From Marinomonas sp. SBI8L (lineage in GTDB: Bacteria; Pseudomonadota; Gammaproteobacteria; Pseudomonadales; Marinomonadaceae), in the NCBI RefSeq assembly GCF_001624705.1, contig NZ_JSEO01000011.1, positions 62,001-126,000 of the forward strand: 64,000 nucleotides of DNA, read 5' to 3'. Positions 1-64,000 of this stretch are shown here, one piece after another. The position numbers and the translations under genes were made by a program. The notes under the pieces were generated by a model, which made no database searches, was not told the origin of the DNA, and was given only the letters and a program-made list of their open reading frames with translations. Each line of letters begins with the position of its first letter. Positions within the stretch are counted from its first letter, which is position 1.

Positions 1-1144
1 CATAATCATGGGCAACAGGAATATAGGCTGCCTTGCCTGCTTCAACGCTGACAGATAAGCCAACGAGTTCTGCAGCCATATAGTTAAGGCTGGTGGTTTC
101 GGTATCTAAGGCGAAAAGAGGTGCTTGTTGGATTTTATCAAGCCAAATAGCGAAGTGTTCTTTATCTAGCACAGTCTCATAACTAATCTCGACCGCTTCA
201 ACTTTGGCCTCTTCTGCTTCGGCGCCGCCTTCTTCATCTGCTGTTGGTTTATCTAGCTCTTTTAACCAAGTTTTAAACTCAAGCTTGCTAAACCATTCTT
301 TTAACTCTTCTTTATTTCGTGGAGAGTTACTTAAAGTGGTAGAATCAAAATCTAATTCAACATCACATTTAATGGTTGCCAGTTGATAAGACAAGAACGC
401 CATATCCTTGTTATCTTCCATCTTCTTAGACAGTGTTTTTGCGCCGCGAAAGCTTAACCCTGCAATTTCATCAAGGCGAGAGTAGATGCTTTCTAGGCTA
501 CCTAGACCTTGCAGCAGGCCCAGTGCTGTTTTTTCGCCGACACCAGGCACACCAGGAATGTTATCTACCTTGTCTCCCATAAGTGCAAGGAAGTCGATAA
601 TGAGCTCTGGACCAATACCAAACTTATTTTTAACACCTTCAATATCCATCACTGTATCTGTCATGGTATTTACTAAGGTTACTTTATCTGTAACCAATTG
701 AGCCATGTCTTTATCGCCAGTAGAAACGATTACTTCTCGACCTGTTTCACCAACAATTTTAGCAATGGTACCAATCACATCATCTGCTTCTACGCCGCCG
801 ATACTGATTAAAGGCAATCCCATTGCTTTTATGATGCTATGAATAGGCTCTATTTGTAGACGTAAATCATCAGGCATGGAAGGACGCTGAGCCTTATATT
901 CAGGATACATGTCGTCTCGGAAGGTTTTACCTTTAGCATCAAAAATCACGACTATGGGCGAGTCCGCATAGGTCTTAATCAAGCTTTTAATCATGCTAGT
1001 CACACCACGAATGGCATTGGTTGGCTGGCCATCACTGGTACTTAAAGGTGGTATGGCATGAAATGCACGATATAAATAAGACGACCCATCCACAAGGATC
1101 ATAGGGGCTGTTGCAGGTTTTGAGGCTTTGTCTTCGGCCGACAT
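1..1144 (-). CDS. polA: DNA polymerase I, N-terminal part (runs off the window)
   Basis: The minus strand reads open from an ATG at 1144 to the window edge, about 381 codons. It encodes the 5'-3' exonuclease domain (ILVDGSSYLYRAFHAIPPL near the start, then GVEADDVIGT, STGDKDMAQLV and PGVPGVGEKTA, all FEN-like nuclease motifs). It then enters the 3'-5' exonuclease-like domain, where LFALDTETTSL carries the DxE metal-binding pair, so proofreading is probably intact. The polymerase domain lies outside the window. The enzyme fills gaps in DNA repair and removes Okazaki primers. It is transcribed away from thrB, as in Pseudomonas. An internal ATG before ILVDGSS could be the start instead. Confidence 0.95.
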   Translation of the reverse strand, partial: MSAEDKASKPATAPMILVDGSSYLYRAFHAIPPLSTSDGQPTNAIRGVTSMIKSLIKTYADSPIVVIFDAKGKTFRDDMYPEYKAQRPSMPDDLRLQIEPIHSIIKAMGLPLISIGGVEADDVIGTIAKIVGETGREVIVSTGDKDMAQLVTDKVTLVNTMTDTVMDIEGVKNKFGIGPELIIDFLALMGDKVDNIPGVPGVGEKTALGLLQGLGSLESIYSRLDEIAGLSFRGAKTLSKKMEDNKDMAFLSYQLATIKCDVELDFDSTTLSNSPRNKEELKEWFSKLEFKTWLKELDKPTADEEGGAEAEEAKVEAVEISYETVLDKEHFAIWLDKIQQAPLFALDTETTSLNYMAAELVGLSVSVEAGKAAYIPVAHDY

Positions 1145-1640
1145 GGAAACTGTCTCCATCAGGGTGCTAGTCAAAAAGAAAATAATTTAAAAATACTGGG
1201 GCTTAGGTTAACACAGGATAGATGTATTAAATATCTAGCAAAAAATTAAATAAAAATGTTTATAACTATATAAAAACCTTTAAAAACAATATCTAAATCC
1301 ATTTAACCTGTTCTTAATTGTTAATAAGTTTTGAAAGTTGTTAATAACTTGTTGATAATTTATCCTGTGTATAATTTTATTGGTATCAACGATAAGGATA
1401 TTTTTTATGAAATACAGAATGGTTTATTTATTGTTAACTTTAATGCCTTTTTTGCATTTTCAACCTGTTATTCAGGTTAATTCACCAATTATTTCAGTAG
1501 AGGAAAATAATTTTTATTGAAGTATTGTGTCTCTAATTGACCTTTTAGTGTTAATTGTGGAGCATAGGCGACTTCTGGGCTTTCGTTCATTTTTTAGGGC
1601 GATAAATGCTTTTAACTTCGACACTAGAATAGGTAACAAA
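1145..1640. other. polA-thrB divergent intergenic region
   Basis: About 495 bases separate the start of polA from the TTG start I prefer for thrB. The first 250 bases are very AT-rich with runs of A and T and must hold the polA promoter. The only ORF with a good ribosome site is the 37-codon one at 1407-1520. I see no RNA gene or strong terminator. Confidence 0.4.
1407..1520 (+). CDS. possible small exported or membrane peptide, 37 aa
   Basis: An ATG at 1407 has a good AAGGA ribosome site at 1394-1398 (8-nt spacing) and opens a 37-codon frame ending in TGA. The peptide begins with a basic MKYR and then a hydrophobic stretch (VYLLLTLMPFLHF), as in a signal peptide or a single membrane segment, followed by a short polar tail. 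In Pseudomonas a small DUF2782 gene lies between polA and thrB, but this sequence does not look like it to me. It could also be a leader peptide for thrB, although it lacks runs of Thr or Ile codons. Function unknown. Confidence 0.35.
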   Translation: MKYRMVYLLLTLMPFLHFQPVIQVNSPIISVEENNFY

Positions 1641-2591
1641 TTGGCTGTTTACACTTCCCTCACGCAAGATGACATGTTGGCCTTAATGGCAGATTATGAT
1701 TTAGGTGACCTAGTGTCATTTAAGGGCATTTCGGGAGGAGTCGAAAACACCAATTACTTTGTGAACACCTCGCAAGGTAAATATGTTTTAACGATTTTTG
1801 AAGAGTTTGAAGCAGAAGAAGTACCTTATTTTTTAGATGTGGTCGCACACTTTAAGCAAGGTGGATTTAATGTACCTGCTGCTATTTTCGATAAACAGGG
1901 TGAGCGCCTTAAAACACTTAAAAATAAGCCAGCAATTCTAGTGGATTGTTTTAATGGTGATGAACTTGCGAAAACCTCTACCGATGCGTGTCGTCAAATG
2001 GGTAAGCAACTGGGTTTGCTTCACCTTGCAGGTCAGTCTTTCCCAGACCAAAGACCGTCTCACCGTGGGGTTGAATGGTGGCAATCGACTAGCCAATCTT
2101 TAAGTGCTCAGTTGCCTGAAGATGAAGCTAAGCTGTTATCTGAACAAGTGGCCAGATTCGATGCCTTCCTGGAGAAAGCGAATAGCTTACCAATGGGTAC
2201 TATTCATGGGGACCTGTTCTTTAATAACACCTTGTTTGAAGGCGAATCCTTATCTGCCATTATCGATTTCTACAATGCTTGCCACAGTTGGTTAATGTAC
2301 GATCTTGCCATAGTGGTTAATGACTGGTGTACTGATAGAGCGACTGGTGAACTAGATATGGACAAGTATCAGGCGCTAATTACGGCTTATCGTGCTGAGC
2401 GTGAGCTATCTCAAGATGAAATTGATGCGTGGGACCATATGCTAAAAGTGGCAGCTATGCGCTTTTGGTTATCTCGTTTGGAAGCTTGGTATGGTGCGAT
2501 CAATGACCCTGAGCGTCTTGCACAGCAACATGACCCAAAAGAGTTTAAGCGTATTTTACAAGCCAGATGTGACTTTTCACCTGCACTCTAA
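1641..2591 (+). CDS. thrB: homoserine kinase (protein-kinase-fold type)
   Basis: This enzyme phosphorylates homoserine to O-phosphohomoserine in threonine synthesis. It has the APH/choline-kinase-like fold, not the GHMK fold. The visible motifs are GISGGVENTNYFV (nucleotide loop), IHGDLFFNNTLF (catalytic loop HxDxxxxN) and IIDFYNA (metal-binding DFG equivalent). The open frame extends upstream to a GTG at 1527, but those 38 codons do not look like the family. A TTG at 1641 preceded by AGGT at 1631-1634 gives 316 aa starting (M)AVYTSLTQDDM, which matches the usual start and length, so I chose it. It lies divergent from polA, as in Pseudomonas. Confidence 0.9.
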   Translation: MAVYTSLTQDDMLALMADYDLGDLVSFKGISGGVENTNYFVNTSQGKYVLTIFEEFEAEEVPYFLDVVAHFKQGGFNVPAAIFDKQGERLKTLKNKPAILVDCFNGDELAKTSTDACRQMGKQLGLLHLAGQSFPDQRPSHRGVEWWQSTSQSLSAQLPEDEAKLLSEQVARFDAFLEKANSLPMGTIHGDLFFNNTLFEGESLSAIIDFYNACHSWLMYDLAIVVNDWCTDRATGELDMDKYQALITAYRAERELSQDEIDAWDHMLKVAAMRFWLSRLEAWYGAINDPERLAQQHDPKEFKRILQARCDFSPAL

Positions 2592-2651
2592 TTTATTTTA
2601 TTTTTGCTTTAGGTGCAGTTTTAGTTAAAAATAAATAAAGGATACAAATCT

Positions 2652-3209
2652 ATGTTCCGATATTTTTTAACCACTGCACTCTTGCTCTCTTTTTCACTTA
2701 TTCAGGCCCAACCCCTGATTACTTTGGGTACTGGACTCGATATCAGTGTGAATAAAGCGCAAATTAAGGCATTTGAAATAAGTTGGTACTTTAATAAGAG
2801 TGCGAGCACTAGCCTATTGATTGCCTACGACACTAACTCAGATGGCAGATTTAGCGGCAAAGAAAAAGTGGAATTAATTGCTATGTTGAAGCAATTTGAG
2901 CCCCAAGATTACTTTCTTCATCTCAAAGCCGAGACGTTAAAGATTAAGCCTGAATCCATTACAGCAATTCGGGTGAATGTATTCGATTCTCTCGTTTCTA
3001 TGCAATTTGGTGTGTCCCTATCTGAGCCTGTTAATTTACAAACAACTGGGCTAAGCCTGGCATTTATTCCAAGTGAAAGAGTCGCAATTGATCAGTCCTC
3101 AATGAAGTTTCAAATTAATGGCATGCTGGCAAAGAATTGCAGTGTAAAAATACTCGAAAATCCGCCTTTAGACAGTCATAATTGGCAGCAGGTTTTTTGT
3201 AGTCGATAA
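2652..3209 (+). CDS. DUF1007-like exported protein
   Basis: The 185-aa protein starts with a typical Sec signal peptide (MFRYFLTTALLLSFSLIQAQ, probable cleavage after AQA or nearby). The mature part resembles the DUF1007 family of periplasmic proteins: a beta-rich N-terminal segment, an EF-hand-like loop DTNSDGRFSGKE near residues 60-71, and a later strand region. DUF1007 proteins are often found beside nickel/cobalt exporters. Here the next gene, 31 bases on, is a LysE-type exporter, so a partnership is possible but unproven. Two C-terminal cysteines (NCSV, FCSR) could form a disulfide. The ribosome site AAGGA lies before the ATG. Substrate and role are unknown. Confidence 0.6.
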   Translation: MFRYFLTTALLLSFSLIQAQPLITLGTGLDISVNKAQIKAFEISWYFNKSASTSLLIAYDTNSDGRFSGKEKVELIAMLKQFEPQDYFLHLKAETLKIKPESITAIRVNVFDSLVSMQFGVSLSEPVNLQTTGLSLAFIPSERVAIDQSSMKFQINGMLAKNCSVKILENPPLDSHNWQQVFCSR

Positions 3210-3240
3210 GCGCAGTGATTTACTGCAAGTTTAAAGAGAA

Positions 3241-3879
3241 ATGCTTATGTTAGAACAATTCCAATGGTTACCTTTTTTAGCGGCAATCACCCTACTGACC
3301 ATGAGTCCTGGTGTCGATACGATTATCGTTATGCGTAACTCTGCTGTTGCGGGTTATAAAAAAGGATTATTAACCAGCTTAGGGATTTGTTTGGGTTTAT
3401 TTGGCCATGCTGCAGTTTCTGCTTTAGGATTGTCGGTTATTTTATTGGGTTCAGCTAGCATGTTTACTGCATTGAAACTTGCTGGTGCGGCGTATCTCAT
3501 TTATTTGGGTTATCAAAGCTTAAAAAGTGCGGCACGACCGACAGGCTTAATTGTGTCTCAAGAAGGTACGTCTGCTTTGAGCCATTTCGCAGCCTTTAGA
3601 CAAGGTTTGCTGTCTAACGTATTGAACCCTAAGCCAATTATTTTTTATATGGCATTTTTACCTCAGTTTATTAACCCTGAATATTCTGCCTTACAACAGT
3701 CTTTGTTTATGGCGTTTATGCACTTCTCTATTGCTATGATTTGGCAGGGTGTGTTGGCGCTATTGGTCCATAGAGCGAAAACTTGGTTAGCAAAACCTCA
3801 AGTCTCTCGTGTAATTGATGGTTTGAGCGGTACCTTGTTATTAGGCTTTGGTACACGTTTAGCGTTACAAGAGTCTTAA
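3241..3879 (+). CDS. LysE/RhtB family amino-acid exporter
   Basis: This 212-aa inner-membrane protein has about six hydrophobic segments. It carries the family's N-terminal signature, MSPGVDTIIVMRNSAVAGYKKGL, followed by LGICLGLFGHAAVSALGLS, and the central GLLSNVLNPKPIIFYMAFLPQF, which matches the conserved LNPKxxLFF motif. Members export amino acids such as homoserine, threonine or lysine. Its position just downstream of thrB makes a homoserine or threonine substrate attractive, but that is inference. A second ATG at 3247 could be the start. A hairpin follows the gene. Confidence 0.8.
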   Translation: MLMLEQFQWLPFLAAITLLTMSPGVDTIIVMRNSAVAGYKKGLLTSLGICLGLFGHAAVSALGLSVILLGSASMFTALKLAGAAYLIYLGYQSLKSAARPTGLIVSQEGTSALSHFAAFRQGLLSNVLNPKPIIFYMAFLPQFINPEYSALQQSLFMAFMHFSIAMIWQGVLALLVHRAKTWLAKPQVSRVIDGLSGTLLLGFGTRLALQES

Positions 3880-3885
3880 GAGTTT

Positions 3886-3915
3886 AATTCTTAGTGGTTA
3901 TCACTACTAAGAATT
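3886..3915 (+). terminator. possible terminator hairpin after the LysE gene
   Basis: The arms AATTCTTAG (3886-3894) and CTAAGAATT (3907-3915) pair perfectly, and the loop can pair further. No long T run follows, so it may be a transcript-end stabiliser and not a strong rho-independent terminator. Confidence 0.4.
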
Positions 3916-4025
3916 ATATGACAGGCTCTATTATCCATAGAGTCTGATTTCATGGATGAAATAGTGTCAGATATTTAGCCATAAGCTAGGTATGTATTTT
4001 ATGAAATTCGATATGAGTTGTACTA

Positions 4026-4640
4026 ATGAGTTTGCTATTCGCTACTTGGATTAAGTTCTTTTTCCTGTTTGCTCCCTTTTTTGTGTTATCCATGTTCTTA
4101 GCCTTAACCCGAGGCGAAACCACTAAATCAAGAAGACAAGTTGCTAATAAGGCGATTATTGCTGCAGCGGCAATTTCAGTTGTCTTAATCTTTTTTGGCG
4201 GCAGCTTATTCGCTGTGTTAGGCATTACCTTGGATTCCTTCCGTATTGGCTCTGGTATATTGCTCTTTATGTCTGCTCTAAGCCTCGTAAAAGATGGTAC
4301 TCGTAACCACGCTACTGGCATGCCTAACGAGCAAAGAGAAGATATCTCTGTCGTGCCTCTGGCAGTTCCGACAATTATTGGGCCTGCCACCATAGGTACT
4401 ATCTTGGTTTATGGTGCAGACTTTCAAGGCTGGGATTTACTCATAGGTTTGATGGGATTATTTTTAGCCCTTTTATCTCTCGGTATTATCCTCTACTCCG
4501 GCTCTTTGATAGAAAAACTATTAGGGCCAACAGGATTAAATATCTTGAGTAAAATTACCGGCTTAATCCTATCTGCCATGGCGGCACAAATTTTTATGAG
4601 CGGGGTAATGGGTTTTTTAACGCCTTTGGTTCAAGGCTAG
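4026..4640 (+). CDS. MarC/UPF0056 family inner-membrane protein
   Basis: The 204-aa protein is almost entirely hydrophobic with about six membrane segments. It carries the MarC-family pattern: an early LFAPFFVLSMFLALTRGE, a central FRIGSGILLFMSALSLV, then VPLAVPTIIGPATIGTIL (the conserved P-x-x-x-GPxx motif) and a C-terminal KITGLILSAMAAQIFMSGVMG. MarC proteins were once linked to multiple antibiotic resistance, but their real function is unknown. The gene appears to be a single transcription unit, ending at a strong terminator and followed by the zinc operon. Confidence 0.85.
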   Translation: MSLLFATWIKFFFLFAPFFVLSMFLALTRGETTKSRRQVANKAIIAAAAISVVLIFFGGSLFAVLGITLDSFRIGSGILLFMSALSLVKDGTRNHATGMPNEQREDISVVPLAVPTIIGPATIGTILVYGADFQGWDLLIGLMGLFLALLSLGIILYSGSLIEKLLGPTGLNILSKITGLILSAMAAQIFMSGVMGFLTPLVQG

Positions 4641-4679
4641 AGAACCTGCGATTAAACCGCTTTATCGCGTTTGATTAAA

Positions 4680-4712
4680 GCCAGTGAGATAAGGCATCTC
4701 ACTGGCTTTTTC
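4680..4712 (+). terminator. rho-independent terminator after the marC-like gene
   Basis: A perfect 11-bp stem, GCCAGTGAGAT (4680-4690) with ATCTCACTGGC (4696-4706), closes a 5-nt loop and runs straight into TTTTTC. This separates the MarC-like gene from the zur operon. Confidence 0.9.
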
Positions 4713-4724
4713 TTGTGGCACTAT

Positions 4725-4752
4725 TTGTTATCTTATAACATAGAAGTAATAT
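4725..4752 (+). promoter_or_regulatory. Zur box overlapping the zur-znuCB promoter
   Basis: The perfect inverted repeat TGTTAT-CTT-ATAACA lies at 4726-4740 and matches the gammaproteobacterial Zur operator core TGTTAT-N3-ATAACA. A promoter can be drawn through it: TTGTTA at 4725-4730, a 16-bp spacer and TAATAT at 4747-4752, 47 bases before the zur start. Zinc-loaded Zur bound here would cover the -35 box, giving autoregulation of the operon. Confidence 0.8.
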
Positions 4753-4798
4753 ATTTTTACCGCCTGCCCGCAAAGAGCGATGGGCTTGGAGATGCTTA

Positions 4799-5308
4799 AT
4801 GACAGAAACCCATAGCCATGATCATAACCATGGTGACTGTATTGAATCGGCGCTAGTAACGGCTGAATCCATTTGCAAAAGTCAGGGGCAAAAGCTGACT
4901 AAAGTGAGACGTCGATCACTAGAGTTAATTTGGCAAAGTCATAGACCTTTAGGTGCTTATCAATTATTAGCAAAGTTAGCCGAAGAAGGTTTTAACTCTG
5001 CGCCGCCGACTGTCTACAGAGCGCTCGACTTCTTATTGTCAGCAGGCTTGATTCATAAAGTTGAATCTATGAATGCTTATCTGGGTTGTGCCCATGCGGA
5101 TAAAGCCCATAAAGGCTACTTTCTGATTTGTGACGCTTGTCATAATGTGATGGAGTTAGAGTATCAAGACATTCATAACGCATTGTTAGCAAAAGCAAAA
5201 CAGCATGGTTTTGAAATTAGAGCCAATACCATAGAGCTAACAGGCTTATGCGGATCTTGTTTAAGCCAAGAGTCAACCCCAGAGAAGCTTGATAAGGCAG
5301 GACACTAA
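4799..5308 (+). CDS. zur: zinc uptake regulator Zur (Fur family)
   Basis: This 169-aa Fur-family repressor shuts off zinc import when zinc is plentiful. The N-terminus is histidine-rich (HSHDHNHGD). The winged-helix part carries [15 protein letters not shown] and [21 protein letters not shown], as in Zur. The C-terminal half has the structural zinc cysteines CDAC and CGSC. The ribosome site GGAG lies before the ATG. It is followed by znuC with a one-base overlap (TAATG) and preceded by a Zur box, so it is autoregulated and drives its own target transporter. Confidence 0.92.
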
Positions 5309-6087
5309 TGTCAGAAGGTGCAAATAATGCCTTGGTTAGCTTTGATAATATCGGCATAGCGTTTGATGGTCGTACTTTATTGAGTGATATCAATATGACC
5401 ATACATAAGGGTGAGATAGTTACCCTTATCGGCCCTAATGGCAGTGGTAAAAGTACGCTTATTAGAACCTTGCTTGGGTTACAACAAGCCACCTCTGGGC
5501 GTATTCAGCGCCACGCTCAATTACGTATTGGCTACATGCCTCAAAAACTGCACATAGATCCAACTTTGCCATTAAGTGTGAACCACTTTTTAGGTTTGGT
5601 TAAAGGCGTTAAGAAGCAGGATATTCCTGCTGTACTGACACGTTTAGGGATAAATAAGCTGGCAAATAAACAGGTACACTTCTTATCTGGTGGTGAAACT
5701 CAAAGGGTGCTGTTAGCGAGAGCGCTGCTTAATCGTCCTAGCTTGTTAGTGCTGGACGAACCAGTACAAGGGGTGGATGTGAATGGCCAGATTGAGCTAT
5801 ATAACCTTATTGCCTCTATTCGAGATGAGCTAGGTTGTGGGGTGCTTATGATTTCTCACGATTTGCATCTAGTTATGGCGAAAACAGATACAGTGGTATG
5901 TATTAACCAACATGTATGCTGCTCAGGTTCTCCTCAACATGTTAAAGAGCACCCAGAATACCAAGCTTTGTTCGGTGTACCTGGTGCTGAAGACTCTATC
6001 GCCATCTATTCACACCATCATGATCACACTCATGATGAGCATGGCAAGGTGATGCCGAATGACTCGCACTCTCACTGCAATCACTAA
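5308..6087 (+). CDS. znuC: zinc ABC transporter ATP-binding protein ZnuC
   Basis: This is the 259-aa cytoplasmic ATPase of the high-affinity zinc importer. Walker A is GPNGSGKST (42-50), the signature is LSGGE (126-130), Walker B is LLVLDE (146-151), and the H-loop is in [10 protein letters not shown]. The tail from about residue 236 is very histidine-rich ([10 protein letters not shown] and HSHCNH), as in many ZnuC proteins, and may sense or buffer zinc. It is coupled to zur by a TAATG overlap and followed by znuB after 30 bases. The periplasmic zinc-binding protein gene znuA is not in the window. Confidence 0.93.
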
Positions 6088-6117
6088 GTAACCGACTTAT
6101 ATTTGGAATAACTTGTT

Positions 6118-6915
6118 ATGTTTGATCTATTGTTCAGAGCCTTAATAGGCGGTTTAGGGGTGGCTGCAGTAGCTGGCCCTTTAGGTGCTTTTGTGGTGTG
6201 GCGACGTATGGCCTATTTTGGTGACACCTTGGCTCATTCGGCATTATTAGGTGTGGCTCTGGGCCTTCTGCTTGATATCAACCTCAACCTTGCTGTTATC
6301 GTACTTTGCGTGGGTTTAGCCTTGGTATTAGTGACGTTGCAAAAGAAACATATTATCGCTACGGATACCTTGTTAGGTATTCTTGCCCATTCTTCCTTGT
6401 CCTTAGGTTTAGTGGCTGTCAGCTTTTTAGATAATATCCGTATTGATTTAATGGCCTATTTGTTTGGTGATTTACTTGCCATTAGTCAGCAGGATTTGTT
6501 TTGGATTTATGGTGGTGGTTTTCTTGTATTAGCCTTATTAGTTGCTTTCTGGAAGCCTTTGTTAGCAGTAACAGTGAATGAAGAGTTGGCTAAAGTTGAG
6601 GGTTACCCTGTCGAAGCTATCCGCCTTTTGCTAATGCTCTTGGTGGCGCTTGTTATTGCTGTAGCGATGAAAATAGTGGGCGTCTTACTGATTACCTCTT
6701 TGATGATTATTCCCGCTGCTACCGCACGTAAGCTGTCGCGTTCACCGATACAAATGGCTTCAGTTGCCAGCCTTATTGGTTGTTTAGCGGTTTCGAGTGG
6801 CTTGTATGTGTCTTATCAGTGGGATACGCCAGCAGGACCAAGTGTGGTTGTGTGTGCAGCTGTTTTATTTTTACTTGCTTACAGCCTGCCTCTTGGAGGC
6901 AAGCGCAGAAATTAA
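6118..6915 (+). CDS. znuB: zinc ABC transporter permease ZnuB
   Basis: This 265-aa inner-membrane permease of the ABC-3 family has about eight hydrophobic segments. Diagnostic stretches are the N-terminal GPLGAFVVWRRMAYFGDTLAHSALLGVALG, DTLLGILAHSSLSLGL and VGVLLITSLMIIPAATARKLSRS, the last being the conserved coupling region. It is the last gene of the Zur-controlled operon and forms the zinc channel with ZnuC. No clear terminator follows before the convergent gene at 6936. Confidence 0.92.
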   Translation: MFDLLFRALIGGLGVAAVAGPLGAFVVWRRMAYFGDTLAHSALLGVALGLLLDINLNLAVIVLCVGLALVLVTLQKKHIIATDTLLGILAHSSLSLGLVAVSFLDNIRIDLMAYLFGDLLAISQQDLFWIYGGGFLVLALLVAFWKPLLAVTVNEELAKVEGYPVEAIRLLLMLLVALVIAVAMKIVGVLLITSLMIIPAATARKLSRSPIQMASVASLIGCLAVSSGLYVSYQWDTPAGPSVVVCAAVLFLLAYSLPLGGKRRN

Positions 6916-6935
6916 TCCTGTAAACTTTAAAAAAC

Positions 6936-7463
6936 CTATTGATTCAAGCGCTTATCGAGAGCTTGCCAATGTTTTAAGTCATAAGGGGCAACTATGCTTC
7001 CGGCAAATTGCCCTGACTTATTGACCATCAAGATACGATCAAAGTGGTTAGCATAACCTTCGGATCTAATTAAAGACCAGTAATCACTGTATCCTTTCAT
7101 ATCTTTCGTAATAATCTGTATTGCTAGGCCTGCTTGAGTTTGCTCTTTTGCTTCTTCAGAACTGCTTGCCTCTAATTTGATTTGCTCTAGTTGCGCTAAA
7201 GTACGTACGCATAAAGTATCGCACTGACTTGGCTGAACATAAAAGCTAGCCCACTTTTCTGCCACTAAACCTTCAATAGGCATCATATTACGCGGAAACT
7301 CTAACAAGGAGATGCCAAGTTCGGCTTGTTCTTCAACACTGATGTTGATGCTATTAAAGTGCTTTTGGTAAGCCTTATTAATGACCCAAGCCCCAAGTAC
7401 CACTAATGCAACAAAAAAGAATAAAAAACGGCCCCGTGAGACGATTTTGTAAGTATCTATCAT
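6936..7463 (-). CDS. Sco-like membrane-anchored thioredoxin-fold protein
   Basis: The 175-aa protein has one N-terminal membrane segment (residues about 13-29, FLFFFVALVVLGAWVIN) and a periplasmic domain. FYVQPSQCDTLCVRTLAQLEQIK has the spacing of the Sco copper-site motif CxxxC followed by the 'TxxxLxxL' helix. Near the end VNKSGQFAGSIVAPYD resembles the strand and cis-Pro region of thioredoxin-like folds. Sco proteins deliver copper to cytochrome oxidase. The match here is limited to the motif and general layout, and the conserved histidine of true Sco is not obvious. Its start overlaps the stop of the upstream carbonic anhydrase gene by four bases, so the two are co-translated. Confidence 0.5.
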   Translation of the reverse strand: MIDTYKIVSRGRFLFFFVALVVLGAWVINKAYQKHFNSINISVEEQAELGISLLEFPRNMMPIEGLVAEKWASFYVQPSQCDTLCVRTLAQLEQIKLEASSSEEAKEQTQAGLAIQIITKDMKGYSDYWSLIRSEGYANHFDRILMVNKSGQFAGSIVAPYDLKHWQALDKRLNQ

Positions 7464-8008
7464 GACTTGTCTGCTGCTTGCTCTGCTAGGTATTCGTCTT
7501 TCAACTTCACATAATTAAGGCCAGCATATTGGAAATAGGTAATTTCAGATTCTTTTAATGCTCTTACCTTTTTAACGGGTGACCCAAGATACATAAAACC
7601 AGATTCGAGACGCTTCCCTGGAGGCACTAATGAGCCTGCACCTATGATGACTTCGTCTTCAACGACTGCACCGTCAAGAATTGTTGTGCCCATACCAACA
7701 AGGACTTTATTACCAATTTTACAACCGTGCAGCATAGCCATATGACCTACGGTTACGTCATCGCCTATTTCTAGCGGATGGCCGTCTGGCTTATAACTGC
7801 TGGCATGTGTGATGTGCAGGCAAGAGTTATCTTGAATACTAGTGCGTTCGCCAATACGAATACGGTGCATGTCGCCACGAATTGCTACGAGTGGCCAAAC
7901 TGAGCTGTCTTTGCCTATTTCAACATCGCCAATAAGAACGGCAGATTCATCCACCCAGACTCTTTCTGCAAGCTTGGGGGTATTACCACGAAAGGACTTC
8001 ATCACCAT
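7460..8008 (-). CDS. gamma-carbonic anhydrase family protein (YrdA-like)
   Basis: This is a left-handed beta-helix protein of hexapeptide repeats with the gamma-carbonic anhydrase core: SVWPLVAIRGDMHRIRIGERTSIQDNSCLHITH, then GHMAMLHGCKIGNKVLVGMGTTILDGAVVEDEVIIGAGSLVPPGK. The metal-ligand histidines are present in LHITH and in GHMAMLHGC. The frame extends up to 8053, but the ATG at 8008 is preceded by AGAGAG and gives the usual length of about 182 aa beginning MVMKSFRGNTPKL. It is divergent from prlC, as in Pseudomonas. True carbonic anhydrase activity is not shown for most YrdA-type members. Confidence 0.85.
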   Translation of the reverse strand: MVMKSFRGNTPKLAERVWVDESAVLIGDVEIGKDSSVWPLVAIRGDMHRIRIGERTSIQDNSCLHITHASSYKPDGHPLEIGDDVTVGHMAMLHGCKIGNKVLVGMGTTILDGAVVEDEVIIGAGSLVPPGKRLESGFMYLGSPVKKVRALKESEITYFQYAGLNYVKLKDEYLAEQAADKS

Positions 8009-8199
8009 GTTAATTGTCTCTCTAATAAAGGGTTCTAGCGCTTTCTGTCTCAATATAAAGAGCAGATTGGCATTCTTGACTATGATTTTAAATCACACTA
8101 GCCGTTGAAAATAGAAAATTATCACCAATCTATCTTAGATAATGAATTTTTACATATTGCTTTAATGCGATAAAGCCAAACAAATAAGGATACCTGTTT

Positions 8200-10230
8200 A
8201 TGTCTGTATCAGTATGGGACGCAACAAAACTACCTGAGTTCTCCAGCATTAAATTGGCTGAAGTAGAACAAGGGCTAGATGCTATTCTGGCTGCAAACCG
8301 AGATAAAATAGAAGCTTTGACTAAGCGTGAACTGAACGAAATTAGCTGGGCAAACTTTGCAGCCCCGATGGAAACCCTAAGTGATGAACTAAACCAATAC
8401 TGGTCACCAGTAAGTCATTTAAATATGGTGCAAAACACGCCTGAATTAAGAGATGTGTATAACGCTTGCCTACCTAAGCTGACTCAGTACTTTACTGACC
8501 TTGGGCAAAATAAAGCCTTATACCAAGCTTATAAAACGTTAGCTGAGCAAGGCACCGATTTAGATACCGCTCAAAAAGAAGCACTGCGTCAAAATATTCG
8601 TTCTTTTGAATTATCTGGCGTGGCGTTAGAAGGCGATAAAAAACAAAGGTACGGCGAAATCAGTACTCGTTTATCAGAGCTAAGCAGTAAGTTTGGTGAG
8701 AATGTTTTAGATGCCACTCGCGCTTGGACTAAGCTGATCACAGATGAGGCGGAGTTAGCGGGTTTACCTGAGTCTGCTCTGGCACAAGCTAAACAAATGG
8801 CTCAAGCAAAAGAGTTAGACGGTTGGTTGTTTACCTTGGATGCTCCATCTTTCATGCCAGTAATGAGCTACGCGGATAATCGAGAGTTAAGATTTGAAAT
8901 GTATCAAGCCTTCTCTACTCGTGCCTCTAACCAAGGGCCAAATGCTAACGAATTTGATAATGCACCTCTTATTGATGAAATGTTGGTGCTTAAGAAAGAA
9001 AAGGCAGGCATTTTAGGCTTTGATAATTACGCCGAGTTATCGGTCGCGACTAAGATGGCGGATAACGGTCAGCAAGTTATCGATTTCCTTGAAGATCTAG
9101 CGATTAAATCTAAACCCGCTGCAGCGCAAGATTTAGCTGAGTTGAGTGATTACGTGAAGAATGAGTTTGCAGTTACCGAGTTAGAAGCTTGGGATGTAGG
9201 CTACTACTCAGAGAAACTTCGTGAGCATAAATACGCCATTTCTCAAGAAGTGTTAAGACCTTATTTCCCAATTGATAAGGCGTTAGCTGGTCTCTTTAAA
9301 GTGGCTAATAGCCTATTTGATGTGGAAATACGTGAAGAAGCTGAATTTGATACTTACCATGAAGACGTGAAGCTCTTCACTGTCAGTAAATCTGGTGTGG
9401 ATGTGGCGCGTTTCTACCTTGACCCTTTTGCCCGAGAAGGCAAACGTGGTGGCGCTTGGATGGATGACTGTCGTTGCCGTTATCGCATGGAAGACGGTCG
9501 CTTACAGCTGCCTGTTGCTTACCTTGTCTGTAACTTTACCGCTCCAATTGATGGCAAACCGTCGCTTTTGACTCACAATGAACTGACGACCTTATTCCAT
9601 GAGTTTGGCCATGGCCTGCACCATATGCTGACACAAGTGGAAGTATTAGATGTATCTGGTATTTCAGGTGTGGCTTGGGATGCTGTCGAGTTACCAAGTC
9701 AGTTTATGGAAAATTGGTGTTGGCAAGAAGAGGCATTAGCCTTCATTGCTTGCCATCATGAAACCGGTGAAACCTTACCTGCCGAACTACTTGAAAAAAT
9801 GCTGGCAGCGAAAAACTTCCATGCAGCCATGCAAATGGTACGACAGTTAGAGTTTTCACTCTTCGACTTCAGACTACATAGAGAGTATCAAGAGGGTACA
9901 GATGTTCAGGGATTACTAGATGAGGTACGCTCAAATGTAGCTGTTGTTAAAGCGCCTGCATTTAATCGCTTTCAGACGGCATTTTCTCATATCTTTGCGG
10001 GTGGTTACTCGGCTGGCTATTACAGCTATAAATGGGCTGAAGTGCTATCTGCCGATGCTTTCTCTAAGTTTGAAGAAGAGGGTATTTTTAACGCTGAAAC
10101 AGGTCTAGCTTTTAGAAGTACAGTGCTAGAAAATGGTGGCTCACGCCCAGCTGCGGAGCTTTTCTCTGCTTTTAGAGGCCGCGAACCTAGCATAGACGCC
10201 TTACTTCGCCACAACGGCATAGCGGCTTAA
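8200..10230 (+). CDS. prlC: oligopeptidase A (M3 metallopeptidase)
   Basis: This 676-aa cytoplasmic zinc peptidase degrades short peptides, including cleaved signal peptides. The active site is HEFGH at 467-471 (in LTTLFHEFGHGLHHML), with the third zinc ligand in the following WDAVELPSQFMENW. The family C-terminus FAGGYSAGYYSYKWAEVLSADAFSKFEEEGIF is intact. The length is normal for the family. The gene is alone between a divergent carbonic anhydrase and a strong terminator. Confidence 0.95.
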   Translation: MSVSVWDATKLPEFSSIKLAEVEQGLDAILAANRDKIEALTKRELNEISWANFAAPMETLSDELNQYWSPVSHLNMVQNTPELRDVYNACLPKLTQYFTDLGQNKALYQAYKTLAEQGTDLDTAQKEALRQNIRSFELSGVALEGDKKQRYGEISTRLSELSSKFGENVLDATRAWTKLITDEAELAGLPESALAQAKQMAQAKELDGWLFTLDAPSFMPVMSYADNRELRFEMYQAFSTRASNQGPNANEFDNAPLIDEMLVLKKEKAGILGFDNYAELSVATKMADNGQQVIDFLEDLAIKSKPAAAQDLAELSDYVKNEFAVTELEAWDVGYYSEKLREHKYAISQEVLRPYFPIDKALAGLFKVANSLFDVEIREEAEFDTYHEDVKLFTVSKSGVDVARFYLDPFAREGKRGGAWMDDCRCRYRMEDGRLQLPVAYLVCNFTAPIDGKPSLLTHNELTTLFHEFGHGLHHMLTQVEVLDVSGISGVAWDAVELPSQFMENWCWQEEALAFIACHHETGETLPAELLEKMLAAKNFHAAMQMVRQLEFSLFDFRLHREYQEGTDVQGLLDEVRSNVAVVKAPAFNRFQTAFSHIFAGGYSAGYYSYKWAEVLSADAFSKFEEEGIFNAETGLAFRSTVLENGGSRPAAELFSAFRGREPSIDALLRHNGIAA

Positions 10231-10257
10231 ACCAAACGCTTTATAACGTGCTTTACC

Positions 10258-10287
10258 AAGGGCTAATTTATCCATTAGCCCTTTTTT
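10258..10287 (+). terminator. rho-independent terminator after prlC
   Basis: A perfect 10-bp stem, AAGGGCTAAT (10258-10267) with ATTAGCCCTT (10274-10283), closes a 6-nt loop and is followed by a T run. Confidence 0.9.
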
Positions 10288-10355
10288 GTACCCAGCTTAG
10301 AGGTGGGATATGTTAATATGTTGCTTGAATTTGTTTTGCGCTTGAGAAAATAGCT

Positions 10356-10616
10356 ATGACTGTTAAACGTTTTATCGCGGGTGCTGTGTGCCCACGCTGT
10401 AGTGAGATGGATAAGTTGCGCGCTTGGCGTGATGATGAGTTAGAAGTTCAATATCGTGAATGTGTGTCTTGTGGCTACACTGACGAGCAATCCACCGTGA
10501 TTCAAGCTCAACCAACCGAATTAACAACGCGTGTTAATCAGCCTCATGTGAGTGAGCCTGAAACGGAAGCGAGTGTTATTCAATTTGTACCTAACCCAAG
10601 TACAACTAAGCACTAA
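10356..10616 (+). CDS. YheV-like putative zinc-ribbon protein
   Basis: This is an 86-aa soluble protein. The N-terminal 45 residues form a zinc ribbon with two CxxC knuckles (AVCPRCSEMDKLRAW and YRECVSCGYTDE), the pattern of the YheV/DUF2387 family. The rest is a polar tail without recognisable motifs. It follows prlC as in Pseudomonas. The function is not known. Confidence 0.8.
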   Translation: MTVKRFIAGAVCPRCSEMDKLRAWRDDELEVQYRECVSCGYTDEQSTVIQAQPTELTTRVNQPHVSEPETEASVIQFVPNPSTTKH

Positions 10617-10987
10617 AAGTGCCTCAAAGAGGATCTAAGCGTGATCAAACCGTAAAGCGCTTAGATCTGATTACAATCTCTCCCGCTCCACTCCTTATTT
10701 CCCCATTACCTCCTGTTGATTTAGGTAACTCGAGTTTTTTAACTTACTGAGTTTATGCAAATAGTTTGCTTATTAGCTGCAAGCTACTCTTGTTTAATCA
10801 AACGCTTAATCAATATTTTAGAATGCTAATTTATTGAAATATAAAACAATTGAGCTATTTTATGTGTCGTTAGTCAGCTTAGGCCTAATTTTGTATAAAA
10901 AACGGTCGATAACTGAAAGATAAGAGTAAGCTTCTGTGTACTTACTCGTTGAAAGGGAGTACTGGGTATCTAGAGGGGCAATGTGTG
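10617..10987. other. gene-free stretch with one hairpin
   Basis: About 370 bases lie between the YheV-like gene and the lipoprotein. The arms GATCTAAGCG (10632-10641) and CGCTTAGATC (10658-10667) can form a 10-bp hairpin with a 16-nt loop just after the YheV-like gene. No T run follows, so it is not a classic terminator. The rest is AT-rich and must contain the lipoprotein promoter. I see no RNA gene. Confidence 0.4.
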
Positions 10988-11548
10988 ATGTTTGTTTCTG
11001 CTGTATTGCGTTTTATTTGTTTGAGTGTGTTGTTGGTGCCTTTGGCATCCTGTGTGGCCGTGCCTGATTTTGAGGCCATGTTTGGCCCTTATAAAAGCGC
11101 CAAACTGGAAGGTCAAAATATCAAAATTATGGCTGAAGATAAGTCATTTGAAATCGTACCGGGTGAATTTGAACCTCCTTTTCAAACAACGCCTATGTCC
11201 CCCATTATTTGGACGTCTATTTACAGCGAAACCCTCCCCGACGGTTCTATATATGACACCAGTCTCGCTGACTCTGCCAGCCATGCATTAACTTATGGCG
11301 CTAAGAAAGTGAGGCTTTATCACCCTGTTGTCGATCAACCTTTGTACGGGGTGTTACTTTTTAATCAGAAACCTGTCACTGCTGTCGGTTCAGCCGCTAA
11401 TTTTTATTCGATCCAAATACCAGAAGCTAAAATAGCTAAGGTGAAACAGGGTTCGGTGCAAGTCTTATATGAATCGGTCGATCGTACCGATTACAGTATC
11501 AATATGTATGCTTGGGTGCTTTGGGTATCCGATCAGCCTTTCGAGTAA
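10988..11548 (+). CDS. putative lipoprotein, unknown function
   Basis: The protein is 186 aa from the ATG at 10988, which has GAGGGG at 10973-10978. The frame is open further upstream but has no good start there. The N-terminus is a lipoprotein signal: a hydrophobic core (LRFICLSVLLVPL) and the lipobox LASC, with the lipidated cysteine near residue 22. The mature domain (VPDFEAMFGPYKSAKLEGQNIKIM onward) has no motif that I recognise and looks beta-rich. It appears monocistronic. Confidence 0.6.
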   Translation: MFVSAVLRFICLSVLLVPLASCVAVPDFEAMFGPYKSAKLEGQNIKIMAEDKSFEIVPGEFEPPFQTTPMSPIIWTSIYSETLPDGSIYDTSLADSASHALTYGAKKVRLYHPVVDQPLYGVLLFNQKPVTAVGSAANFYSIQIPEAKIAKVKQGSVQVLYESVDRTDYSINMYAWVLWVSDQPFE

Positions 11549-11689
11549 AAACTGCTTTTTTCTTTTACGGGTTAATTTAAGTCTTTTGTCGAACAAAGCA
11601 TATCTCTTCGTTTCTTTAGAGCGTATAGTGCAAAAAACTAGTCTTATATAAGACTGATTCTGTACTTAAGAGCTATTTAGGGAAGAAGC

Positions 11690-12442
11690 ATGGTATTCGA
11701 TTTAAACATCTTGTTTTTGCTGGTGGTATTCGCCATAGGTAGCTATGTACAAGCGAGTACTGGCTTTGCGTTTGGCTTGATTGTTATCAGTAGTATATCG
11801 GCCTTGGGCTTAGCGCCAATTGAAGTAACAGCCTTTGTGGTGAGCTTGCTAAGCTTGATGAATTCCATGATAGGTCTGCAAGGTGGACAATGGCGCAAAG
11901 CAAACTTTAAAGCCATCCTATACTTTTCTATCCCTTGTTTACCGGCAACCTTTGTTGGCATTTGGCTATTAGCTTTTTTAGGTGAAAATCAGCTAAATAT
12001 ACTTAAGATTATTTTAGGTGTAACGATTGTGGGCAGTAGTTTAGTCATGATGTTACAGACGAATTTAGCAAAGAAAGGCTCTTCGATTCCTGTTTTTTTA
12101 TTAGGTGGACTCTCATCAGGCTTGATTGGTGGTCTGTTTTCTACTTTTGGTCCACCCTTAACCTATATTATGTATCGACAGCCAGATACTTTAAGAACCA
12201 TTAGAACCACACTCTTATTGGTGTTCGCTATTACCTCAATTATGCGCTTATCCTTTGTTATGGCGACGCAAGAGGTAAGCATGCAAACTTACTTACTCAG
12301 CGCTATTGGCTTTCCTGCTGTCGTGTTAGCGGCGTTAGCTGCCCGCTATTACCCTATTCCTATTTCTGTCGATACCATGCGCCGTTGTGCTTATGGCATA
12401 TTACTGGCGTCTGGGATAAGTCTGATCATACAAGGTTGGTAG
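11690..12442 (+). CDS. TauE/SafE family sulfite/organosulfonate-type permease
   Basis: This 250-aa protein of the UPF0721/TauE family has about eight membrane segments. The two internal repeats each begin with the family pattern: YVQASTGFAFGLIVISSI near residue 20 and LLGGLSSGLIGGLFSTFGPPLTYI near residue 145 (GGxxGxxxGxxG...PP). Members move sulfite, sulfoacetate, formate-like or other small anions. The substrate here cannot be told. It ends tail-to-tail with the GntR regulator. Confidence 0.8.
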   Translation: MVFDLNILFLLVVFAIGSYVQASTGFAFGLIVISSISALGLAPIEVTAFVVSLLSLMNSMIGLQGGQWRKANFKAILYFSIPCLPATFVGIWLLAFLGENQLNILKIILGVTIVGSSLVMMLQTNLAKKGSSIPVFLLGGLSSGLIGGLFSTFGPPLTYIMYRQPDTLRTIRTTLLLVFAITSIMRLSFVMATQEVSMQTYLLSAIGFPAVVLAALAARYYPIPISVDTMRRCAYGILLASGISLIIQGW

Positions 12443-12457
12443 TTCACTATAAGAGTG

Positions 12458-13192
12458 CTAATTAAGGTCCACTAGATAGTGAAGTTGCTCGCTATCTACG
12501 CGGCTAATTCGGTACTCAACTAAGCGGCCGTCTAATGCCTTGGCTTGGCGCGAGACTTCCAATAAAGGCATGCCTGGGGTAACACCAATCAATTCATAGT
12601 CAGTGTCATCCGCTATGACAGCACGTATTTTATCTGCTGCTTTATTTATGGTGATGTTAAAGCTTTCTTGATAGTAATGATAAAGGGAGTTTGGTAAATC
12701 CCCTGCTATGTCTAACTGAGTAAAAAAGCATTGAGGTAAGTATATTTGCTCAGCAATACAGGGCGTTTTAGCTAGTTTTCGGATACGTATTATCTTAATA
12801 ACAGAATCCCCTTGGGCAATTTCTAGCTGACAGGCTAGCTCTGCATTCGCATCAATGAGCTTGATATCGATGAGCTCAGCACAGGGTAAGCCTTTCTCTT
12901 CGCCATCATTGGCCTTGTAATGAAAGAAATGGAAGAGCATGTCTTTTAGCGTGTTTTCAGATACAAAGGTGCCAACCCCTTGGCGGCGAAAAACAATGTT
13001 ACTTTCCCCTAGGGAGTTTAACGCTTTACGAACGGTACCTTGGCTCACATTAAGTGAATCCGCTAACTGAAACTCGCTAGGAAGCATTTCACCTGGTTTC
13101 CACTCCCCCGCAATTATCTTATTGGTAATTACTTGCTCTATTTTTTGATAGAGAGGCTTAAACTCACCACTACTTTGTTCTTTAAGGCTCAT
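12458..13192 (-). CDS. GntR-family regulator with UTRA domain (HutC/FarR type)
   Basis: The N-terminal winged helix reads PLYQKIEQVITNKIIAGEWKPGEMLPSEFQLADSLNVSQGTVRKALNSLGESNIVFRRQGVGTFV, a standard GntR DNA-binding domain. It is followed by a UTRA ligand-binding domain containing IIRIRKLAKTPCIAEQIYLP and PLLEVSRQAKALDGRLVEYRISRVDSEQLHY. The frame extends to a TTG at 13228. I chose the ATG at 13192, giving about 244 aa beginning MSLKEQSSG. Its neighbours are a TauE permease and a 2-oxoglutarate-type oxygenase, which may be targets. The effector is unknown. Confidence 0.85.
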   Translation of the reverse strand: MSLKEQSSGEFKPLYQKIEQVITNKIIAGEWKPGEMLPSEFQLADSLNVSQGTVRKALNSLGESNIVFRRQGVGTFVSENTLKDMLFHFFHYKANDGEEKGLPCAELIDIKLIDANAELACQLEIAQGDSVIKIIRIRKLAKTPCIAEQIYLPQCFFTQLDIAGDLPNSLYHYYQESFNITINKAADKIRAVIADDTDYELIGVTPGMPLLEVSRQAKALDGRLVEYRISRVDSEQLHYLVDLN

Positions 13193-13320
13193 GTTACTTA
13201 GCAATCTCTGGTTAAAATCAGGCAACAAAACAAAGTATAAATAAGTTTTGGCGCTTTAAATACCGTCGATATTTTCACCTTTTGGTTTATGGCTTGATAA
13301 CGTACTAAATTAAGGGCAAT

Positions 13321-13360
13321 AAAAAAGCCCTTCAATACTCAGTATTAAAGGACTTTTGTT
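13321..13360. terminator. bidirectional terminator between the oxygenase and GntR genes
   Basis: The arms AGCCCTTCAATACT (13326-13339) and AGTATTAAAGGACT (13341-13354) pair with two mismatches. The hairpin has A and T runs on opposite sides (AAAAAA before, TTTGTTT after), so it can stop transcription from either strand. Its main job is probably at the end of the oxygenase gene. Confidence 0.7.
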
Positions 13361-13396
13361 TACCAACTTAATGGCAATTAAGCCAGATCAATCAGC

Positions 13397-14236
13397 TTAG
13401 ATTACACCTAGCTCAACAAGACGCTCATGTAGGTAACTGCCAGCGGTATGACGTTCTGATAGTACAACCTCAGAATGAGGATGTAAGAACAAAGGCAAAG
13501 AAATGCGAGACTTAGTCTTATCTGCCCCTTCTGGGTTAATCACACGATGTGAAGTCGATGGGAAATATCCATCAGATGCTTCTTGTAGCATGTCACCAAT
13601 GTTGATGATAAGCGTACCAAAGTCACAAGGTACATCCATCCAGCTGCCATCTTGCTTCTGAACTTGTAAACCAGGCTCATTAGCAGAGGGTAAAACAGTC
13701 AGAAGGTTAATATCCTCGTGTGCACCTGCTCGAATCGCCCCTAGCTCTTCATCGCCTTTAAGTGGTGGGTAGTGCAAAACACGTAACAGTGTCTGTTCGC
13801 TATCTTCTACCATGCTAGATAGGTTTTGAGAGTAGTTTTTTGCCACATCTTTTGGTGTGTGTGCTTCAACCCAGCTTAGTAATTCTGAAGCGAGTTTATT
13901 GGCTTCTTTATAATATTGTGCAAGCTGCTCTTTTAGCTCTGCTGGGCATTGGCCCCAAGGGTAGTAATGAAAGTATTCTTTGATATCTTTTTTACTATGG
14001 CCCTTAGCCGTTTCTGATACATCTGGTGGGAAGTAACCATCTTGGGTTCCCACGTTATAGCGGTAGTCATTCTTTTCTTGGCTATCAAAAAATGTTTGCC
14101 AAGCTTGGTAAATATTGCTCACAAGTTCTTGTTGTATAGGGTGATTTTTTAAAACACCAAAACCTGTTTCGTGTAGGGATTTAACAAAATCTTGTTGTGC
14201 TGTAGCACTTGTATAGTCAACGGCTTCTAATTTCAT
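13397..14236 (-). CDS. 2-oxoglutarate/Fe(II)-type oxygenase (isopenicillin N synthase-like)
   Basis: This 279-aa protein has the plant-type DIOX/IPNS fold. The iron triad is visible as HxD in AGAHEDINLLTVLP and the distal H in FPSTSHRVINP, followed by KSRISLPLFLHP with the R-x-S co-substrate motif. GFGVLKNHPI near residue 26 is the conserved N-terminal element, and LIINIGDMLQEASDGYFPST is typical of the family. The substrate is unknown; bacterial relatives oxidise small organic acids, amino acids or pyrimidines. A 51-aa ORF lies just upstream in the same direction and may be co-transcribed. Confidence 0.85.
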   Translation of the reverse strand: MKLEAVDYTSATAQQDFVKSLHETGFGVLKNHPIQQELVSNIYQAWQTFFDSQEKNDYRYNVGTQDGYFPPDVSETAKGHSKKDIKEYFHYYPWGQCPAELKEQLAQYYKEANKLASELLSWVEAHTPKDVAKNYSQNLSSMVEDSEQTLLRVLHYPPLKGDEELGAIRAGAHEDINLLTVLPSANEPGLQVQKQDGSWMDVPCDFGTLIINIGDMLQEASDGYFPSTSHRVINPEGADKTKSRISLPLFLHPHSEVVLSERHTAGSYLHERLVELGVI

Positions 14237-14326
14237 GGGTAGATCCTAAATTTTCAAAACGAGTTATTGCACGTCGTACCAAATGGAGACGTGGAGAGTT
14301 AATGTAACTGTAGTTGAAAGAGTGGC

Positions 14327-14482
14327 TTAAGATGACCAACCGCTGTGAAAGAACATCCGCATATCGATGGCTTCAGCGAAGTAATGACGTTGCCAACTTG
14401 CCAAATCCACCGTATCTAAGCGTAGATTAGACATGAATGCCTTACCTTGCTCTGATGATGGGATGAAGTCTGCGATTTGCAT
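14327..14482 (-). CDS. probable small protein, 51 aa, upstream of the oxygenase
   Basis: An ATG at 14482 on the minus strand is preceded by AGGA at a good distance (AGGAATTCCGTA then ATG). It opens a 51-codon frame ending in TAA at 14327. The peptide starts MQIADFIPSSEQGKAFMSN, continues with LDTVDLASWQRHYFAEA and ends FFHSGWSS. It is soluble-looking, mixed in composition and coding-like. It lies 90 bases upstream of the oxygenase gene on the same strand. I do not recognise the family. It could be an accessory peptide of the oxygenase or the remains of a larger gene. Confidence 0.45.
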   Translation of the reverse strand: MQIADFIPSSEQGKAFMSNLRLDTVDLASWQRHYFAEAIDMRMFFHSGWSS

Positions 14483-14531
14483 TACGGAATTCCTAAAAAA
14501 GGGGAAATAAAGAGGTTAAATTGAATTAACT

Positions 14532-14561
14532 ACTAGCAAGTGTACCTTTAGGTAAGCTAGT
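14532..14561. promoter_or_regulatory. candidate operator (nested inverted repeats) upstream of the 51-aa ORF
   Basis: TACCT-TT-AGGTA at 14543-14554 sits inside a wider ACTAGC (14532-14537) ... GCTAGT (14556-14561) inverted repeat. It is placed where an operator for the 51-aa ORF/oxygenase unit would lie, and the nearby GntR protein is a possible binder. This is inferred from symmetry alone. Confidence 0.3.
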
Positions 14562-14734
14562 TTTAAAGCGCTAGTTAACGAAAAAAATTATTTCAAGTCT
14601 GGGGAATTGACAGACTTGGCCTATACTGCAAAAGTTAATAGCGAGAGTTCACTCAGGCTTTTAGCAGTGATTGTTTGCTAACTTAAGCCTGATTCAGTTT
14701 GATTTTTTATTTTAAAAAATAAGAGGGTCGTATT

Positions 14735-15301
14735 ATGAAAAATGCATTTGAGTCCCTGAAAAATCACTTTTTAATCTCCATGCCCCAGCTGAATGATCCT
14801 AATTTTCAGCAAACGGTTACCTACATTTGCGAACACACTGCAGAAGGTGCCATGGGGATTATTATTAATCGTCCATCAAAAATTGACTTTACTGAATTAG
14901 CGAATCACCTAGGAATACAAATCAACACTCCCCACCTGGCGAATGAGCCGATTTATAATGGTGGTCCGGTCGAGTCTGAACGGGGTTTTATCCTTCACAC
15001 CAGTGATAAAACTTGGGTTAATACATTACCTGTTACTGAGGAGGTTGCTCTATCTGCTGCACTGGAAACACTGGAAAACATCGCCCATGGTGAAGGGCCT
15101 GAATCCTTTTTAATTAGTTTAGGTTGCGCTGGTTGGACGGCAGGGCAATTGGAAGATGAAATAAGTAATAATGTTTGGCTAGTATGTGAAGCTGATTTGG
15201 ACGTATTATTTAATACACCAAGTGATCTTCAGTTCTCAGCAGCGACCAAGGTGTTAGGGATTGATATGAACTATCTCTCATCGGATGTAGGACACTGTTA
15301 A
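14735..15301 (+). CDS. yqgE: YqgE/AlgH family protein
   Basis: This 188-aa UPF0301 protein is recognised by [41 protein letters not shown] at the start, then [19 protein letters not shown] and [24 protein letters not shown]. The family is of uncertain function. In Pseudomonas it is called AlgH and has been linked to alginate regulation. It begins a yqgE-yqgF-pyrR run with gaps of 2 and 51 bases, the same order as in Pseudomonas. The GAGGG ribosome site is well placed. Confidence 0.92.
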
Positions 15302-15303
15302 AT

Positions 15304-15759
15304 ATGAATATAACGTCGATTTCTGACGTCAATAAAAACTCCGCTCGAACCCTGTTAGGGTTCGATTTTGGAACAACTCGAATTGGCATTGCCGTAGGTC
15401 AAGAAATTACGGCAACCGCCACACCTCTAAACCCAATTAAAGCGCGTGATGGTATTCCAAACTGGGATACTATTGCTGCCGTTGTAAAAGAATGGCAACC
15501 GGATGGCTTTGTTGTGGGTTTACCTCTCAATATGGACGGCAGTGAAAACGAAATGTGTCAAAGAGCAAAGAAGTTTGCTAATCGTTTGCACGGGCGTTAC
15601 AACAAGCCAAGCTACATGATGGATGAGAGATTGTCCTCCTATGAAGCTAAAGGCCAAGTCATTAAAGAAGGCGGCAACCGTAATTTTAAAGCAAACTCTG
15701 TTGACGGTTTGGCAGCGCAAATGATTTTAGAATCTTGGTTTTTAGAAAACCAAGGATAG
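15304..15759 (+). CDS. yqgF: Holliday junction resolvase-like YqgF / pre-16S rRNA nuclease
   Basis: This 151-aa RNase H-fold protein (also named RuvX) trims the 5' end of 16S rRNA in E. coli. The motifs are [16 protein letters not shown] (first catalytic Asp), [35 protein letters not shown] (catalytic Glu) and [14 protein letters not shown] (last Asp). The first 15 residues before LLGFDFG are slightly longer than usual. It follows yqgE after two bases. Confidence 0.93.
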
Positions 15760-15810
15760 TATTTCCATCATGATGCAAACGTATCATAGCGAGCAAATAG
15801 AGATTAATGC

Positions 15811-16305
15811 ATGAACCTGGATATTGAAGCAACGTTGGAGCAAATGTCAGATGCTCTTTTATCTTATTGTCAGGATAAGAAAATTGAAAACCCAGTAATG
15901 GTGGGGATTCACTCAGGAGGTGTTTGGGTTGCAGAGCGCCTCTTTAAAAAACTAGTGACGGATGTTCCTTTAGCGACCTTAGACATTACTTTTTATCGCG
16001 ATGATTTTACGCGTGCAGGATTACATCCAAAAATTAAGCAGACTTCATTGCCAAGTGTGGAAGATAAACACATCATTTTAGTTGATGATGTTTTGATGTC
16101 TGGCAGAACCATTCGTGCTGCTATGAATGAGATTTTTGACTACGGCAGACCTGCGAGTATTAGTTTGGCAATTCTTTATGATCTTGATCAAGGTGAGCTG
16201 CCAATTAAAGCCGATGTGGTTGGGCAGGTGTTAAACTTAAATCCTGACCAAAGGGTTAAGCTATCTGGGCCCGATCCGATAAAAGTTTCCTTAATTGAGA
16301 CATAA
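15811..16305 (+). CDS. pyrR: PyrR bifunctional pyrimidine regulator/uracil phosphoribosyltransferase-like
   Basis: This 164-aa type I phosphoribosyltransferase-fold protein has the PRPP motif HIILVDDVLMSGRTIRAAMNEI and the N-terminal MVGIHSGGVWVAERL loop. In Bacillus PyrR binds pyr mRNA. In Pseudomonas-type bacteria pyrR sits directly before pyrB and has been implicated in pyrimidine control. Here it precedes a 240-base leader containing a short peptide and a hairpin before pyrB, so it is a good candidate to act on that leader. Confidence 0.88.
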   Translation: MNLDIEATLEQMSDALLSYCQDKKIENPVMVGIHSGGVWVAERLFKKLVTDVPLATLDITFYRDDFTRAGLHPKIKQTSLPSVEDKHIILVDDVLMSGRTIRAAMNEIFDYGRPASISLAILYDLDQGELPIKADVVGQVLNLNPDQRVKLSGPDPIKVSLIET

Positions 16306-16423
16306 ACTTAGGCTTTCTCGCTTTCTTTTTGTAGCAACAAGTACGACAATTAGTACATGGCGTTATCTTATTTGGCGCAAAATAATTTAGTCATTTATAA
16401 CTCTGAATAAGAGGTATAAAAAG

Positions 16424-16447
16424 ATGCAAATTAGACATTATCATTAA
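16424..16447 (+). CDS. possible pyrB leader peptide, 7 aa
   Basis: GAGG at 16411-16414 is followed, at a 9-nt spacing, by an ATG and the frame MQIRHYH then TAA. It lies 21 bases before a terminator-like hairpin and upstream of pyrB. That is the layout of an attenuation leader, although the peptide is far shorter than the E. coli pyrBI leader. Confidence 0.35.
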   Translation: MQIRHYH

Positions 16448-16467
16448 AGAGTTCACGTCAAATTGTC

Positions 16468-16500
16468 ATGCCCAGGGTAGCTTCTGCACTGGGCATTTTC
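16468..16500 (+). promoter_or_regulatory. attenuator-like hairpin upstream of pyrB
   Basis: ATGCCCAG (16468-16475) and CTGGGCAT (16489-16496) form a perfect 8-bp stem with a 13-nt loop followed by TTT, 67 bases before the pyrB start. It could be the pyrR terminator or a regulated attenuator for pyrB-pyrX. The U run is short. Confidence 0.55.
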
Positions 16501-16562
16501 CTATCATTTTAGCGAGATGATTAGAATAAGGCGGGATCGTCTTCCAGTTGAGGACATTAAGC

Positions 16563-17573
16563 ATGATGCGCTCCGAATCTCGGGCACTACAATTAAACGA
16601 TCAGGGTCAACTTAAGCACTTTCTAACGCTTGATGGATTAGATAAATCCATATTGACCGAAATACTAGATCGCGCCGACTCATTTTTAAGCATGGGTGAG
16701 CAATCGGTTAAAAAAGTACCGCTACTACGCGGTAAAACAGTTGTTAATCTCTTCTTCGAAAACTCCACTCGTACTCGTACCACTTTTGAACTAGCAGCAA
16801 AGCGTTTGTCTGCTGATGTCATCAATCTCAATATCGAAACATCAGCGACTTCGAAAGGTGAATCTCTACTAGATACCTTACAAAACCTTGAAGCTATGCA
16901 AAGCGATATGTTTATCGTGCGTCATGCGGATAGCGGTGCGCCACACTTCATTGCTGAGCACTGTACGCCTAATGTTGCCATCATAAACGCTGGAGATGGC
17001 CGTCACGCTCATCCTACGCAAGCTATGTTGGATATGTTGACTATCCGTCGCCATAAAGAAAAATTTGAAGGTCTTAAAGTCGCCATTGTGGGTGATATTT
17101 TACACTCACGTGTTGCCCGCTCTCAGATCCATGCATTGAATACTTTAGGGGTTGATGAAGTAAGGCTGATAGGCCCTAAAACCTTGGTACCAGAGCACTT
17201 TAAAGAAATGGGAGCAGAAGTCTTCCATGAATTAGAGCCCGGTCTTGAAGATGTTGATGTCATCATAATGCTGCGTTTGCAAAAAGAGCGAATGCAAGGT
17301 GCTTTGCTACCAAGTGAAAGTGAATTCTATCGTCTTTATGGTTTGACCGAAGCTTCGCTGGCGTGGGCGAAACCTGACGCGATAGTCATGCACCCAGGCC
17401 CGATTAACCGTGGGGTAGAAATTTCCTCTGAGGTTGCTGATGGTGAGCATTCAGTGATTTTGAATCAGGTAACAAACGGCATTGCTGTGCGTATGGCTGT
17501 CTTGTCCATGGCTATGAGCGGCCAGCTACAGGAAAAAGAGCAACAGGCGTCATCCACAGGAGAAACGGTTTAA
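16563..17573 (+). CDS. pyrB: aspartate carbamoyltransferase catalytic subunit
   Basis: This enzyme condenses carbamoyl phosphate with aspartate, the first committed step of pyrimidine synthesis. The carbamoyl-phosphate site is [19 protein letters not shown]. Other family motifs are [38 protein letters not shown] and [13 protein letters not shown]. The ATG at 16563 has AGGA at 16551-16554 and gives 336 aa; the TTG further upstream is less likely. The long N-terminal extension ([17 protein letters not shown]) matches Pseudomonas-type ATCase, which forms a dodecamer with the inactive dihydroorotase encoded next, after one base. Confidence 0.95.
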
Positions 17574-17574
17574 T

Positions 17575-18852
17575 ATGAAAACGTGTATTAAGAATGGTCG
17601 TATTATTGACCCTAGCCAAGAACTGGATGCGGAATTAGACCTTTATATTGAAGATGAAAAAATCGTCGCTTTAGGGGATGCTCCTGCAGGCTTTGTTGCT
17701 GATGAAACGATAGATGCCAGTGGCCAGTGGGTATTGCCTGGTTTAATTGATCTTGCCGTGTCTCTGCGTGAACCTGGTTATACTCAAAAAGGTAACATAG
17801 CATCCGAAACTTTAGCCGCAGCGTCTGGTGGTGTAACCACACTGGTTTGCCAACCAGATACTAAACCTATCGTTGATACTCCTGCAGTTGCGGCTCTAAT
17901 CCAAGATAAAGCCTTTGAGTCAGGACGCGCTAATGTCCTGCCTATTGGGGCGTTAACCCAAGGTCTTGAAGGTAAAAAGTTAAGTAACATGGTTGCTTTG
18001 ACTGAAGCTGGCTGTGTGGCTGTCTCCAACCATAGACATCCTATGGTGAATACTAAGGTGCTATCTCGTGCTTTAGAATATGCCTCAACTCATGATTTAT
18101 TAGTCATTTTTCACCCTGATGAAACTAGTCTGTCAGACGGCGGTTGTGCTCACGAAGGTGTTGTCTCAACTATGCATGGTTTATCCGGTATTCCTGAAAC
18201 AGCTGAGACAATTGCACTTGCTCGTGATCTGATGCTGATTGAAAAAACTAAGGTGAAAGCTCACTTTGCTCGCTTAAGTTCAGCTAAAGCTGTAGAGATG
18301 GTTGCCGATGCAAAGGCATCTGGCTTAGATGTGACGGCAGATGTGGCATTACATAACCTTTTACTCACTGATAACGTGTTAAGTGAGTTCGATGGCCACT
18401 ATCATGTATTGCCTCCATTAAGGTCTGAGGACGATAGATTAACTCTGATCGAAGGGATAAAAGCTGGCGTCATTTCGGCGATTTGTTCTGACCATCAGCC
18501 CCATGAAAAGATGGCTAAGATAGCACCGTTTTCTGCCACAGAGCCTGGTATGGCAAATTTAGAAATACTCTTGCCACTCGCTATGACTCTGATGGATGAA
18601 GGGGATTTAGACTTTAATTTACTACTGACTTGCTTAACCCAAGGGCCTGCATCTTGCTTAGGAATTGAGGCTGGTTCACTTTCTGTTGGTAGCTATGCTG
18701 ACCTTGTGCTGTTTGATAGTACACAAAGATGGGAATGGTCTGGATCTAACCGTAAAACCAAGGGTCAAAACTCACCTTGGATTGGAGAAAACCTGATAGG
18801 TAAAGTGGTCTCTACCTACCTTTCAGGGCAAAAAGTTTTTCCTATCAATTAG
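17575..18852 (+). CDS. pyrX: inactive dihydroorotase-like subunit of ATCase (PyrX/PyrC')
   Basis: The 425-aa amidohydrolase-fold protein is clearly homologous to dihydroorotase: VLPGLIDLAVSLREPGYTQKGNIASETLAAASGGVTTLVCQPDT, and later SAICSDHQPHE. The metal-binding HxH of true enzymes is replaced by A61 and S63 in PGLIDLAVSLREPG, so catalysis is not expected. In Pseudomonas such a pseudo-enzyme is encoded right after pyrB and is needed structurally for the ATCase complex. The one-base spacing to pyrB fits that role. A functional dihydroorotase must be encoded elsewhere. Confidence 0.92.
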   Translation: MKTCIKNGRIIDPSQELDAELDLYIEDEKIVALGDAPAGFVADETIDASGQWVLPGLIDLAVSLREPGYTQKGNIASETLAAASGGVTTLVCQPDTKPIVDTPAVAALIQDKAFESGRANVLPIGALTQGLEGKKLSNMVALTEAGCVAVSNHRHPMVNTKVLSRALEYASTHDLLVIFHPDETSLSDGGCAHEGVVSTMHGLSGIPETAETIALARDLMLIEKTKVKAHFARLSSAKAVEMVADAKASGLDVTADVALHNLLLTDNVLSEFDGHYHVLPPLRSEDDRLTLIEGIKAGVISAICSDHQPHEKMAKIAPFSATEPGMANLEILLPLAMTLMDEGDLDFNLLLTCLTQGPASCLGIEAGSLSVGSYADLVLFDSTQRWEWSGSNRKTKGQNSPWIGENLIGKVVSTYLSGQKVFPIN

Positions 18853-18982
18853 TTAAGTCAGTATGACTGTTAACAAATTGTAATTGAAATGAAAAAAAGC
18901 TTACGCTTGATAGCTTTACTTTTAGTTGTGTAGAGTTAATCTAGTTTAAGGGTAATAGATTCAACCTAATGGCCAGGATTAC

Positions 18983-20122
18983 ATGACAAACCAATTATCA
19001 GAGCATGACATGCAAGTTAAAATAGCCCAGCTGGAACAACAGTTGGAACAGGTCCGTAATGAACGCGATGCTATGTCGCTGATTTACGACTCAAGCTACC
19101 AGATTCTTCACTACATTGCAGAAGGTGCCCCAACGGCGACCATCTTCGATGGCATGATGGATCAAATAGAGCGTTATTTTCCAAGCTATCAAGCCTGTTT
19201 AATGTTGGTCGACGAAACTGGCTCTCAATGGCGAGTAGAAGCAGGTACTGGTATAGAACATGATTTGGCGACGCCTTCTGGTGTGATCGAAGACTTTCCT
19301 ATGCAGTACTTTACTAACCACCTTGAGCAATCAAAAGAGTGTCTGTTATTTGTGCCAAACCTAACTCAAAACCCAGCATGGCGTGAGTGGAATAAGGTAT
19401 TAAATCAATACGACGTTGATGTGTGTATTGCTCAGCCTTTCAACTTCGAAGATGAAGGCTTTTTAGGTTACATGGTGGTATTTGCCCCTAGCTCCGAATC
19501 TCAAAACATTAATGTCTTTAAGCGTCTACTTGATTGCCTTATGCACATGTTGCATCTGTCTAGCCTAAGACAGAATGCGCAGACACGTTTACTTAACTCT
19601 GCCAACCACGACCCTTCCACTGGCTTAGCTAACCGCTATAACTTTAATACTAACTTCTCAATGATGTTGAAAGACGCAAAGCGTCATTTCCAACGTTTAT
19701 CAGTGATAGTGATAGAAGCTCATCAGTCTAAAGACTTTAGCGCACCCGCAGCAGAAGACATTAAAGACAGCATCATGAAGGTAGTTGCTAAGCGCCTACA
19801 AAAAAGTGTGCGCGATAATGATTTATTAGCGCGTTTTAGTGATGCTGAATTTGTAATGGCCTTAAGAGTTAAGCATTTGGAAGACTCTGAAATCATTGCC
19901 AATAAGATTTTACAAAGCATGGAAGAAGCGATTGTTATCGAAGGCCAAAGTTATAACATCACGCTTTCGTTAGGGATTAGCTACTATCCTGAGCACTCAA
20001 GCTTCTCTGAGCTTTATTCGGCGGCGACTCATGCCAAGAATAATGCCACAGAAGAACAAAAGTATTGCATTGAATACCATGGCCGTTTCTGTAAAAGCAG
20101 TGCAGATTTATATGACTTTTAA
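18983..20122 (+). CDS. GAF domain plus degenerate GGDEF domain protein
   Basis: This is a 379-aa cytoplasmic protein. Residues about 5-30 look like a short coiled coil (VKIAQLEQQLEQVRNERD), followed by a GAF-like sensor domain (about 40-185). From about 205 there is a GGDEF-family fold (SANHDPSTGLANRYNFNTNFSMML). The active-site loop reads FSDAEF (S286-F290) in place of GGDEF, and the substrate-side residues are also altered, so cyclic di-GMP synthesis is unlikely. It may bind a ligand or act through protein contacts. It occupies the place where pilT would be expected before yggS. Confidence 0.8.
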   Translation: MTNQLSEHDMQVKIAQLEQQLEQVRNERDAMSLIYDSSYQILHYIAEGAPTATIFDGMMDQIERYFPSYQACLMLVDETGSQWRVEAGTGIEHDLATPSGVIEDFPMQYFTNHLEQSKECLLFVPNLTQNPAWREWNKVLNQYDVDVCIAQPFNFEDEGFLGYMVVFAPSSESQNINVFKRLLDCLMHMLHLSSLRQNAQTRLLNSANHDPSTGLANRYNFNTNFSMMLKDAKRHFQRLSVIVIEAHQSKDFSAPAAEDIKDSIMKVVAKRLQKSVRDNDLLARFSDAEFVMALRVKHLEDSEIIANKILQSMEEAIVIEGQSYNITLSLGISYYPEHSSFSELYSAATHAKNNATEEQKYCIEYHGRFCKSSADLYDF

Positions 20123-20136
20123 TAAATAGTGATATG

Positions 20137-20256
20137 ATGCCTAACTTATTGCGAGTGTGAGTACTGGTGTCGGGTTAACCCATGACACCAATGATTTACA
20201 TTGGGTTAGGCATATTATTCAATTCGTTCAGTTGCGATCTAATCAGGTTATTAGAT
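20137..20256. other. strongly structured intergenic element
   Basis: Nested inverted repeats: the outer arms are ATGCCTAAC (20137-20145) and GTTAGGCAT (20205-20213), the inner arms TGGTGTC (20165-20171) and GACACCA (20184-20190), with the palindrome GGGTTAACCC (20172-20181) in the inner loop. A second hairpin follows: ATCTAAT (20237-20243) with ATTAGAT (20250-20256). No T run follows any stem. It could be a structured 5' leader of yggS, a small RNA or a small repeat element. Confidence 0.5.
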
Positions 20257-20405
20257 AGCGTCATTAGACAAGATGGTTTTTGTATACTGAACAAAGCAGA
20301 AATAACCTAGTCTTTTTGAATTACCGACATCTTGGTAAAGATAAAAAATTACCCACACCCGCCTAAATTATTTCATCAATTTTCTGTTAGGAGTGACGAT
20401 TCTCC

Positions 20406-21095
20406 ATGGCTATTGCCGAAAATATTTCTCAGACGAAACAGCAAATAGCAAAGCTCGAACAAAAGTATCAAAGAGCTGAGCACAGTGTTGCCCTACTTGC
20501 TGTAAGCAAAACTAAGCCCACCTCAGCGATTGAAGACGCATATGCACAAGGGCAGAGGATGTTTGGCGAAAACTATGTGCAAGAAGCGGCGGATAAAAGC
20601 CAACAACTGGCTCATCTAACGGATATTGAATGGCATTTTATTGGACCGATACAATCAAATAAAAGCCGTATTGTTGCCCAGTCAATGCATTGGGTTCACA
20701 CCATAGACAGAGAAAAAATCGCTACACGTTTAAGTGAGCAGAGGCCAGCAGACTTACCGCCTTTGAATGTATGTATTCAGGTAAATATTAGTGGAGAAGC
20801 CTCTAAATCCGGTATTTTACTCACCGAATTAGATTCACTTGTTGAAATAGTGAACAATCAGCCCAATCTTATCCTTCGAGGCTTGATGGCAATACCTGCA
20901 CCACAAACCTCATTAGACGATCAGCTCACAACTTATAAGCCTTTGTATCAGGCTTATCAGGCACTGGCTGATAAATACGACACAATTGACACCCTATCCA
21001 TAGGTATGTCGGGTGATATGGAAGCGGCGATTGCCAGTGGTAGTAGCATGGTACGTATAGGTACCGCTATATTTGGCGCCAGAGATTACACTTAG
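20406..21095 (+). CDS. yggS: PLP homeostasis protein YggS
   Basis: This 229-aa single-domain protein of the alanine-racemase N-terminal fold binds pyridoxal phosphate and keeps its cellular level balanced. The PLP lysine is in LLAVSKTKP. Other motifs are GENYVQEAADKSQQL, EWHFIGPIQSNKSRIVAQ and LSIGMSGDMEAAIASGSSMVRIGTAIFG, where Ser and Arg hold the phosphate. It precedes proC and yggT, the standard gammaproteobacterial order. Confidence 0.95.
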   Translation: MAIAENISQTKQQIAKLEQKYQRAEHSVALLAVSKTKPTSAIEDAYAQGQRMFGENYVQEAADKSQQLAHLTDIEWHFIGPIQSNKSRIVAQSMHWVHTIDREKIATRLSEQRPADLPPLNVCIQVNISGEASKSGILLTELDSLVEIVNNQPNLILRGLMAIPAPQTSLDDQLTTYKPLYQAYQALADKYDTIDTLSIGMSGDMEAAIASGSSMVRIGTAIFGARDYT

Positions 21096-21154
21096 ATTTA
21101 TTTGAATTTAGATTATCATTAGGGCAAACCTGATGATTGAGATTAGGAACTAAC

Positions 21155-21991
21155 ATGCAAGCAAGCATCGCTTTTATCGGCGTAGGCAATATGGCAGGCG
21201 CGATCATACGTGGCCTGATTCAAAATGGTTATCCAGCAGACTTAATTACTGGCACAGCAAGGGGTGAGGAAAAGCGTCAGGCCTTTACCCAAGAGCTTGG
21301 CATCAATATGACTGATGACAATAATGCCGCAGTCGCTGAAGCGGATGTGGTGGTTTTGTGTGTAAAACCAGCGCAAATGGCTGATGTTATCGCTGGTTTT
21401 AAGTCCGTCATTAGCCCAGACCAAGTGTATTTATCTGTTGCAGCTGGTTTAGGTTTAGAGAGCTTAAGCGATTGGCTAGGCGATGTCGCTATTGTACGTA
21501 GCATGCCAAATACACCAGCACAGTTAGGTTCTGGTATGACAGGCTTAATTGCTAATGACAAAGTAACAGATGCTCATAAAGATTGGGTGACTGAGTTATT
21601 TGCGAGTGTCGGAGACTCTTTGTGGGTGGAAGACGAAAAGCAGATGCACACGGTAACAGCTCTTTCTGGCAGTGCTCCCGCTTATTTCTTTCGCTTTTTA
21701 GAAGCCATGATCAAAAGTGGTCAAACACAAGGTTTAGACGAAGCATCTTGTCGTAAATTGGCATCTTATACTATGTTAGGTGCTGCTAGGATGGTGACAG
21801 AAACCAGTGAAGATATAAGTCAACTACGCAAAAATATTACTTCCCCGAATGGGACAACAGAACAAGCGCTTAACTCGTTTGAAGCGAGTGATATTGACCT
21901 GATAGTGGATCAGGCAATGCAGGCTTGTATTAATCGATCGAATGAAATGGCGACTTTATTTGCCTCAACGACAGAGAATAAGGACTCATAA
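21155..21991 (+). CDS. proC: pyrroline-5-carboxylate reductase
   Basis: This enzyme makes proline from pyrroline-5-carboxylate with NAD(P)H. The Rossmann start IAFIGVGNMAGAIIRGL and the C-terminal signature region (TALSGSAPAYFFRFLEAM, LRKNITSPNGTTEQAL) are intact. The ATG at 21155, with AGGA six bases upstream, gives 278 aa; the frame's earlier TTG is not needed. The last gene base is two bases before the yggT start, so the two are coupled. Confidence 0.95.
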   Translation: MQASIAFIGVGNMAGAIIRGLIQNGYPADLITGTARGEEKRQAFTQELGINMTDDNNAAVAEADVVVLCVKPAQMADVIAGFKSVISPDQVYLSVAAGLGLESLSDWLGDVAIVRSMPNTPAQLGSGMTGLIANDKVTDAHKDWVTELFASVGDSLWVEDEKQMHTVTALSGSAPAYFFRFLEAMIKSGQTQGLDEASCRKLASYTMLGAARMVTETSEDISQLRKNITSPNGTTEQALNSFEASDIDLIVDQAMQACINRSNEMATLFASTTENKDS

Positions 21992-21992
21992 A

Positions 21993-22538
21993 ATGACGTC
22001 AGATCCTATTATTTTTCTAATTAAAACATTAGCAAACCTGTATTTGTTTGTGGTTTTACTAAGGTTGCTACTGCAACTAACCAGAGCTGATTTTTACAAC
22101 CCGATCAGTCAGGGAATAGTAAAAGCCACTAACCCACTTGTGTTACCTTTACGTAAGTTTGTGCCCTCTGTAGCACGAGTAGATTCTGCTTCTGTTGTAC
22201 TCGCATTATTAGTGCAATTGGCTACGGTTGCCGTGGTATTTCTCTGGGTTGGTTATAAAGCCGATGTCTCCCAATATTTTATTTATACCTTTGTTGGTGT
22301 GATCTACCATTTATTGGATTTATATTTCTGGGCTATGCTAATTTCGGTAATTTTAAGCTGGGTTGCCCCGACGGCAAGCCATCCTGGTGCGCTTTTAGTA
22401 CAACAAATAACCGAGCCACTATACCGCTTTGTGAGAGGTTTTGTGCCTAATCTAGGTGGCTTAGACATCTCTCCGATTTTTATTTTCTTAGGAATTACCT
22501 TTGCTAAACAGATGCTAGCAGGCTTCGGTGTGATATAA
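21993..22538 (+). CDS. yggT: YggT family membrane protein
   Basis: This 181-aa inner-membrane protein has two copies of the YGGT domain: LANLYLFVVLLRLLLQLTRADFYNPISQGIVKATNPLVLPLRKFVP, and then a second around FWAMLISVILSWVAPTASHPGALLVQQITEPLYRFVRGFVP. The role is not settled; it is linked to osmotic-shock tolerance or membrane protein placement. The ATG at 21993 with AAGGA upstream was chosen, as the longer frame overlaps proC. Confidence 0.9.
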   Translation: MTSDPIIFLIKTLANLYLFVVLLRLLLQLTRADFYNPISQGIVKATNPLVLPLRKFVPSVARVDSASVVLALLVQLATVAVVFLWVGYKADVSQYFIYTFVGVIYHLLDLYFWAMLISVILSWVAPTASHPGALLVQQITEPLYRFVRGFVPNLGGLDISPIFIFLGITFAKQMLAGFGVI

Positions 22539-22689
22539 GGTTTTCTATGATTATAGCCCTGAGTTAATGTCAGGTATCTAATCAGGTGAATTGAGTACAA
22601 GGGCGTTATTCGATATGATGCGCGCCTTTGATGGAAAATATGTGTAGAAACAAAGTGTGTTATTCACTGTTTCCTCCTTTAAAATATAA

Positions 22690-23211
<522 letters not shown>

Positions 23212-23237
23212 GCTGAATAGATAGTCGTTAGCGTTAG

Positions 23238-23498
<261 letters not shown>

Positions 23499-23512
23499 CA
23501 AATAGTTTGCAT

Positions 23513-23550
23513 AAAAAAGCCAGTACTGGAATCCAGTGCTGGCTTTTTTT
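23513..23550 (+). terminator. terminator after the ferredoxin gene
   Basis: GCCAGTACTGG (23519-23529) pairs with CCAGTGCTGGC (23533-23543) with one wobble pair. The hairpin is flanked by AAAAAA upstream and a run of seven T downstream. It can serve both the ferredoxin gene and the convergent K+ channel gene. Confidence 0.9.
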
Positions 23551-23562
23551 ATGCGGTTTTAT

Positions 23563-24666
23563 TTAGTGAGTAAACAGTGCCTGCAAACTCTGCTTATCTG
23601 GCAAAGCATTATCATCATCTACCATTACGATCAGAGAGTTCGCTTGGATCTCTAACTTAGCTTTTGGCTGAGTCACTATCTCACCTTGAGTGTTTTCATA
23701 ACCCAAAGCCGTACCAATTCCTGCTTTCATCAAAGTAATTACGACATCGGCCCAACTCGTATCACGAATAGTGACTTGCAAACGCACCGTGTGATCCCCT
23801 TGGTGACGGAATAAGTCTTCGAGTACTTGCTCTGTGCCAGGTGCGATAAGAGAACGTACCAGCATCTCAGGATAAGCCCTGACAGGACGAATAACCGCAT
23901 TAGCGCCCGCTTCTTTAAATCTAGCTCTATTATGGTCATTAACTGCCTCAGCTAAGATATAGGCTGAGCTATTAAGTGCTTTGATACGATGAAGAATATC
24001 GAAGACGAGACTATCACTGTGAGCATTTTGGCTATCAGGGCTCAGTACCACAATAAACTTGGCTTTTTCAGCACTACAGGCTTCTAACGCACCTTCATTA
24101 GTGGCTTCACCTGTCTGGTGAACCGCACCAAAGCTTCGTAAGCTAAGTGGCAAGCCTTCCGGAAAGTCAGGCGTTAAAAACTGAATAGGCGTATTTTCAA
24201 GATCAGGAGTGTTACATACCTGATCAACCAAACGCTCTAAATAGGATTCAGTGTATAAAGTCGGGGTATTGATAATTAACAAATGGTCATGCATGTTTTC
24301 CCACTCCAATTGGCCTTTAATGCCCATCTCTTTCTTTTGAATTCTAAGCTCAATGTAATCACTGGCAATCTGTGCAAGTAAGGCTATGCCTAATCCGTAA
24401 ATCAGCACTATGGTGGTGGCTTGCCCCCAAAAGCTGGCTGCAGAAATATCACCATAACCCGTGGTACTTGCCGACGTCATGGTAAGCCAGAATGCTTGCC
24501 ACCAATCCATCTCTTCGAATAACACCATAGCGATGCTATGGGCCGCTAATACCAAGGCTAATAATAGAAATCGGGTTTTTAAATCTCGAGCAGCATGCAT
24601 AAAGACACGCTTACGAAAATCACCGCGCTTTCTTTTCTTCCTGAAACTTGACCAAAATGAATGCAT
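23563..24666 (-). CDS. two-TM potassium channel with RCK/TrkA-N domain
   Basis: This is a 367-aa inner-membrane protein. TM1 (about 32-49) is followed by the pore loop with selectivity filter TTGYGD (68-73), then TM2 (about 80-103), the plan of MthK/Kch-type channels. From about residue 120 there is a cytoplasmic Rossmann RCK domain, although its first strand reads HLLIINTPTLY with no classic GxGxxG, so nucleotide binding may be lost. A TrkA-C-like domain follows. The likely role is ligand-gated K+ flux. It is downstream of trmL on the same strand but with its own ribosome site. Confidence 0.88.
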   Translation of the reverse strand: MHSFWSSFRKKRKRGDFRKRVFMHAARDLKTRFLLLALVLAAHSIAMVLFEEMDWWQAFWLTMTSASTTGYGDISAASFWGQATTIVLIYGLGIALLAQIASDYIELRIQKKEMGIKGQLEWENMHDHLLIINTPTLYTESYLERLVDQVCNTPDLENTPIQFLTPDFPEGLPLSLRSFGAVHQTGEATNEGALEACSAEKAKFIVVLSPDSQNAHSDSLVFDILHRIKALNSSAYILAEAVNDHNRARFKEAGANAVIRPVRAYPEMLVRSLIAPGTEQVLEDLFRHQGDHTVRLQVTIRDTSWADVVITLMKAGIGTALGYENTQGEIVTQPKAKLEIQANSLIVMVDDDNALPDKQSLQALFTH

Positions 24667-24719
24667 CTTAGTGAATCACCCCTCTTACTTAATCCTATTC
24701 GCTAGTCGTTAACTCGCCT

Positions 24720-25196
24720 CTAGTCTAATTCTGCTGGCATAGCATAATCCAGCTGACGCCAAGACTCATACACCATGATGGCAACCGTATTAGACAGGTT
24801 CAAACTACGGCTATTAGGCTGCATAGGCAGTCTTAGTCTCTGCTCTTCTGGTAAGGCTTCGATAAACTCAATGGGTAAACCACGGGTTTCTGGACCAAAT
24901 ACCAAGACATCATTTTCTTCAAACTTAACTTCACTCGGAATCTTGCAGCCTTTGGTCGTTAACGCATAAACATTGCCTAACTCTTCTTGAGAGTCGACAA
25001 AAGCTTGCCAGTCTTTGTGGCGTTTTACACGGGCTACTTCATGATAATCCAAGCCTGCACGACGTACTTTTTTCTCGTCTAAATCAAAACCTAAAGGTTC
25101 GATCAAATGTAGCCTATAGCCAGTATTGGCACATAAGCGAATGACATTACCTGTATTAGGTGGAATTTCCGGTTGGTACAAAACAATATTAAGCAT
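24720..25196 (-). CDS. trmL: tRNA (cytidine/uridine-2'-O-)-methyltransferase TrmL
   Basis: This 158-aa SPOUT methyltransferase modifies the wobble base of tRNA-Leu. The protein starts [26 protein letters not shown] and carries [11 protein letters not shown] and a C-terminal trefoil knot [23 protein letters not shown], the SAM-binding signature. The GAGG ribosome site is good. It lies next to a tRNA-Phe gene transcribed the other way. Confidence 0.95.
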
Positions 25197-25288
25197 AAAT
25201 TGGGCCTCTTTAGATAGGCTGCATATTATCAGAAATTCAAGGATAGCTAAGTCATTGTTAAAAAAATCAAAATTATTTAAAAAAGTGG

Positions 25289-25316
25289 TTGACGACTAAG
25301 CCGTCTCATATATAAT
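25289..25316 (+). promoter_or_regulatory. promoter of the first tRNA-Phe gene
   Basis: TTGACG (25289-25294), a 16-bp spacer and TATAAT (25311-25316) lie 11 bases before the tRNA. The GC-rich discriminator ACGCCGCAC is typical of stringently controlled stable-RNA promoters. The second tRNA-Phe also has TATAAT at the matching place (27355-27360) but no clear -35. Confidence 0.8.
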
Positions 25317-25327
25317 ACGCCGCACTT

Positions 25328-25403
25328 GCCCTGATAGCTCAGTCGGTAGAGCAGAGGATTGAAAATCCTCGTGTCCGTGGTTCGATTCCGCGTCAGGGCA
25401 CCA
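25328..25403 (+). tRNA. tRNA-Phe (GAA), copy 1
   Basis: This 76-nt cloverleaf has the acceptor stem GCCCTGA/TCAGGGC, D arm GCTC-AGTCGGTA-GAGC, anticodon stem GAGGA/TCCTC with loop TTGAAAA giving anticodon GAA, and T arm CGTGG-TTCGATT-CCGCG. The CCA end is encoded. It is identical to the copy at 27372-27447. Confidence 0.97.
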
Positions 25404-25811
25404 TTATTTCCGAAAAAGGCCAGCTTTCAAGCTGGCCTTTTTTCGTTCAGACTTTCGCAAATAGAGCAATTTGCAAAAGCAAAAAGCCCCATAGGCCTTG
25501 GTCTGTGGGGCTTTTTTATGACCTAAATTTTATAGTTTTATGCTTTTAGGGCACGCCCTTCGGGCCTTTCAGCCTACGTTGTCTCTTCGTGAAAGGGACC
25601 TAGATTAAGTCAAAGAGACGTCTTGATAGATACTTTTCTCTATATGCTTTAAAAGAGCAGACTGAAAATAGGAGGCTTAACCGCAACTTCCCTAGACTAC
25701 GCCATTCAAATTACAGAGCGCTTATCGCATAATAAGAAAGGCAGGCTTTAAGGATAGAGGCCAAGACTGGTCTTATTTAGGTCTAAAGAATAATCAAAAC
25801 TAAGGAAAGGT
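25404..25811. other. gene-free stretch after tRNA-Phe copy 1 with a second terminator-like hairpin
   Basis: Besides the terminator above, a second terminator-like hairpin lies at 25484-25517: AAGCCCCATAG pairs with CTGTGGGGCTT with one wobble pair, followed by TTTTTT. After it comes a GC-richer patch at 25548-25610 that can fold into small stems (CCC-TTC-GGG; CCTTTC with GAAAGG). It could be a structured RNA or a repeat seen elsewhere in the genome. Nothing else is recognised up to the ORF at 25812. Confidence 0.4.
25413..25443 (+). terminator. terminator after tRNA-Phe copy 1
   Basis: The 14-bp perfect arms AAAAAGGCCAGCTT (25413-25426) and AAGCTGGCCTTTTT (25429-25442) form a very strong hairpin with a T run. 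Confidence 0.92.
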
Positions 25812-26126
25812 ATGGACGCCATCGAAAAAAGAGATACAAGTATCGCCAATCAGCTAGGAAGCAATGAATTACCTGAGTTTGATGCCATAGGCGTTGAGCA
25901 ACTCGAAGCCATGTTACGTTTAAGGATGGCCGACTTTCTCGTTAACCAGCAAGAAGTGGACGGCCAAATGTGTAAAGGCAGCCTCAATCTACTGTCCGAA
26001 ATGTCAGATGTCCCCTCCTCTTACCTACACCAGTTCTTTCAAGAGAAATCTATCTGTATTACCAACATGAACAAGTTGGCCAACCATTTCAACGTGAAGT
26101 ACGTAGTGATGAATTTTCCAGTGTGA
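25812..26126 (+). CDS. small hypothetical protein with a possible helix-turn-helix
   Basis: This 104-aa soluble protein has the ribosome site AAGGAAAGGT. The C-terminal half (LNLLSEMSDVPSSYLHQFFQEKSICITNMNKLANHFNVKYVVMNF) has the spacing of an XRE/Cro-type helix-turn-helix, ending in the common 'LANHFNVxYxV' helix. The N-terminal half is acidic and has no recognised motif. It lies between two identical tRNA-Phe genes, an exchange-prone setting. Hairpin arms AGATAGTCTTAC (26249-26260) and GTAAGACTATCT (26269-26280) follow the gene. Its targets are unknown. Confidence 0.55.
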   Translation: MDAIEKRDTSIANQLGSNELPEFDAIGVEQLEAMLRLRMADFLVNQQEVDGQMCKGSLNLLSEMSDVPSSYLHQFFQEKSICITNMNKLANHFNVKYVVMNFPV

Positions 26127-26248
26127 TATGACACGCTATTTTTACAAATAGCCTTACAAACCTCTGAAATAAAAGGATGATTTTAAGTCTGTTAACTTTA
26201 GTCATTCTTTTTTAGCTAATAAGCACACTAATGATTTGCTTGAAAGCG

Positions 26249-26289
26249 AGATAGTCTTACTACTTTCTGTAAGACTATCTTTAAAATTT
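26249..26289 (+). terminator. terminator-like hairpin after the 104-aa gene
   Basis: A perfect 12-bp stem, AGATAGTCTTAC (26249-26260) with GTAAGACTATCT (26269-26280) and an 8-nt loop, is followed by TTAAAATTT. Confidence 0.65.
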
Positions 26290-26353
26290 CCTTTGACCTG
26301 TCTATTGGTTACACCTTGAAAATACCTATCCAGTTGAATAAGGTGAATCAATT

Positions 26354-27247
26354 ATGCTCAGTCTCATGAAACAATATCAATTACCCAAACCCTTGCAGGG
26401 CGTGGCTCTCGCTCTGGTCTCTACGTGTCTGTTTGTGTGTGTGGGTGCCCTAGTGCGTATTCTCAGCGAGCAAATAGATCTGTTTCAAATTCTCCTTGTG
26501 CGCCAGCTCGTGTTTATTCTGGTACTGATGCCAGCTATCTGGGTGTCGTTAGATGTATTGCTCAAACCTGCCAAAGTAAAACTGCATCTGTTACGTATTT
26601 TAGGTGCCTTTTTAGCTTTGTACCTAGGCTTTGTCACTGTTAGTAATTTGCCTTTGGCAGATGCGACTGCCCTTGGTTTTACTCAAGTGTTATTTGTCGC
26701 CATCATTTCCAAAATCTTTTTATCCGAATCTGTCGGTGTGAACCGGGTTGTGACTGTCTTAGTAGGCTTTGTGGGTGTCATGCTGGTGGTGCAACCCAGT
26801 TTTGAAGCAGTTTCTTTATTGTATACCTTGGCGGGTTTAGGTGGGGCTTTAGGGGCTGCGATTGCTGTGGTCTGTGTGCGTCAGATGTCGAAAACAGAAT
26901 CTCGTACTGTCTTGCTGACTTATCAAGCCGTGTTTGTTGGTTTGATTGCGCTCATTCCTAGTTTGTTTGTCTGGCAATCGCCCACAGCGACCCAGTGGCT
27001 CTTACTCGTGCTCGTGGGTGTTATCTCATCTATCGCTCAGTGGGTTGGTGTTAGTGCTTACAAACTTGCTGAAGCTAATATTGTGGCTAATGTTGAATAT
27101 GCCAAAATGATCTACTCATTGATATTGGGCTACTTTCTCTTTAGTGAATTACCTAATGAGTTAGCTGTAGTGGGTGTGCTTATCATTATTGGCAGCGCGT
27201 TTCTGCCTTTCATGGATAAAGTGTTTAAGAAACGAACCTCTTTTTAA
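26354..27247 (+). CDS. EamA/DMT family transporter
   Basis: This 297-aa inner-membrane protein has about ten hydrophobic segments in two EamA repeats. The first repeat has FQILLVRQLVFILVLMPAIW and NLPLADATALGFTQVLFVAIISKIFLSESVGVNRVVTVLVGFVGVMLVVQP, the classic pattern of the drug/metabolite superfamily. The second ends with AEANIVANVEYAKMIYSLILGYFLFSELP. Substrates range over amino acids, sugars and drugs, and none can be assigned. Alternative start ATG at 26366. It stands alone between the two tRNA-Phe copies. Confidence 0.88.
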   Translation: MLSLMKQYQLPKPLQGVALALVSTCLFVCVGALVRILSEQIDLFQILLVRQLVFILVLMPAIWVSLDVLLKPAKVKLHLLRILGAFLALYLGFVTVSNLPLADATALGFTQVLFVAIISKIFLSESVGVNRVVTVLVGFVGVMLVVQPSFEAVSLLYTLAGLGGALGAAIAVVCVRQMSKTESRTVLLTYQAVFVGLIALIPSLFVWQSPTATQWLLLVLVGVISSIAQWVGVSAYKLAEANIVANVEYAKMIYSLILGYFLFSELPNELAVVGVLIIIGSAFLPFMDKVFKKRTSF

Positions 27248-27371
27248 AGCTTAAAAAGGGTTAACTGCTGAGTGTTAATTGAGCACTTTATTTTGTAATG
27301 AGAAGTGACGCTAAGATACTGAAAAATAAGGTCGCGATTTCGTAAAACATCCTATATAATGCTGCGCGATT

Positions 27372-27447
27372 GCCCTGATAGCTCAGTCGGTAGAGCAGAG
27401 GATTGAAAATCCTCGTGTCCGTGGTTCGATTCCGCGTCAGGGCACCA
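27372..27447 (+). tRNA. tRNA-Phe (GAA), copy 2
   Basis: This copy is base-for-base identical to tRNA-Phe copy 1 (25328-25403), with anticodon GAA and an encoded CCA. TATAAT lies at 27355-27360. Confidence 0.97.
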
Positions 27448-27453
27448 TCATTC

Positions 27454-27486
27454 AAAAAGGCCAGCTTTTAAAGCTGGCCTTTTTTG
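27454..27486 (+). terminator. terminator after tRNA-Phe copy 2
   Basis: Perfect 15-bp arms (27454-27468 and 27470-27484) share the core GGCCAGCTT/AAGCTGGCC with the terminator of copy 1. The tRNA and terminator were evidently duplicated together. Confidence 0.92.
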
Positions 27487-27572
27487 GTTTAAATTGCCAC
27501 TTTTCTATTCTTTTCTTTCTTTTTAAGGTTTTCATTACCTGTTTTTTCTCAGGAAGCATTTTTCTAAATACG

Positions 27573-28484
27573 CTATTCGTTAAAGGCTTTCATCCAAGCG
27601 CTCAGATGTTGTAATAGCTGATGAGGACCTGCTGATAATTGACGACCAAGCCGTGTGATCATGTGCGCTTCCCCTTGGGCAAGAAGCTGATTATCTATGG
27701 GAATTGCCACAAGCTGCTTATCTTCAATTTCCCTTGAGACGACAAAGGCTGGCATAAAGGTAAAGCCCATTTCTGAGCGCACAAACTGCTTTAATACAGC
27801 GATAGAGTCTGTGGTTAAAACAGGTTTAAAGCGTATCTTCTCTTGGAATTCAGCCATGGCTAGCAGTTGTCGCATACCAAATTGCGGCTCTTGCAAGGCG
27901 ACGGGATAGTCTAATAATTGGGTTAGGCTCAGTGGCCTTTCTAGCTGAGTAATTGGGTGGTCAGGAGAGACTATGGCGCAAATGGGCTGGCAGCTAATGG
28001 CTTGAGAGCGAATATTAGGCTGGCTGGTTGGATGAAATAACAAACCCATGTGGGCTTCGTCTTCTTCTACTTGGCGAATCACTTCGTTAGAGCCGCCCAT
28101 ATTGATAGAAAGCGTTAAAGCTGGGTAGCGTTTATTAAATTCAGGTAAAGGGCCAGACATGAGATCACTGACAAAGCCTTCTCCCACTGCGAGCTTGATA
28201 TGGCCTCTTTCTAAGCCTTCTAACGCTTGTAACTTGGCTAAGCAGGTTTCTTCGCTAGATAAGGATTGTCGATAATAGCTGAGTAGTATTTCCCCAGCTT
28301 CTGTTGCAGTTACACCTTTTCGGTGTCTTTCTATTAGGGTACAGGCGAGTTCTTCTTCTAGTAAGGCAATTTGTCGACTGACCGCAGATGGGGCTAAATT
28401 GAGCTTGTCAGCAGCGGCTCTTACCGTACCTAGGCTAACAGCCTCATAGAGGTAAGCAAGGCGCTGTTCTTTTATCTCTTTCAT
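27573..28484 (-). CDS. LysR-family transcriptional regulator
   Basis: This 303-aa protein has an N-terminal LysR winged helix (RLAYLYEAVSLGTVRAAADKLNLAPSAVSRQIALLEEELACTLIERHRKGVTATEAGEILLSYYRQ) and a periplasmic-binding-like effector domain. It is co-directional with, and 38 bases downstream of, the M20 amidohydrolase gene, so it may be the last gene of the serine acetyltransferase-VOC-M20 operon and control it. The ribosome site GGGAG is good. The effector is unknown. Confidence 0.9.
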   Translation of the reverse strand: MKEIKEQRLAYLYEAVSLGTVRAAADKLNLAPSAVSRQIALLEEELACTLIERHRKGVTATEAGEILLSYYRQSLSSEETCLAKLQALEGLERGHIKLAVGEGFVSDLMSGPLPEFNKRYPALTLSINMGGSNEVIRQVEEDEAHMGLLFHPTSQPNIRSQAISCQPICAIVSPDHPITQLERPLSLTQLLDYPVALQEPQFGMRQLLAMAEFQEKIRFKPVLTTDSIAVLKQFVRSEMGFTFMPAFVVSREIEDKQLVAIPIDNQLLAQGEAHMITRLGRQLSAGPHQLLQHLSAWMKAFNE

Positions 28485-28521
28485 TGCTTCTCCCTATAAG
28501 GCTGTGTTGATTAGTTAGCGG

Positions 28522-29703
28522 CTAGCGCTCTTTATTAATGGCGAGCTTATGTTGTACCAACTTCACCCAAAAGTTTGCGCCTAAGGCCAGTACCTTGTCA
28601 TTAAAATCATAGTAGGGGTTATGTAACCCACGACCACCTTCCGCGCTACCATTGCCTATCCAGATGTAAGCCCCAGGTTTTTGCTCTAGCATAAAGGCAA
28701 AGTCTTCTGCCCCCATACTTGGGTCTAGGTTGCGCTCTACTTTTTCGCTACCAACGAGTGAATTAGCCACTAAAGCGCAGGTTTCACTATGCTCTTTATC
28801 ATTAATGGTACTGGGATAAACACGGCGATAGTCTAGCTCTCCCACGGCCCCATAAGCTTGGCACAGGTTTTCGACTTGCTGGCGCATATTGGCTTCAAGC
28901 AAATCCTGAGTTTGTTTAGAGAAGGCACGACAGGTACCAGATAAGGTGGCACTGTCAGGTACTACGTTATAGGCATCGCCTCCTTGCATCTTGGTAATAC
29001 TGATGACACCCGATTCAAGCGGGTTTAATACTCTTGAGACGATGCTTTGTAGCGAAGTGATTAACTGCCCTGCTATCACAACAGGGTCGACGCCCATATG
29101 TGGCATGCCTGCGTGGCAGCCTTTGCCTGTGATCTTAATATCAAACACATCCATAGAGGCCATAACAGGGCCATCATGGACGGCAAAATGCCCTTCTTCT
29201 AACCCTGGCCAGTTATGCATACCGTAAACCGCATCTATGTTAAAACGCTCAAACAAGCCTTCTTCACACATACGCTTAGCGCCGGCTTCACCTTCTTCCG
29301 CGGGTTGGAAGATAAAAACTAAACTGCCTGCGAAATCTCTATGTTCCGCAAGGTATTTAGCAGCGCCTAACAACATAGCCGTATGGCCATCATGGCCACA
29401 ACCATGCATTTTTCCCTTGTGTTTAGAGCAATGGTCGAAGGCGTTAAGCTCTTCTAGGTGAAGTGCATCCATGTCGGCTCTTAGGGCGATAGTATTAGGG
29501 CCTTCTTGCTTGCCCTTAAGCGTGGCCACTACCCCAGTTTCGGCTATGCCTGTGGTGACGTCTAAGCCAAAACTCGTTAGTAGGTCGGCCACTTTGGCCG
29601 CCGTTCTGTGTTCTTCAAAGGCGGTTTCGGGATGAGCGTGGAGATCTCTGCGCCACTGGCGCATAGTCTGGTGTAATTCCCCTTCGGTTGGGATGAATGA
29701 CAT
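28522..29703 (-). CDS. M20 family amidohydrolase (hippurate hydrolase/N-acyl amino acid deacylase type)
   Basis: This 393-aa di-metal amidohydrolase has metal ligands in HGCGHDGHTAMLLGAA, the catalytic Glu in FQPAEEGEAGAKRM, further ligand and substrate His in YGMHNWPGLEEG and GKGCHAGMPHMGVDPV, and a late ligand His in GGRGLHNPYYDFND. The dimerisation 'lid' domain is in between. The family removes acyl groups from amino-acid N-acyl compounds. It is translated two bases after the VOC gene, so it acts in the same pathway as that protein and the serine acetyltransferase. The exact substrate is unknown. Confidence 0.85.
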   Translation of the reverse strand: MSFIPTEGELHQTMRQWRRDLHAHPETAFEEHRTAAKVADLLTSFGLDVTTGIAETGVVATLKGKQEGPNTIALRADMDALHLEELNAFDHCSKHKGKMHGCGHDGHTAMLLGAAKYLAEHRDFAGSLVFIFQPAEEGEAGAKRMCEEGLFERFNIDAVYGMHNWPGLEEGHFAVHDGPVMASMDVFDIKITGKGCHAGMPHMGVDPVVIAGQLITSLQSIVSRVLNPLESGVISITKMQGGDAYNVVPDSATLSGTCRAFSKQTQDLLEANMRQQVENLCQAYGAVGELDYRRVYPSTINDKEHSETCALVANSLVGSEKVERNLDPSMGAEDFAFMLEQKPGAYIWIGNGSAEGGRGLHNPYYDFNDKVLALGANFWVKLVQHKLAINKER

Positions 29704-29705
29704 GC

Positions 29706-30602
29706 TTAGTCCTCAGCTTTTTCTGGGTATATTTCAATAATGGTATTGCCCGCATAGCTTGCCGGGATGCGCAAGCCACCTTCTTCTGTGGTGTGGTAGC
29801 TTACCTGATTTTTGTCCAAATGGGCCTTCGCCTTAGTAATAGAGTGGGTTGTGACGCGAATCGCGACACCACTCGGTTGTTGTTCAGGGGTAATAGGCAC
29901 CTCTACACCTGCAAATCTTATTTGAGCCTGTGCTGGTGTGAATATTTCAAAATCGCCTCTATCTGTACTTACTTCTAACATGTCTTCTGTCAGTGTTACC
30001 GCCTCTTCGCCATAGATACCGACAAACCTTGGATAAAGGGTTTCTGGTGAGTCTGCCACATAACTGACTTTGGTAATGGCATTTGCACCATTGGCATGTG
30101 TCATCCAGTCTTTAACCCAGACTAGATGGGGCTTGTGCTGGTGGCAAAAGAAATGAGAAATAGCCGGAAACTCAGTATTAATCAGCATAACAAGGGAGAC
30201 AACGGCTTCTTCCTCGCTACCATCTGGTCTGTGGGCGATACGACGAAAATCCACTAAACCTTGATTTTCGACTAGCCTATCCTGCATTAATTGATGATCT
30301 TGCCTAGCATCTTCACTGTGCAGTGCGACTAGAGCTAAGCCTTCTTTGCGCGCTAAGGAATCACTGATAAAGCGGCCGAAGGCAAAGCCTTTCTCATTTT
30401 TCTGATCCAGCTTAGAGGCGTCATAAATACTGATCACTTCGATAAAGTTTTCAGGAAACATAAGCAAGTGGTTGTCTGTTCCCCAAGGGTGATGGTGTCT
30501 TGGGTTAATAAAGAAGCCTAAGCGAGCAAAGTCTTCACAGGCCTTGTCCATATCCTTGACTGCAACCAGAGGGTGATCTATTCCAAGATGATTTTTAGTC
30601 AT
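29706..30602 (-). CDS. VOC superfamily (glyoxalase-like domain) protein
   Basis: The 298-aa protein begins LGIDHPLVAVKDMDKACEDFARLGFFINPRHHHPWGTDNHLLMFPENFIEVISIYD, the pattern of the 'Glyoxalase-like domain' (Glyoxalase_3) group. It has likely metal-ligand His and Glu (HP near the start, E in FIEVI) and a second VOC half at about 150-290 ending in IPASYAGNTIIEIYPE. VOC enzymes include dioxygenases, isomerases and lyases; this one is unassigned. It is tightly packed between the serine acetyltransferase and M20 genes (2-bp gaps on both sides). Confidence 0.75.
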   Translation of the reverse strand: MTKNHLGIDHPLVAVKDMDKACEDFARLGFFINPRHHHPWGTDNHLLMFPENFIEVISIYDASKLDQKNEKGFAFGRFISDSLARKEGLALVALHSEDARQDHQLMQDRLVENQGLVDFRRIAHRPDGSEEEAVVSLVMLINTEFPAISHFFCHQHKPHLVWVKDWMTHANGANAITKVSYVADSPETLYPRFVGIYGEEAVTLTEDMLEVSTDRGDFEIFTPAQAQIRFAGVEVPITPEQQPSGVAIRVTTHSITKAKAHLDKNQVSYHTTEEGGLRIPASYAGNTIIEIYPEKAED

Positions 30603-30604
30603 GC

Positions 30605-31393
30605 CTAATCCTTATGCTTTTTTATGTTTGAACTGAGCGTATTAGATGCAAGCGGCTGAGCAACTTTACCAACCACTGTAGTATTAGCCGCAACGGCTTT
30701 TACCACCACAGTGCCCCCTGCAACCTTGGCGTTTTCGCCAATTTCGATATTGCCAAATACCTGAGTGCCCGCGCCGATAAAAGCGCCCTTACGGACTTTA
30801 GGGTGTCTATCACCCTCACCTTTTCCTGTGCCACCTAGGGTGACACTTTGGAACAAAGTCACATCATCTTCAATAACCGCCGTTTCGCCTATCACGATAC
30901 CCACCGCGTGATCCATAAAGATGCCTGCACCTATTTTCGCTCCTGGGTGTATATCGACCCCAAAGAGAGAGACCATGCGGCCCTGAATATACAAGGCGAG
31001 TGCCTCTTGATTATGGTGCCAAAAATAGTGAGAAAACCTATGACACTCAAGGGCTTGATAGCCACCAAAGTACAATAAGGGAGTGTAATGATCCTTGATA
31101 GAGGCATTCGTTTGTAATTGACACAAAAGGTCTGCCAAGGCGGCTTGGTATATCTTAGGCTCAGCTAACATGGTGACTTCTAATGTGTCTTGCCATCTTG
31201 CTACTTGCTCTGGAGAGTCGCTTAGCTTCTCGGCAAGTACATAAGCAAGCGCTGCCTGATAACTAGGATGTTGAAGGATGTTTCTTTGATAAAAGCGGCT
31301 TAGTAGCTCAAACTCATTTGCTATCGCTTGCGCTTCCTCAAGAATCCTTTGCCAAAGATTTTCTGTGTCTACTTCGCGTTTAAAATCGGCCAT
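30605..31393 (-). CDS. serine O-acetyltransferase
   Basis: This 262-aa protein has the CysE layout: an alpha-helical N-terminal domain, then a left-handed beta helix. Key stretches are HRFSHYFW, VSLFGVDIHPGAKIGAGIFMDHAVGIVIGETAVIEDDVTLFQSVTLGGTGK and DRHPKVRKGAFIGAGTQVFGNIEIGENAKVAGGTVVVK, with the catalytic His/Asp pair in MDHAVG and GDRHPKV. CysE makes O-acetylserine for cysteine synthesis. This copy sits in an accessory operon with a VOC protein and an M20 deacylase, so it may serve a dedicated pathway and not housekeeping cysteine supply. The ribosome site GGAGG is perfect. Confidence 0.88.
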   Translation of the reverse strand: MADFKREVDTENLWQRILEEAQAIANEFELLSRFYQRNILQHPSYQAALAYVLAEKLSDSPEQVARWQDTLEVTMLAEPKIYQAALADLLCQLQTNASIKDHYTPLLYFGGYQALECHRFSHYFWHHNQEALALYIQGRMVSLFGVDIHPGAKIGAGIFMDHAVGIVIGETAVIEDDVTLFQSVTLGGTGKGEGDRHPKVRKGAFIGAGTQVFGNIEIGENAKVAGGTVVVKAVAANTTVVGKVAQPLASNTLSSNIKKHKD

Positions 31394-31551
31394 CTTACCT
31401 CCGAATAAAAAGCAGCGCCCCTTAAATTAGTTAAAACAAGTACTAGTTAAAACAAGCAAAACAAGGCGCTGAAAAAGTGCGCTTCTGTCATATCCTGTGA
31501 ACCAGAGATAGCAGAAACGCTAGGGTCTCATCGTGAACAGATGAGGTGCAC

Positions 31552-33090
31552 TTACTCTATTGAATACCCAAATTGAATCGCCGCATCTCTGGCGGTTTCG
31601 ACCCAAACACTCTTGGTTTGAGTGTATTCCAACAAGCCTTCATAGCCACTTGAGCGGCCATAGCCGCTCTCGCCAAACCCACCAAAAGGCGACATAACAT
31701 TGATGGCCTTATAGCTATTCACCCAAAAAGTGCCGGCATTCACTTGAGCTGCCATTCTATGGGCTCTACCTACGTCCGCTGTCCACGCTGCTCCCGCTAG
31801 GCCAAAGCGACTTGCATTAGCAATGGCAACAGCCTCATCCTCATCATCAAAAGGAATCACAGACACCACAGGGCCAAAGATCTCCTCTTGTGCCACGGCC
31901 ATGGCATTATCAACCTCAGCTAATACGGTGGGACGATAGAAGTAGCCTTCTTCACCGCCACGGATATCAGCTCGACAGCCTCCGCTAGCAACTACAGCGC
32001 CTTCAGCAACCCCTTGATTAACCAAACTATTGATATGCTGGTATTGGGTTAAGTTATTAATTGGGCCTACCATGGTGTCGTCTAGCCAAGGCAAACCAAC
32101 TGGAATTTTGCTGGTTGCAGAAGCAAGCCTCTCGACCATTTCTGCGTAAACCCCTCTTTGTACTAATAAGCGTGAACCCGAGACACAGCTTTGTCCCGCC
32201 GCTGCAAAAACGGCTGCTTGTGCGCCGACGACGGCTCTGTCTAAATCTCCATCATTAAAGACGATATTGGCAGACTTGCCACCTAGCTCAAGTACACAAG
32301 GAATCACTCTTTGGGCGGATGCTGCCGCTATGATGCCGCCTGTTTTAGGTGAACCAACAAAAACGACTTTTTTCGTTGCTGGGTTCGCAATAGCAGCGGC
32401 ACCCGTGGTGTGGCCTAAGCCATTAATGACATTGACTAAACCTTTGGGTACACCTGCCTCCTCTATCAATTTAACCAGTACAGTTGTGCTTAAAGGGGTT
32501 AATTCAGAGGGTTTTAATAACACGGCATTACCGGCACAAATGGCCGGCGCTATTTGCCAACCACCCGTGAAGACAGGAGCATTCCATGGGGTAATTTGAG
32601 TGACCACACCATAAGGTTCGTGACGTGTGTAGTTCAGATGGCTAGTGGGAACAGGGATAACCTGACCTGTCATCTTGTCACACCAGCCACCATAGTATTC
32701 AAACATATCAGCGACTTTAGCGACCTCTACTCGACAATCTCGAATGGGCTTACCGGCTGAAATAGACTCTAGCTGGGCAACTTCTTCTGCGACTTGGCGT
32801 ATTTTAGCGCCACAAGCCCACATAATCTGGCCTCTGGCGGTTGCTGTTTTCGCCCACCAACGCTTTTGAGCAGCCATGGCTGCATCCGCAGCGGTTTGTA
32901 CAATGGCTTCGCCTGCATCCTGGTAACTCATAAAGTGCTGGCCTGTGGCAGGGTTAGTCAGATGAATTGTTTCGCCTTTACCTAAAGCCATTTCACCCGC
33001 TACCCAACTGCCAAAGCGACTATCACCTAAAAGTGTGATTAGAAGTTGCTCGACTTCTTGCTCTCCGTTTTTTTGGATATTAAGGCTCAT
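31552..33090 (-). CDS. NAD(P)-dependent aldehyde dehydrogenase
   Basis: This 512-aa protein of the ALDH superfamily has the catalytic Glu region VLELGGKSANIVFND, the catalytic Cys in AAAGQSCVSGSRLLV, the cofactor region VFVGSPKTGG and EEIFGPVVSVIPF. The closest general group is betaine-aldehyde or aminoaldehyde dehydrogenase-like. The start overlaps the end of the dehydrogenase gene by four bases, so alcohol and aldehyde oxidation steps are probably linked. The physiological aldehyde is unknown. Confidence 0.9.
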   Translation of the reverse strand: MSLNIQKNGEQEVEQLLITLLGDSRFGSWVAGEMALGKGETIHLTNPATGQHFMSYQDAGEAIVQTAADAAMAAQKRWWAKTATARGQIMWACGAKIRQVAEEVAQLESISAGKPIRDCRVEVAKVADMFEYYGGWCDKMTGQVIPVPTSHLNYTRHEPYGVVTQITPWNAPVFTGGWQIAPAICAGNAVLLKPSELTPLSTTVLVKLIEEAGVPKGLVNVINGLGHTTGAAAIANPATKKVVFVGSPKTGGIIAAASAQRVIPCVLELGGKSANIVFNDGDLDRAVVGAQAAVFAAAGQSCVSGSRLLVQRGVYAEMVERLASATSKIPVGLPWLDDTMVGPINNLTQYQHINSLVNQGVAEGAVVASGGCRADIRGGEEGYFYRPTVLAEVDNAMAVAQEEIFGPVVSVIPFDDEDEAVAIANASRFGLAGAAWTADVGRAHRMAAQVNAGTFWVNSYKAINVMSPFGGFGESGYGRSSGYEGLLEYTQTKSVWVETARDAAIQFGYSIE

Positions 33091-34016
33091 GACTCTTCTC
33101 CTTTTGGGTGTTCATTGATCTGGTCTATATTTTTGATGATGCAGTTAAAGTCGTCCTGATCGGCGATATTGTCTGCACTTGCATGCCAAATTGACGAAGT
33201 TTGCTCTGCCATTGGCAAGCTTAACCCCATGTCTTCTATCAACTGCTTAGCAAGACGCACATCTTTACGCATAAGTTGCATGGTAAAACCTGAGTTAAAT
33301 TCCTCATTTAAAATCCAGCGAGGAAAGTTCACTTCACTCACCGCACTTCGGCCTGAACCCGCATTTAAACCTGCAATTAACGCCTCTGGATCAAGCCCAG
33401 CTTTTTTACCAAGAGAAATGGCTTCGGCGGTGGTCACAAGGTGGGCAGCGCATAGCAGGTTATTGATTAACTTCGCCACATGGCCATTGCCAGATTCACC
33501 TAGGTGCACCACCTTGCTGCTTAGCGCATCTAAGAAAGGTTTTGCTCTTTGTAAGGCTGCAATTTCACCTCCAACTACCATCACCATGGTGCCAGCCGCT
33601 GCGCCTGCTGGACCGCCACTGACTGGGCTGTCTAAAAGCTGGTGGCCATGACTCGCTAACTCAGCTGCTAGAGCGCGTGTTACCTCAGGTTCAGAGGTAG
33701 ACGTATCCATAATCAAGCTATTGGCTTGCGCGTTTTCTATAATGCCGCCCTCACCCTTGATAACCGCTTGCACATGTTTAGCCATAGGCAGAGACAGAAT
33801 AATCACTTGGCAGCTTTGGCAAAGTGCTTTTGTATCTGCTGCTATGGTGACGCCCAAAGCTTGGGCTGCTCGCTTTTGTTCTTCGCCAAGATCTGTCCCT
33901 ATGACATGAAAGCCCTCTCGTAGCAGGGTTTTAGCCATGCCATAGCCCATGCTACCTAAACCGATAATGCCGACGGTTGTGCCTGTCACTTTTTTACTCG
34001 TATTCACTTCTGTCAT
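33087..34016 (-). CDS. beta-hydroxyacid dehydrogenase (3-hydroxyisobutyrate dehydrogenase family)
   Basis: This 309-aa NAD(P)-dependent enzyme has the Rossmann motif VGIIGLGSMGYGMAKTLLREGF, the substrate-binding motif LLDSPVSGGPAGAAAGTMVMVVGG and the catalytic Lys in GNGHVAKLINNLLCAAHL. The family oxidises 3-hydroxyisobutyrate, tartronate semialdehyde-type compounds or other beta-hydroxyacids. It starts the two-gene unit with the aldehyde dehydrogenase. GAGG precedes the ATG. It is divergent from a LysE exporter and AraC regulator, which may belong to the same system. Confidence 0.88.
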   Translation of the reverse strand: MTEVNTSKKVTGTTVGIIGLGSMGYGMAKTLLREGFHVIGTDLGEEQKRAAQALGVTIAADTKALCQSCQVIILSLPMAKHVQAVIKGEGGIIENAQANSLIMDTSTSEPEVTRALAAELASHGHQLLDSPVSGGPAGAAAGTMVMVVGGEIAALQRAKPFLDALSSKVVHLGESGNGHVAKLINNLLCAAHLVTTAEAISLGKKAGLDPEALIAGLNAGSGRSAVSEVNFPRWILNEEFNSGFTMQLMRKDVRLAKQLIEDMGLSLPMAEQTSSIWHASADNIADQDDFNCIIKNIDQINEHPKGEES

Positions 34017-34230
34017 AGCTACCTCTGAATTCTTTACTTAGCTTTCATGCCATTCTTACTAATCTCTCTGTTATGAATAAGTAGTTGAAAATGAATTTAT
34101 TGTTCTAATTTTCGCAACACAAAATAAAGTATGAGTTTTGGCGCAGCGCAATAACGTTCAATCTTTTCAAATGAGGCTGATTTAAACTGCAAGCATTCAT
34201 ATCGTGTGAGAACCTTTTGAGGATGCTGAA

Positions 34231-34836
34231 ATGTTTGCTGTCGTTATTTCTATGATGCTATTTGCCTTGATAGGCGCGATTTCCCCAGGACCTGTGAATA
34301 TTATTGCCACAGGAACCGCAGCCAGTTTCGGTTTTAAACGTACCCTTCCCCATGTGATTGGCGCGACGTTGGCGTATACCTTGATTGTATTTTTAGCAGG
34401 TATTGGTTTAAGCCAACTGCTTTTTGCCTTTCCTAGCTTGAGCCAAGTGCTACAAGTGTGTGGCTCTGCCTTTCTGCTTTATATGGCGTATAAAATCGGC
34501 TCAGCACCTGTGCAATCCATGGAAGACGATAGCCAGAAGCAATCACCTCCTAGCCTATTACAGGGCGCTTTAAGTCAATGGCTCAACCCAAAAGCTTGGT
34601 TAGTGTCTATGTCTGGGGTGGCAGTATTTGTGAATGTGAATAACCCTTACTATCTGTACCTCTTGGCTTTTTGTCTTGTCTCATTCTTTATGTGTTTTAT
34701 TGGGATTGGTTCTTGGGCCTTGATGGGAGACGTCATTCGTCGCTTTTTATCTAACGCTAAGCAGCAGGTGTTATTTAATCGACTTATGGCGATCTTGTTA
34801 GTAATCTTAGTTGTCTTAATGACGGTTAGTTTTTAA
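34231..34836 (+). CDS. LysE/RhtB family exporter
   Basis: This 201-aa inner-membrane protein has about six membrane segments. The family motifs are GAISPGPVNIIATGTAASFGFKRTLPHVIGATLAYTLIVFLAGIGLS and SQWLNPKAWLVSMSGVAVF. It is followed after 20 bases by an AraC regulator and is divergent from the dehydrogenase pair. An export valve for a pathway amino acid or analogue is plausible but not shown. Confidence 0.85.
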   Translation: MFAVVISMMLFALIGAISPGPVNIIATGTAASFGFKRTLPHVIGATLAYTLIVFLAGIGLSQLLFAFPSLSQVLQVCGSAFLLYMAYKIGSAPVQSMEDDSQKQSPPSLLQGALSQWLNPKAWLVSMSGVAVFVNVNNPYYLYLLAFCLVSFFMCFIGIGSWALMGDVIRRFLSNAKQQVLFNRLMAILLVILVVLMTVSF

Positions 34837-34856
34837 CCAAAGCAAGGAGGTAGTAA

Positions 34857-35675
34857 ATGGCTCAAGACGATACGGTATTTTTCAAGAAAAGCCCCTTATT
34901 GCCCTATGCTGAATTACGTCAAGCCAATGGTTCAAGCGCCTGTTACCAGACTCACAGCCATGATGAGTTCTCCTTTGGAGTGATAGATAAAGGCCGAGCT
35001 AACTATCAAAACCTGCATAAGCACAATGACATCATCCAAGGGGATACGGTTACCATAAACCCCGGAGATGCGCATTCTTGTAACCCTGCCGATGGTGAAT
35101 GGTCCTATCGTATGCTCTTCTTAGATGCGAATTATGTGGGTCAGCAACAACACGAGATTTTCAAAGGAGATGCTTGGGATTTCTTGCCTTTTGATGACAA
35201 TTACCAGAGAGATGCGAGAAGTTACCAACTTTTTGAGCAGCTTTTTAATAGCTTGTTATCACAAAATGACCTACTGGCTGCCGAGTGCTTGTTACTGGAC
35301 TATATACAACATGCCTTTGAAGCCAAATATGCTAAACACCCAGACCTGATTCGTCCTGATATTAATCGAGTTAGCCGTGTTAAAGACATGATAATGGATG
35401 CCCTAGAGCAAAATATCGCCTTGGATGATTTCTCCCAAGAAGTGGGTTTGAGCCGTTATCACCTAGTACGTAGTTTTAAACAGGCATATGGTCAATCCCC
35501 CCACGCTTTTCAGCTAGATCAGCGTATCAAGAAAGCCAAACTGCTACTGCAAGATGGTCGAAGCCTGATTGATACCGCAAGTGATTTAGGCTTTGCAGAT
35601 CAAAGCCACTTTCAACGACATTTCAAAAAACGCATGGCTATCACCCCAAGACACTATCAGTCTTTTTTTGTGTGA
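34857..35675 (+). CDS. AraC-family transcriptional regulator
   Basis: This is a 272-aa protein. The N-terminal cupin-like sensor contains THSHDEFSFGVIDKGRANY and INPGDAHSCNP. The C-terminal double helix-turn-helix is VKDMIMDALEQNIALDDFSQEVGLSRYHLVRSFKQAYGQSPHAFQLDQRIKKAKLLLQDGRSLIDTASDLGFADQSHFQRHFKKRMAITPRHYQ. It probably controls the LysE gene directly upstream, from which it is separated by 20 bases (AAGGAGG ribosome site). Confidence 0.9.
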   Translation: MAQDDTVFFKKSPLLPYAELRQANGSSACYQTHSHDEFSFGVIDKGRANYQNLHKHNDIIQGDTVTINPGDAHSCNPADGEWSYRMLFLDANYVGQQQHEIFKGDAWDFLPFDDNYQRDARSYQLFEQLFNSLLSQNDLLAAECLLLDYIQHAFEAKYAKHPDLIRPDINRVSRVKDMIMDALEQNIALDDFSQEVGLSRYHLVRSFKQAYGQSPHAFQLDQRIKKAKLLLQDGRSLIDTASDLGFADQSHFQRHFKKRMAITPRHYQSFFV

Positions 35676-35816
35676 AATCAATGTATTGATTAAAACTCTC
35701 TGTTAACAGCCTAGTTTTATGTCTTTTTGAAACAGCTCCTTTTATCTTTTAAATCATAACCTTTGCGTTGCTAATATTTAGCTAGTTGAAGTAGAAGCTT
35801 CTCTTATAAAAAGGAA

Positions 35817-35874
35817 TTTCCCGAAACGGGAAAAATATATTGACGGAATATTAAGTATTTCCCATAATGGGAAA
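35817..35874 (+). promoter_or_regulatory. higBA promoter with two palindromic operators
   Basis: Two near-identical palindromes, TTTCCC-N5-GGGAAA at 35817-35833 and at 35858-35874, have centres 41 bp apart (about four helical turns). The promoter TTGACG (35840-35845), 17-bp spacer, CATAAT (35863-35868) places the -10 box inside the second operator. Transcription would begin only about 8-9 bases before the toxin ATG. HigA binding would block RNA polymerase directly. Confidence 0.8.
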
Positions 35875-35883
35875 AGGAAGTGT

Positions 35884-36183
35884 ATGCGAATTATATCGAG
35901 AGCAAGTTTGCGTGATTTTTGGCTACAAGCAAGTTATCGAGATGCTGAACAGCCGCTCAAATCCTGGTATGACGAAGTTAAAAAGGCTAACTGGAAAACG
36001 CCACAAGATATAAAAGCGTTATACCGAAGTGCTAGTTTTGTTGGTAATAACCGAGTTGTATTTAATATTCATGGGAATAAATACCGTTTAATTGTCGCGG
36101 TTAATTATGCTTTTGCCATGGTTTATGTGCGTTTTGTTGGTACTCATGCCCAGTATGACAAAGTGAATGCCGCAACTATCTAG
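35884..36183 (+). CDS. higB: HigB-type mRNA interferase toxin
   Basis: This 99-aa RelE-superfamily toxin of the HigB group starts MRIISRASLRDFWLQASYRDAEQPLKSWYDEVKKANWKTPQDIKALYRSASFV and continues NNRVVFNIHGNKYRLIVAVNYAFAMVYVRFVGTHAQYDKV, which is the conserved HigB core. It would cleave ribosome-bound mRNA. The toxin gene precedes the antitoxin, the order typical of higBA. The gap to the antitoxin gene is 62 bases, longer than usual. Confidence 0.93.
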   Translation: MRIISRASLRDFWLQASYRDAEQPLKSWYDEVKKANWKTPQDIKALYRSASFVGNNRVVFNIHGNKYRLIVAVNYAFAMVYVRFVGTHAQYDKVNAATI

Positions 36184-36245
36184 CTGTAACAAGATGAGTC
36201 AGAGTAAAAAAACCAAGATGTAAAAGACCAAGGGGAAAATAGAAA

Positions 36246-36602
36246 ATGCAAATTAAGCCAATTAAAACAGCCCAAGATCATAAAGCTGCCCTTGCTCGAA
36301 TCGAAGAGCTTTGGGAGGCCGAGCTTAATACGCCAGAGGGTGATGAGCTTGAAATTCTTGGCACTTTAGTCAATGTGTTTGAAGAAACACATTTCCCTAT
36401 AGATCCACCTAACCCTATCGAAGCCATTCGATTTCGTATGGAACAACAAGGCCTTGAAGATAAAGATCTAGTGCCCCTTTTGGGAACCCGCAGCCGAGTG
36501 ACAGAGATTTTAAAATTTCAGCGTCGTTTATCTTTGAATATGATACGTAAATTGCATAAAGGGCTGAACATTCCTCTGGATATTCTCATTAAGGATTATT
36601 AA
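36246..36602 (+). CDS. higA: HigA-type antitoxin
   Basis: This is a 118-aa protein. The N-terminal half is acidic and helical (EELWEAELNTPEGDELEILGTLVNVFEETHFPIDPPNPIEAIRFRMEQQGL). The C-terminal half is a helix-turn-helix of the XRE family (LVPLLGTRSRVTEILKFQRRLSLNMIRKLHKGLNIPLDILI). It neutralises HigB and should bind the two TTTCCC-N5-GGGAAA palindromes upstream of the pair. Confidence 0.92.
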   Translation: MQIKPIKTAQDHKAALARIEELWEAELNTPEGDELEILGTLVNVFEETHFPIDPPNPIEAIRFRMEQQGLEDKDLVPLLGTRSRVTEILKFQRRLSLNMIRKLHKGLNIPLDILIKDY

Positions 36603-36741
36603 TCAATGATGATAATCCTTTGCTAAAACATTCCACAGAAAACAAAACTCATACTAGATTCATCTATTCACCATCAAAACTCACGCCTCAAATACCGTCT
36701 TCAAACTAACAAGCTAAACTTTATCATTCACTATTATAAAA

Positions 36742-36828
36742 TTTATTCTTGTACATTTTTGGTTTATGTACAAGAATAAACTTATACAAAATATTTAATT
36801 GTATAGATAGCTATCTGTTTTTGTACAA
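36742..36828 (+). promoter_or_regulatory. array of TGTACA-type palindromes (putative LitR/CarH operators)
   Basis: Module 1 is a perfect 15-bp inverted repeat (36742-36756 and 36766-36780) containing TGTACA-N11-TGTACA. Module 2 is TATACAA (36783-36789), a 9-bp spacer and TTGTATA (36799-36805), that is TATACA-N11-TGTATA. The palindrome AGATAGCTATCT (36805-36816) and a third TTGTACAA (36821-36828) follow. Module centres are 33 and about 30 bp apart. The sites precede a photolyase operon, the usual target of LitR/CarH-type MerR photoreceptors. Confidence 0.7.
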
Positions 36829-36853
36829 CTTGATGGGTCTAGTGGAGAGGGCT

Positions 36854-38056
36854 ATGTCTTTTGAAAGTGAAATACCTGTTAAAAAAGAAGAAGCTGCGAG
36901 TCGTGAAACATCCGCTGAGTGTATTGATGTTGCGATTATCGGAGCAGGGACATCAGGGTGTTTGATGGCGAACTTGTTGCAGGAAGCAGATATTAATTGT
37001 GTTTTGATTGAAAAAAGCCGTGGTCTAGGAGGGCGTTGTAGTCGCAGGCGTGTAACGGTTTCTGCGCCTTTATCGGCTTCTCCAAATAGGCTGTCTAACA
37101 AGGGCACGAATAACGAACATCAAGTAAGCCTTGATATGGGGGCCGCGTCATTTTCGCCAGAATCTATTAAGTATAAGGCCCTTGAAGATCGCATTCATAC
37201 TTGGCAAGAAGCCGGGGTTTTGACCTCTTGGCGCTATCAGACTTGTCACTTTGGGTTCGAAGCCTTTGAGCACCTTGAAGAGCCAGCCTTCGAGCTGACT
37301 GCGTTTCCTTCTATGAACACTTGGCACAAACATATGGCAACTGGGGTCAGGCAAATTACCTCTTGTCGGGTCAGCCAAATTAATCAAATGAGTTCGGTAT
37401 GGTACTTATACGATGAGGAGGGGGAGCTTATTGTGATGGCCAATAAGGTCGTTATCACCAGCCCTGCTGAGCAAGCCTTAGACTTGTTAACTGCCTCAGA
37501 ATTAGTTGAAAAATCAGCAGAATATCAAAGCGTTAAGACGGCTTCTGAGATGAGTTTGGGGCAGTATGTTTGTGCTATAGAAACCAATACTTTTTTTGAT
37601 CACAGGGTTGGTGTGTATCAAGGAGGGCATGGCATTTTAGCGAAAGCGACTCGTTTATCTTATAAAAGCATTTTGCATGAGGCGGTCAATCATGCCACCG
37701 ATAAAGATATCTGGATGCTAGAAAGCTGTCCTAAATGGGCCAAGGCACAAGAACAAGAGGGTGTTTCTCACGAAGAAGCTGCTTTAGAGATGGCCCAAGC
37801 CTTCTGTTTACAGTTTGCCATTCATGATCCAGTGCGTATTTTAACGTCCCATTACTGGCGTTTAGCTCGGCATAGGGTGGGTTCAGATGAAAGCCTCTCT
37901 TATATTTTAGATACAGAATCCAATCTAGGGATTTGTGGAGACTGGTTAGATTCTGGTGACGTTGCAGGAGCGCTTAACAGTGCTCAAAGTCTTTTTAATG
38001 CTATGAATCAAGAACTTATAAATTCTGATCTAAATCAGCAAGAGGAGAGGATATGA
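36854..38056 (+). CDS. FAD-dependent oxidoreductase (renalase/amine oxidase-like)
   Basis: This 400-aa flavoprotein has a dinucleotide-binding fold, IDVAIIGAGTSGCLMANLLQEADINCVLIEKSRGLGGRCSRRR, and an FAD C-terminal motif region near LGICGDWLDSGDVAGALNSAQSLFNAM. The frame runs upstream to 36749, but that part overlaps the palindromic operator array. The ATG at 36854 with GGAGAGG is the better start. The gene overlaps the following SDR gene by four bases. Homologues of this family neighbour phrB in other gammaproteobacteria, where they belong to the light-induced regulon. The substrate is unknown. Confidence 0.85.
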   Translation: MSFESEIPVKKEEAASRETSAECIDVAIIGAGTSGCLMANLLQEADINCVLIEKSRGLGGRCSRRRVTVSAPLSASPNRLSNKGTNNEHQVSLDMGAASFSPESIKYKALEDRIHTWQEAGVLTSWRYQTCHFGFEAFEHLEEPAFELTAFPSMNTWHKHMATGVRQITSCRVSQINQMSSVWYLYDEEGELIVMANKVVITSPAEQALDLLTASELVEKSAEYQSVKTASEMSLGQYVCAIETNTFFDHRVGVYQGGHGILAKATRLSYKSILHEAVNHATDKDIWMLESCPKWAKAQEQEGVSHEEAALEMAQAFCLQFAIHDPVRILTSHYWRLARHRVGSDESLSYILDTESNLGICGDWLDSGDVAGALNSAQSLFNAMNQELINSDLNQQEERI

Positions 38057-38817
38057 GCACTTTCGAAGAGACTCTTAAAGCTGCCAATATTAAAAAAGTT
38101 GTCATCCTTGGCTGCTCTGGTGCCATAGGTAATGCCCTCGTTGAGACGCTTATTAGCCGCTTTCCTGAGGCGAGTGTTTATGGTTTTTCTCGCACTTCTC
38201 ATTCTCACTCCTTTAGTGAAAAATTAGATAGATATCAAGAAGCTAGGATTGATTATGAGGATGAAGAGTCAATCGCGAAATGTGCTGCTTTGGCGGCAGA
38301 AACGGGCCCGCTTGATTTAGTCATAGTGGCGACTGGCATATTGCATCAAGGAGGGCTAATGCCAGAGAAATCATTGAGAGACTTATCGGCTGAAAAAATG
38401 ATGGCGCTTTATCAAGCCAACTGCATTACGCCCACTCTTTTGGCCAAACATTTTATTCCGCAACTAAGTAAAAAGTCAGCCTCGGTTTTTGCCGCCTTAT
38501 CAGCCAGAGTGGGCAGTATCTCTGATAATGCTTTAGGTGGCTGGTATGCTTATCGTGCTTCTAAATCTGCCCTTAATATGGTGATTAAAAATGCGGGCAT
38601 TGAAACCGCAAGACGTAACAAGAGCGCCATCATAGTGGGCTTGCATCCAGGCACAGTAGACAGTGATTTATCTAAGCCATTTCAGGCCAATGTCCCTGCA
38701 GGTAAGCTCTTTCGACCTCTTGATTCAGCAAATTATTTATTGGAAACCCTATTAGAGTTAACTCCCAGTCAAACGGGTAAATGCTTTGCTTGGGATGGTC
38801 AGGAGATAGCCCCATGA
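38053..38817 (+). CDS. short-chain dehydrogenase/reductase (CsgA-like)
   Basis: This 254-aa NAD(P)-dependent SDR has the cofactor motif VVILGCSGAIGNALVETLI, the DLVIVATGILHQGG segment (NNAG equivalent), the active-site Ser in SVFAALSARVGSI, and YAYRASKSALNM for the catalytic YxxxK. The gene overlaps its upstream neighbour by four bases and phrB by four bases, so the three form one translationally coupled operon. Its substrate in the light response is unknown. Confidence 0.87.
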   Translation: MSTFEETLKAANIKKVVILGCSGAIGNALVETLISRFPEASVYGFSRTSHSHSFSEKLDRYQEARIDYEDEESIAKCAALAAETGPLDLVIVATGILHQGGLMPEKSLRDLSAEKMMALYQANCITPTLLAKHFIPQLSKKSASVFAALSARVGSISDNALGGWYAYRASKSALNMVIKNAGIETARRNKSAIIVGLHPGTVDSDLSKPFQANVPAGKLFRPLDSANYLLETLLELTPSQTGKCFAWDGQEIAP

Positions 38818-40241
38818 ATAGACCTTTAGTGATTCATTGGTTTCGCCAAGACCTACGTTTATCTGATAACCCTGCATTAATGGCAGCGGTTAACCAAGGA
38901 AACGTTCTGCCTATTTATATTCTTGATGATAAGAATGCTAACGAATGGGCGATGGGAGGAGCCAGCCGCTGGTGGTTACATCATTCTTTAAATGCGCTAG
39001 ATACCACACTCGCTGGACGTTTAAACTTGTATAAGGGTGAGCCGCTTCAGGTGCTGTTAGCGCTTATTGAGAGGCTTGGTGTGACGCATGTGGTTTGGAA
39101 TCGTTGTTATGAGCCTTGGCGCATGCGACGAGATGAGAAGATTAAGCTGGCACTGAAAGAGAAGGGTATTCAAGTCGAAAGCTATAATGGGTCGCTTCTA
39201 TGGGAGCCTTGGCAGATTAAAAAGCCGGACGGCACAGCATATAAAGTTTTCACACCTTTTTATCGTAAAGGTTGTTTAAAAGCCGAAATGCCAAGGGAAC
39301 CTTTGCCCAGACCTGACAATAATGATGTTTATCTTGTTGATGATAACTGTCAGACCTTAGAGCGTTTAAATCTCTTGCCAAAAGTGGCTTGGGATGAGGC
39401 ATTTAAAGGCCTGTGGCAGATAGGGGAAGACAAGGCGCAAAGTCAGTTTTTTCAGTTCCTAAAAGAAGGCTTAGCTAATTATAAAGAAGGTCGTAATATC
39501 CCTTCAAAGTCTTTTGTGACACGCCTTTCTCCTCATATTCATTTTGGTGAGATCTCGCCAAATCAGCTCTGGTATGGGGCGCAAAGAGAAGCAGATAATG
39601 AGCACGTCGATCATTTTTGTAGTGAGCTTGGTTGGCGTGAATTCTCCTATAGCCAATTGTTTTTGAATCCAGACTTACCTACTCAAAACCTTCAACCTAA
39701 GTTTGATGACTTCCCTTGGTTGGCAGACGATGGAACCCATGAAGGCGCGCTACTCAGGGCTTGGCAACAAGGAAAAACAGGCATTCCCATGGTTGATGCT
39801 GGTATGCGAGAGCTATGGCAAACAGGTTATATGCATAACAGGGTACGCATGATTGTTGCTTCCTTTTTGGTTAAAAATTTGCGTATTCACTGGCATCACG
39901 GTGAGCGCTGGTTTTGGGATACTTTATTGGATGCGGATCTTGCTAACAACAGTGCCAGTTGGCAGTGGGTTGCAGGTTCTGGTGCAGATGCCGCCCCATA
40001 CTTCAGGATATTTAACCCTGTAGTACAGGGGCAGAAATTTGATGGGGAAGGAGAGTATATTAAAAAGTTTGTACCCGAAATTTCTTTGTTACCGAAAAAG
40101 TACCTATTCTCCCCTTGGGAGGCTCCTGAACTCGTGCTGCAAGAGGCTGGCGTTAAATTGGGAGAGACTTACCCTAACCCTATCATTGATTTAAAAGCCT
40201 CCCGCGAAGCCGCATTAGAGGCATTTAAATCACTTAAATAA
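38814..40241 (+). CDS. phrB: deoxyribodipyrimidine photolyase
   Basis: This 475-aa enzyme uses blue light to repair cyclobutane pyrimidine dimers. The N-terminal antenna domain starts VIHWFRQDLRLSDNPAL. The FAD domain contains SPHIHFGEISPNQLW, CSELGWREFSYSQLF, GIPMVDAGMRELWQTGYMHNRVRMIVASFLVKNL and WFWDTLLDADLANNSASWQWVAGSGADAAPYFRIFNPVVQGQKFD. This includes the electron-transfer Trp residues and the Asn of class I CPD photolyases. The ATG at 38814 (AGGAG upstream) is used; the longer frame overlaps the SDR gene. It is the last gene of the putative light operon. Confidence 0.95.
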   Translation: MNRPLVIHWFRQDLRLSDNPALMAAVNQGNVLPIYILDDKNANEWAMGGASRWWLHHSLNALDTTLAGRLNLYKGEPLQVLLALIERLGVTHVVWNRCYEPWRMRRDEKIKLALKEKGIQVESYNGSLLWEPWQIKKPDGTAYKVFTPFYRKGCLKAEMPREPLPRPDNNDVYLVDDNCQTLERLNLLPKVAWDEAFKGLWQIGEDKAQSQFFQFLKEGLANYKEGRNIPSKSFVTRLSPHIHFGEISPNQLWYGAQREADNEHVDHFCSELGWREFSYSQLFLNPDLPTQNLQPKFDDFPWLADDGTHEGALLRAWQQGKTGIPMVDAGMRELWQTGYMHNRVRMIVASFLVKNLRIHWHHGERWFWDTLLDADLANNSASWQWVAGSGADAAPYFRIFNPVVQGQKFDGEGEYIKKFVPEISLLPKKYLFSPWEAPELVLQEAGVKLGETYPNPIIDLKASREAALEAFKSLK

Positions 40242-40259
40242 GCACTTTTTTGCTCGGTT

Positions 40260-41429
40260 TTAGCTACCCAGTATCTTCATAGGAAGTGAGAGGGCTTCGT
40301 TATCGCCTTGGCCTAGCACATAAATAATGCTGGCTAGGGTAATCATGGTGCCCAGATACCAAACGATAGAGAAAATTTGCCCATACCTATCTAGCGGTAA
40401 TAGCTGATTATGCTTGCGCATTTTCCATTCCATCATGATTTCACTACTACCGATCGCAAGCATAAGAGCAAGCAAGGCTAGGCCAAAGTAGTAACTCGTT
40501 AGTACACCTAATGCCGCCCCAAGAATACATAATACCAAGCCCACCACAGAGTGCATGGAGAAGGTAATACTCTTCATAATATGACCCCCATCTAATGGCA
40601 AAATAGGTAATAAATTGAAGAGATTAAGTAGGGCATTATAAACCGCGAGCCCAGCAAACATTTCTATGCCAGTGAACCAGTAAATAACTAAGCTGGCTAA
40701 GGATAAGAGCAGACCGAAGAAAGGCCCCATTATGGCAATCACTACTTCTTGCCAGCGGGTGTTTATTTTATTTTCTGAGAGTGCCAAACCGCCCACAAAG
40801 GGGATTAGATAAATGCCTTTGGTTTTCATACCAAAGTATTTCATGGCTCTAATATGGCCATATTCATGTACCACAAGGCAGAGGATTAAACCCAAAGCAA
40901 AAGGCAGTGAAAACAACCAAGAGTAAGCTGCTAAACTGCCCGCAACTAGCAAGGCTTTGATGACCTTAACGCTTTTAAATAATTTAAAGGCTAAAGACAT
41001 TAAGCCAAACGCGCTGACCTTTTCTTTTGGCCCTTGTCTTTCTTCTGGAATACGTTTTTCGATATCGGACTGTTGCACGCGATTAGAGCTAACCATTTCT
41101 TGGTTGATCTTGAGTTCATACTCTAAACTAAAGGGTTGCCAATCTAGCTGACAATTGAGCTCGCATAGGATTTCGGTTTCGCCATTTTGCAGGCTAAAAC
41201 TATGATTCGACATTGGGTCCGGATCTGCACTGGCACTTTTTTCTGAGACTAACTGATTATCCCAAAATAATGCCTGCCAACCAGATAAAGTGCCTTCTAA
41301 TCTTAGCTCTTTGCCCAAACAATCTATACTGAGTAATTGCACTGCAATTGTCCTACATTTGTGTGATGAGGGCTCATTATCATCAAAAAATGCCGTGTGA
41401 CAAGTTAGGGTATAAAACATTTGTTTCAC
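40260..41429 (-). CDS. M50 (site-2 protease-like) intramembrane metalloprotease
   Basis: This is a 389-aa protein. Residues 1-140 form a soluble, beta-like domain of unknown type. A membrane part follows with zinc site HEYGH (188-192) in LCLVVHEYGHIRAMKYFGM and the second M50 motif LLPILPLDGGH (273-283), where the aspartate completes the metal site. Unlike RseP it has no visible PDZ domain between the motifs. Such proteases cut membrane-bound anti-sigma factors or signal peptides. No substrate is encoded nearby. It is divergent from the GGDEF-EAL gene and convergent with phrB. Confidence 0.85.
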   Translation of the reverse strand: MKQMFYTLTCHTAFFDDNEPSSHKCRTIAVQLLSIDCLGKELRLEGTLSGWQALFWDNQLVSEKSASADPDPMSNHSFSLQNGETEILCELNCQLDWQPFSLEYELKINQEMVSSNRVQQSDIEKRIPEERQGPKEKVSAFGLMSLAFKLFKSVKVIKALLVAGSLAAYSWLFSLPFALGLILCLVVHEYGHIRAMKYFGMKTKGIYLIPFVGGLALSENKINTRWQEVVIAIMGPFFGLLLSLASLVIYWFTGIEMFAGLAVYNALLNLFNLLPILPLDGGHIMKSITFSMHSVVGLVLCILGAALGVLTSYYFGLALLALMLAIGSSEIMMEWKMRKHNQLLPLDRYGQIFSIVWYLGTMITLASIIYVLGQGDNEALSLPMKILGS

Positions 41430-41541
41430 AATTGTGGATTTATGTGAATTTACACATATTCGAGTGTTCAGTTTTTTATGCGCTTGTTACTATGATTGAG
41501 TGAAATGGACTCAACACAAACAATAAAAACTAAAGCCAGTT

Positions 41542-43494
41542 ATGAATGACCCTTTTAGTAAATTAAAAACAGCCGTCTGGGTTTACGATATAGATAACTT
41601 CTGTATCTCTTGGGCGAATGAAAAAGCATTGGAGCTTTGGGAAGCGGACAGTCCCGAAGAGCTACGCACACGAGATTTCAAAGTTGGTTCTTCGGATGCG
41701 GTAAGGTCTAGTTTATTAGACTACCAGCAGGCTTTTCGAAGAGGCGAAACACGAGGCGAATTTTGGACTTTTACGCCTAAGGATATCGTCAAAAAAGCCT
41801 TATTAATCATGAGCGGGCATGTGCTCAAAGATGGTCGTATGGCCATGCTGTGTGAAGCTCTTACCTTAGATCTGATTCCAGATATGGAGTTAGTTGGCTC
41901 GACTGTGATGATGTCGAGCTATCAGCTAGATGGCACCTTTATCAGTGCCAACCCACCTTTCAAAGAAGACATAGGTTCAGAAGACATTAGGTTGGATGAG
42001 TTGATTGTCATGGGCAGTAAACTGGCTCAGATTTATACCAGCTTAGAGTCCAGCGGCCAATTTAAAGGTGATGTTCTATGTCGCCGTCAAGGGATGGAAG
42101 TCTGGTACCACCTAGATGCTACCTTGTCCTCTCAAGATGGTATGAAAAAAATTCTAATCCACCAATACAATATTCATAATCGTAAGTTACAAGAAAGAGC
42201 CTTCGAAAAAGATTCTCACACAGACCTGTTGACTGGTTTATTAAACCGCAGAGGCTTATTTGATCGCCTACAAAGTTATCGTGATGAAAAGAAACATTTC
42301 GCCATTTTTTACCTCGATCTAGATGGTTTTAAGATGATCAATGATTCATTTGGTCATGCTTGTGGTGATCAGGTGCTTAAATCGGTTTCTGCTCGATTGT
42401 CTGCAACCCTATTTTCTAAAGGGCACGCTTGTCGTTTTGGTGGTGATGAGTTTATTTGGACCTGTGGTTTGGATGAGTTGCCATTGCCTATCGATGTGTT
42501 GAGCGATAAGTTATTAAACGCCGTTTCCCATACCTTTTATGGTGAGTTTGGTGTGCCTATGGATGTGGCTGCCAGTGTCGGTTCGGCAATTTACCCTCAA
42601 GACGGTATTACTACCCAAGAGATTATCAGTTGCGCCGATGCTGCCATGTATATGGCAAAACGAACGGGTAAGCGCCGTGCTGTTTGTTATCGTCCTGGTA
42701 TGGAGAAAGAGAACAAGCGACTGGGGATTCTGGCGCAGAACCTTTCTCAAGCTATTAAAAACCGTGAACTGAGTTTGCATTACCAGCCTATTTATCATGT
42801 TGGCACCAATAAAATCGATTCTTATGAAGCGCTTATTCGATGGCAGTGTGAGTCGCTAGGTTATATTTCAGCTGATGAGACAATACGTATTGCGGAATCC
42901 ACCGGTCTGATACATAGCATAGAAAACTGGGTTATCAGGCAGGCCTTGCAAGATCTTAAAGAGTTCCGTGAGGGCTCAGATGACAGTATTCGCATGTCGA
43001 TAAATATTTCTGGCTTGCACCTGGCCCAAGCGGATTTCGTTAGTAGCTTGGAAGAGAAGATCATTCAAGCTGGGCTTAAACCACAAGATGTGATTGTTGA
43101 GCTAACAGAAACGGCTTTGCTAGATGGCATAGATGATGAAGACAGTAATGTTAATCAACTACATAAATTAGGTGTGGGCATTAGCATTGATGACTTTGGT
43201 ACTGGCTACTCATCTTTAGCTTATCTACATAAGATTCCCGCCGATGTGGTAAAAATTGATAAGTCTTTTGTCGAGCAAGTGGGGAAAGACAGCCGCACCA
43301 TAGATTATATCCATCGACTTATTTCATCCCTTGGTAAAACCACCTTGGTGGAGGGAGTTGAAACCCAAGAGCAAAAAGAAATTGTTCAGGCTTTAGGTAT
43401 TAATCTGCATCAAGGTTATTGGTTCTCTCGACCTCAGTCCCTTATGTTCTTTAAGAGCCAGCCCATTTCTCCAAGAGTGATAGAAATCGGCTAG
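41542..43494 (+). CDS. PAS-GGDEF-EAL cyclic di-GMP protein
   Basis: This 650-aa cytoplasmic protein has PAS-like sensor regions in residues 1-220, a GGDEF domain (SHTDLLTGLLNRRG to about 390) with intact GGDEF at 300-304, and an EAL domain with EAL at 429-431, DDFGTGYSSLAYL and VKIDKSFV. Both catalytic sites look intact, so it may make or break cyclic di-GMP. The usual inhibitory RxxD site five residues before GGDEF is absent (SKGH there). Phosphodiesterase action is the more common outcome for such hybrids. It probably regulates motility or attachment. Confidence 0.93.
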   Translation: MNDPFSKLKTAVWVYDIDNFCISWANEKALELWEADSPEELRTRDFKVGSSDAVRSSLLDYQQAFRRGETRGEFWTFTPKDIVKKALLIMSGHVLKDGRMAMLCEALTLDLIPDMELVGSTVMMSSYQLDGTFISANPPFKEDIGSEDIRLDELIVMGSKLAQIYTSLESSGQFKGDVLCRRQGMEVWYHLDATLSSQDGMKKILIHQYNIHNRKLQERAFEKDSHTDLLTGLLNRRGLFDRLQSYRDEKKHFAIFYLDLDGFKMINDSFGHACGDQVLKSVSARLSATLFSKGHACRFGGDEFIWTCGLDELPLPIDVLSDKLLNAVSHTFYGEFGVPMDVAASVGSAIYPQDGITTQEIISCADAAMYMAKRTGKRRAVCYRPGMEKENKRLGILAQNLSQAIKNRELSLHYQPIYHVGTNKIDSYEALIRWQCESLGYISADETIRIAESTGLIHSIENWVIRQALQDLKEFREGSDDSIRMSINISGLHLAQADFVSSLEEKIIQAGLKPQDVIVELTETALLDGIDDEDSNVNQLHKLGVGISIDDFGTGYSSLAYLHKIPADVVKIDKSFVEQVGKDSRTIDYIHRLISSLGKTTLVEGVETQEQKEIVQALGINLHQGYWFSRPQSLMFFKSQPISPRVIEIG

Positions 43495-43523
43495 CTGAGT
43501 GTCCTAGTCTGTTCCAGCTTTAT

Positions 43524-43552
43524 CGCGGTGGCTTCTAGTTAAAGCCATCGCG
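43524..43552. terminator. possible terminator hairpin between convergent genes
   Basis: CGCGGTGGCT (43524-43533) pairs with AGCCATCGCG (43543-43552) with one wobble pair. It overlaps the stop region of the Na/Pi cotransporter gene and lies 30 bases after the GGDEF-EAL stop. The U run is poor. Confidence 0.4.
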
Positions 43553-45151
43553 TTTGATAATGGGGTAGGCTGTCGCGACTAGTAAAGAACAAATCCGCTG
43601 TAAATCTCGCAATATATCCACATGAATTTGAGACGACTCTAAACTTGCTGAAATCTGTTCCCTTAGCCTTTGGGTATGTTGCTCTCGACACAAAATAATC
43701 TTATTACGATACACATGTTTAGCATCGACTAACTCATTGGCAAGCCCTGGGTTTTGCGATACATAAACCGCTTGGGATAAACGGAATATCTCAAATAGCT
43801 CTTCGAATAGGGCGTCCAGCTCCTGTTGCCCACTTTCGGAAAATGCTATGCCTGCCTTGTGTTTCTTTCGGGCTAAGACCATTAGGCTGGCATCGACAAT
43901 ATCTCCCACATGCTCAAGGTTAGTGGCGAAATTAAAGGCATCTTGCCAGTTATTTTGAGCTTCCTTGGTGGACTTTAAATTCTCGATCGAAGACAAGTAA
44001 TAGGTTACTTCGCGGTGAATATGGTCGATATCATCATCTAGGTTTTTCACCTTAGAGATACCCTTAGCATTGTTAAAGGCCTCTGGAATACCTTCTAACA
44101 TCTGAAAGGCAATATCAGCAATTCTCAGTGTTTCATTACGTACATTGGCCATGGCTCTAACTGGGTGGCCAATATCATCTTGTGATAAATAAACGGCGCT
44201 GACGGACTTAGTTTCTGTACTTGCCTCAGGTGCTGGGAAATAGCTTTCTAATGTACGGGCTAATAATGGCAAGCTGGCGAGGAAAAGTATGCCATTTAAC
44301 ATATTGATAGATAAGTGGAACACCATAGGTGAGCTTAACCCCATCGCTTCTAATGAAATGAGTTGACTAATTTCTAAGAAGTAAACGGCTAAGCCAATAC
44401 ACACCACACCAATGCGAATCACAAGGTTGCCGATAATAATTAAGCGGCCTTTTTGATTTAAGCTCCAGCCTGAACTGAGTGCTGGCAGCGCACCACCCAC
44501 ATTGGCACCCAGTACCATCATGATGGACATATCCAGTGGGATAGCGCCAGAGCTTGCCAAGCTTGCCACAATCAAGATGACCGCTAAGCTGGAATGGACT
44601 ATCCAAGTAAAAAGAGCGACCAGAAAGAGGGTTAGCGCGGCATCATGGCCCAGAATACTCAATAAGATATCCATGCCATTACCACTACGCATGCCCGCCG
44701 TTGCTTGTGACACTAGGCTCAAAGCAAGTAATAACAGGCCAAGGCCCATACAAATACGGCCCCAGTATTTGAATCGCCTTTTACTGGCGCGTTGGAAACT
44801 GATGTAGCCAATTAATAATAAAAAGGGAGAGAAGAGTGATAAGTCATAACTTAGGATAAGCGCCATCAGGCTAGAGCCAATTTCGGCACCGACAACTAAG
44901 GAAAGAGCAGGAATAATACCGAGTGCGCTTGAGGCAACAAAACCTGCGGCAAGGAGTACAACTGCTGTTCCAGATTGCAGTGCGGCAGCTGATACAACAC
45001 CTAACATCATGGCTTGAGGCCGGTTGCGTGTCATCAGACGTATCGCGTTTTCTAAGCGTCGTCCATAAGCACGTTCAAAGCCTGTCTTAACCATGCGTAT
45101 TGCCCAAAGTAACAGTGCAATAGCGCCCGCTAGGTGTATTAGTTCATTCAT
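43535..45151 (-). CDS. Na/Pi cotransporter family protein with PhoU-like C-terminus
   Basis: This 538-aa protein has an N-terminal membrane part of about 310 residues with two Na/Pi repeats: ALQSGTAVVLLAAGFVASSALGIIPALSLVVGAEIGSSLMALIL, and later WIVHSSLAVILIVASLASSGAIPLDMSIMMVLGANVGGALPA (the QSSS-type motifs, here QSGT and HSSL). The C-terminal 200 residues are helical and PhoU-like (DHIHREVTYYLSSIENLKS and NFATNLEHVGDIVDASLMV). It probably moves phosphate with sodium or senses it. It is divergent from the ugp operon, which also imports phosphorus. Confidence 0.88.
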   Translation of the reverse strand: MNELIHLAGAIALLLWAIRMVKTGFERAYGRRLENAIRLMTRNRPQAMMLGVVSAAALQSGTAVVLLAAGFVASSALGIIPALSLVVGAEIGSSLMALILSYDLSLFSPFLLLIGYISFQRASKRRFKYWGRICMGLGLLLLALSLVSQATAGMRSGNGMDILLSILGHDAALTLFLVALFTWIVHSSLAVILIVASLASSGAIPLDMSIMMVLGANVGGALPALSSGWSLNQKGRLIIIGNLVIRIGVVCIGLAVYFLEISQLISLEAMGLSSPMVFHLSINMLNGILFLASLPLLARTLESYFPAPEASTETKSVSAVYLSQDDIGHPVRAMANVRNETLRIADIAFQMLEGIPEAFNNAKGISKVKNLDDDIDHIHREVTYYLSSIENLKSTKEAQNNWQDAFNFATNLEHVGDIVDASLMVLARKKHKAGIAFSESGQQELDALFEELFEIFRLSQAVYVSQNPGLANELVDAKHVYRNKIILCREQHTQRLREQISASLESSQIHVDILRDLQRICSLLVATAYPIIKRDGFN

Positions 45152-45625
45152 TTATATCTTCCAGTTGTGAAAAAGTCTCCGAATAGCCACACATTAATCT
45201 TAAGTCGTGAGGGCGAAAATCCCCAAGTTTTAGCAAAAAAACAAGGTAAATCAGATAGTTTAGTTTCAAATTTATGCTTTTTAAGGTTTTCATTGTTTCG
45301 AACGAAAATCAATCTTAAATGTTACAAAATTGTTAAATTTACAAAAACCTGCCTTTAAAACGAAAATTAATTGTAACTAAACGAAAATAAATTTGATTTC
45401 ATATGAGCTTTTTGGCGATGATAATTGCAACTTAAACAAAAAATGTTCGTTCGAAAGTAAATTATAGCTTTCATTTGAAACTAAAGTTAGGTAAAACATA
45501 AAACGGAATTAATTATTGCTTCTTTTTTGATCGATTTAGACCTTCTTGGTTAAACAGAAGTGTCATATTTGATTGTTAAATTTCGCCTCGAATTACAAAA
45601 ATAAGCTCATACGAGGAGCCTTGTT
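45152..45625. promoter_or_regulatory. ugp upstream region with DeoR-like palindromes
   Basis: This 474-base, very AT-rich stretch precedes ugpB. TTTCG-AA-CGAAA lies at 45296-45307, and the same sequence reversed (TTCGTTCGAAA) at 45446-45456. Between them are half sites CGAAAATTAA (45361) and ACGAAAATAAA (45381). This matches the general style of GlpR-type DeoR operators, and the operon encodes a DeoR protein. I see no convincing PhoB box. Confidence 0.55.
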
Positions 45626-46924
45626 ATGCAAAAACGTAAATTATCTGCCCTGTTGTTAGGTGCATCTATTGCTAGTTCTGGTTTTGCTGCGACTGAAATT
45701 GAGTGGTGGCATGCCATGGGTGGCGCGCTTGGAGAAAAAGTTAACGAAATCGTTGCTGATTACAATGCCTCACAGGATGCTTTCAAAGTGAAAGCAACTT
45801 ATAAAGGTAATTACTCTGAAACAATGACCTCAGCCATTGCGGCGTTTCGTGCTAAGCAACAGCCTGAATTGGTGCAGGTTTTCGAGGTAGGTACAGCAAG
45901 TATGATGGCGGCTGAAGGCGCTATTTACCCTGTACATAAGTTAATGCGTGATTCAGGACAAGCCTTTGACGGTTCCAAATACCTAAGTGCCGTGACAGGT
46001 TATTACACAGACAATGACGGTAATATGCTGTCTATGCCATTCAACAGTTCTACTCCTGTGCTTTATTACAACAAGGCTATGTTTGCTAAAGCCGGTGTTA
46101 CACCGCCAAAGACTTGGGAAGAAATGCAAAGCGTAGGTGAGAAACTACTAGCATCTGGCGCTAAATGTGGTTTCACCACAGCATGGCAATCTTGGGTTCA
46201 TTTAGAAAACATGAGTTCACGTCATAACCAACCTTTTGCAACCAAAGCAAACGGTTTTGGCGGCATGGACACTCGTCTAGCCTTTAACAGCCCTCTGCAA
46301 GTGAAACACGTGAGCAAGATGGGTGAATGGCAGCAAAATGGCATCTTCAGCTACTCTGGTCGTCGTAACGATGGTGCAGCTAAGTTCTACAGCCAAGATT
46401 GTGCCATGTACACCGAGTCTTCAGCGGGTTATGCGGGTATTAAGAAAAATGCCAAGTTCGACTTTGGTGTTGTTGAGTTGCCTTACTGGGCAAGTGAAGT
46501 GAAACAACCTTCTAACACCATTATCGGTGGCGCATCTTTATGGGTACTTAAAGGTCATAAGTCAGAAGAGTACAAGGGTGTTGCCTCTTTCCTAAACTAC
46601 CTCTCATCTGCTGATGTACAAGCAGATTGGCACCAGTTTAGTGGTTACTTGCCTATCACGACAGCGGCTTACAATCTGACTAAGGGTGAAGGCTTTTATG
46701 CTAAAAACCTAGGTACAGAAGTTGCGGTACAACAAATGACAGTTGGCACGCCAACTGAAAATACCAAAGGTTTACGTCTAGGTAACTTTATCCAAATCCG
46801 TGGTCTGATTGATGAAGCTCTAGAATCCGTTTGGAATGGTGAAGCCGATGCTCAATCTGCACTGGATAATGCAGTGAAACGCGGCAACATGATGTTGACT
46901 AAGTTTGAAAAAGCGAACAAATAA
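45626..46924 (+). CDS. ugpB: glycerol-3-phosphate/glycerophosphodiester ABC substrate-binding protein
   Basis: This 432-aa periplasmic protein has a Sec signal peptide of about 21 residues (KRKLSALLLGASIASSGFAA). The mature part has strong UgpB hallmarks: EIEWWHAMGGALGEKVNEIVADYNASQDAFKVKATYKGNYSETMTSAIAAFRAKQQPELVQVFEVGTASMMAA and MPFNSSTPVLYYNKAMFAKAGVTPPKTWEEM. It captures sn-glycerol-3-phosphate or its diesters for UgpAEC. It is followed by a 14-bp hairpin that may protect its message and give more binding protein than permease. Confidence 0.94.
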   Translation: MQKRKLSALLLGASIASSGFAATEIEWWHAMGGALGEKVNEIVADYNASQDAFKVKATYKGNYSETMTSAIAAFRAKQQPELVQVFEVGTASMMAAEGAIYPVHKLMRDSGQAFDGSKYLSAVTGYYTDNDGNMLSMPFNSSTPVLYYNKAMFAKAGVTPPKTWEEMQSVGEKLLASGAKCGFTTAWQSWVHLENMSSRHNQPFATKANGFGGMDTRLAFNSPLQVKHVSKMGEWQQNGIFSYSGRRNDGAAKFYSQDCAMYTESSAGYAGIKKNAKFDFGVVELPYWASEVKQPSNTIIGGASLWVLKGHKSEEYKGVASFLNYLSSADVQADWHQFSGYLPITTAAYNLTKGEGFYAKNLGTEVAVQQMTVGTPTENTKGLRLGNFIQIRGLIDEALESVWNGEADAQSALDNAVKRGNMMLTKFEKANK

Positions 46925-46975
46925 TCAAGCTGAAAACGAGTTGTTTCGTTTGAATACCTGATTGTTATCGTAACA

Positions 46976-47013
46976 GCTCTCATCCTATTGTTTTAAAAGA
47001 ATAGGATGAGAGC
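46976..47013 (+). promoter_or_regulatory. ugpB-ugpA intercistronic hairpin
   Basis: The perfect 14-bp arms GCTCTCATCCTATT (46976-46989) and AATAGGATGAGAGC (47000-47013) enclose a 10-nt loop, with no T run after. It is suited to stabilise the ugpB message or partly attenuate ugpA. Confidence 0.75.
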
Positions 47014-47042
47014 CACCGCTAAACCCGATTTCTGGAAACACC

Positions 47043-47918
47043 ATGACTGTAACTTTCCCCCACAAAACCCTGCCTTGGCTTTTGGTCGCACCACAACTCT
47101 TGGTGACCTTAGTCTTCTTTTTATGGCCAGCAGGACAAGCCATAGAGCAAGCTTTCTATCAGGAAGATGCATTTGGCCTTAGTCGTGAATTTGTTGCGTT
47201 TGAAAACTTTATCGAGCTGCTACAAGACCCTTATTACTACAACTCCATTGGCGTAACACTTGTTTTTAGTATGGCTGTTGCCGTCAGTGGCTTATCGATT
47301 GCCTTAGTCTTAGCCACCATGGCTGATCGCATTATTCGTGGGCAAATGGTGTACCAAACCTTATTGATTTGGCCATATGCGGTAGCGCCTGCTTTGGCGG
47401 GTGTACTTTGGTGGATCCTCTTTGACCCAGCCCAAGGGCCGATTGCCCTTTGGCTTGAATATATGGGCATAGAGTGGGACCACTTTGTTAATGGTGGCGA
47501 TGCCATGGTCTTGGTTGTCATTGCCGCTACTTGGAAGCAAATCAGCTATAACTTCTTGTTTTTCCTTGCTGGATTACAAGCTATTCCACGTTCTTTAATT
47601 GAAGCTGCTGCGATAGACGGTGCCGGTCCTGTAAGACGCTTCTGGGATATTGTTTTTCCTCTGTTATCGCCAACCGCTTTTTTCTTGCTGGTGATGAATA
47701 TTGTGTATGCCTTCTTTGAAACCTTCGGTGTCATCGATGCCACCACAGCAGGTGGTCCAGGTCAGAGTACTAAGATATTGGTTTATAAGGTTTATGAAGA
47801 CGGTTTTGTGGGTCTTGATTTAGGCGGCTCCGCTGCTCAGTCAGTCATTTTGATGATGATAGTTGGCCTAATGACAGTGGTTCAATTCCGCTTTATTGAA
47901 CGAAGGGTACAGTATTAA
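47043..47918 (+). CDS. ugpA: glycerol-3-phosphate ABC transporter permease UgpA
   Basis: This 291-aa inner-membrane permease has six membrane segments, starting [30 protein letters not shown], a UgpA hallmark. The ATPase-coupling EAA loop is [30 protein letters not shown]. It pairs with UgpE to form the channel for glycerol-3-phosphate. It has no strong ribosome site (TCTGGAAACACC before the ATG contains only GGA). Confidence 0.93.
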
Positions 47919-47973
47919 TGAAACAGTTTAAATTGATAACAGAAATGATGGGAAGCAAGCTAAGGAGACCAGT

Positions 47974-48822
47974 ATGATAGAGAATCGCCCTTGGTTAACC
48001 TTTATTAGTCATAGCGTTTTGATTTTAGGCATTATTGCCGTCGCACTGCCTATTTGGGTTGCGATTGTTGCTTCGACTCACCCTGCAGAAGCTTTTGGTC
48101 AAGGTAGTGTGCCACTTTGGTTTGGTAACTATGCTACGGAAACTTGGCAAACTGTGCTCTTTAGCGCGGCAGGTAATGGGGTAGATGTCCCTGTTTGGAA
48201 AATGATGTTTAACTCGCTGGTCATGGCGATAGCAATCGCATTTGGTAAGATTGCTATCTCTTTGATATCGGCTTATGCCATTGTTTTCTTTCGCTTTCCG
48301 TTCAGGTCTTTATGTTTCTGGCTCATCTTTATGACCCTGATGCTACCTGTTGAAGTACGTATTCTGCCAACTTATGAAGTGGTTGCTAAGCTTAACTTGC
48401 TTAACTCTTACACGGGTTTAGCCTTACCTCTTATTGCCAGTGCAACGGCGACCTTCTTATTCAGACAAGCCTTTATGGCCATGCCTGGTGAATTGGTCGA
48501 AGCGGCTCGTATGGATGGAGCAGGCCCTGTTCGTTTTTTCTTTGACATCCTATTGCCACTGACTCGCACCAATATTGCGGCCTTGTTTGTCATCTTGTTT
48601 ATCTATGGTTGGAACCAATACCTTTGGCCCTTGTTGATCACCACAGATGATGCTTATTACACCTTGGTGATGAGTATTAAACGTATGGTGTCGGTTGCAG
48701 ATGGCGCAATCGAATGGAATAGCATTATGGCCACCACAATTTTAGCCATGTTACCCCCGGTTGCAGTCGTTATCGGCATGCAAAAAATGTTTGTTAAAGG
48801 TTTAGTTGATTCGGAGAAGTAA
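47974..48822 (+). CDS. ugpE: glycerol-3-phosphate ABC transporter permease UgpE
   Basis: This 282-aa inner-membrane permease has the EAA loop LVEAARMDGAGPVRFFFDILLPLTRTNIAALFVI and the C-terminal FIYGWNQYLWPLLITTDDAYYTLVMSIKRMVSVADGAIEWNSIMATTILAMLPP, typical of UgpE. AAGGAG precedes the ATG. It is followed by ugpC after five bases. Confidence 0.93.
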   Translation: MIENRPWLTFISHSVLILGIIAVALPIWVAIVASTHPAEAFGQGSVPLWFGNYATETWQTVLFSAAGNGVDVPVWKMMFNSLVMAIAIAFGKIAISLISAYAIVFFRFPFRSLCFWLIFMTLMLPVEVRILPTYEVVAKLNLLNSYTGLALPLIASATATFLFRQAFMAMPGELVEAARMDGAGPVRFFFDILLPLTRTNIAALFVILFIYGWNQYLWPLLITTDDAYYTLVMSIKRMVSVADGAIEWNSIMATTILAMLPPVAVVIGMQKMFVKGLVDSEK

Positions 48823-48827
48823 GCACC

Positions 48828-49892
48828 ATGGCTGCAGTTGTTTTAAGTAAAGTGGGCAAAAAGTACCCAAATGGTTTTCATGCGATTCCAGCGGTCGACC
48901 TGGATATCAAAGATGGTGAATTTATTGTTTTAGTTGGGCCATCTGGTTGTGGTAAATCGACACTATTACGCATGGTTGCGGGGCTTGAAACCATTACTAA
49001 TGGTGAGTTGAGCATCAATGGCACTCGTATGAATGATAGAGAGCCTGCTGATCGTGATATTGCCATGGTATTTCAAAGTTATGCGCTTTATCCCCATATG
49101 ACAGTGGCTGGCAATATGGGTTACGGCCTTAAAAACCGTGGCGTGGATAAAGAAAGCATAGAGAAAAAAGTAAATGAAGTTGCCAAGATGCTGGACTTGA
49201 CTCATTTATTGGAACGTAAACCTAAGCAGCTGTCTGGTGGCCAAAGACAAAGGGTTGCTATGGGACGTGCCATGGTGCGAGATCCACAGGTTTTCTTATT
49301 TGATGAGCCATTATCTAACTTAGATGCCAAACTTAGAGTGCAGATGCGAGTCGAGATTCGCCAATTGCAACGTAAGTTAGGCACAACGACCTTGTATGTG
49401 ACCCATGATCAGGTTGAGGCTATGACCTTAGCAGATAGGCTGGTGGTACTGAATCAAGGCCATGCTGAGCAAATCGGTTCACCGCTTGAGTTGTATGAGC
49501 GTCCTGCAACCCCTTTTGTGGCGGCTTTTATTGGGTCTCCTGCGATGAACCTGTTTTCGGCGACGTTAGACTCAAATAACTTGATATTAGGCGAAAATGA
49601 AAGCGTTTTATTGAAAACTCAGCATGAATTCAATGGCCCAGTGACTTGGGGAATCCGTCCTGAGCATCTTGTTGTTTGCGAACAGGATGCGGATTTCAAA
49701 ATGCGCGTAAAAGCAGTTGAATCTTTAGGGGCAGAAACCCTAATATATGGCGCCATTGATGGGGTGAACCAGGATCTAGTTTTGCGTTTGTCTGGCCCGC
49801 ATCAACCTGAGATTAATAGTGAAATTGGCTTGAAAGCGCCACAGGATAAATGGCACTTGTTTGATGCGAATACTCAACAAAGACTCCCATAA
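48828..49892 (+). CDS. ugpC: glycerol-3-phosphate ABC transporter ATP-binding protein UgpC
   Basis: This 354-aa ATPase of the MalK/UgpC type has Walker A GPSGCGKST, Q-loop MVFQSYALYPHMTVAGNM, signature LSGGQ, Walker B VFLFDEPLSNLD, H-loop YVTHDQVEAMTLADR and a C-terminal OB-like regulatory domain (TWGIRPEHLVV). It powers UgpAE. A second ATPase of this class, for another transporter, is at 59855-60958. Confidence 0.93.
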   Translation: MAAVVLSKVGKKYPNGFHAIPAVDLDIKDGEFIVLVGPSGCGKSTLLRMVAGLETITNGELSINGTRMNDREPADRDIAMVFQSYALYPHMTVAGNMGYGLKNRGVDKESIEKKVNEVAKMLDLTHLLERKPKQLSGGQRQRVAMGRAMVRDPQVFLFDEPLSNLDAKLRVQMRVEIRQLQRKLGTTTLYVTHDQVEAMTLADRLVVLNQGHAEQIGSPLELYERPATPFVAAFIGSPAMNLFSATLDSNNLILGENESVLLKTQHEFNGPVTWGIRPEHLVVCEQDADFKMRVKAVESLGAETLIYGAIDGVNQDLVLRLSGPHQPEINSEIGLKAPQDKWHLFDANTQQRLP

Positions 49893-49947
49893 TTAGGTCG
49901 AGTTAGGCTTACTTTATAGGTCTGAATTTTATTTAGGAAAAAGAATA

Positions 49948-50679
49948 ATGACATTTGAAACAAAAGTGATGGGACACAGAGGGGCAGCTAAGATTGCACC
50001 AGAGAATACCTTAGCAGCAATCAGCGCGGCAGCGAAAGCTGGTACCCAATGGGTTGAGATAGATGTCACTTTAGCGGCCGATGGTTTGGTTATCTATCAT
50101 GATGACACCTTAGATCGCTGTTCAAACGGCACTGGCCTAGTAAAAGAAAAGACGTTAGCTGAGTTAAAAACCTTAGATACAGGTCGTTGGTTTGATGAAG
50201 CCTTTGCCAATGAAAGAATTCCTACCTTGGTTGAAGCCTTGGAACATATCCAAGCATTAGGTTTGTCTTTGAATCTTGAAATCAAGTATGAGCAAGAAGA
50301 TGTAGACAGTATAGTGCCTGCTGTTATGGCGACTTTGGCTGAGCACTGGAAAGATAAGTCTAAACTATGTATTTCAAGCTTCAATGAAGCGGTATTAGTG
50401 CGAGTACGCAGCTTAGATGCGGATTTACGACTAGGACAGCTGTACGAAGACATTCCGGCGAACTGGTCTGAGACATTGGCTAATATCCAAGCCTTTAGTC
50501 TTAACTGTGACCATTCTTTACTTAAAAAAGACACTGCATTAGCGATTAAAGAAGCGGGTTACCTACTCTTCTGCTACACAGCTAATGACCCAGAACTAGT
50601 GATTGATCACTGGTCATGGGGTATGGATGCTGTCATTACCGATGATCCAAGCATCTTTTTTAATACTGGCATTAAATAA
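49948..50679 (+). CDS. ugpQ: glycerophosphodiester phosphodiesterase UgpQ
   Basis: This 243-aa cytoplasmic enzyme hydrolyses imported glycerophosphodiesters to glycerol-3-phosphate and an alcohol. The motifs are MGHRGAAKIAPENTLAAISAAAKAG (catalytic HR and metal Glu), WVEIDVTLAADGLVIYHDDTLDRCSNGTG (ExD and catalytic His) and LNLEIKYE. It has AGGA upstream and continues the ugp operon, as in E. coli. Confidence 0.93.
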   Translation: MTFETKVMGHRGAAKIAPENTLAAISAAAKAGTQWVEIDVTLAADGLVIYHDDTLDRCSNGTGLVKEKTLAELKTLDTGRWFDEAFANERIPTLVEALEHIQALGLSLNLEIKYEQEDVDSIVPAVMATLAEHWKDKSKLCISSFNEAVLVRVRSLDADLRLGQLYEDIPANWSETLANIQAFSLNCDHSLLKKDTALAIKEAGYLLFCYTANDPELVIDHWSWGMDAVITDDPSIFFNTGIK

Positions 50680-50714
50680 CCTGCTGGTTTACAGACATAA
50701 AGCGGAAAAATCTA

Positions 50715-51473
50715 ATGAGTTTAAGTGAGCGTCAAAACCAAATTCTTAACTGGGTACAACAAGTTGATTATTTGTCGATTGAGACCCTAGTGGAACGTTT
50801 TGACGTTTCTTCTCAGACTATACGTAAGGATGTGAACCATCTGGCCGAATTACATCTAATTCGCCGTCAGCATGGGGGCATAACCTTGATGTCGACCGCT
50901 GAGAACCTGCCTTTTGATAACCGCCAATATTTAAATGGCAATGCAAAGCAGAAAATTGCCAACACGTTAGTTGCTCAAATTCCTGATGGGGCCTCCTTAG
51001 TACTTGGAGTTGGAACCACAGTGGAATATGTGGCTAAAGCGTTGGCGAATCATAAGGACTTGCAAGTATTCACCAATAACCTAACAGTTGCAGGCATCTT
51101 GTGCGCTTTTCCTAATATTCAGGTCAGAGTAGCTGGTGGCAAGATGCGTCATTCTCATCGGGATTTAGTTGGTGTAGAGACAATTGAGTTTCTACGTGAG
51201 TTCTATTTTGATTTCGGCATCATAGGTTGTGGTGGCCTTGACGAAGAAATGGGTGTGCTTGATTTTGACCCAGAAGAAGCGGCTATTAGTCGTGTCATCA
51301 TAGAGCAAAGTCGACATAATGTGCTGGTCTGCGACAAACACAAATGGGGGCGTAAGGCGATGGCGAGAGTTCAGCCTTTTAGTCATATAAATCAATTCTT
51401 TACTGACTCAGTGAGTGCTGAACAAGCCGCTCTGTTAGCTCGTCATAATGTAGATTTAAACCTGATAGATTAG
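50715..51473 (+). CDS. DeoR/GlpR-family transcriptional regulator
   Basis: This 252-aa protein has an N-terminal DeoR helix-turn-helix (LSERQNQILNWVQQVDYLSIETLVERFDVSSQTIRKDVNHLAELHLIRRQHGGITL). It is followed by a sugar-phosphate-isomerase-like sensor domain (ASLVLGVGTTVEYVAKALANHKDLQVFTNNLTVAGIL), as in GlpR, which senses glycerol-3-phosphate. Its location inside the ugp operon makes glycerol-3-phosphate the likely ligand. The TTTCG-AA-CGAAA palindromes upstream of ugpB are its likely operators. Confidence 0.92.
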   Translation: MSLSERQNQILNWVQQVDYLSIETLVERFDVSSQTIRKDVNHLAELHLIRRQHGGITLMSTAENLPFDNRQYLNGNAKQKIANTLVAQIPDGASLVLGVGTTVEYVAKALANHKDLQVFTNNLTVAGILCAFPNIQVRVAGGKMRHSHRDLVGVETIEFLREFYFDFGIIGCGGLDEEMGVLDFDPEEAAISRVIIEQSRHNVLVCDKHKWGRKAMARVQPFSHINQFFTDSVSAEQAALLARHNVDLNLID

Positions 51474-51480
51474 ATAACTC

Positions 51481-52284
51481 ATGCCTGATAAAAAGATAGT
51501 AAACCTTGAGCAATTAAGTAACACTCAGCTGGCTCCGATCAAATATATATTGACGGATGTAGACGACACCCTCACTTGGGAGTCCGACTTACCCACAGCA
51601 ACTTATCAAGCGATGAGTGACCTAATTCAAGCAGGTTATGTCTTGATTCCAGTGACGGGTGGTTGTGCTGGCTGGTCTGATCTAATGGCGAGGATATGGC
51701 CTGTTTCAGGAGTGATAACAGAAGGCGGTGCTTGTTTTTTACAGAAACAGATTTCAGGAAAATTAGATTATCATTACTGGCATACTGCTGAAGAAATGCA
51801 GGCGAAAAAGCTGGCGCTACTCTCTGAAGTAGAAGCCTTATTGCCTGAATTCGCGCCTTTAAAGCTGGCGCAAGATCAAGCTTATCGCTTAACCGATGTG
51901 GCGGTTGATTACGCACAAGATCAGAATCCACCTTTACCAGAGCTTAGAGATGCCTTGCTTGCAAAGCTCCATGATCAAAGTATACAGGCTAAAGCGAGCT
52001 CGATTCATATAAATATCTGGCACGGTGATTATGATAAATTTGCTATGGCCGAAAGAGTGCTAAAGCAGCACTATGGATTGAGTCATAAAGAGATGCTAGA
52101 GCAAGTTATCTATGTGGGTGATGCACCAAATGATGAGAGTATGTTTGCTCAATTCCCAATCAGTGTTGGTGTGGCGAATATCGGTAAGCATCTAGCTAAT
52201 ATGACACATCAACCTAGTTGGATCACCCATAACCCAGGCGGCCATGGTTTTGCTGAACTTTCTGCTAAGTTGTTGAATAAATAA
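51481..52284 (+). CDS. HAD-superfamily (type IIB) phosphatase
   Basis: This 267-aa protein has HAD motif I ILTDVDDTLTW, motif II LIPVTGGCAGW and motif IV VIYVGDAPNDESMFAQFPISVGVANI. The insert has the Cof/sucrose-phosphatase-type cap (HINIWHGDYDKFAMAERVL). Such enzymes dephosphorylate sugar phosphates. It begins seven bases after the DeoR gene and is the last gene of the ugp cluster, so a glycerol phosphate or related ester is a reasonable guess. E. coli ugp has no such gene. Confidence 0.85.
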   Translation: MPDKKIVNLEQLSNTQLAPIKYILTDVDDTLTWESDLPTATYQAMSDLIQAGYVLIPVTGGCAGWSDLMARIWPVSGVITEGGACFLQKQISGKLDYHYWHTAEEMQAKKLALLSEVEALLPEFAPLKLAQDQAYRLTDVAVDYAQDQNPPLPELRDALLAKLHDQSIQAKASSIHINIWHGDYDKFAMAERVLKQHYGLSHKEMLEQVIYVGDAPNDESMFAQFPISVGVANIGKHLANMTHQPSWITHNPGGHGFAELSAKLLNK

Positions 52285-52424
52285 AGTTTTATAGATAAAT
52301 TACTGCTAGATCGCCTGTCTAAAAAAGCAAAAAGCTCATCGTAAGGGGAACGAAGGGTTTTATGTTTTCTGCATCACGTTTGCGCATCACTTTTGTTTGT
52401 CGATTTGTATGAGCCTATGCGAAA

Positions 52425-52667
52425 TTATGCCGCTTGAGTGTCTAAACTCGCATTCAAATCATCAAAACCACCCACATAGTCTTTGCCTTTAAAAATTTGA
52501 GGTACAGTGCGTACTTCTTTACCAACTAGTGCTGACAGCGCATCTTGGGTAATGCCTTCATCATGAATATTCACATAACGGTACGGCAAACCTTGCTCGT
52601 CTAAAAGCTGCTTAGCGCGACGGCAAAAACCACAGTTGTCATGACCAAAAATTGTATAACGAGACAT
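52425..52667 (-). CDS. glutaredoxin (GrxC-type)
   Basis: This 80-aa dithiol glutaredoxin has the active site CGFC in FGHDNCGFCRRAKQLLDEQGLPYRYVNI, TVPQIF with the cis-proline, and GGFDDL for glutathione binding. It reduces disulfides with glutathione. AGGA lies before the ATG. The 140 bases beyond its stop, toward the HAD gene, show no strong terminator. Confidence 0.93.
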   Translation of the reverse strand: MSRYTIFGHDNCGFCRRAKQLLDEQGLPYRYVNIHDEGITQDALSALVGKEVRTVPQIFKGKDYVGGFDDLNASLDTQAA

Positions 52668-52876
52668 AATCTATTCCTCTTAACCTTGTAAAACTGACTG
52701 TTTAATCTGAGTGCTTAGCAGTGCGTTTGGCCAGTGCTTAAGCGATGTAGTCATAATAGGGAATTAGAGTTGTTAGGTAAAATTAATTAAAACTAATTGC
52801 GTGTTAGGTTTTAGCTATTTTGACTTGGTTTTTCTTTAATTGGCATAGAATCTTGCAAAGGTTAGTATTCATCTCA

Positions 52877-52891
52877 TAAGAATCATTCTCA
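52877..52891. promoter_or_regulatory. Fur box upstream of the EntD-type gene
   Basis: TAAGAAT-C-ATTCTCA is a 7-1-7 inverted repeat, matching in 6 of 7 pairs. It resembles the consensus TGATAAT-N-ATTATCA and lies 22 bases before the phosphopantetheinyl transferase start. Confidence 0.55.
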
Positions 52892-52913
52892 ATTTCTCTT
52901 ACTGTTTTCAGTC

Positions 52914-53708
52914 ATGCTTCATTCTCACAAGGACTTTGTTTTGCCCGACTCTTCACCTCTCTCTTCTCAGCTTAATGTGTTTTTAAAGCAGGTCTTGCCA
53001 CACGATGTGTTTGCTCACTTAATCGCGCTTAAGGTATCTGAAGAGTTTAGGGACGAGTTAGTAAAACAAGGTATTGAGCTTAATGTGGCAGATGGTGCAG
53101 TGCTTAAGCGACAGTGCGAGTATTTAGCGGGTCGTTTCTGTGCCAATGAAGGTTTGAAGCAGTTGGAGCACAAGCTTGCTATCGAGATAGTTAATAAAGA
53201 GGTTGCTACGGGTAAGAACCGAGAGCCCTTGTGGCCTCAAGGCGTGTTGGGTGCCATTAGTCACTCTAGTCGCTTTGCCATGGCTGTGTTGGCTCAAGAT
53301 AAAGGCCGTTACCTAGGTATTGGAATCGATATTGAAGAAGAGATGACTGAGGATTTGGCCCGTGATGTATCGGGTCAAATCATGACAGAGAAAGAAAAAC
53401 GGCTGAACCATAAGCCTGATGACTTTGACAATAAAAGTTTTGTCACCTTGATTTTCTCAGCAAAAGAGTCGATTTTTAAGGCTTTGTATCCTAGTGTTGG
53501 CGAGTACTTTGGCTTTGAAGCCTGCGAGTTAATTAATTTTGATCCCATTGAAAAAAACTTAAAATTTCGCCTAGTTTCGTCTTTAAATCATGTTTGGAAA
53601 GCAGGTAAAGAGCTTAATGTGAGGTATTTTTCACTACCAATTGAGTTTGAAAAAATAACTGGTAGTCGAAGTTGGTTCACACTAGCTCTTTTCGATGGCA
53701 GGACTTGA
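52914..53708 (+). CDS. EntD-type 4'-phosphopantetheinyl transferase
   Basis: This 264-aa enzyme moves phosphopantetheine from CoA to carrier domains of peptide or polyketide synthases. The motifs are LAGRFCANEGL, GVLGAISHSSRFAMAVLA, LGIGIDIEEEM (Mg2+ site) and FVTLIFSAKESIFKALYP, in the EntD/Sfp order. A Fur box precedes it, so it is likely iron-controlled, as in siderophore pathways. No synthetase is encoded in the window. The ribosome site is weak. Confidence 0.88.
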   Translation: MLHSHKDFVLPDSSPLSSQLNVFLKQVLPHDVFAHLIALKVSEEFRDELVKQGIELNVADGAVLKRQCEYLAGRFCANEGLKQLEHKLAIEIVNKEVATGKNREPLWPQGVLGAISHSSRFAMAVLAQDKGRYLGIGIDIEEEMTEDLARDVSGQIMTEKEKRLNHKPDDFDNKSFVTLIFSAKESIFKALYPSVGEYFGFEACELINFDPIEKNLKFRLVSSLNHVWKAGKELNVRYFSLPIEFEKITGSRSWFTLALFDGRT

Positions 53709-53766
53709 AAGTTGAGAGAGAAGAAGCCTAATATTGTTATTAAACTTCATCTCCATAATATTTAAT

Positions 53767-54291
53767 TTACAACTGTTTAGTTGGCAGATCCTCAAGAATG
53801 TAGCTTACGATTGAGTCAATATATTTAGGCTCATCATTGGCATCATTCTTTGCGAATATAGTATTGAAGTTCCCGCCTACTGATTGGTCACTAACTGTGC
53901 CTGAGCGATTGTAATAACCTAATTGTTCACCATTACTAACTAAGTTTACATCTGCAAAATAGCTTAATTTCGCTAGAGCTGTTCCACCCCAAGAATAGAT
54001 GCGCTCAATTCGAATATTCATTTTTACATCAACGCTATTTTTTGCATTAAGATCATTATCATTTAAATAATCTCTTACCTTGCTCCCTACGTACTGCTCA
54101 ACTTCGGCATTAGACATGTAACCTGCACCAGTCGCTTTTATTTCGTTTTCGCTATTAATAGAAACTTGCACCTCTGAGTATTTAGCCGCTTCAGTTTCAA
54201 AGTAAGTTTGGCCAACATCAGTGTAGTTAACATTGGAGCCACAAGCTGTTAATAATAAAGCTGTAGAGATTGCTGCGCATGTTTTAAACAT
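53767..54291 (-). CDS. putative lipoprotein, unknown function
   Basis: This 174-aa protein has a short lipoprotein signal peptide ending in the lipobox LLTACGS (Cys17). The mature part is polar, with beta-like sections including VQVSINSENEIKATGAGYMSNAEVEQYVGSKVRDYLNDNDLN. I do not recognise the family. It stands alone between two iron-linked genes. Its AT-rich codon use is close to that of its neighbours. Confidence 0.6.
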   Translation of the reverse strand: MFKTCAAISTALLLTACGSNVNYTDVGQTYFETEAAKYSEVQVSINSENEIKATGAGYMSNAEVEQYVGSKVRDYLNDNDLNAKNSVDVKMNIRIERIYSWGGTALAKLSYFADVNLVSNGEQLGYYNRSGTVSDQSVGGNFNTIFAKNDANDEPKYIDSIVSYILEDLPTKQL

Positions 54292-54529
54292 TTAACTTCC
54301 TTATTTATATTACTTTTTAAAAAACGCTTACTATGCGTAGCAATTTAATCTTCAATTGAATGAGATTCAACTCAATTTACGAAACGTTTCATTTCTCTAA
54401 ATTAGTTATAACTAATTAATTTTGATAGTAGTTTAATGACTAATTGTGTTGTTTGGAGTTGCTGTGAAGGTAAGTTTTAGATTTGAGAATTTTGGCATAA
54501 CCTATGCCTTTAATAAAAAGTATTATCAA

Positions 54530-54582
54530 TTGCTTTTGGATGTCAGACTGATTTAATATTGCGCGAATGATAATTATTATCA
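54530..54582 (+). promoter_or_regulatory. consensus Fur box and promoter before the isochorismatase gene
   Basis: TGATAAT-T-ATTATCA at 54568-54582 is a perfect 7-1-7 Fur operator. A promoter is possible just upstream: TTGCTT (54530-54535), an 18-bp spacer and TAATAT (54554-54559). The operator would cover the start of transcription. The remaining part of this 325-base gap is AT-rich without other signals. Confidence 0.8.
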
Positions 54583-54616
54583 ATAAAGCTAAACTTAATA
54601 AGGATGATGAAAGACA

Positions 54617-55246
54617 ATGGCTATCCCAAGAATTGCTCAGTATGAACTGCCTGCAACAGAAACCTTTCCTGCGAATAAGGTTAAATGGACAATTGACCCA
54701 GAAAAGGCAGTGCTGCTTGTTCATGATATGCAAGATTACTTTGTGAATTTCTTTGATACACAAGCCAGCCCTGTGCCAGCCCTTGTTGAAAATATTGCGA
54801 AACTGAAGAAAGTCGCTAAAGCCGCTGGTATTCCTGTCATTTATACGGCGCAGCCAGCAAACCAAGATTTAGAAGAACGAGCATTACTTACAGACTTTTG
54901 GGGGCCAGGCTTAAAGCAAGATACCCAAGTTATCGAGGCGTTAGCGCCAGAAAGTGATGACATTCAATATACTAAATGGCGTTACAGTGCGTTTAAAAAG
55001 TCACCTTTGCTAGATTTTCTTAAAGAAGAAGGTCGAGATCAGCTAATTGTGTGCGGAATTTACGGACACATAGGTGTGCAAGCAACAGCGCTGGATGCTT
55101 TTATGATGGATATAAAGTCTTTTGTTATTGGTGATGCGATTGCAGACTTTAGCTTGGAAGAGCATCAAGGCACACTGGGTTTTGTAACAGGACGCTGTGG
55201 TTCGGTGAAAAGCCTAGAACAGGCAGTGAGTGAGATCGCTAGTTAA
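54617..55246 (+). CDS. isochorismatase (EntB N-terminal domain type)
   Basis: This 209-aa cysteine-hydrolase-fold enzyme starts [46 protein letters not shown], typical of EntB/DhbB/PhzD. It continues [23 protein letters not shown] (catalytic Lys) and [24 protein letters not shown], where Gly takes the place of the usual catalytic Cys, as in EntB and PhzD. It lacks the carrier-protein domain of EntB. It converts isochorismate to dihydroxy-dihydrobenzoate. The Fur box upstream ties it to iron-limited catechol siderophore synthesis, although no other such gene is present. Confidence 0.9.
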
Positions 55247-55302
55247 AAAAATACCTAGGGAAGATGACAAGCTTCTTTGGTTTGTTCACCTTCCCTAGAA
55301 AT

Positions 55303-55333
55303 AGCTGCTCTTTAATGGCAGCTTTATTTCCCC
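55303..55333 (+). terminator. hairpins after the isochorismatase gene
   Basis: AGCTGC (55303-55308) pairs with GCAGCT (55318-55323), followed by TTATTT. Just upstream a longer stem is possible, CTAGGGAAG (55255-55263) with CTTCCCTAG (55290-55298). Together they mark the transcript end. Confidence 0.5.
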
Positions 55334-55384
55334 CTTTCTTTATTCTTCTTATAGTGTTCTTTACTCATTGATTTAAAGGGTGTT

Positions 55385-57556
55385 TTACTGTTTTAGGTAG
55401 GCTCTCCTTGCCTCTTTAACTGCATTGATGATTAGGGGTAAGGCATCGGATAACTCGATTGGCCGAGCCAGTTGCTCATCTTTCTGGTGATCTGATAACT
55501 CTGGTTTAAGGGCAAGAAATGCATGGTAAATAGGTAAAAAGTAGCTTCTTAGGTAGGTGTTTTTCTCACTATTTTCAGACATAAGCTGATCAAAAAAATC
55601 CCACTCCTTTTTGGCTATTAAAAGGAGTAATAACTCCATTAACCAAGCCTCTTCTAACGTCCACTCAGCTTCTATATTTATCCTTTCTTGCTCATTTTTT
55701 AGGGTTTTGAATTTGAGGTAACTCATTAATAAAGAATGAGATTGCTTGCGACAGCCTTCTAATAGGGTGGCAAAGCTTGCTTGGATTAAGAGTAAAGGAG
55801 AGGTCTCTTGCGCCTGCACAATGACGACTTGCATGGATAGCCGGTAAGCCTGCTTTGTTTCTTGTGCATGACTTAGATATAGGGAGACCAGCTTATCTTC
55901 AACGTTAAAACCCTTAGACTGAGCCAGTTGGCAAATGGCTAACTTGATACGATAAGCAAGGTTGGCCTCAAGTTCTGTATTAGCTAAATCAAATAGGCTC
56001 AATAAACCTAGGTAAGCTTGCTCATAACCCTTGCTTGCAGCGGTTAATAAAAAACTTAAGCGCTCGCCCGGTAAGTGCGCCTTAAAGTATTGGCTAGCAC
56101 TGTCGCAGTAGGCTTGGCCGTCTATTTCACCTTCGCCTTGTTGTAAAAATGCATGATGAAATAATGCTTCTAGCTCTGTCTGGCTCACATCTTCATTTGT
56201 TTTAAGAGCTTCCTGATAAGCTAGTGATTGCAAGCGAGAGCGAACCACTGTGTTATTTTGCTGAACCTTGTATTCGTCCATATAGGGAATCGACAGGCTG
56301 AAATAACTTAGCGTATTAAGGCTGTGGGTAATTAACGTTTGTGTTTGTGGAGAAGAAAAGCGCATTAAGTAACTGATATGAAAGCGCTTATCTGTGATTC
56401 GATAAAAGAGATTTTTATTTTGGCTGGGGATTTTCTCTACCCAGGTTTGTTTTTCTAGCTGGGTTAATTGGGCCGAAATCGTTTTACTGGCAAGATCACA
56501 CTCTTGAGTAAGCTGGGCTACCTTGATGGCCTGCCAATGGCTGGCTAGGGTATGCACTATTAGTTGTTGCTGAGAGGAAAGGTGCTGCATTTTAAAGTCA
56601 TATTGAGCCTGATAATGACGTAATACATAACGCAAATAGTGATGACTGGTTTGTAGGCTGGTATCTAATAAGGCTTGGGAAAAATACTCTAGGGTTTGAG
56701 CGTTGGCATGGCTAAAATGCCTTACCGCCTCTAACTTGTTAGCTGTAAAATTGAGGCAGTTCTGCTCAACTTGATATTTTTGCTCTACGTTGACCTGTCC
56801 CTCGCTTGATTGCTTCTCACTCGATTGATGCTTCAGGGCCTTGTTAGCTTGGCTTGGCGCTTTATGCAGCATGTCTTTATGAAGCATACTGATGAGTAGT
56901 TTATAGGCCAATGTCTTGTCTAATTGTGGGATATCCAAGCTGACAAAGGGTTGGGCTAATTGGCTATCCTTCTGACAACTGGCAATCAAGCGGTAATATG
57001 GTTGTTCAATAGTCAGTATGTTTTTGACAAAAAATAAATTGTCAGATTTATCTAGTTGTTTTAAAAGAATATCTAAGTTGTCTATCAAGAGAATTAGTCT
57101 GCTATTGGTGTTGTTTATCTCTTCAATCAGACTAGGCCAGCTAATGTTTTCTTTAGGGTGGAAGTGTTCAGCTAGTTCTTTTGAATGGGTGCTTCTTAAT
57201 TTACTTCTGATACGTGAGCATAGGTCCTTGATAGAGCGAATACCGTATTCATATTCGTTAAGCCTCACTATGAGAGACGTTTTCGTATTGGGTTCTTGGC
57301 TTGAGGTTTGATTCCCGTTTTCTGTCAAATGCTGAGCCAGCTGTTTGATTAAAAGGCTTTTACCTGCGCCTTTATCGCCCCGTATTAATAGGTGTTCTTG
57401 TTCTTTTATCTGGCTGCTTTTACTAGAGCCTAGGTGTACTAAAAAGCGTTTTGCTTTTTGGTAAATAATTGAAAATAAAGAAGAATAAAGGCTGACCTTA
57501 GATAGGCCTTCTTGCTCTTCACGCTTATCTTTAGTGGGCTTGGTTAATAATGGCAT
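55385..57556 (-). CDS. P-loop ATPase with winged-helix and helical-repeat regions, unknown function
   Basis: This is a 723-aa protein. Walker A is RGDKGAGKSLLI (59-70), and Walker B is RLILLIDNLDILL (153-165) with a conserved-looking YYRLIASCQ sensor strand. This is the layout of AAA/STAND-type or archaeal-type ATPases. Residues about 340-410 form a winged helix (QQQLIVHTLASHWQAIKVAQLTQECDLASKTISAQLTQLEKQTWVEKI), and the rest is helical repeats. I do not recognise a named family. It lies downstream of a chemoreceptor gene behind a 20-bp inverted repeat. DNA or protein remodelling, or a signalling role, are possibilities. Regulators such as MalT share this plan but end in a LuxR domain, absent here. 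Confidence 0.6.
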   Translation of the reverse strand: MPLLTKPTKDKREEQEGLSKVSLYSSLFSIIYQKAKRFLVHLGSSKSSQIKEQEHLLIRGDKGAGKSLLIKQLAQHLTENGNQTSSQEPNTKTSLIVRLNEYEYGIRSIKDLCSRIRSKLRSTHSKELAEHFHPKENISWPSLIEEINNTNSRLILLIDNLDILLKQLDKSDNLFFVKNILTIEQPYYRLIASCQKDSQLAQPFVSLDIPQLDKTLAYKLLISMLHKDMLHKAPSQANKALKHQSSEKQSSEGQVNVEQKYQVEQNCLNFTANKLEAVRHFSHANAQTLEYFSQALLDTSLQTSHHYLRYVLRHYQAQYDFKMQHLSSQQQLIVHTLASHWQAIKVAQLTQECDLASKTISAQLTQLEKQTWVEKIPSQNKNLFYRITDKRFHISYLMRFSSPQTQTLITHSLNTLSYFSLSIPYMDEYKVQQNNTVVRSRLQSLAYQEALKTNEDVSQTELEALFHHAFLQQGEGEIDGQAYCDSASQYFKAHLPGERLSFLLTAASKGYEQAYLGLLSLFDLANTELEANLAYRIKLAICQLAQSKGFNVEDKLVSLYLSHAQETKQAYRLSMQVVIVQAQETSPLLLIQASFATLLEGCRKQSHSLLMSYLKFKTLKNEQERINIEAEWTLEEAWLMELLLLLIAKKEWDFFDQLMSENSEKNTYLRSYFLPIYHAFLALKPELSDHQKDEQLARPIELSDALPLIINAVKEARRAYLKQ

Positions 57557-57655
57557 GCCTCATCCCTGATCTGGATTTTAGTACCCAATACAGCTTTCAA
57601 ATGTGGCTAGAACGCCAAACCTGAAAAGGAATACAGATGAGATAAAGCTAGTTGG

Positions 57656-57707
57656 CAAAATATTTATTGTCAAAAAAATAAAATGAATTTTGACAATAAA
57701 TATTTTG
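57656..57707. repeat. perfect 20-bp AT-rich inverted repeat
   Basis: The left arm (57656-57675, starting CAAAATATTTATTGTC) and right arm (57688-57707) are perfectly complementary over 20 bp with a 12-base loop. The repeat lies between the chemoreceptor stop (57738) and the ATPase start (57556), 100 bases before the latter. It could be a terminator, an operator or an mRNA stem controlling the ATPase gene. Confidence 0.75.
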
Positions 57708-57737
57708 TTAATGACTTTTTATGGTCTTTGCTCTCTA

Positions 57738-59738
57738 TTAGAGCTTGAAAGCATTCACTAAGGATTTTTGCTTGCTTGCTAAGCTTTCTAAGTCTTGGCT
57801 GTGTTGGTTATTGGCTTGAGAGGATTGCGCAATATCATCTGCCACAGTCACAATGCGTTGGATATTTTCATTAATAGAGTCTACTTGTGTGTTTTGCACT
57901 TGGACAGCTTCACTGATGGATTGGTTGGATGCATTGACTGCATTGATGGCTTCACTGAGCTCACTATAAGAGGCGTTAATTTGCTCGGCGATATTGGCCA
58001 TGGATTCGGTTTCTGACTGGCTGGTAGCCATTGCCTTGAGTACTTGGTCCGCACTTTGTTTTAGCTGCTCGACAATACTTTCAATATCATGAGTGGCAGT
58101 TTGAGTGCTGCTGGCCAAGGTTCTTACTTCATCTGCGACAACAGAAAAGCCACGGCCATGTTCACCCGCACGGGCGGCTTCAATAGAGGCATTGAGTGCT
58201 AGTAGGTTTGTTTGTGAGGTAATGTCTTGGATGCTGCTGACAATATCCCCTATACCTGCAATTTCTTTAACTAAAGATGCAATGGATTGATTGGCTTGCT
58301 GCATTTCAATGCCCATTCTGTCTGCCGATAGTTTGTTATTGTTAATACTTTGGCTATTTGCTTGTGCCAATTTGTGTAGATGCTGTACTTCCTGGTTAGA
58401 GGTTTGTGCGTGATTCGCTACCTGGCTTGCACAGTTATGAAGCTCTTCGATGGAGCTTTTCATATCATTGGTTTCTTGGTGCTGATAACTAATTTGTTTG
58501 TCGGTTTTTTGGTTATTGGAACTGGTTTCTTGGCTAACCCCTGAGACTTCTTCAGAAACATTCGCAAGCTGCTGAATAATATCAATAAGCTTGTTTCTCA
58601 ATGTGTTTATTTGAGTAGCAATTTGGCCAAATTCATCGGTTTTGTTGAGATGGATATTGTTAGTTAAATCCCCTTGAGTCATTTTCGCTAGATTTTTCAT
58701 GATTAAAGATAAGGGGCGTCTAATGCTATTTACTGTCGAGAAACCAATAAAGAGTGCAGCACTGAATGAAATTACCAGAAAGATGGTTTGTATTTGGCTG
58801 TAGTTCTGATTGCTACTAACGGTAGATTCGTAGGTTTGTTGTGACAGGTTCTTAATTGCTTGGCTTAATTGAGAGAAGTGGATGTCTGCTAAATTTACTT
58901 GTTCGGCAAGAGATTTTTGTAAATTCACGCTGCGATTCTGCTGGGCTATTACTGGCGCTAGTTTGGCGTATACACCGTCTGGGTCTTTTAGGGTGAAGTC
59001 CATGAAGTCGATATAAAACTGCATCCTATCGAGAATGATATCGCGATAGCTGCCTAACTCTTTTAAGGTGTTTAACATGGCGGCATATCTGTCTGTTTGT
59101 AGTGCTAGTACGCGTTCATATTCAAATTTGTCACTAATGGCCAAGGTGATATTGATATCGCCAACAAACTCACTGTTGATTTGATCCATAAATTGAAAGC
59201 TAAAACGGTCAGATAAGGCCTCATCTGGGCTTAAATCTAGCGTTAGCTCTTCTACATCCGAATTATAAAATTCCCATTCTTCTTTGAAATTCTCTAAGGC
59301 AGAAACGAGCGCTGCCCCTTGGCTGCTTTTAAGGTTGTTGTCATTCTGTAGCATTAATCCCAAGCCAAAGGTTTGCTCGCTGGCAGGGAGAGCCAAAGCT
59401 AGCTGCTCTTCTAATTCGGGGTAATCAATTAGCTGTTGTTCAAGTAATGTTTGCGTTTGGCTAAATTGGTTTCTAATCTCTTCAAAGTCAGTCTGAATGC
59501 TTTCTCTTTGCGCCGCTTCTGTGGTGGACAAGTGCTGCATAGTGAGCTTATTTGCCTGTAGCAGCTGCTTGGATAACTGGTTGATGTTATTGCTAATAGG
59601 CATCAAGGAATCGAGCTGGAATGCTTGCTGGGACAAGAGACTTGCTTGATTCATAAAGCTCACAACCGCTTGGGAAAGCATGAGCAATAACAAGATAATA
59701 AAGCCAATAACGGTTTTTTGGACAACAGTAACTCTCAT
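57738..59738 (-). CDS. methyl-accepting chemotaxis protein
   Basis: This is a 666-aa membrane chemoreceptor. TM1 is near residues 8-27 ([22 protein letters not shown]), a large helical periplasmic sensor spans about 28-320, TM2 is near 325-345 ([18 protein letters not shown]), then a HAMP domain ([20 protein letters not shown]). The signalling domain follows, with the highly conserved tip [40 protein letters not shown]. The ATG at 59738 has GGTGGG upstream; a GTG four codons earlier is possible. No CheB/CheR-binding pentapeptide is visible at the C-terminus. Its ligand is unknown. Confidence 0.93.
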
Positions 59739-59816
59739 CTTAGGACCCACCTATCGACAATTGGAAGCAAAAACTAGAAGCAAACACGTTGTTTAACGTA
59801 TATGAGTTATAAGGGA

Positions 59817-59850
59817 TAAAAAAAGGCGTAACCCAGAGGGTTACGCCTTC
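59817..59850 (-). terminator. terminator after the sugar ABC ATPase gene
   Basis: The perfect 12-bp arms AAGGCGTAACCC (59823-59834) and GGGTTACGCCTT (59838-59849) have a run of A at 59817-59824, which reads as T on the minus strand. Confidence 0.9.
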
Positions 59851-59854
59851 TTAG

Positions 59855-60958
59855 TTAGCTGCGGCTTGGCACAGGCCTTTCGAGAATTGACTGGCCTTTT
59901 TCATTGAATAAGTAGCAATGAGAAAGTTGTGCACCAACATCAATGAGATCACCGTGTCGGCTTAAGTCATTACCTGATACTTCAAGGGTTAAACTCTTAC
60001 CTTGGTAGCTAGCATATAAGAAACTCACGCCACCTAAATGTTCTGCTACATCTACTGACACTTGGATTTTAAAGCTAGAGTCTTCGTCATGAGCGGTTAG
60101 GTGTTCTGGACGAACGCCGACTTTGACCTTGTCGCCAACACTACAAGTATTCGCGATAGCTGGCAGGGTAATCTGTTGATCACCAATGCTGATAGTGAGG
60201 TCTTGTGCATTGACGGCACTGACTTTAGCATCTAAGAAATTCATTTTTGGTGAGCCAATAAAGCCGGCAACAAATTCATTTACTGGATTATGGTAAAGAG
60301 CCATAGGTGAGCCTACTTGCTCAACATTACCGTCTTTAAGAACAACGATTTTGTCGGCCAGTGTCATCGCTTCAACCTGATCATGGGTGACATAAACCAT
60401 GGTGGCACTAAGCTGTTGGTGTAACTTAGCGATTTGAATACGCATATCGACACGTAATTCAGCATCAAGATTAGAAAGAGGCTCATCAAACAAGAAAACT
60501 TTTGGTTCACGCACAATGGCACGACCAATCGCAACCCTTTGTCTTTGTCCACCTGAAAGCTGTTTTGGCTTACGGTTAAGCATAGATTTAAGCTGCAAAA
60601 TGTCTGCTGCATGGCTTACCCTTTCTTTGATTAAAGCTGGGTCAGCGCCATTCATACGAAGGCCAAAACTCATATTTTCCTCAACAGTCATATGAGGATA
60701 AAGGGCATAAGATTGGAAAACCATGGCAACACCGCGGTCTGCGGGAGCGACTTGGTTCATATTGACATCGCCGATGAGCAAATCGCCGTCAGTAATATCT
60801 TCAAGTCCTGCAATAAGCCTTAAAAGAGTCGATTTACCACAGCCAGACGGGCCAACAAAAACAACAAATTCGCCGTCTTGTAAGTCCAGATCTACCCCGT
60901 GTATGGTTTCAACTTCATTAAAACGCTTGATGACATTTTTTAATTTTATGGTTGCCAT
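59855..60958 (-). CDS. sugar ABC transporter ATP-binding protein (MalK/UgpC type)
   Basis: This 367-aa ATPase has Walker A GPSGCGKST, Q-loop MVFQSYALYPHMTVEENM, signature LSGGQ, Walker B VFLFDEPLSNLD, H-loop YVTHDQVEAMTLADK and a C-terminal regulatory domain (VGVRPEHLTA). It is a carbohydrate-uptake CUT1 ATPase and likely energises the permeases at 62080-63806, which are transcribed in the other direction. The IclR regulator lies upstream in the same direction. Confidence 0.92.
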   Translation of the reverse strand: MATIKLKNVIKRFNEVETIHGVDLDLQDGEFVVFVGPSGCGKSTLLRLIAGLEDITDGDLLIGDVNMNQVAPADRGVAMVFQSYALYPHMTVEENMSFGLRMNGADPALIKERVSHAADILQLKSMLNRKPKQLSGGQRQRVAIGRAIVREPKVFLFDEPLSNLDAELRVDMRIQIAKLHQQLSATMVYVTHDQVEAMTLADKIVVLKDGNVEQVGSPMALYHNPVNEFVAGFIGSPKMNFLDAKVSAVNAQDLTISIGDQQITLPAIANTCSVGDKVKVGVRPEHLTAHDEDSSFKIQVSVDVAEHLGGVSFLYASYQGKSLTLEVSGNDLSRHGDLIDVGAQLSHCYLFNEKGQSILERPVPSRS

Positions 60959-61015
60959 TTTCTGTTAAACCCTAATAGTTTTGCATGATTAAAGCGTGAC
61001 GCCTTTAGCTCAACA

Positions 61016-61798
61016 TCACGCGGAGGCCATGGCCCCCATACGTTTGGATACTTCTTGGCAGGCTTCTTTTATGCGTTTTTGAAATAATTCAAAACGCTCA
61101 TCATTTACCCTAAAAACAGGTGCTGTGATACTTAGCGCTGCAATCGGTTCGTTGCGATAATTAAAAATCACTGAAGCCGCACATTGAATGCCCTCTTCGT
61201 GTTCCTGCATATCGAGAGATACGCCAGTTTGGCGAATCTTTTCTAATTCATTTCTTAGTTTTTCTTCTGTATCAAGTGTGGTGTCTGTGTGCTTGATAAA
61301 GCTTTGTTTGCTAATGGCGTCTGCCAATTCTTCTTCACCTAGGTAGGCAATCATCGCCTTGCCTACACCCGTACAATAAGCTGGGCCTTTTTTACCTACC
61401 GCTGAGAATAAACGCAGGCTCTTTTGGCTTTCCATCTTATCTATGTAAATCACTTCGCCTCTATCCAGTACAGCAAGGTGAATAGTCTCGCCAGTCTCTT
61501 GCCAAAGGGCTTTCATTTGGTCTGCGGCTAGGTCACGAATGTCCATGCTAGACCAAGCTTTATGAGCAAGCTCCAGTAGGCCGTAACCTGGGTGGTAAAG
61601 CTGTGAGTGATCTTCAAAGCGAACTAGGCCTTCATCGACTAAGGTATTGAGTATGCGATGGGCGGTGGCTTTAGGTAATTCAGAGCGTTCCACTAGGTCT
61701 GCAAAGCGCATTGGATCTTGGGCACAACACACTTCTTTTAAAACCATAAGGGCTTTGCTTAGCGAAGAGCCGCCGGATTTAGCGTCGGTATCAGCCAT
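61016..61798 (-). CDS. IclR-family transcriptional regulator
   Basis: This 260-aa protein has an N-terminal winged helix (LSKALMVLKEVCCAQDPMRFADLVERSELPKATAHRILNTLVDEGLVRFEDHSQLYHPGYGLLELAHKAW). Its IclR effector domain contains IHLAVLDRGEVIYIDKMESQKSLRLFSAVGKKGPAYCTGVGKAMIAYL and GVSLDMQEHEEGIQCAASVIFNYRNEPIAALSITAPVFR. The ATG at 61798 with AAGGAG upstream is the clear start. It is divergent from the sugar permease genes and probably controls both directions through repeats in between. Confidence 0.92.
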   Translation of the reverse strand: MADTDAKSGGSSLSKALMVLKEVCCAQDPMRFADLVERSELPKATAHRILNTLVDEGLVRFEDHSQLYHPGYGLLELAHKAWSSMDIRDLAADQMKALWQETGETIHLAVLDRGEVIYIDKMESQKSLRLFSAVGKKGPAYCTGVGKAMIAYLGEEELADAISKQSFIKHTDTTLDTEEKLRNELEKIRQTGVSLDMQEHEEGIQCAASVIFNYRNEPIAALSITAPVFRVNDERFELFQKRIKEACQEVSKRMGAMASA

Positions 61799-61915
61799 TC
61801 TTTTCTCCTTAAAATTCGGTTTATGAAAGTGGTGCTTAGTATCTACTCTTGTGCTGAATATGACTAGCAAACCTAATTAATAAAAGTGACATATTTGAGC
61901 AAAGAGCAAAAAAGT

Positions 61916-62012
61916 GAAACTCCATTCCATTATTTGCACGAAACATGAGAATGTCAAGATACTAGGGAGAATTTTAAAACTTGCAAAAATTGAAACTATG
62001 TTCCATTATTTG
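61916..62012. promoter_or_regulatory. direct repeats between the IclR and permease genes (candidate IclR operators)
   Basis: GAAACTCCATTCCATTATTTG (61916-61936) recurs as GAAACT-ATG-TTCCATTATTTG (61992-62012), identical at 18 of 21 positions and 76 bp apart. The placement in the divergent intergenic region suggests operators for the IclR-family protein. Confidence 0.6.
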
Positions 62013-62079
62013 GTTTTAAGTGATGTCAGGCGTCTTTTAATGGCATCAAATAATGATAAAAATAAGAGGTGATTTCTTC

Positions 62080-62955
62080 ATGCAGAAGCTCCACAGCAGA
62101 CAGCAGCAATGGATGCCTGTGCTATTTTTAGCACCTGCACTCATAATGTTTGTGGTTTATGTGATCTTGCCCATCTGTCAAAGCGTATTATTAAGCTTTT
62201 ATGAATGGGACGGTTTGGGTGATAAGACCTTTGTAGGTTTGGATAACTATTTTGAACTGTTTGAAGATGAACAGTTTTGGCTAGCTTTGAAAAACAACAT
62301 CTATTGGATGGTGTTTTACATGTTAGCGCCGCCTTTGGGTTTGGCTGTTGCCTTATTCTTGAATCAAAAAGTCTTAGGCATTCGATTAGTTAAATCCCTC
62401 TTTTTCTTCCCTTTTGTTATCTCTCAAGTTGTTGTTGGTCTTGTGTTCGCTTGGTTCTACGACCCAAGTTACGGCTTGTTTAACATTGCTCTTACCAGTT
62501 TAGGCTTTGAGCCTATTGCTGTGTTATCCGATGAGAATTGGGTGACCTTTGGCATTATCGCAGCAGGTCTTTGGCCACAAATCGCTTACTGCATGATTCT
62601 TTATCTCACAGGCTTAAATAACCTAAGTCCAGACCAATTAGAAGCAGCTCGTCTTGATGGGGCGCACGGTTGGAAAATGCTTTGGCATGTGATCTTGCCA
62701 CAATTGAAGCCAGCGACTTTTATCGCAATCGTTGTCACTGTCATTGGTGCTTTGCGTAGTTTCGACTTGGTGGCAACCATGACGGCAGGTGGACCTTTTG
62801 GTTCATCAAATGTCCTTGCCTATTTCATGTATGAGCAGTCTATTTTCAATTATCGCGTCGGTTACGGTGCTGCTATTGCAACTGTCTTGTTCCTAATTAT
62901 GGATGTTTATATTGCCTACTTCCTATGGCGCATGCTGAAGAGTGAGAAAGCCTAA
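62080..62955 (+). CDS. sugar ABC transporter permease (MalF/UgpA type)
   Basis: This 291-aa inner-membrane protein has six membrane segments. The start MPVLFLAPALIMFVVYVILPICQSVLLSFYEWDG is typical of CUT1 permeases. The EAA loop is LEAARLDGAHGWKMLWHVILPQLKPATFIAIVV. The ATG at 62080 (GAGG upstream) is preferred over an ATG at 62053. It overlaps the next permease gene by one base (TAATG). Confidence 0.92.
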   Translation: MQKLHSRQQQWMPVLFLAPALIMFVVYVILPICQSVLLSFYEWDGLGDKTFVGLDNYFELFEDEQFWLALKNNIYWMVFYMLAPPLGLAVALFLNQKVLGIRLVKSLFFFPFVISQVVVGLVFAWFYDPSYGLFNIALTSLGFEPIAVLSDENWVTFGIIAAGLWPQIAYCMILYLTGLNNLSPDQLEAARLDGAHGWKMLWHVILPQLKPATFIAIVVTVIGALRSFDLVATMTAGGPFGSSNVLAYFMYEQSIFNYRVGYGAAIATVLFLIMDVYIAYFLWRMLKSEKA

Positions 62956-63806
62956 TGTTTCCAACTCCAATAGAAAAATTATCAAAATCGGTCAATATCA
63001 GTTATCGCGCTGCGATCTGGATTGCCCTTATTCTGTGGCTATTGCCTTTAATTGCGGTAATGATGACATCAGCTCGCTCTGTTGCTGATATTAATATGGG
63101 TAACTACTGGGGAATTCCCGAGCAGTGGATGATACTTGAGAACTACACTCAAGTTTTCACCTCGACGCCAATGGCGCGTTACCTTTTGAACTCCATCATG
63201 ATTACTGTGCCTGCTGTTATCGGTGCTGTTGCTATCTCTACTTTGGCAGGTTATGCCTTAGCTAAGTTTAAGTTTCGCGGTAATGTCCTTTTGTTTGCGA
63301 CCTTTATTGGTGGCAACTTTGTACCCTTTCAAATTCTGATGATTCCTGTACGTGACCTGACTATCTCTATGGGTCTATACGATACAGCGACAGGTTTGAT
63401 TTTGTTCCATGTGGCCTTCCAAGCCGGTTTTTGTACCCTCTTTATGCGTAACTTTATTGTTGGTTTACCTGATGAACTGATAGAGGCAGCGCGTGTTGAA
63501 GGGGTAAGTGAATGGAAGATCTTCTGGCATGTGGTTTTACCGCTAGTACGACCTGCGATTGCAGCCTTGTCTGTTCTGATCTTTACCTTTATTTGGAATG
63601 ATTATTTCTGGGCATTAGTGCTAGTACAAAGTGATGAAGTACGACCAGTGACTGCCGGCATTAGTGCCTTGATGGGACAATGGTTAGCTTCTTGGCAGCT
63701 GATTTCTGCAGGGTCAATTGTTGCGGCATTACCGCCTGTTATTCTTTTCTTCGCCATGCAAAAACACTTTATCGCAGGCCTGACACTCGGCGCGACTAAG
63801 GGTTAA
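62955..63806 (+). CDS. sugar ABC transporter permease (MalG/UgpE type)
   Basis: This 283-aa inner-membrane permease has the EAA loop LIEAARVEGVSEWKIFWHVVLPLVRPAIAALSVLIFTFIWNDYFWALVL and the C-terminal FAMQKHFIAGLTLGATKG, the usual CUT1 ending. It is coupled to the upstream permease by a TAATG overlap and is followed by the probable alpha-galactosidase gene after four bases. The substrate-binding protein is not in the window and may lie further downstream. Confidence 0.92.
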   Translation: MFPTPIEKLSKSVNISYRAAIWIALILWLLPLIAVMMTSARSVADINMGNYWGIPEQWMILENYTQVFTSTPMARYLLNSIMITVPAVIGAVAISTLAGYALAKFKFRGNVLLFATFIGGNFVPFQILMIPVRDLTISMGLYDTATGLILFHVAFQAGFCTLFMRNFIVGLPDELIEAARVEGVSEWKIFWHVVLPLVRPAIAALSVLIFTFIWNDYFWALVLVQSDEVRPVTAGISALMGQWLASWQLISAGSIVAALPPVILFFAMQKHFIAGLTLGATKG

Positions 63807-63810
63807 TGCT

Positions 63811-64000
63811 ATGACAAATACACAAACGAACTTGCAATCTGATTTTCTTCGACAAGATGTGGCAGGTAAAACCCTAGTCATTTATTGTCCTCAAGAAGGT
63901 GCGCCCGAACTTGTTTATTTTGCCACAAGTTTGCCGCTAGAGACTGATCTTGCTGCGCTAAGATTGAGCCAGCAAACCAGTATTCCACAGGCTATGTTGG
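63811..64000 (+). CDS. probable alpha-galactosidase (GH36), 5' end only
   Basis: An ATG at 63811 with AGGG upstream opens a frame that runs off the window: about 63 residues, including KTLVIYCPQEGAPELVYFATSLPLETDLAALRLS. This resembles the N-terminal beta-domain of GH36 alpha-galactosidases (a 'GxPxLVYWGxxLP' type strand followed by 'DLAAL'). The sequence is too short for certainty; another glycosidase is possible. The context of an IclR regulator and CUT1 permeases fits galactoside uptake and hydrolysis. Confidence 0.5.
   Translation, partial: MTNTQTNLQSDFLRQDVAGKTLVIYCPQEGAPELVYFATSLPLETDLAALRLSQQTSIPQAML

Follow-up and report, generated by a model that had tools for sequence, protein, structure and literature searches.

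A conserved TGTACA operator array may link a Marinomonas photolyase operon to a cobalamin-independent LitR-type regulator encoded in trans

What controls a photolyase operon that appears to stand apart from any regulator of its own? The question is raised by a locus in the window, the 64-kb stretch of DNA that we analysed, in which three genes on the forward strand follow an intergenic region rich in TGTACA half-sites. That these genes form an operon with four-base overlaps, as an earlier sequence-only reading had it, is borne out by an ATGA at both the FAD/SDR and the SDR/photolyase junction. The first gene (36854..38056) encodes a 400-aa FAD-dependent oxidoreductase whose role that reading had left undefined; profile and structure matches now narrow it to a renalase-like oxidase of the bacterial renalase family. 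The protein alone matches renalase at E 6e-15, and a profile of 17 FAD proteins (alignment A2, made of the window protein plus 16 from a list of 42) matches 3kkj at E 2e-68 and 4zcc at E 4e-68 over positions 14-331 of 336. By this full-length similarity the enzyme is a bacterial renalase relative, and we propose that it acts on NAD(P)H isomers, a repair function alongside the control of DNA and tRNA photodamage. The second gene (38053..38817) encodes a 254-aa short-chain dehydrogenase/reductase (SDR) whose nearest NCBIfam model is PRK09009 (229.5 bits, under that model's cut-off of 330). The third (38814..40241) encodes a 475-aa DNA photolyase whose nearest solved structure, 4u63, is matched at 454.9 bits as against 256 for E. 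coli 1dnp; it thus appears closest to the class III CPD photolyases, 4u63 being what we take to be Agrobacterium PhrA. Among 45 photolyase rows, the motif ANNxxWQW is found in 41 and L-x-WREF in three.

Upstream of the operon we recover the periodic TGTACA array and the perfect 15-bp inverted repeat that had been described from the letters of the DNA. The arms of the repeat (36742..36780, unstranded) lie at 36742-36756 and 36766-36780, or, in a wider call, are 18 nt long and pair at 94%; the repeat contains operator module 1, TGTACA-N11-TGTACA, at 36750-36772. Module 2, TATACA-N11-TGTATA (36783..36805, unstranded), lies 33 bp downstream of module 1, and a third TGTACA half-site (36822..36827, unstranded) follows 22 bp after TGTATA, giving successive half-site distances of 17, 16, 17 and 22. 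When the gap in TRTACA-gap-TGTAYA is allowed to vary from 0 to 24 bases, the window has no matches besides modules 1 and 2. The sister strain MED121 has the four half-sites of the two modules intact while the interior of module 2 and the upstream spacer have diverged, and the leader is likewise conserved as far as the start codon. The third TGTACA is also kept in MED121, although its spacing from TGTATA differs there (19 bp). The palindrome AGATAGCTATCT (36805..36816, unstranded), formerly counted as an array element, is not conserved in MED121; we reject it as part of the operator and regard it as probably incidental, so that two N11 modules and a third half-site are the supported parts of the array. 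A sigma-70 promoter could not be placed convincingly in the array (two sites, against 1.7 in shuffles), the best likeness to the promoter-like sequence described below is 8/12, and a search for an intrinsic terminator in the array found none.

The pattern TRTACA-N(10-13)-TGTAYA occurs at three places in the 5.19-Mb genome, two of which are the window modules, and its reversed-pattern control occurs at four; for N11-12 alone the figures are three and one. Genome-wide, the motif count is not raised; the clustering is. When the 251-bp intergenic region was shuffled 20,000 times with its dinucleotides preserved, six shuffles contained one N11 module or more and two contained TGTACA three or more times. 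That the palindromes are chance products of an intergenic region of about 70% A+T, a reading to which the unraised genome count lends something, is scarcely credible given that two modules arose in 0 of the 20,000 shuffles, that the four half-sites are kept in MED121 amid diverged bases and that the N11 module is tied to a merR gene throughout the genus.

The sequence-only reading had predicted that the regulator is encoded elsewhere, and we find a LitR/CarH/MlrA-type MerR gene with matching TGTACA sites on another contig, C35 (L009 8806-9681; product 291 aa). This gene and the neighbouring rudS-type gene (L009 10932-11930) are preceded by TGTACA pairs at 32-33 bp. TGTACA-N(24-29)-TGTACA, that is, pairs spaced 30-35 bp, occurs at four places in the genome, three of them before rudS and the divergent pair formed by merR and a DUF547 gene; the control occurs at one. 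The chance of those pairs, about 5e-11 per chosen 1.2-kb stretch, is an after-the-fact figure, the pattern having been picked after the sites were seen. The rudS product, in which a TudS-type domain (PF04463) is fused to DUF1722 (PF08349) as in the RudS family, which PMC11417400 describes, is by family a predicted tRNA 4-thiouridine desulfidase. The N-terminal HTH of the C35 MerR protein aligns with CarH, yet the whole protein reaches 43.7 bits to NCBIfam CarH, far under the cut-off of 400; among NCBIfam models MlrA fits it best (86 bits against a cut-off of 417), and an MlrA_helical match (0.0048) is below cut-off. As to the four-helix-bundle part of the B12 module, the one part that class II LitR proteins keep, PF02607 is weakly matched in seven of 25 orthologues (best 0.00093) and has no match in the genome's own protein. 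The genome has eight MerR-type genes, of which the six besides L003 and L008 are frames of 115-186 aa; as a query at an E threshold of 1e-20, the C35 protein returns only itself from its own genome. Similarity of protein and sites thus supports a LitR/CarH-family type for the window array and makes the C35 MerR protein the likely regulator of the photolyase operon, acting in trans.

The wider genus ties this regulator to photolyase. Orthologues of merR were matched in 45 of 49 genomes, the exceptions being G016, G017, G038 and G042 (G042 is 77% complete). An N11 module lies beside or upstream of merR in 37 of the 45 (0 in 100 shuffle rounds), and in eight, the window's own genome and MED121 among them, none lies upstream. 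Half-site distances of 16, 17, 22 and 55 bp recur near merR in 35, 37, 20 and 22 of the 45 genomes, respectively. A gap-12 pair occurs upstream of merR in none of the 45, and we reject the N12 spacing known from Pseudomonas. A survey with mechanically taken ORFs places merR divergent from a rudS-photolyase cluster in 43 of the 45; the window's species and MED121 carry the photolyase operon away from the regulator, but with the operator. Photolyase therefore accompanies merR in all 45 genomes (43 in the cluster, two in the relocated operon), and a renalase-like protein does so in 42. Of the 45 genomes, 31 have a promoter-like sequence, TTG(A/C)(T/A)T-N16-TATATT, ahead of merR, and its spacer contains a TGTACA or TATACA half-site in 25 of them. 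Gene trees, of 21-22 rows per gene, were unrooted and built by a quick method. By hand count of 23-base rows, at least 40 N11 places in at least 31 genomes are near merR, and the photolyase operons of G000 and G036 account for at least four. We also note that a strict N11 module is lacking from the merR and rudS promoters of the window's genome, and that at least 12 further N11 places in the genus are at neither kind of locus; the one of these inspected (G036:C7:241278) is inside an ORF that is glycosyltransferase-like by eye.

Our best reading is that a cobalamin-independent, class II-like LitR repressor would keep the operon off in the dark. We consider it quite likely that the C35 protein, as a LitR/CarH-family MerR, represses through 36742-36828 and that light frees its regulon without cobalamin. 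The region would then be a multi-site operator: in the dark, repressor dimers would occupy inverted TRTACA/TGTAYA pairs with 10-11 bp between half-sites, and adjacent pairs stacked 33-39 bp apart would let the dimers bind cooperatively across the promoter and obstruct RNA polymerase. On illumination the repressor would be inactivated, via a partner or a chromophore, which would derepress merR and the divergent DUF547 gene, rudS and the renalase-SDR-photolyase operon; the products of these genes may guard against photodamage to DNA and tRNA, and perhaps to nicotinamide cofactors, or repair it. That the repressor binds, as dimers so arranged, represses in the dark and is released by light we infer from PmlR2 of P. 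mendocina, BluR of E. coli and CarA of M. xanthus, and light control of the operon would likewise be carried over from relatives.

How light might enter such a circuit is the point at which the alternatives part. The sequence-only reading had looked to a B12-dependent photoreceptor, and a class I LitR/CarH tetramer would share with the C35 protein its HTH family and TGTACA-type half-sites; moreover, the 11-bp CarH repeat described in PMC8156234 goes exactly three times into 33 bp. We nevertheless reject B12/CarH control and hold it to be very improbable. PF02310 (B12-binding) is matched only once in the genome, in a frame of 1255 aa, the size of MetH; the C35 MerR protein has no Pfam match to a B12 domain at E up to 1, and among its orthologues PF02310 is matched weakly in two of 25 (best E 0.011). 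A LitR/CarH-type gene is thus present in the wider sense and absent in the strict B12 sense. Input through a LOV protein is rejected as well: a motif search at the DNA level for [R/S]NCRFLQ, run without a positive control, found no match in 49 genomes, and the 14 matches to a looser pattern (in 12 of the 49) all fall in open frames whose 10-87 aa could not hold a LOV domain.

A variant of our best explanation would have a BLUF photoreceptor act as a light-dependent antirepressor of the MerR protein, the part that BluF plays towards BluR in E. coli. The genome has three BLUF genes, two of them in tandem, and MlrA, the best NCBIfam match of the MerR protein, is the paralogue of BluR according to PMC3509220. 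However, these genes are on other contigs than merR, and by hand count BLUF is missing from 15 of the 45 merR genomes (in G013, not one of the 15, the match is in two pieces and contains a stop) and present in two of the four without merR. We regard this variant as rather unlikely. The stretches around the BLUF genes (L101, L102) contain no N11-12 module.

In a second variant, no separate photoreceptor would be used: the MerR protein would sense light directly or respond to photo-oxidative stress. As reported in PMC5241685, the blue-light response of V. cholerae needs a MerR protein (VCA0056) and ChrR with no recognised photoreceptor, and persists in a triple photolyase/cryptochrome knockout; a class III LitR, which has no B12 domain, shifts its spectrum in light (PMC9758184). 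The LOV and BLUF surveys above also fit self-sensing. Against it, we saw no chromophore-binding signature, and across 25 orthologues (alignment A1, 25 of the 45 MerR proteins) the C-terminal half varies, few of its residues being invariant. Self-sensing is possible, if still doubtful.

If the preferred reading, a LitR repressor released by light without cobalamin, is correct, conserved operator spacing connects a photolyase operon that looked like an orphan with its likely regulator, and a LitR-type circuit is maintained across a genus of marine bacteria in which no B12 regulator (in the window's own genome) and no LOV protein (by motif, in 49 genomes) was found. Light sensing by a B12-less LitR would thereby become testable in a small, well-defined regulon. 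More speculatively, and we think improbably as a whole, the genus may have a LitR regulon in which light is sensed without B12, LOV or, in a third of genomes, BLUF, the sensor being the repressor or a flavoprotein of its own operon, and in which a fixed trio of renalase-like NAD(P)H-isomer oxidase, RudS and photolyase is induced; were this true, light would induce repair of three classes of photosensitive molecule together.

The closest known systems appear to be the class II LitR proteins of Pseudomonas (PplR1-3 in P. putida; PmlR1 and PmlR2 in P. mendocina), which are also without a full B12 module. PMC11417400 calls class II LitR adenosyl-B12-dependent, whereas PMC9758184 takes its domains to imply no B12-binding ability, and we adopt the latter view. 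Both systems use inverted pairs of TGTACA half-sites in more than one copy, pmlR1 has photolyase, SDR and FAD-oxidoreductase genes as neighbours, as in the window operon, and RudS, too, occurs in a LitR operon (PMC9758184, PMC11417400). PmlR2, however, binds TGTACA-N12-TGTACA and is freed by a light-activated LOV protein (PMC9758184), whereas the gap in Marinomonas is N11 (also N10) and the motif search gave no LOV candidate; nor does the operon of the window's species adjoin its regulator, unlike the Pseudomonas arrangement.

BluR/BluF and MlrA of E. coli likewise involve MerR proteins with GTACA half-sites that overlap a promoter, BluR binding across the -35 element and spacer of the ycgZ promoter (PMC3509220), but BluR/BluF has other target genes and BLUF in Marinomonas is unlinked and often missing. 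CarA and CarH of Myxococcus and Thermus have the HTH domain in common with the C35 protein, and the CarA operator spans about 55 bp to which two dimers bind cooperatively (PMC8156234), and a 55-bp half-site distance recurs in 22 of 45 Marinomonas genomes; they differ in the B12 domain, and no carotenoid genes are among the named genes of our loci. Finally, VCA0056-VCA0058 of V. cholerae comprises a MerR-type gene in a predicted, blue-light-upregulated operon with a CPD photolyase gene, in an account (PMC5241685) whose relevant sections mention neither an operator nor RudS or renalase-like genes.

The palindromes that the sequence-only reading placed ahead of the FAD oxidoreductase, SDR and photolyase genes are present in the intergenic region at 36603-36853. 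TGTACA-N11-TGTACA (36750-36772) lies within a perfect 15-bp inverted repeat (36742-36756 and 36766-36780), TATACA-N11-TGTATA (36783-36805) follows exactly 33 bp beyond it and a third TGTACA stands at 36822, so that the steps between half-sites are 17, 16, 17 and 22 bp; of 20,000 shuffled versions of the region, none contained two modules. The four-base gene overlaps were also read correctly (ATGA twice, with starts at 36854, 38053 and 38814). TRTACA-N(10-13)-TGTAYA occurs at three places in the genome, two of them in this array, and a reversed control at four; the chance of two of three random places falling as close together as this pair is about 6e-5. We predict that this is a LitR-type operator array ahead of a photolyase operon. 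Immediately 5' of the array (35884-36602) are a HigB-type toxin gene (PF09907) and then a 118-aa ORF, which has no Pfam match and by eye reads like a HigA antitoxin.

The regulator was expected to be encoded elsewhere, and the genome (5.19 Mb, 69 contigs, the window being 62001-126000 of contig C3), which has eight MerR-type HTH genes, offers a likely candidate. This is a 291-aa protein with a LitR/CarH-type HTH encoded on contig C35 (8806-9681 of the stretch opened there, L009), whose top NCBIfam models are MlrA and CarH, each under its cut-off, and whose best PDB sequence matches include CarH structures. Its gene is adjoined by DUF547 and TudS-DUF1722 (RudS-type) genes, and the same half-sites recur at this locus, with TGTACA between merR and DUF547 (L009 9741 and 9773) and ahead of rudS (10837, 10870 and 10902). 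TGTACA pairs separated by 24-29 bases, a pattern picked after the merR-locus sites had been seen, occur at four places genome-wide (control, one), three of which are these sites, giving a half-site step of 32-33 bp common to the regulator locus and the photolyase operon. Judged from these sequences, the C35 protein is likely to regulate the operon in trans. Ahead of rudS, three TGTACA/TGTATA half-sites in 32-33 bp steps (L009 10837-10907) are kept at the same place in a second species (L055). The locus as a whole (L009 7778-11930) comprises a TIGR01777 oxidoreductase gene, merR, DUF547 and the RudS-type gene; of 45 merR loci, those of this species and Marinomonas sp. MED121 were the only ones at which DUF547 and TIGR01777 genes turned up.

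We searched 49 genomes of the genus, this one included, and found a merR orthologue in 45, of which 43 have merR divergent from a cluster of RudS-type and photolyase genes. The renalase-like FAD gene comes first in 40 of the 43 clusters and was not found in three (L070, L072 and L077). An N11 module lies 5' of merR in 37 of the 45 genomes (shuffled controls, 0) and a gap of 10 occurs in 26; the half-site distances that recur there are 16, 17, 22, 33, 38-39 and 55 bp. A promoter-like TTG(A/C)(T/A)T-N16-TATATT sits within the merR array in 31 of the 45, with a half-site in its spacer in 25 of those 31. At 42 of the 45 merR loci (L057-L098) the photolyase is followed by a gene (cluster c4) that by eye reads like a MarR regulator; it is missing at the loci of this species, MED121 and a third genome, G034.

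Only in this species and MED121, among the 45 merR genomes, does the FAD-SDR-photolyase operon stand away from merR. MED121 is the one named relative that a genome-contig scan gave for the FAD gene (78-79% identical); there the operon, with both N11 modules, is about 261 kb from merR on one contig. In G034, their nearest relative in trees, the cluster is joined, and the stretch separating merR from the FAD gene holds a pair of N11 modules spaced by 33 bp. This makes the split look like the derived state, with the double module apparently retained by the relocated operon.

A profile built from 17 proteins places the FAD protein in the bacterial renalase family, with a match of E 2e-68 over nearly the whole length. 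The nearest structure to the photolyases of the window and G034 is 4u63, and that to one other genus photolyase tested is the E. coli enzyme. Because the window photolyase is 87% identical to that of MED121 and 59% to that of G034 versus 30-34% to those of 42 other genomes, the comparison suggests a replacement of one photolyase type by another, with the kind of operator unchanged. It carries GWREF and ANNxxWQW, motifs with a known role in E. coli photolyase. Renalases are described, in work on the human enzyme, as oxidising inhibitory 1,2- and 1,6-isomers of NAD(P)H (PMC7660482), and RudS as taking 4-thiouridine off tRNA and as often encoded within light-responsive operons (PMC11417400). We infer a joint role of these enzymes in photodamage repair.

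Of the candidate light sensors, BLUF genes are present in 32 of the 49 genomes and were not found in 15 of the 45 with merR, and the LOV pattern [R/S]NCRFLQ was found in none of the 49; thus neither, as sought, accounts for the whole genus. A looser LOV pattern gave 14 places in 12 genomes, but none of the open frames that hold them (10-87 aa) is long enough to encode a LOV domain. One stretch of this genome (L102, contig C2, 50000-64000) encodes a tandem pair of short BLUF proteins, 139 and 140 aa long, that resemble each other by eye. The MerR-type half of the photoreceptor in the sequence-only reading has a counterpart in the LitR/CarH-type HTH on C35. Its B12 dependence is not supported here: the sole B12-binding domain found in the genome lies within a 1255-aa frame, MetH-like by length. 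The light response predicted for the operon is carried over from relatives.

Our searches of the open-access literature found no paper on Marinomonas, photolyase and MerR together, none by title on light regulation for Marinomonas and "blue light", and, among the matches listed for any two of renalase, photolyase and MerR, none that joined renalase with photolyase. In Vibrio cholerae, a MerR-type protein is reported to mediate some of the response to blue light, with no photoreceptor recognised (PMC5241685). The half-site gap of Pseudomonas, 12, was seen 5' of merR in none of the 45 genomes.
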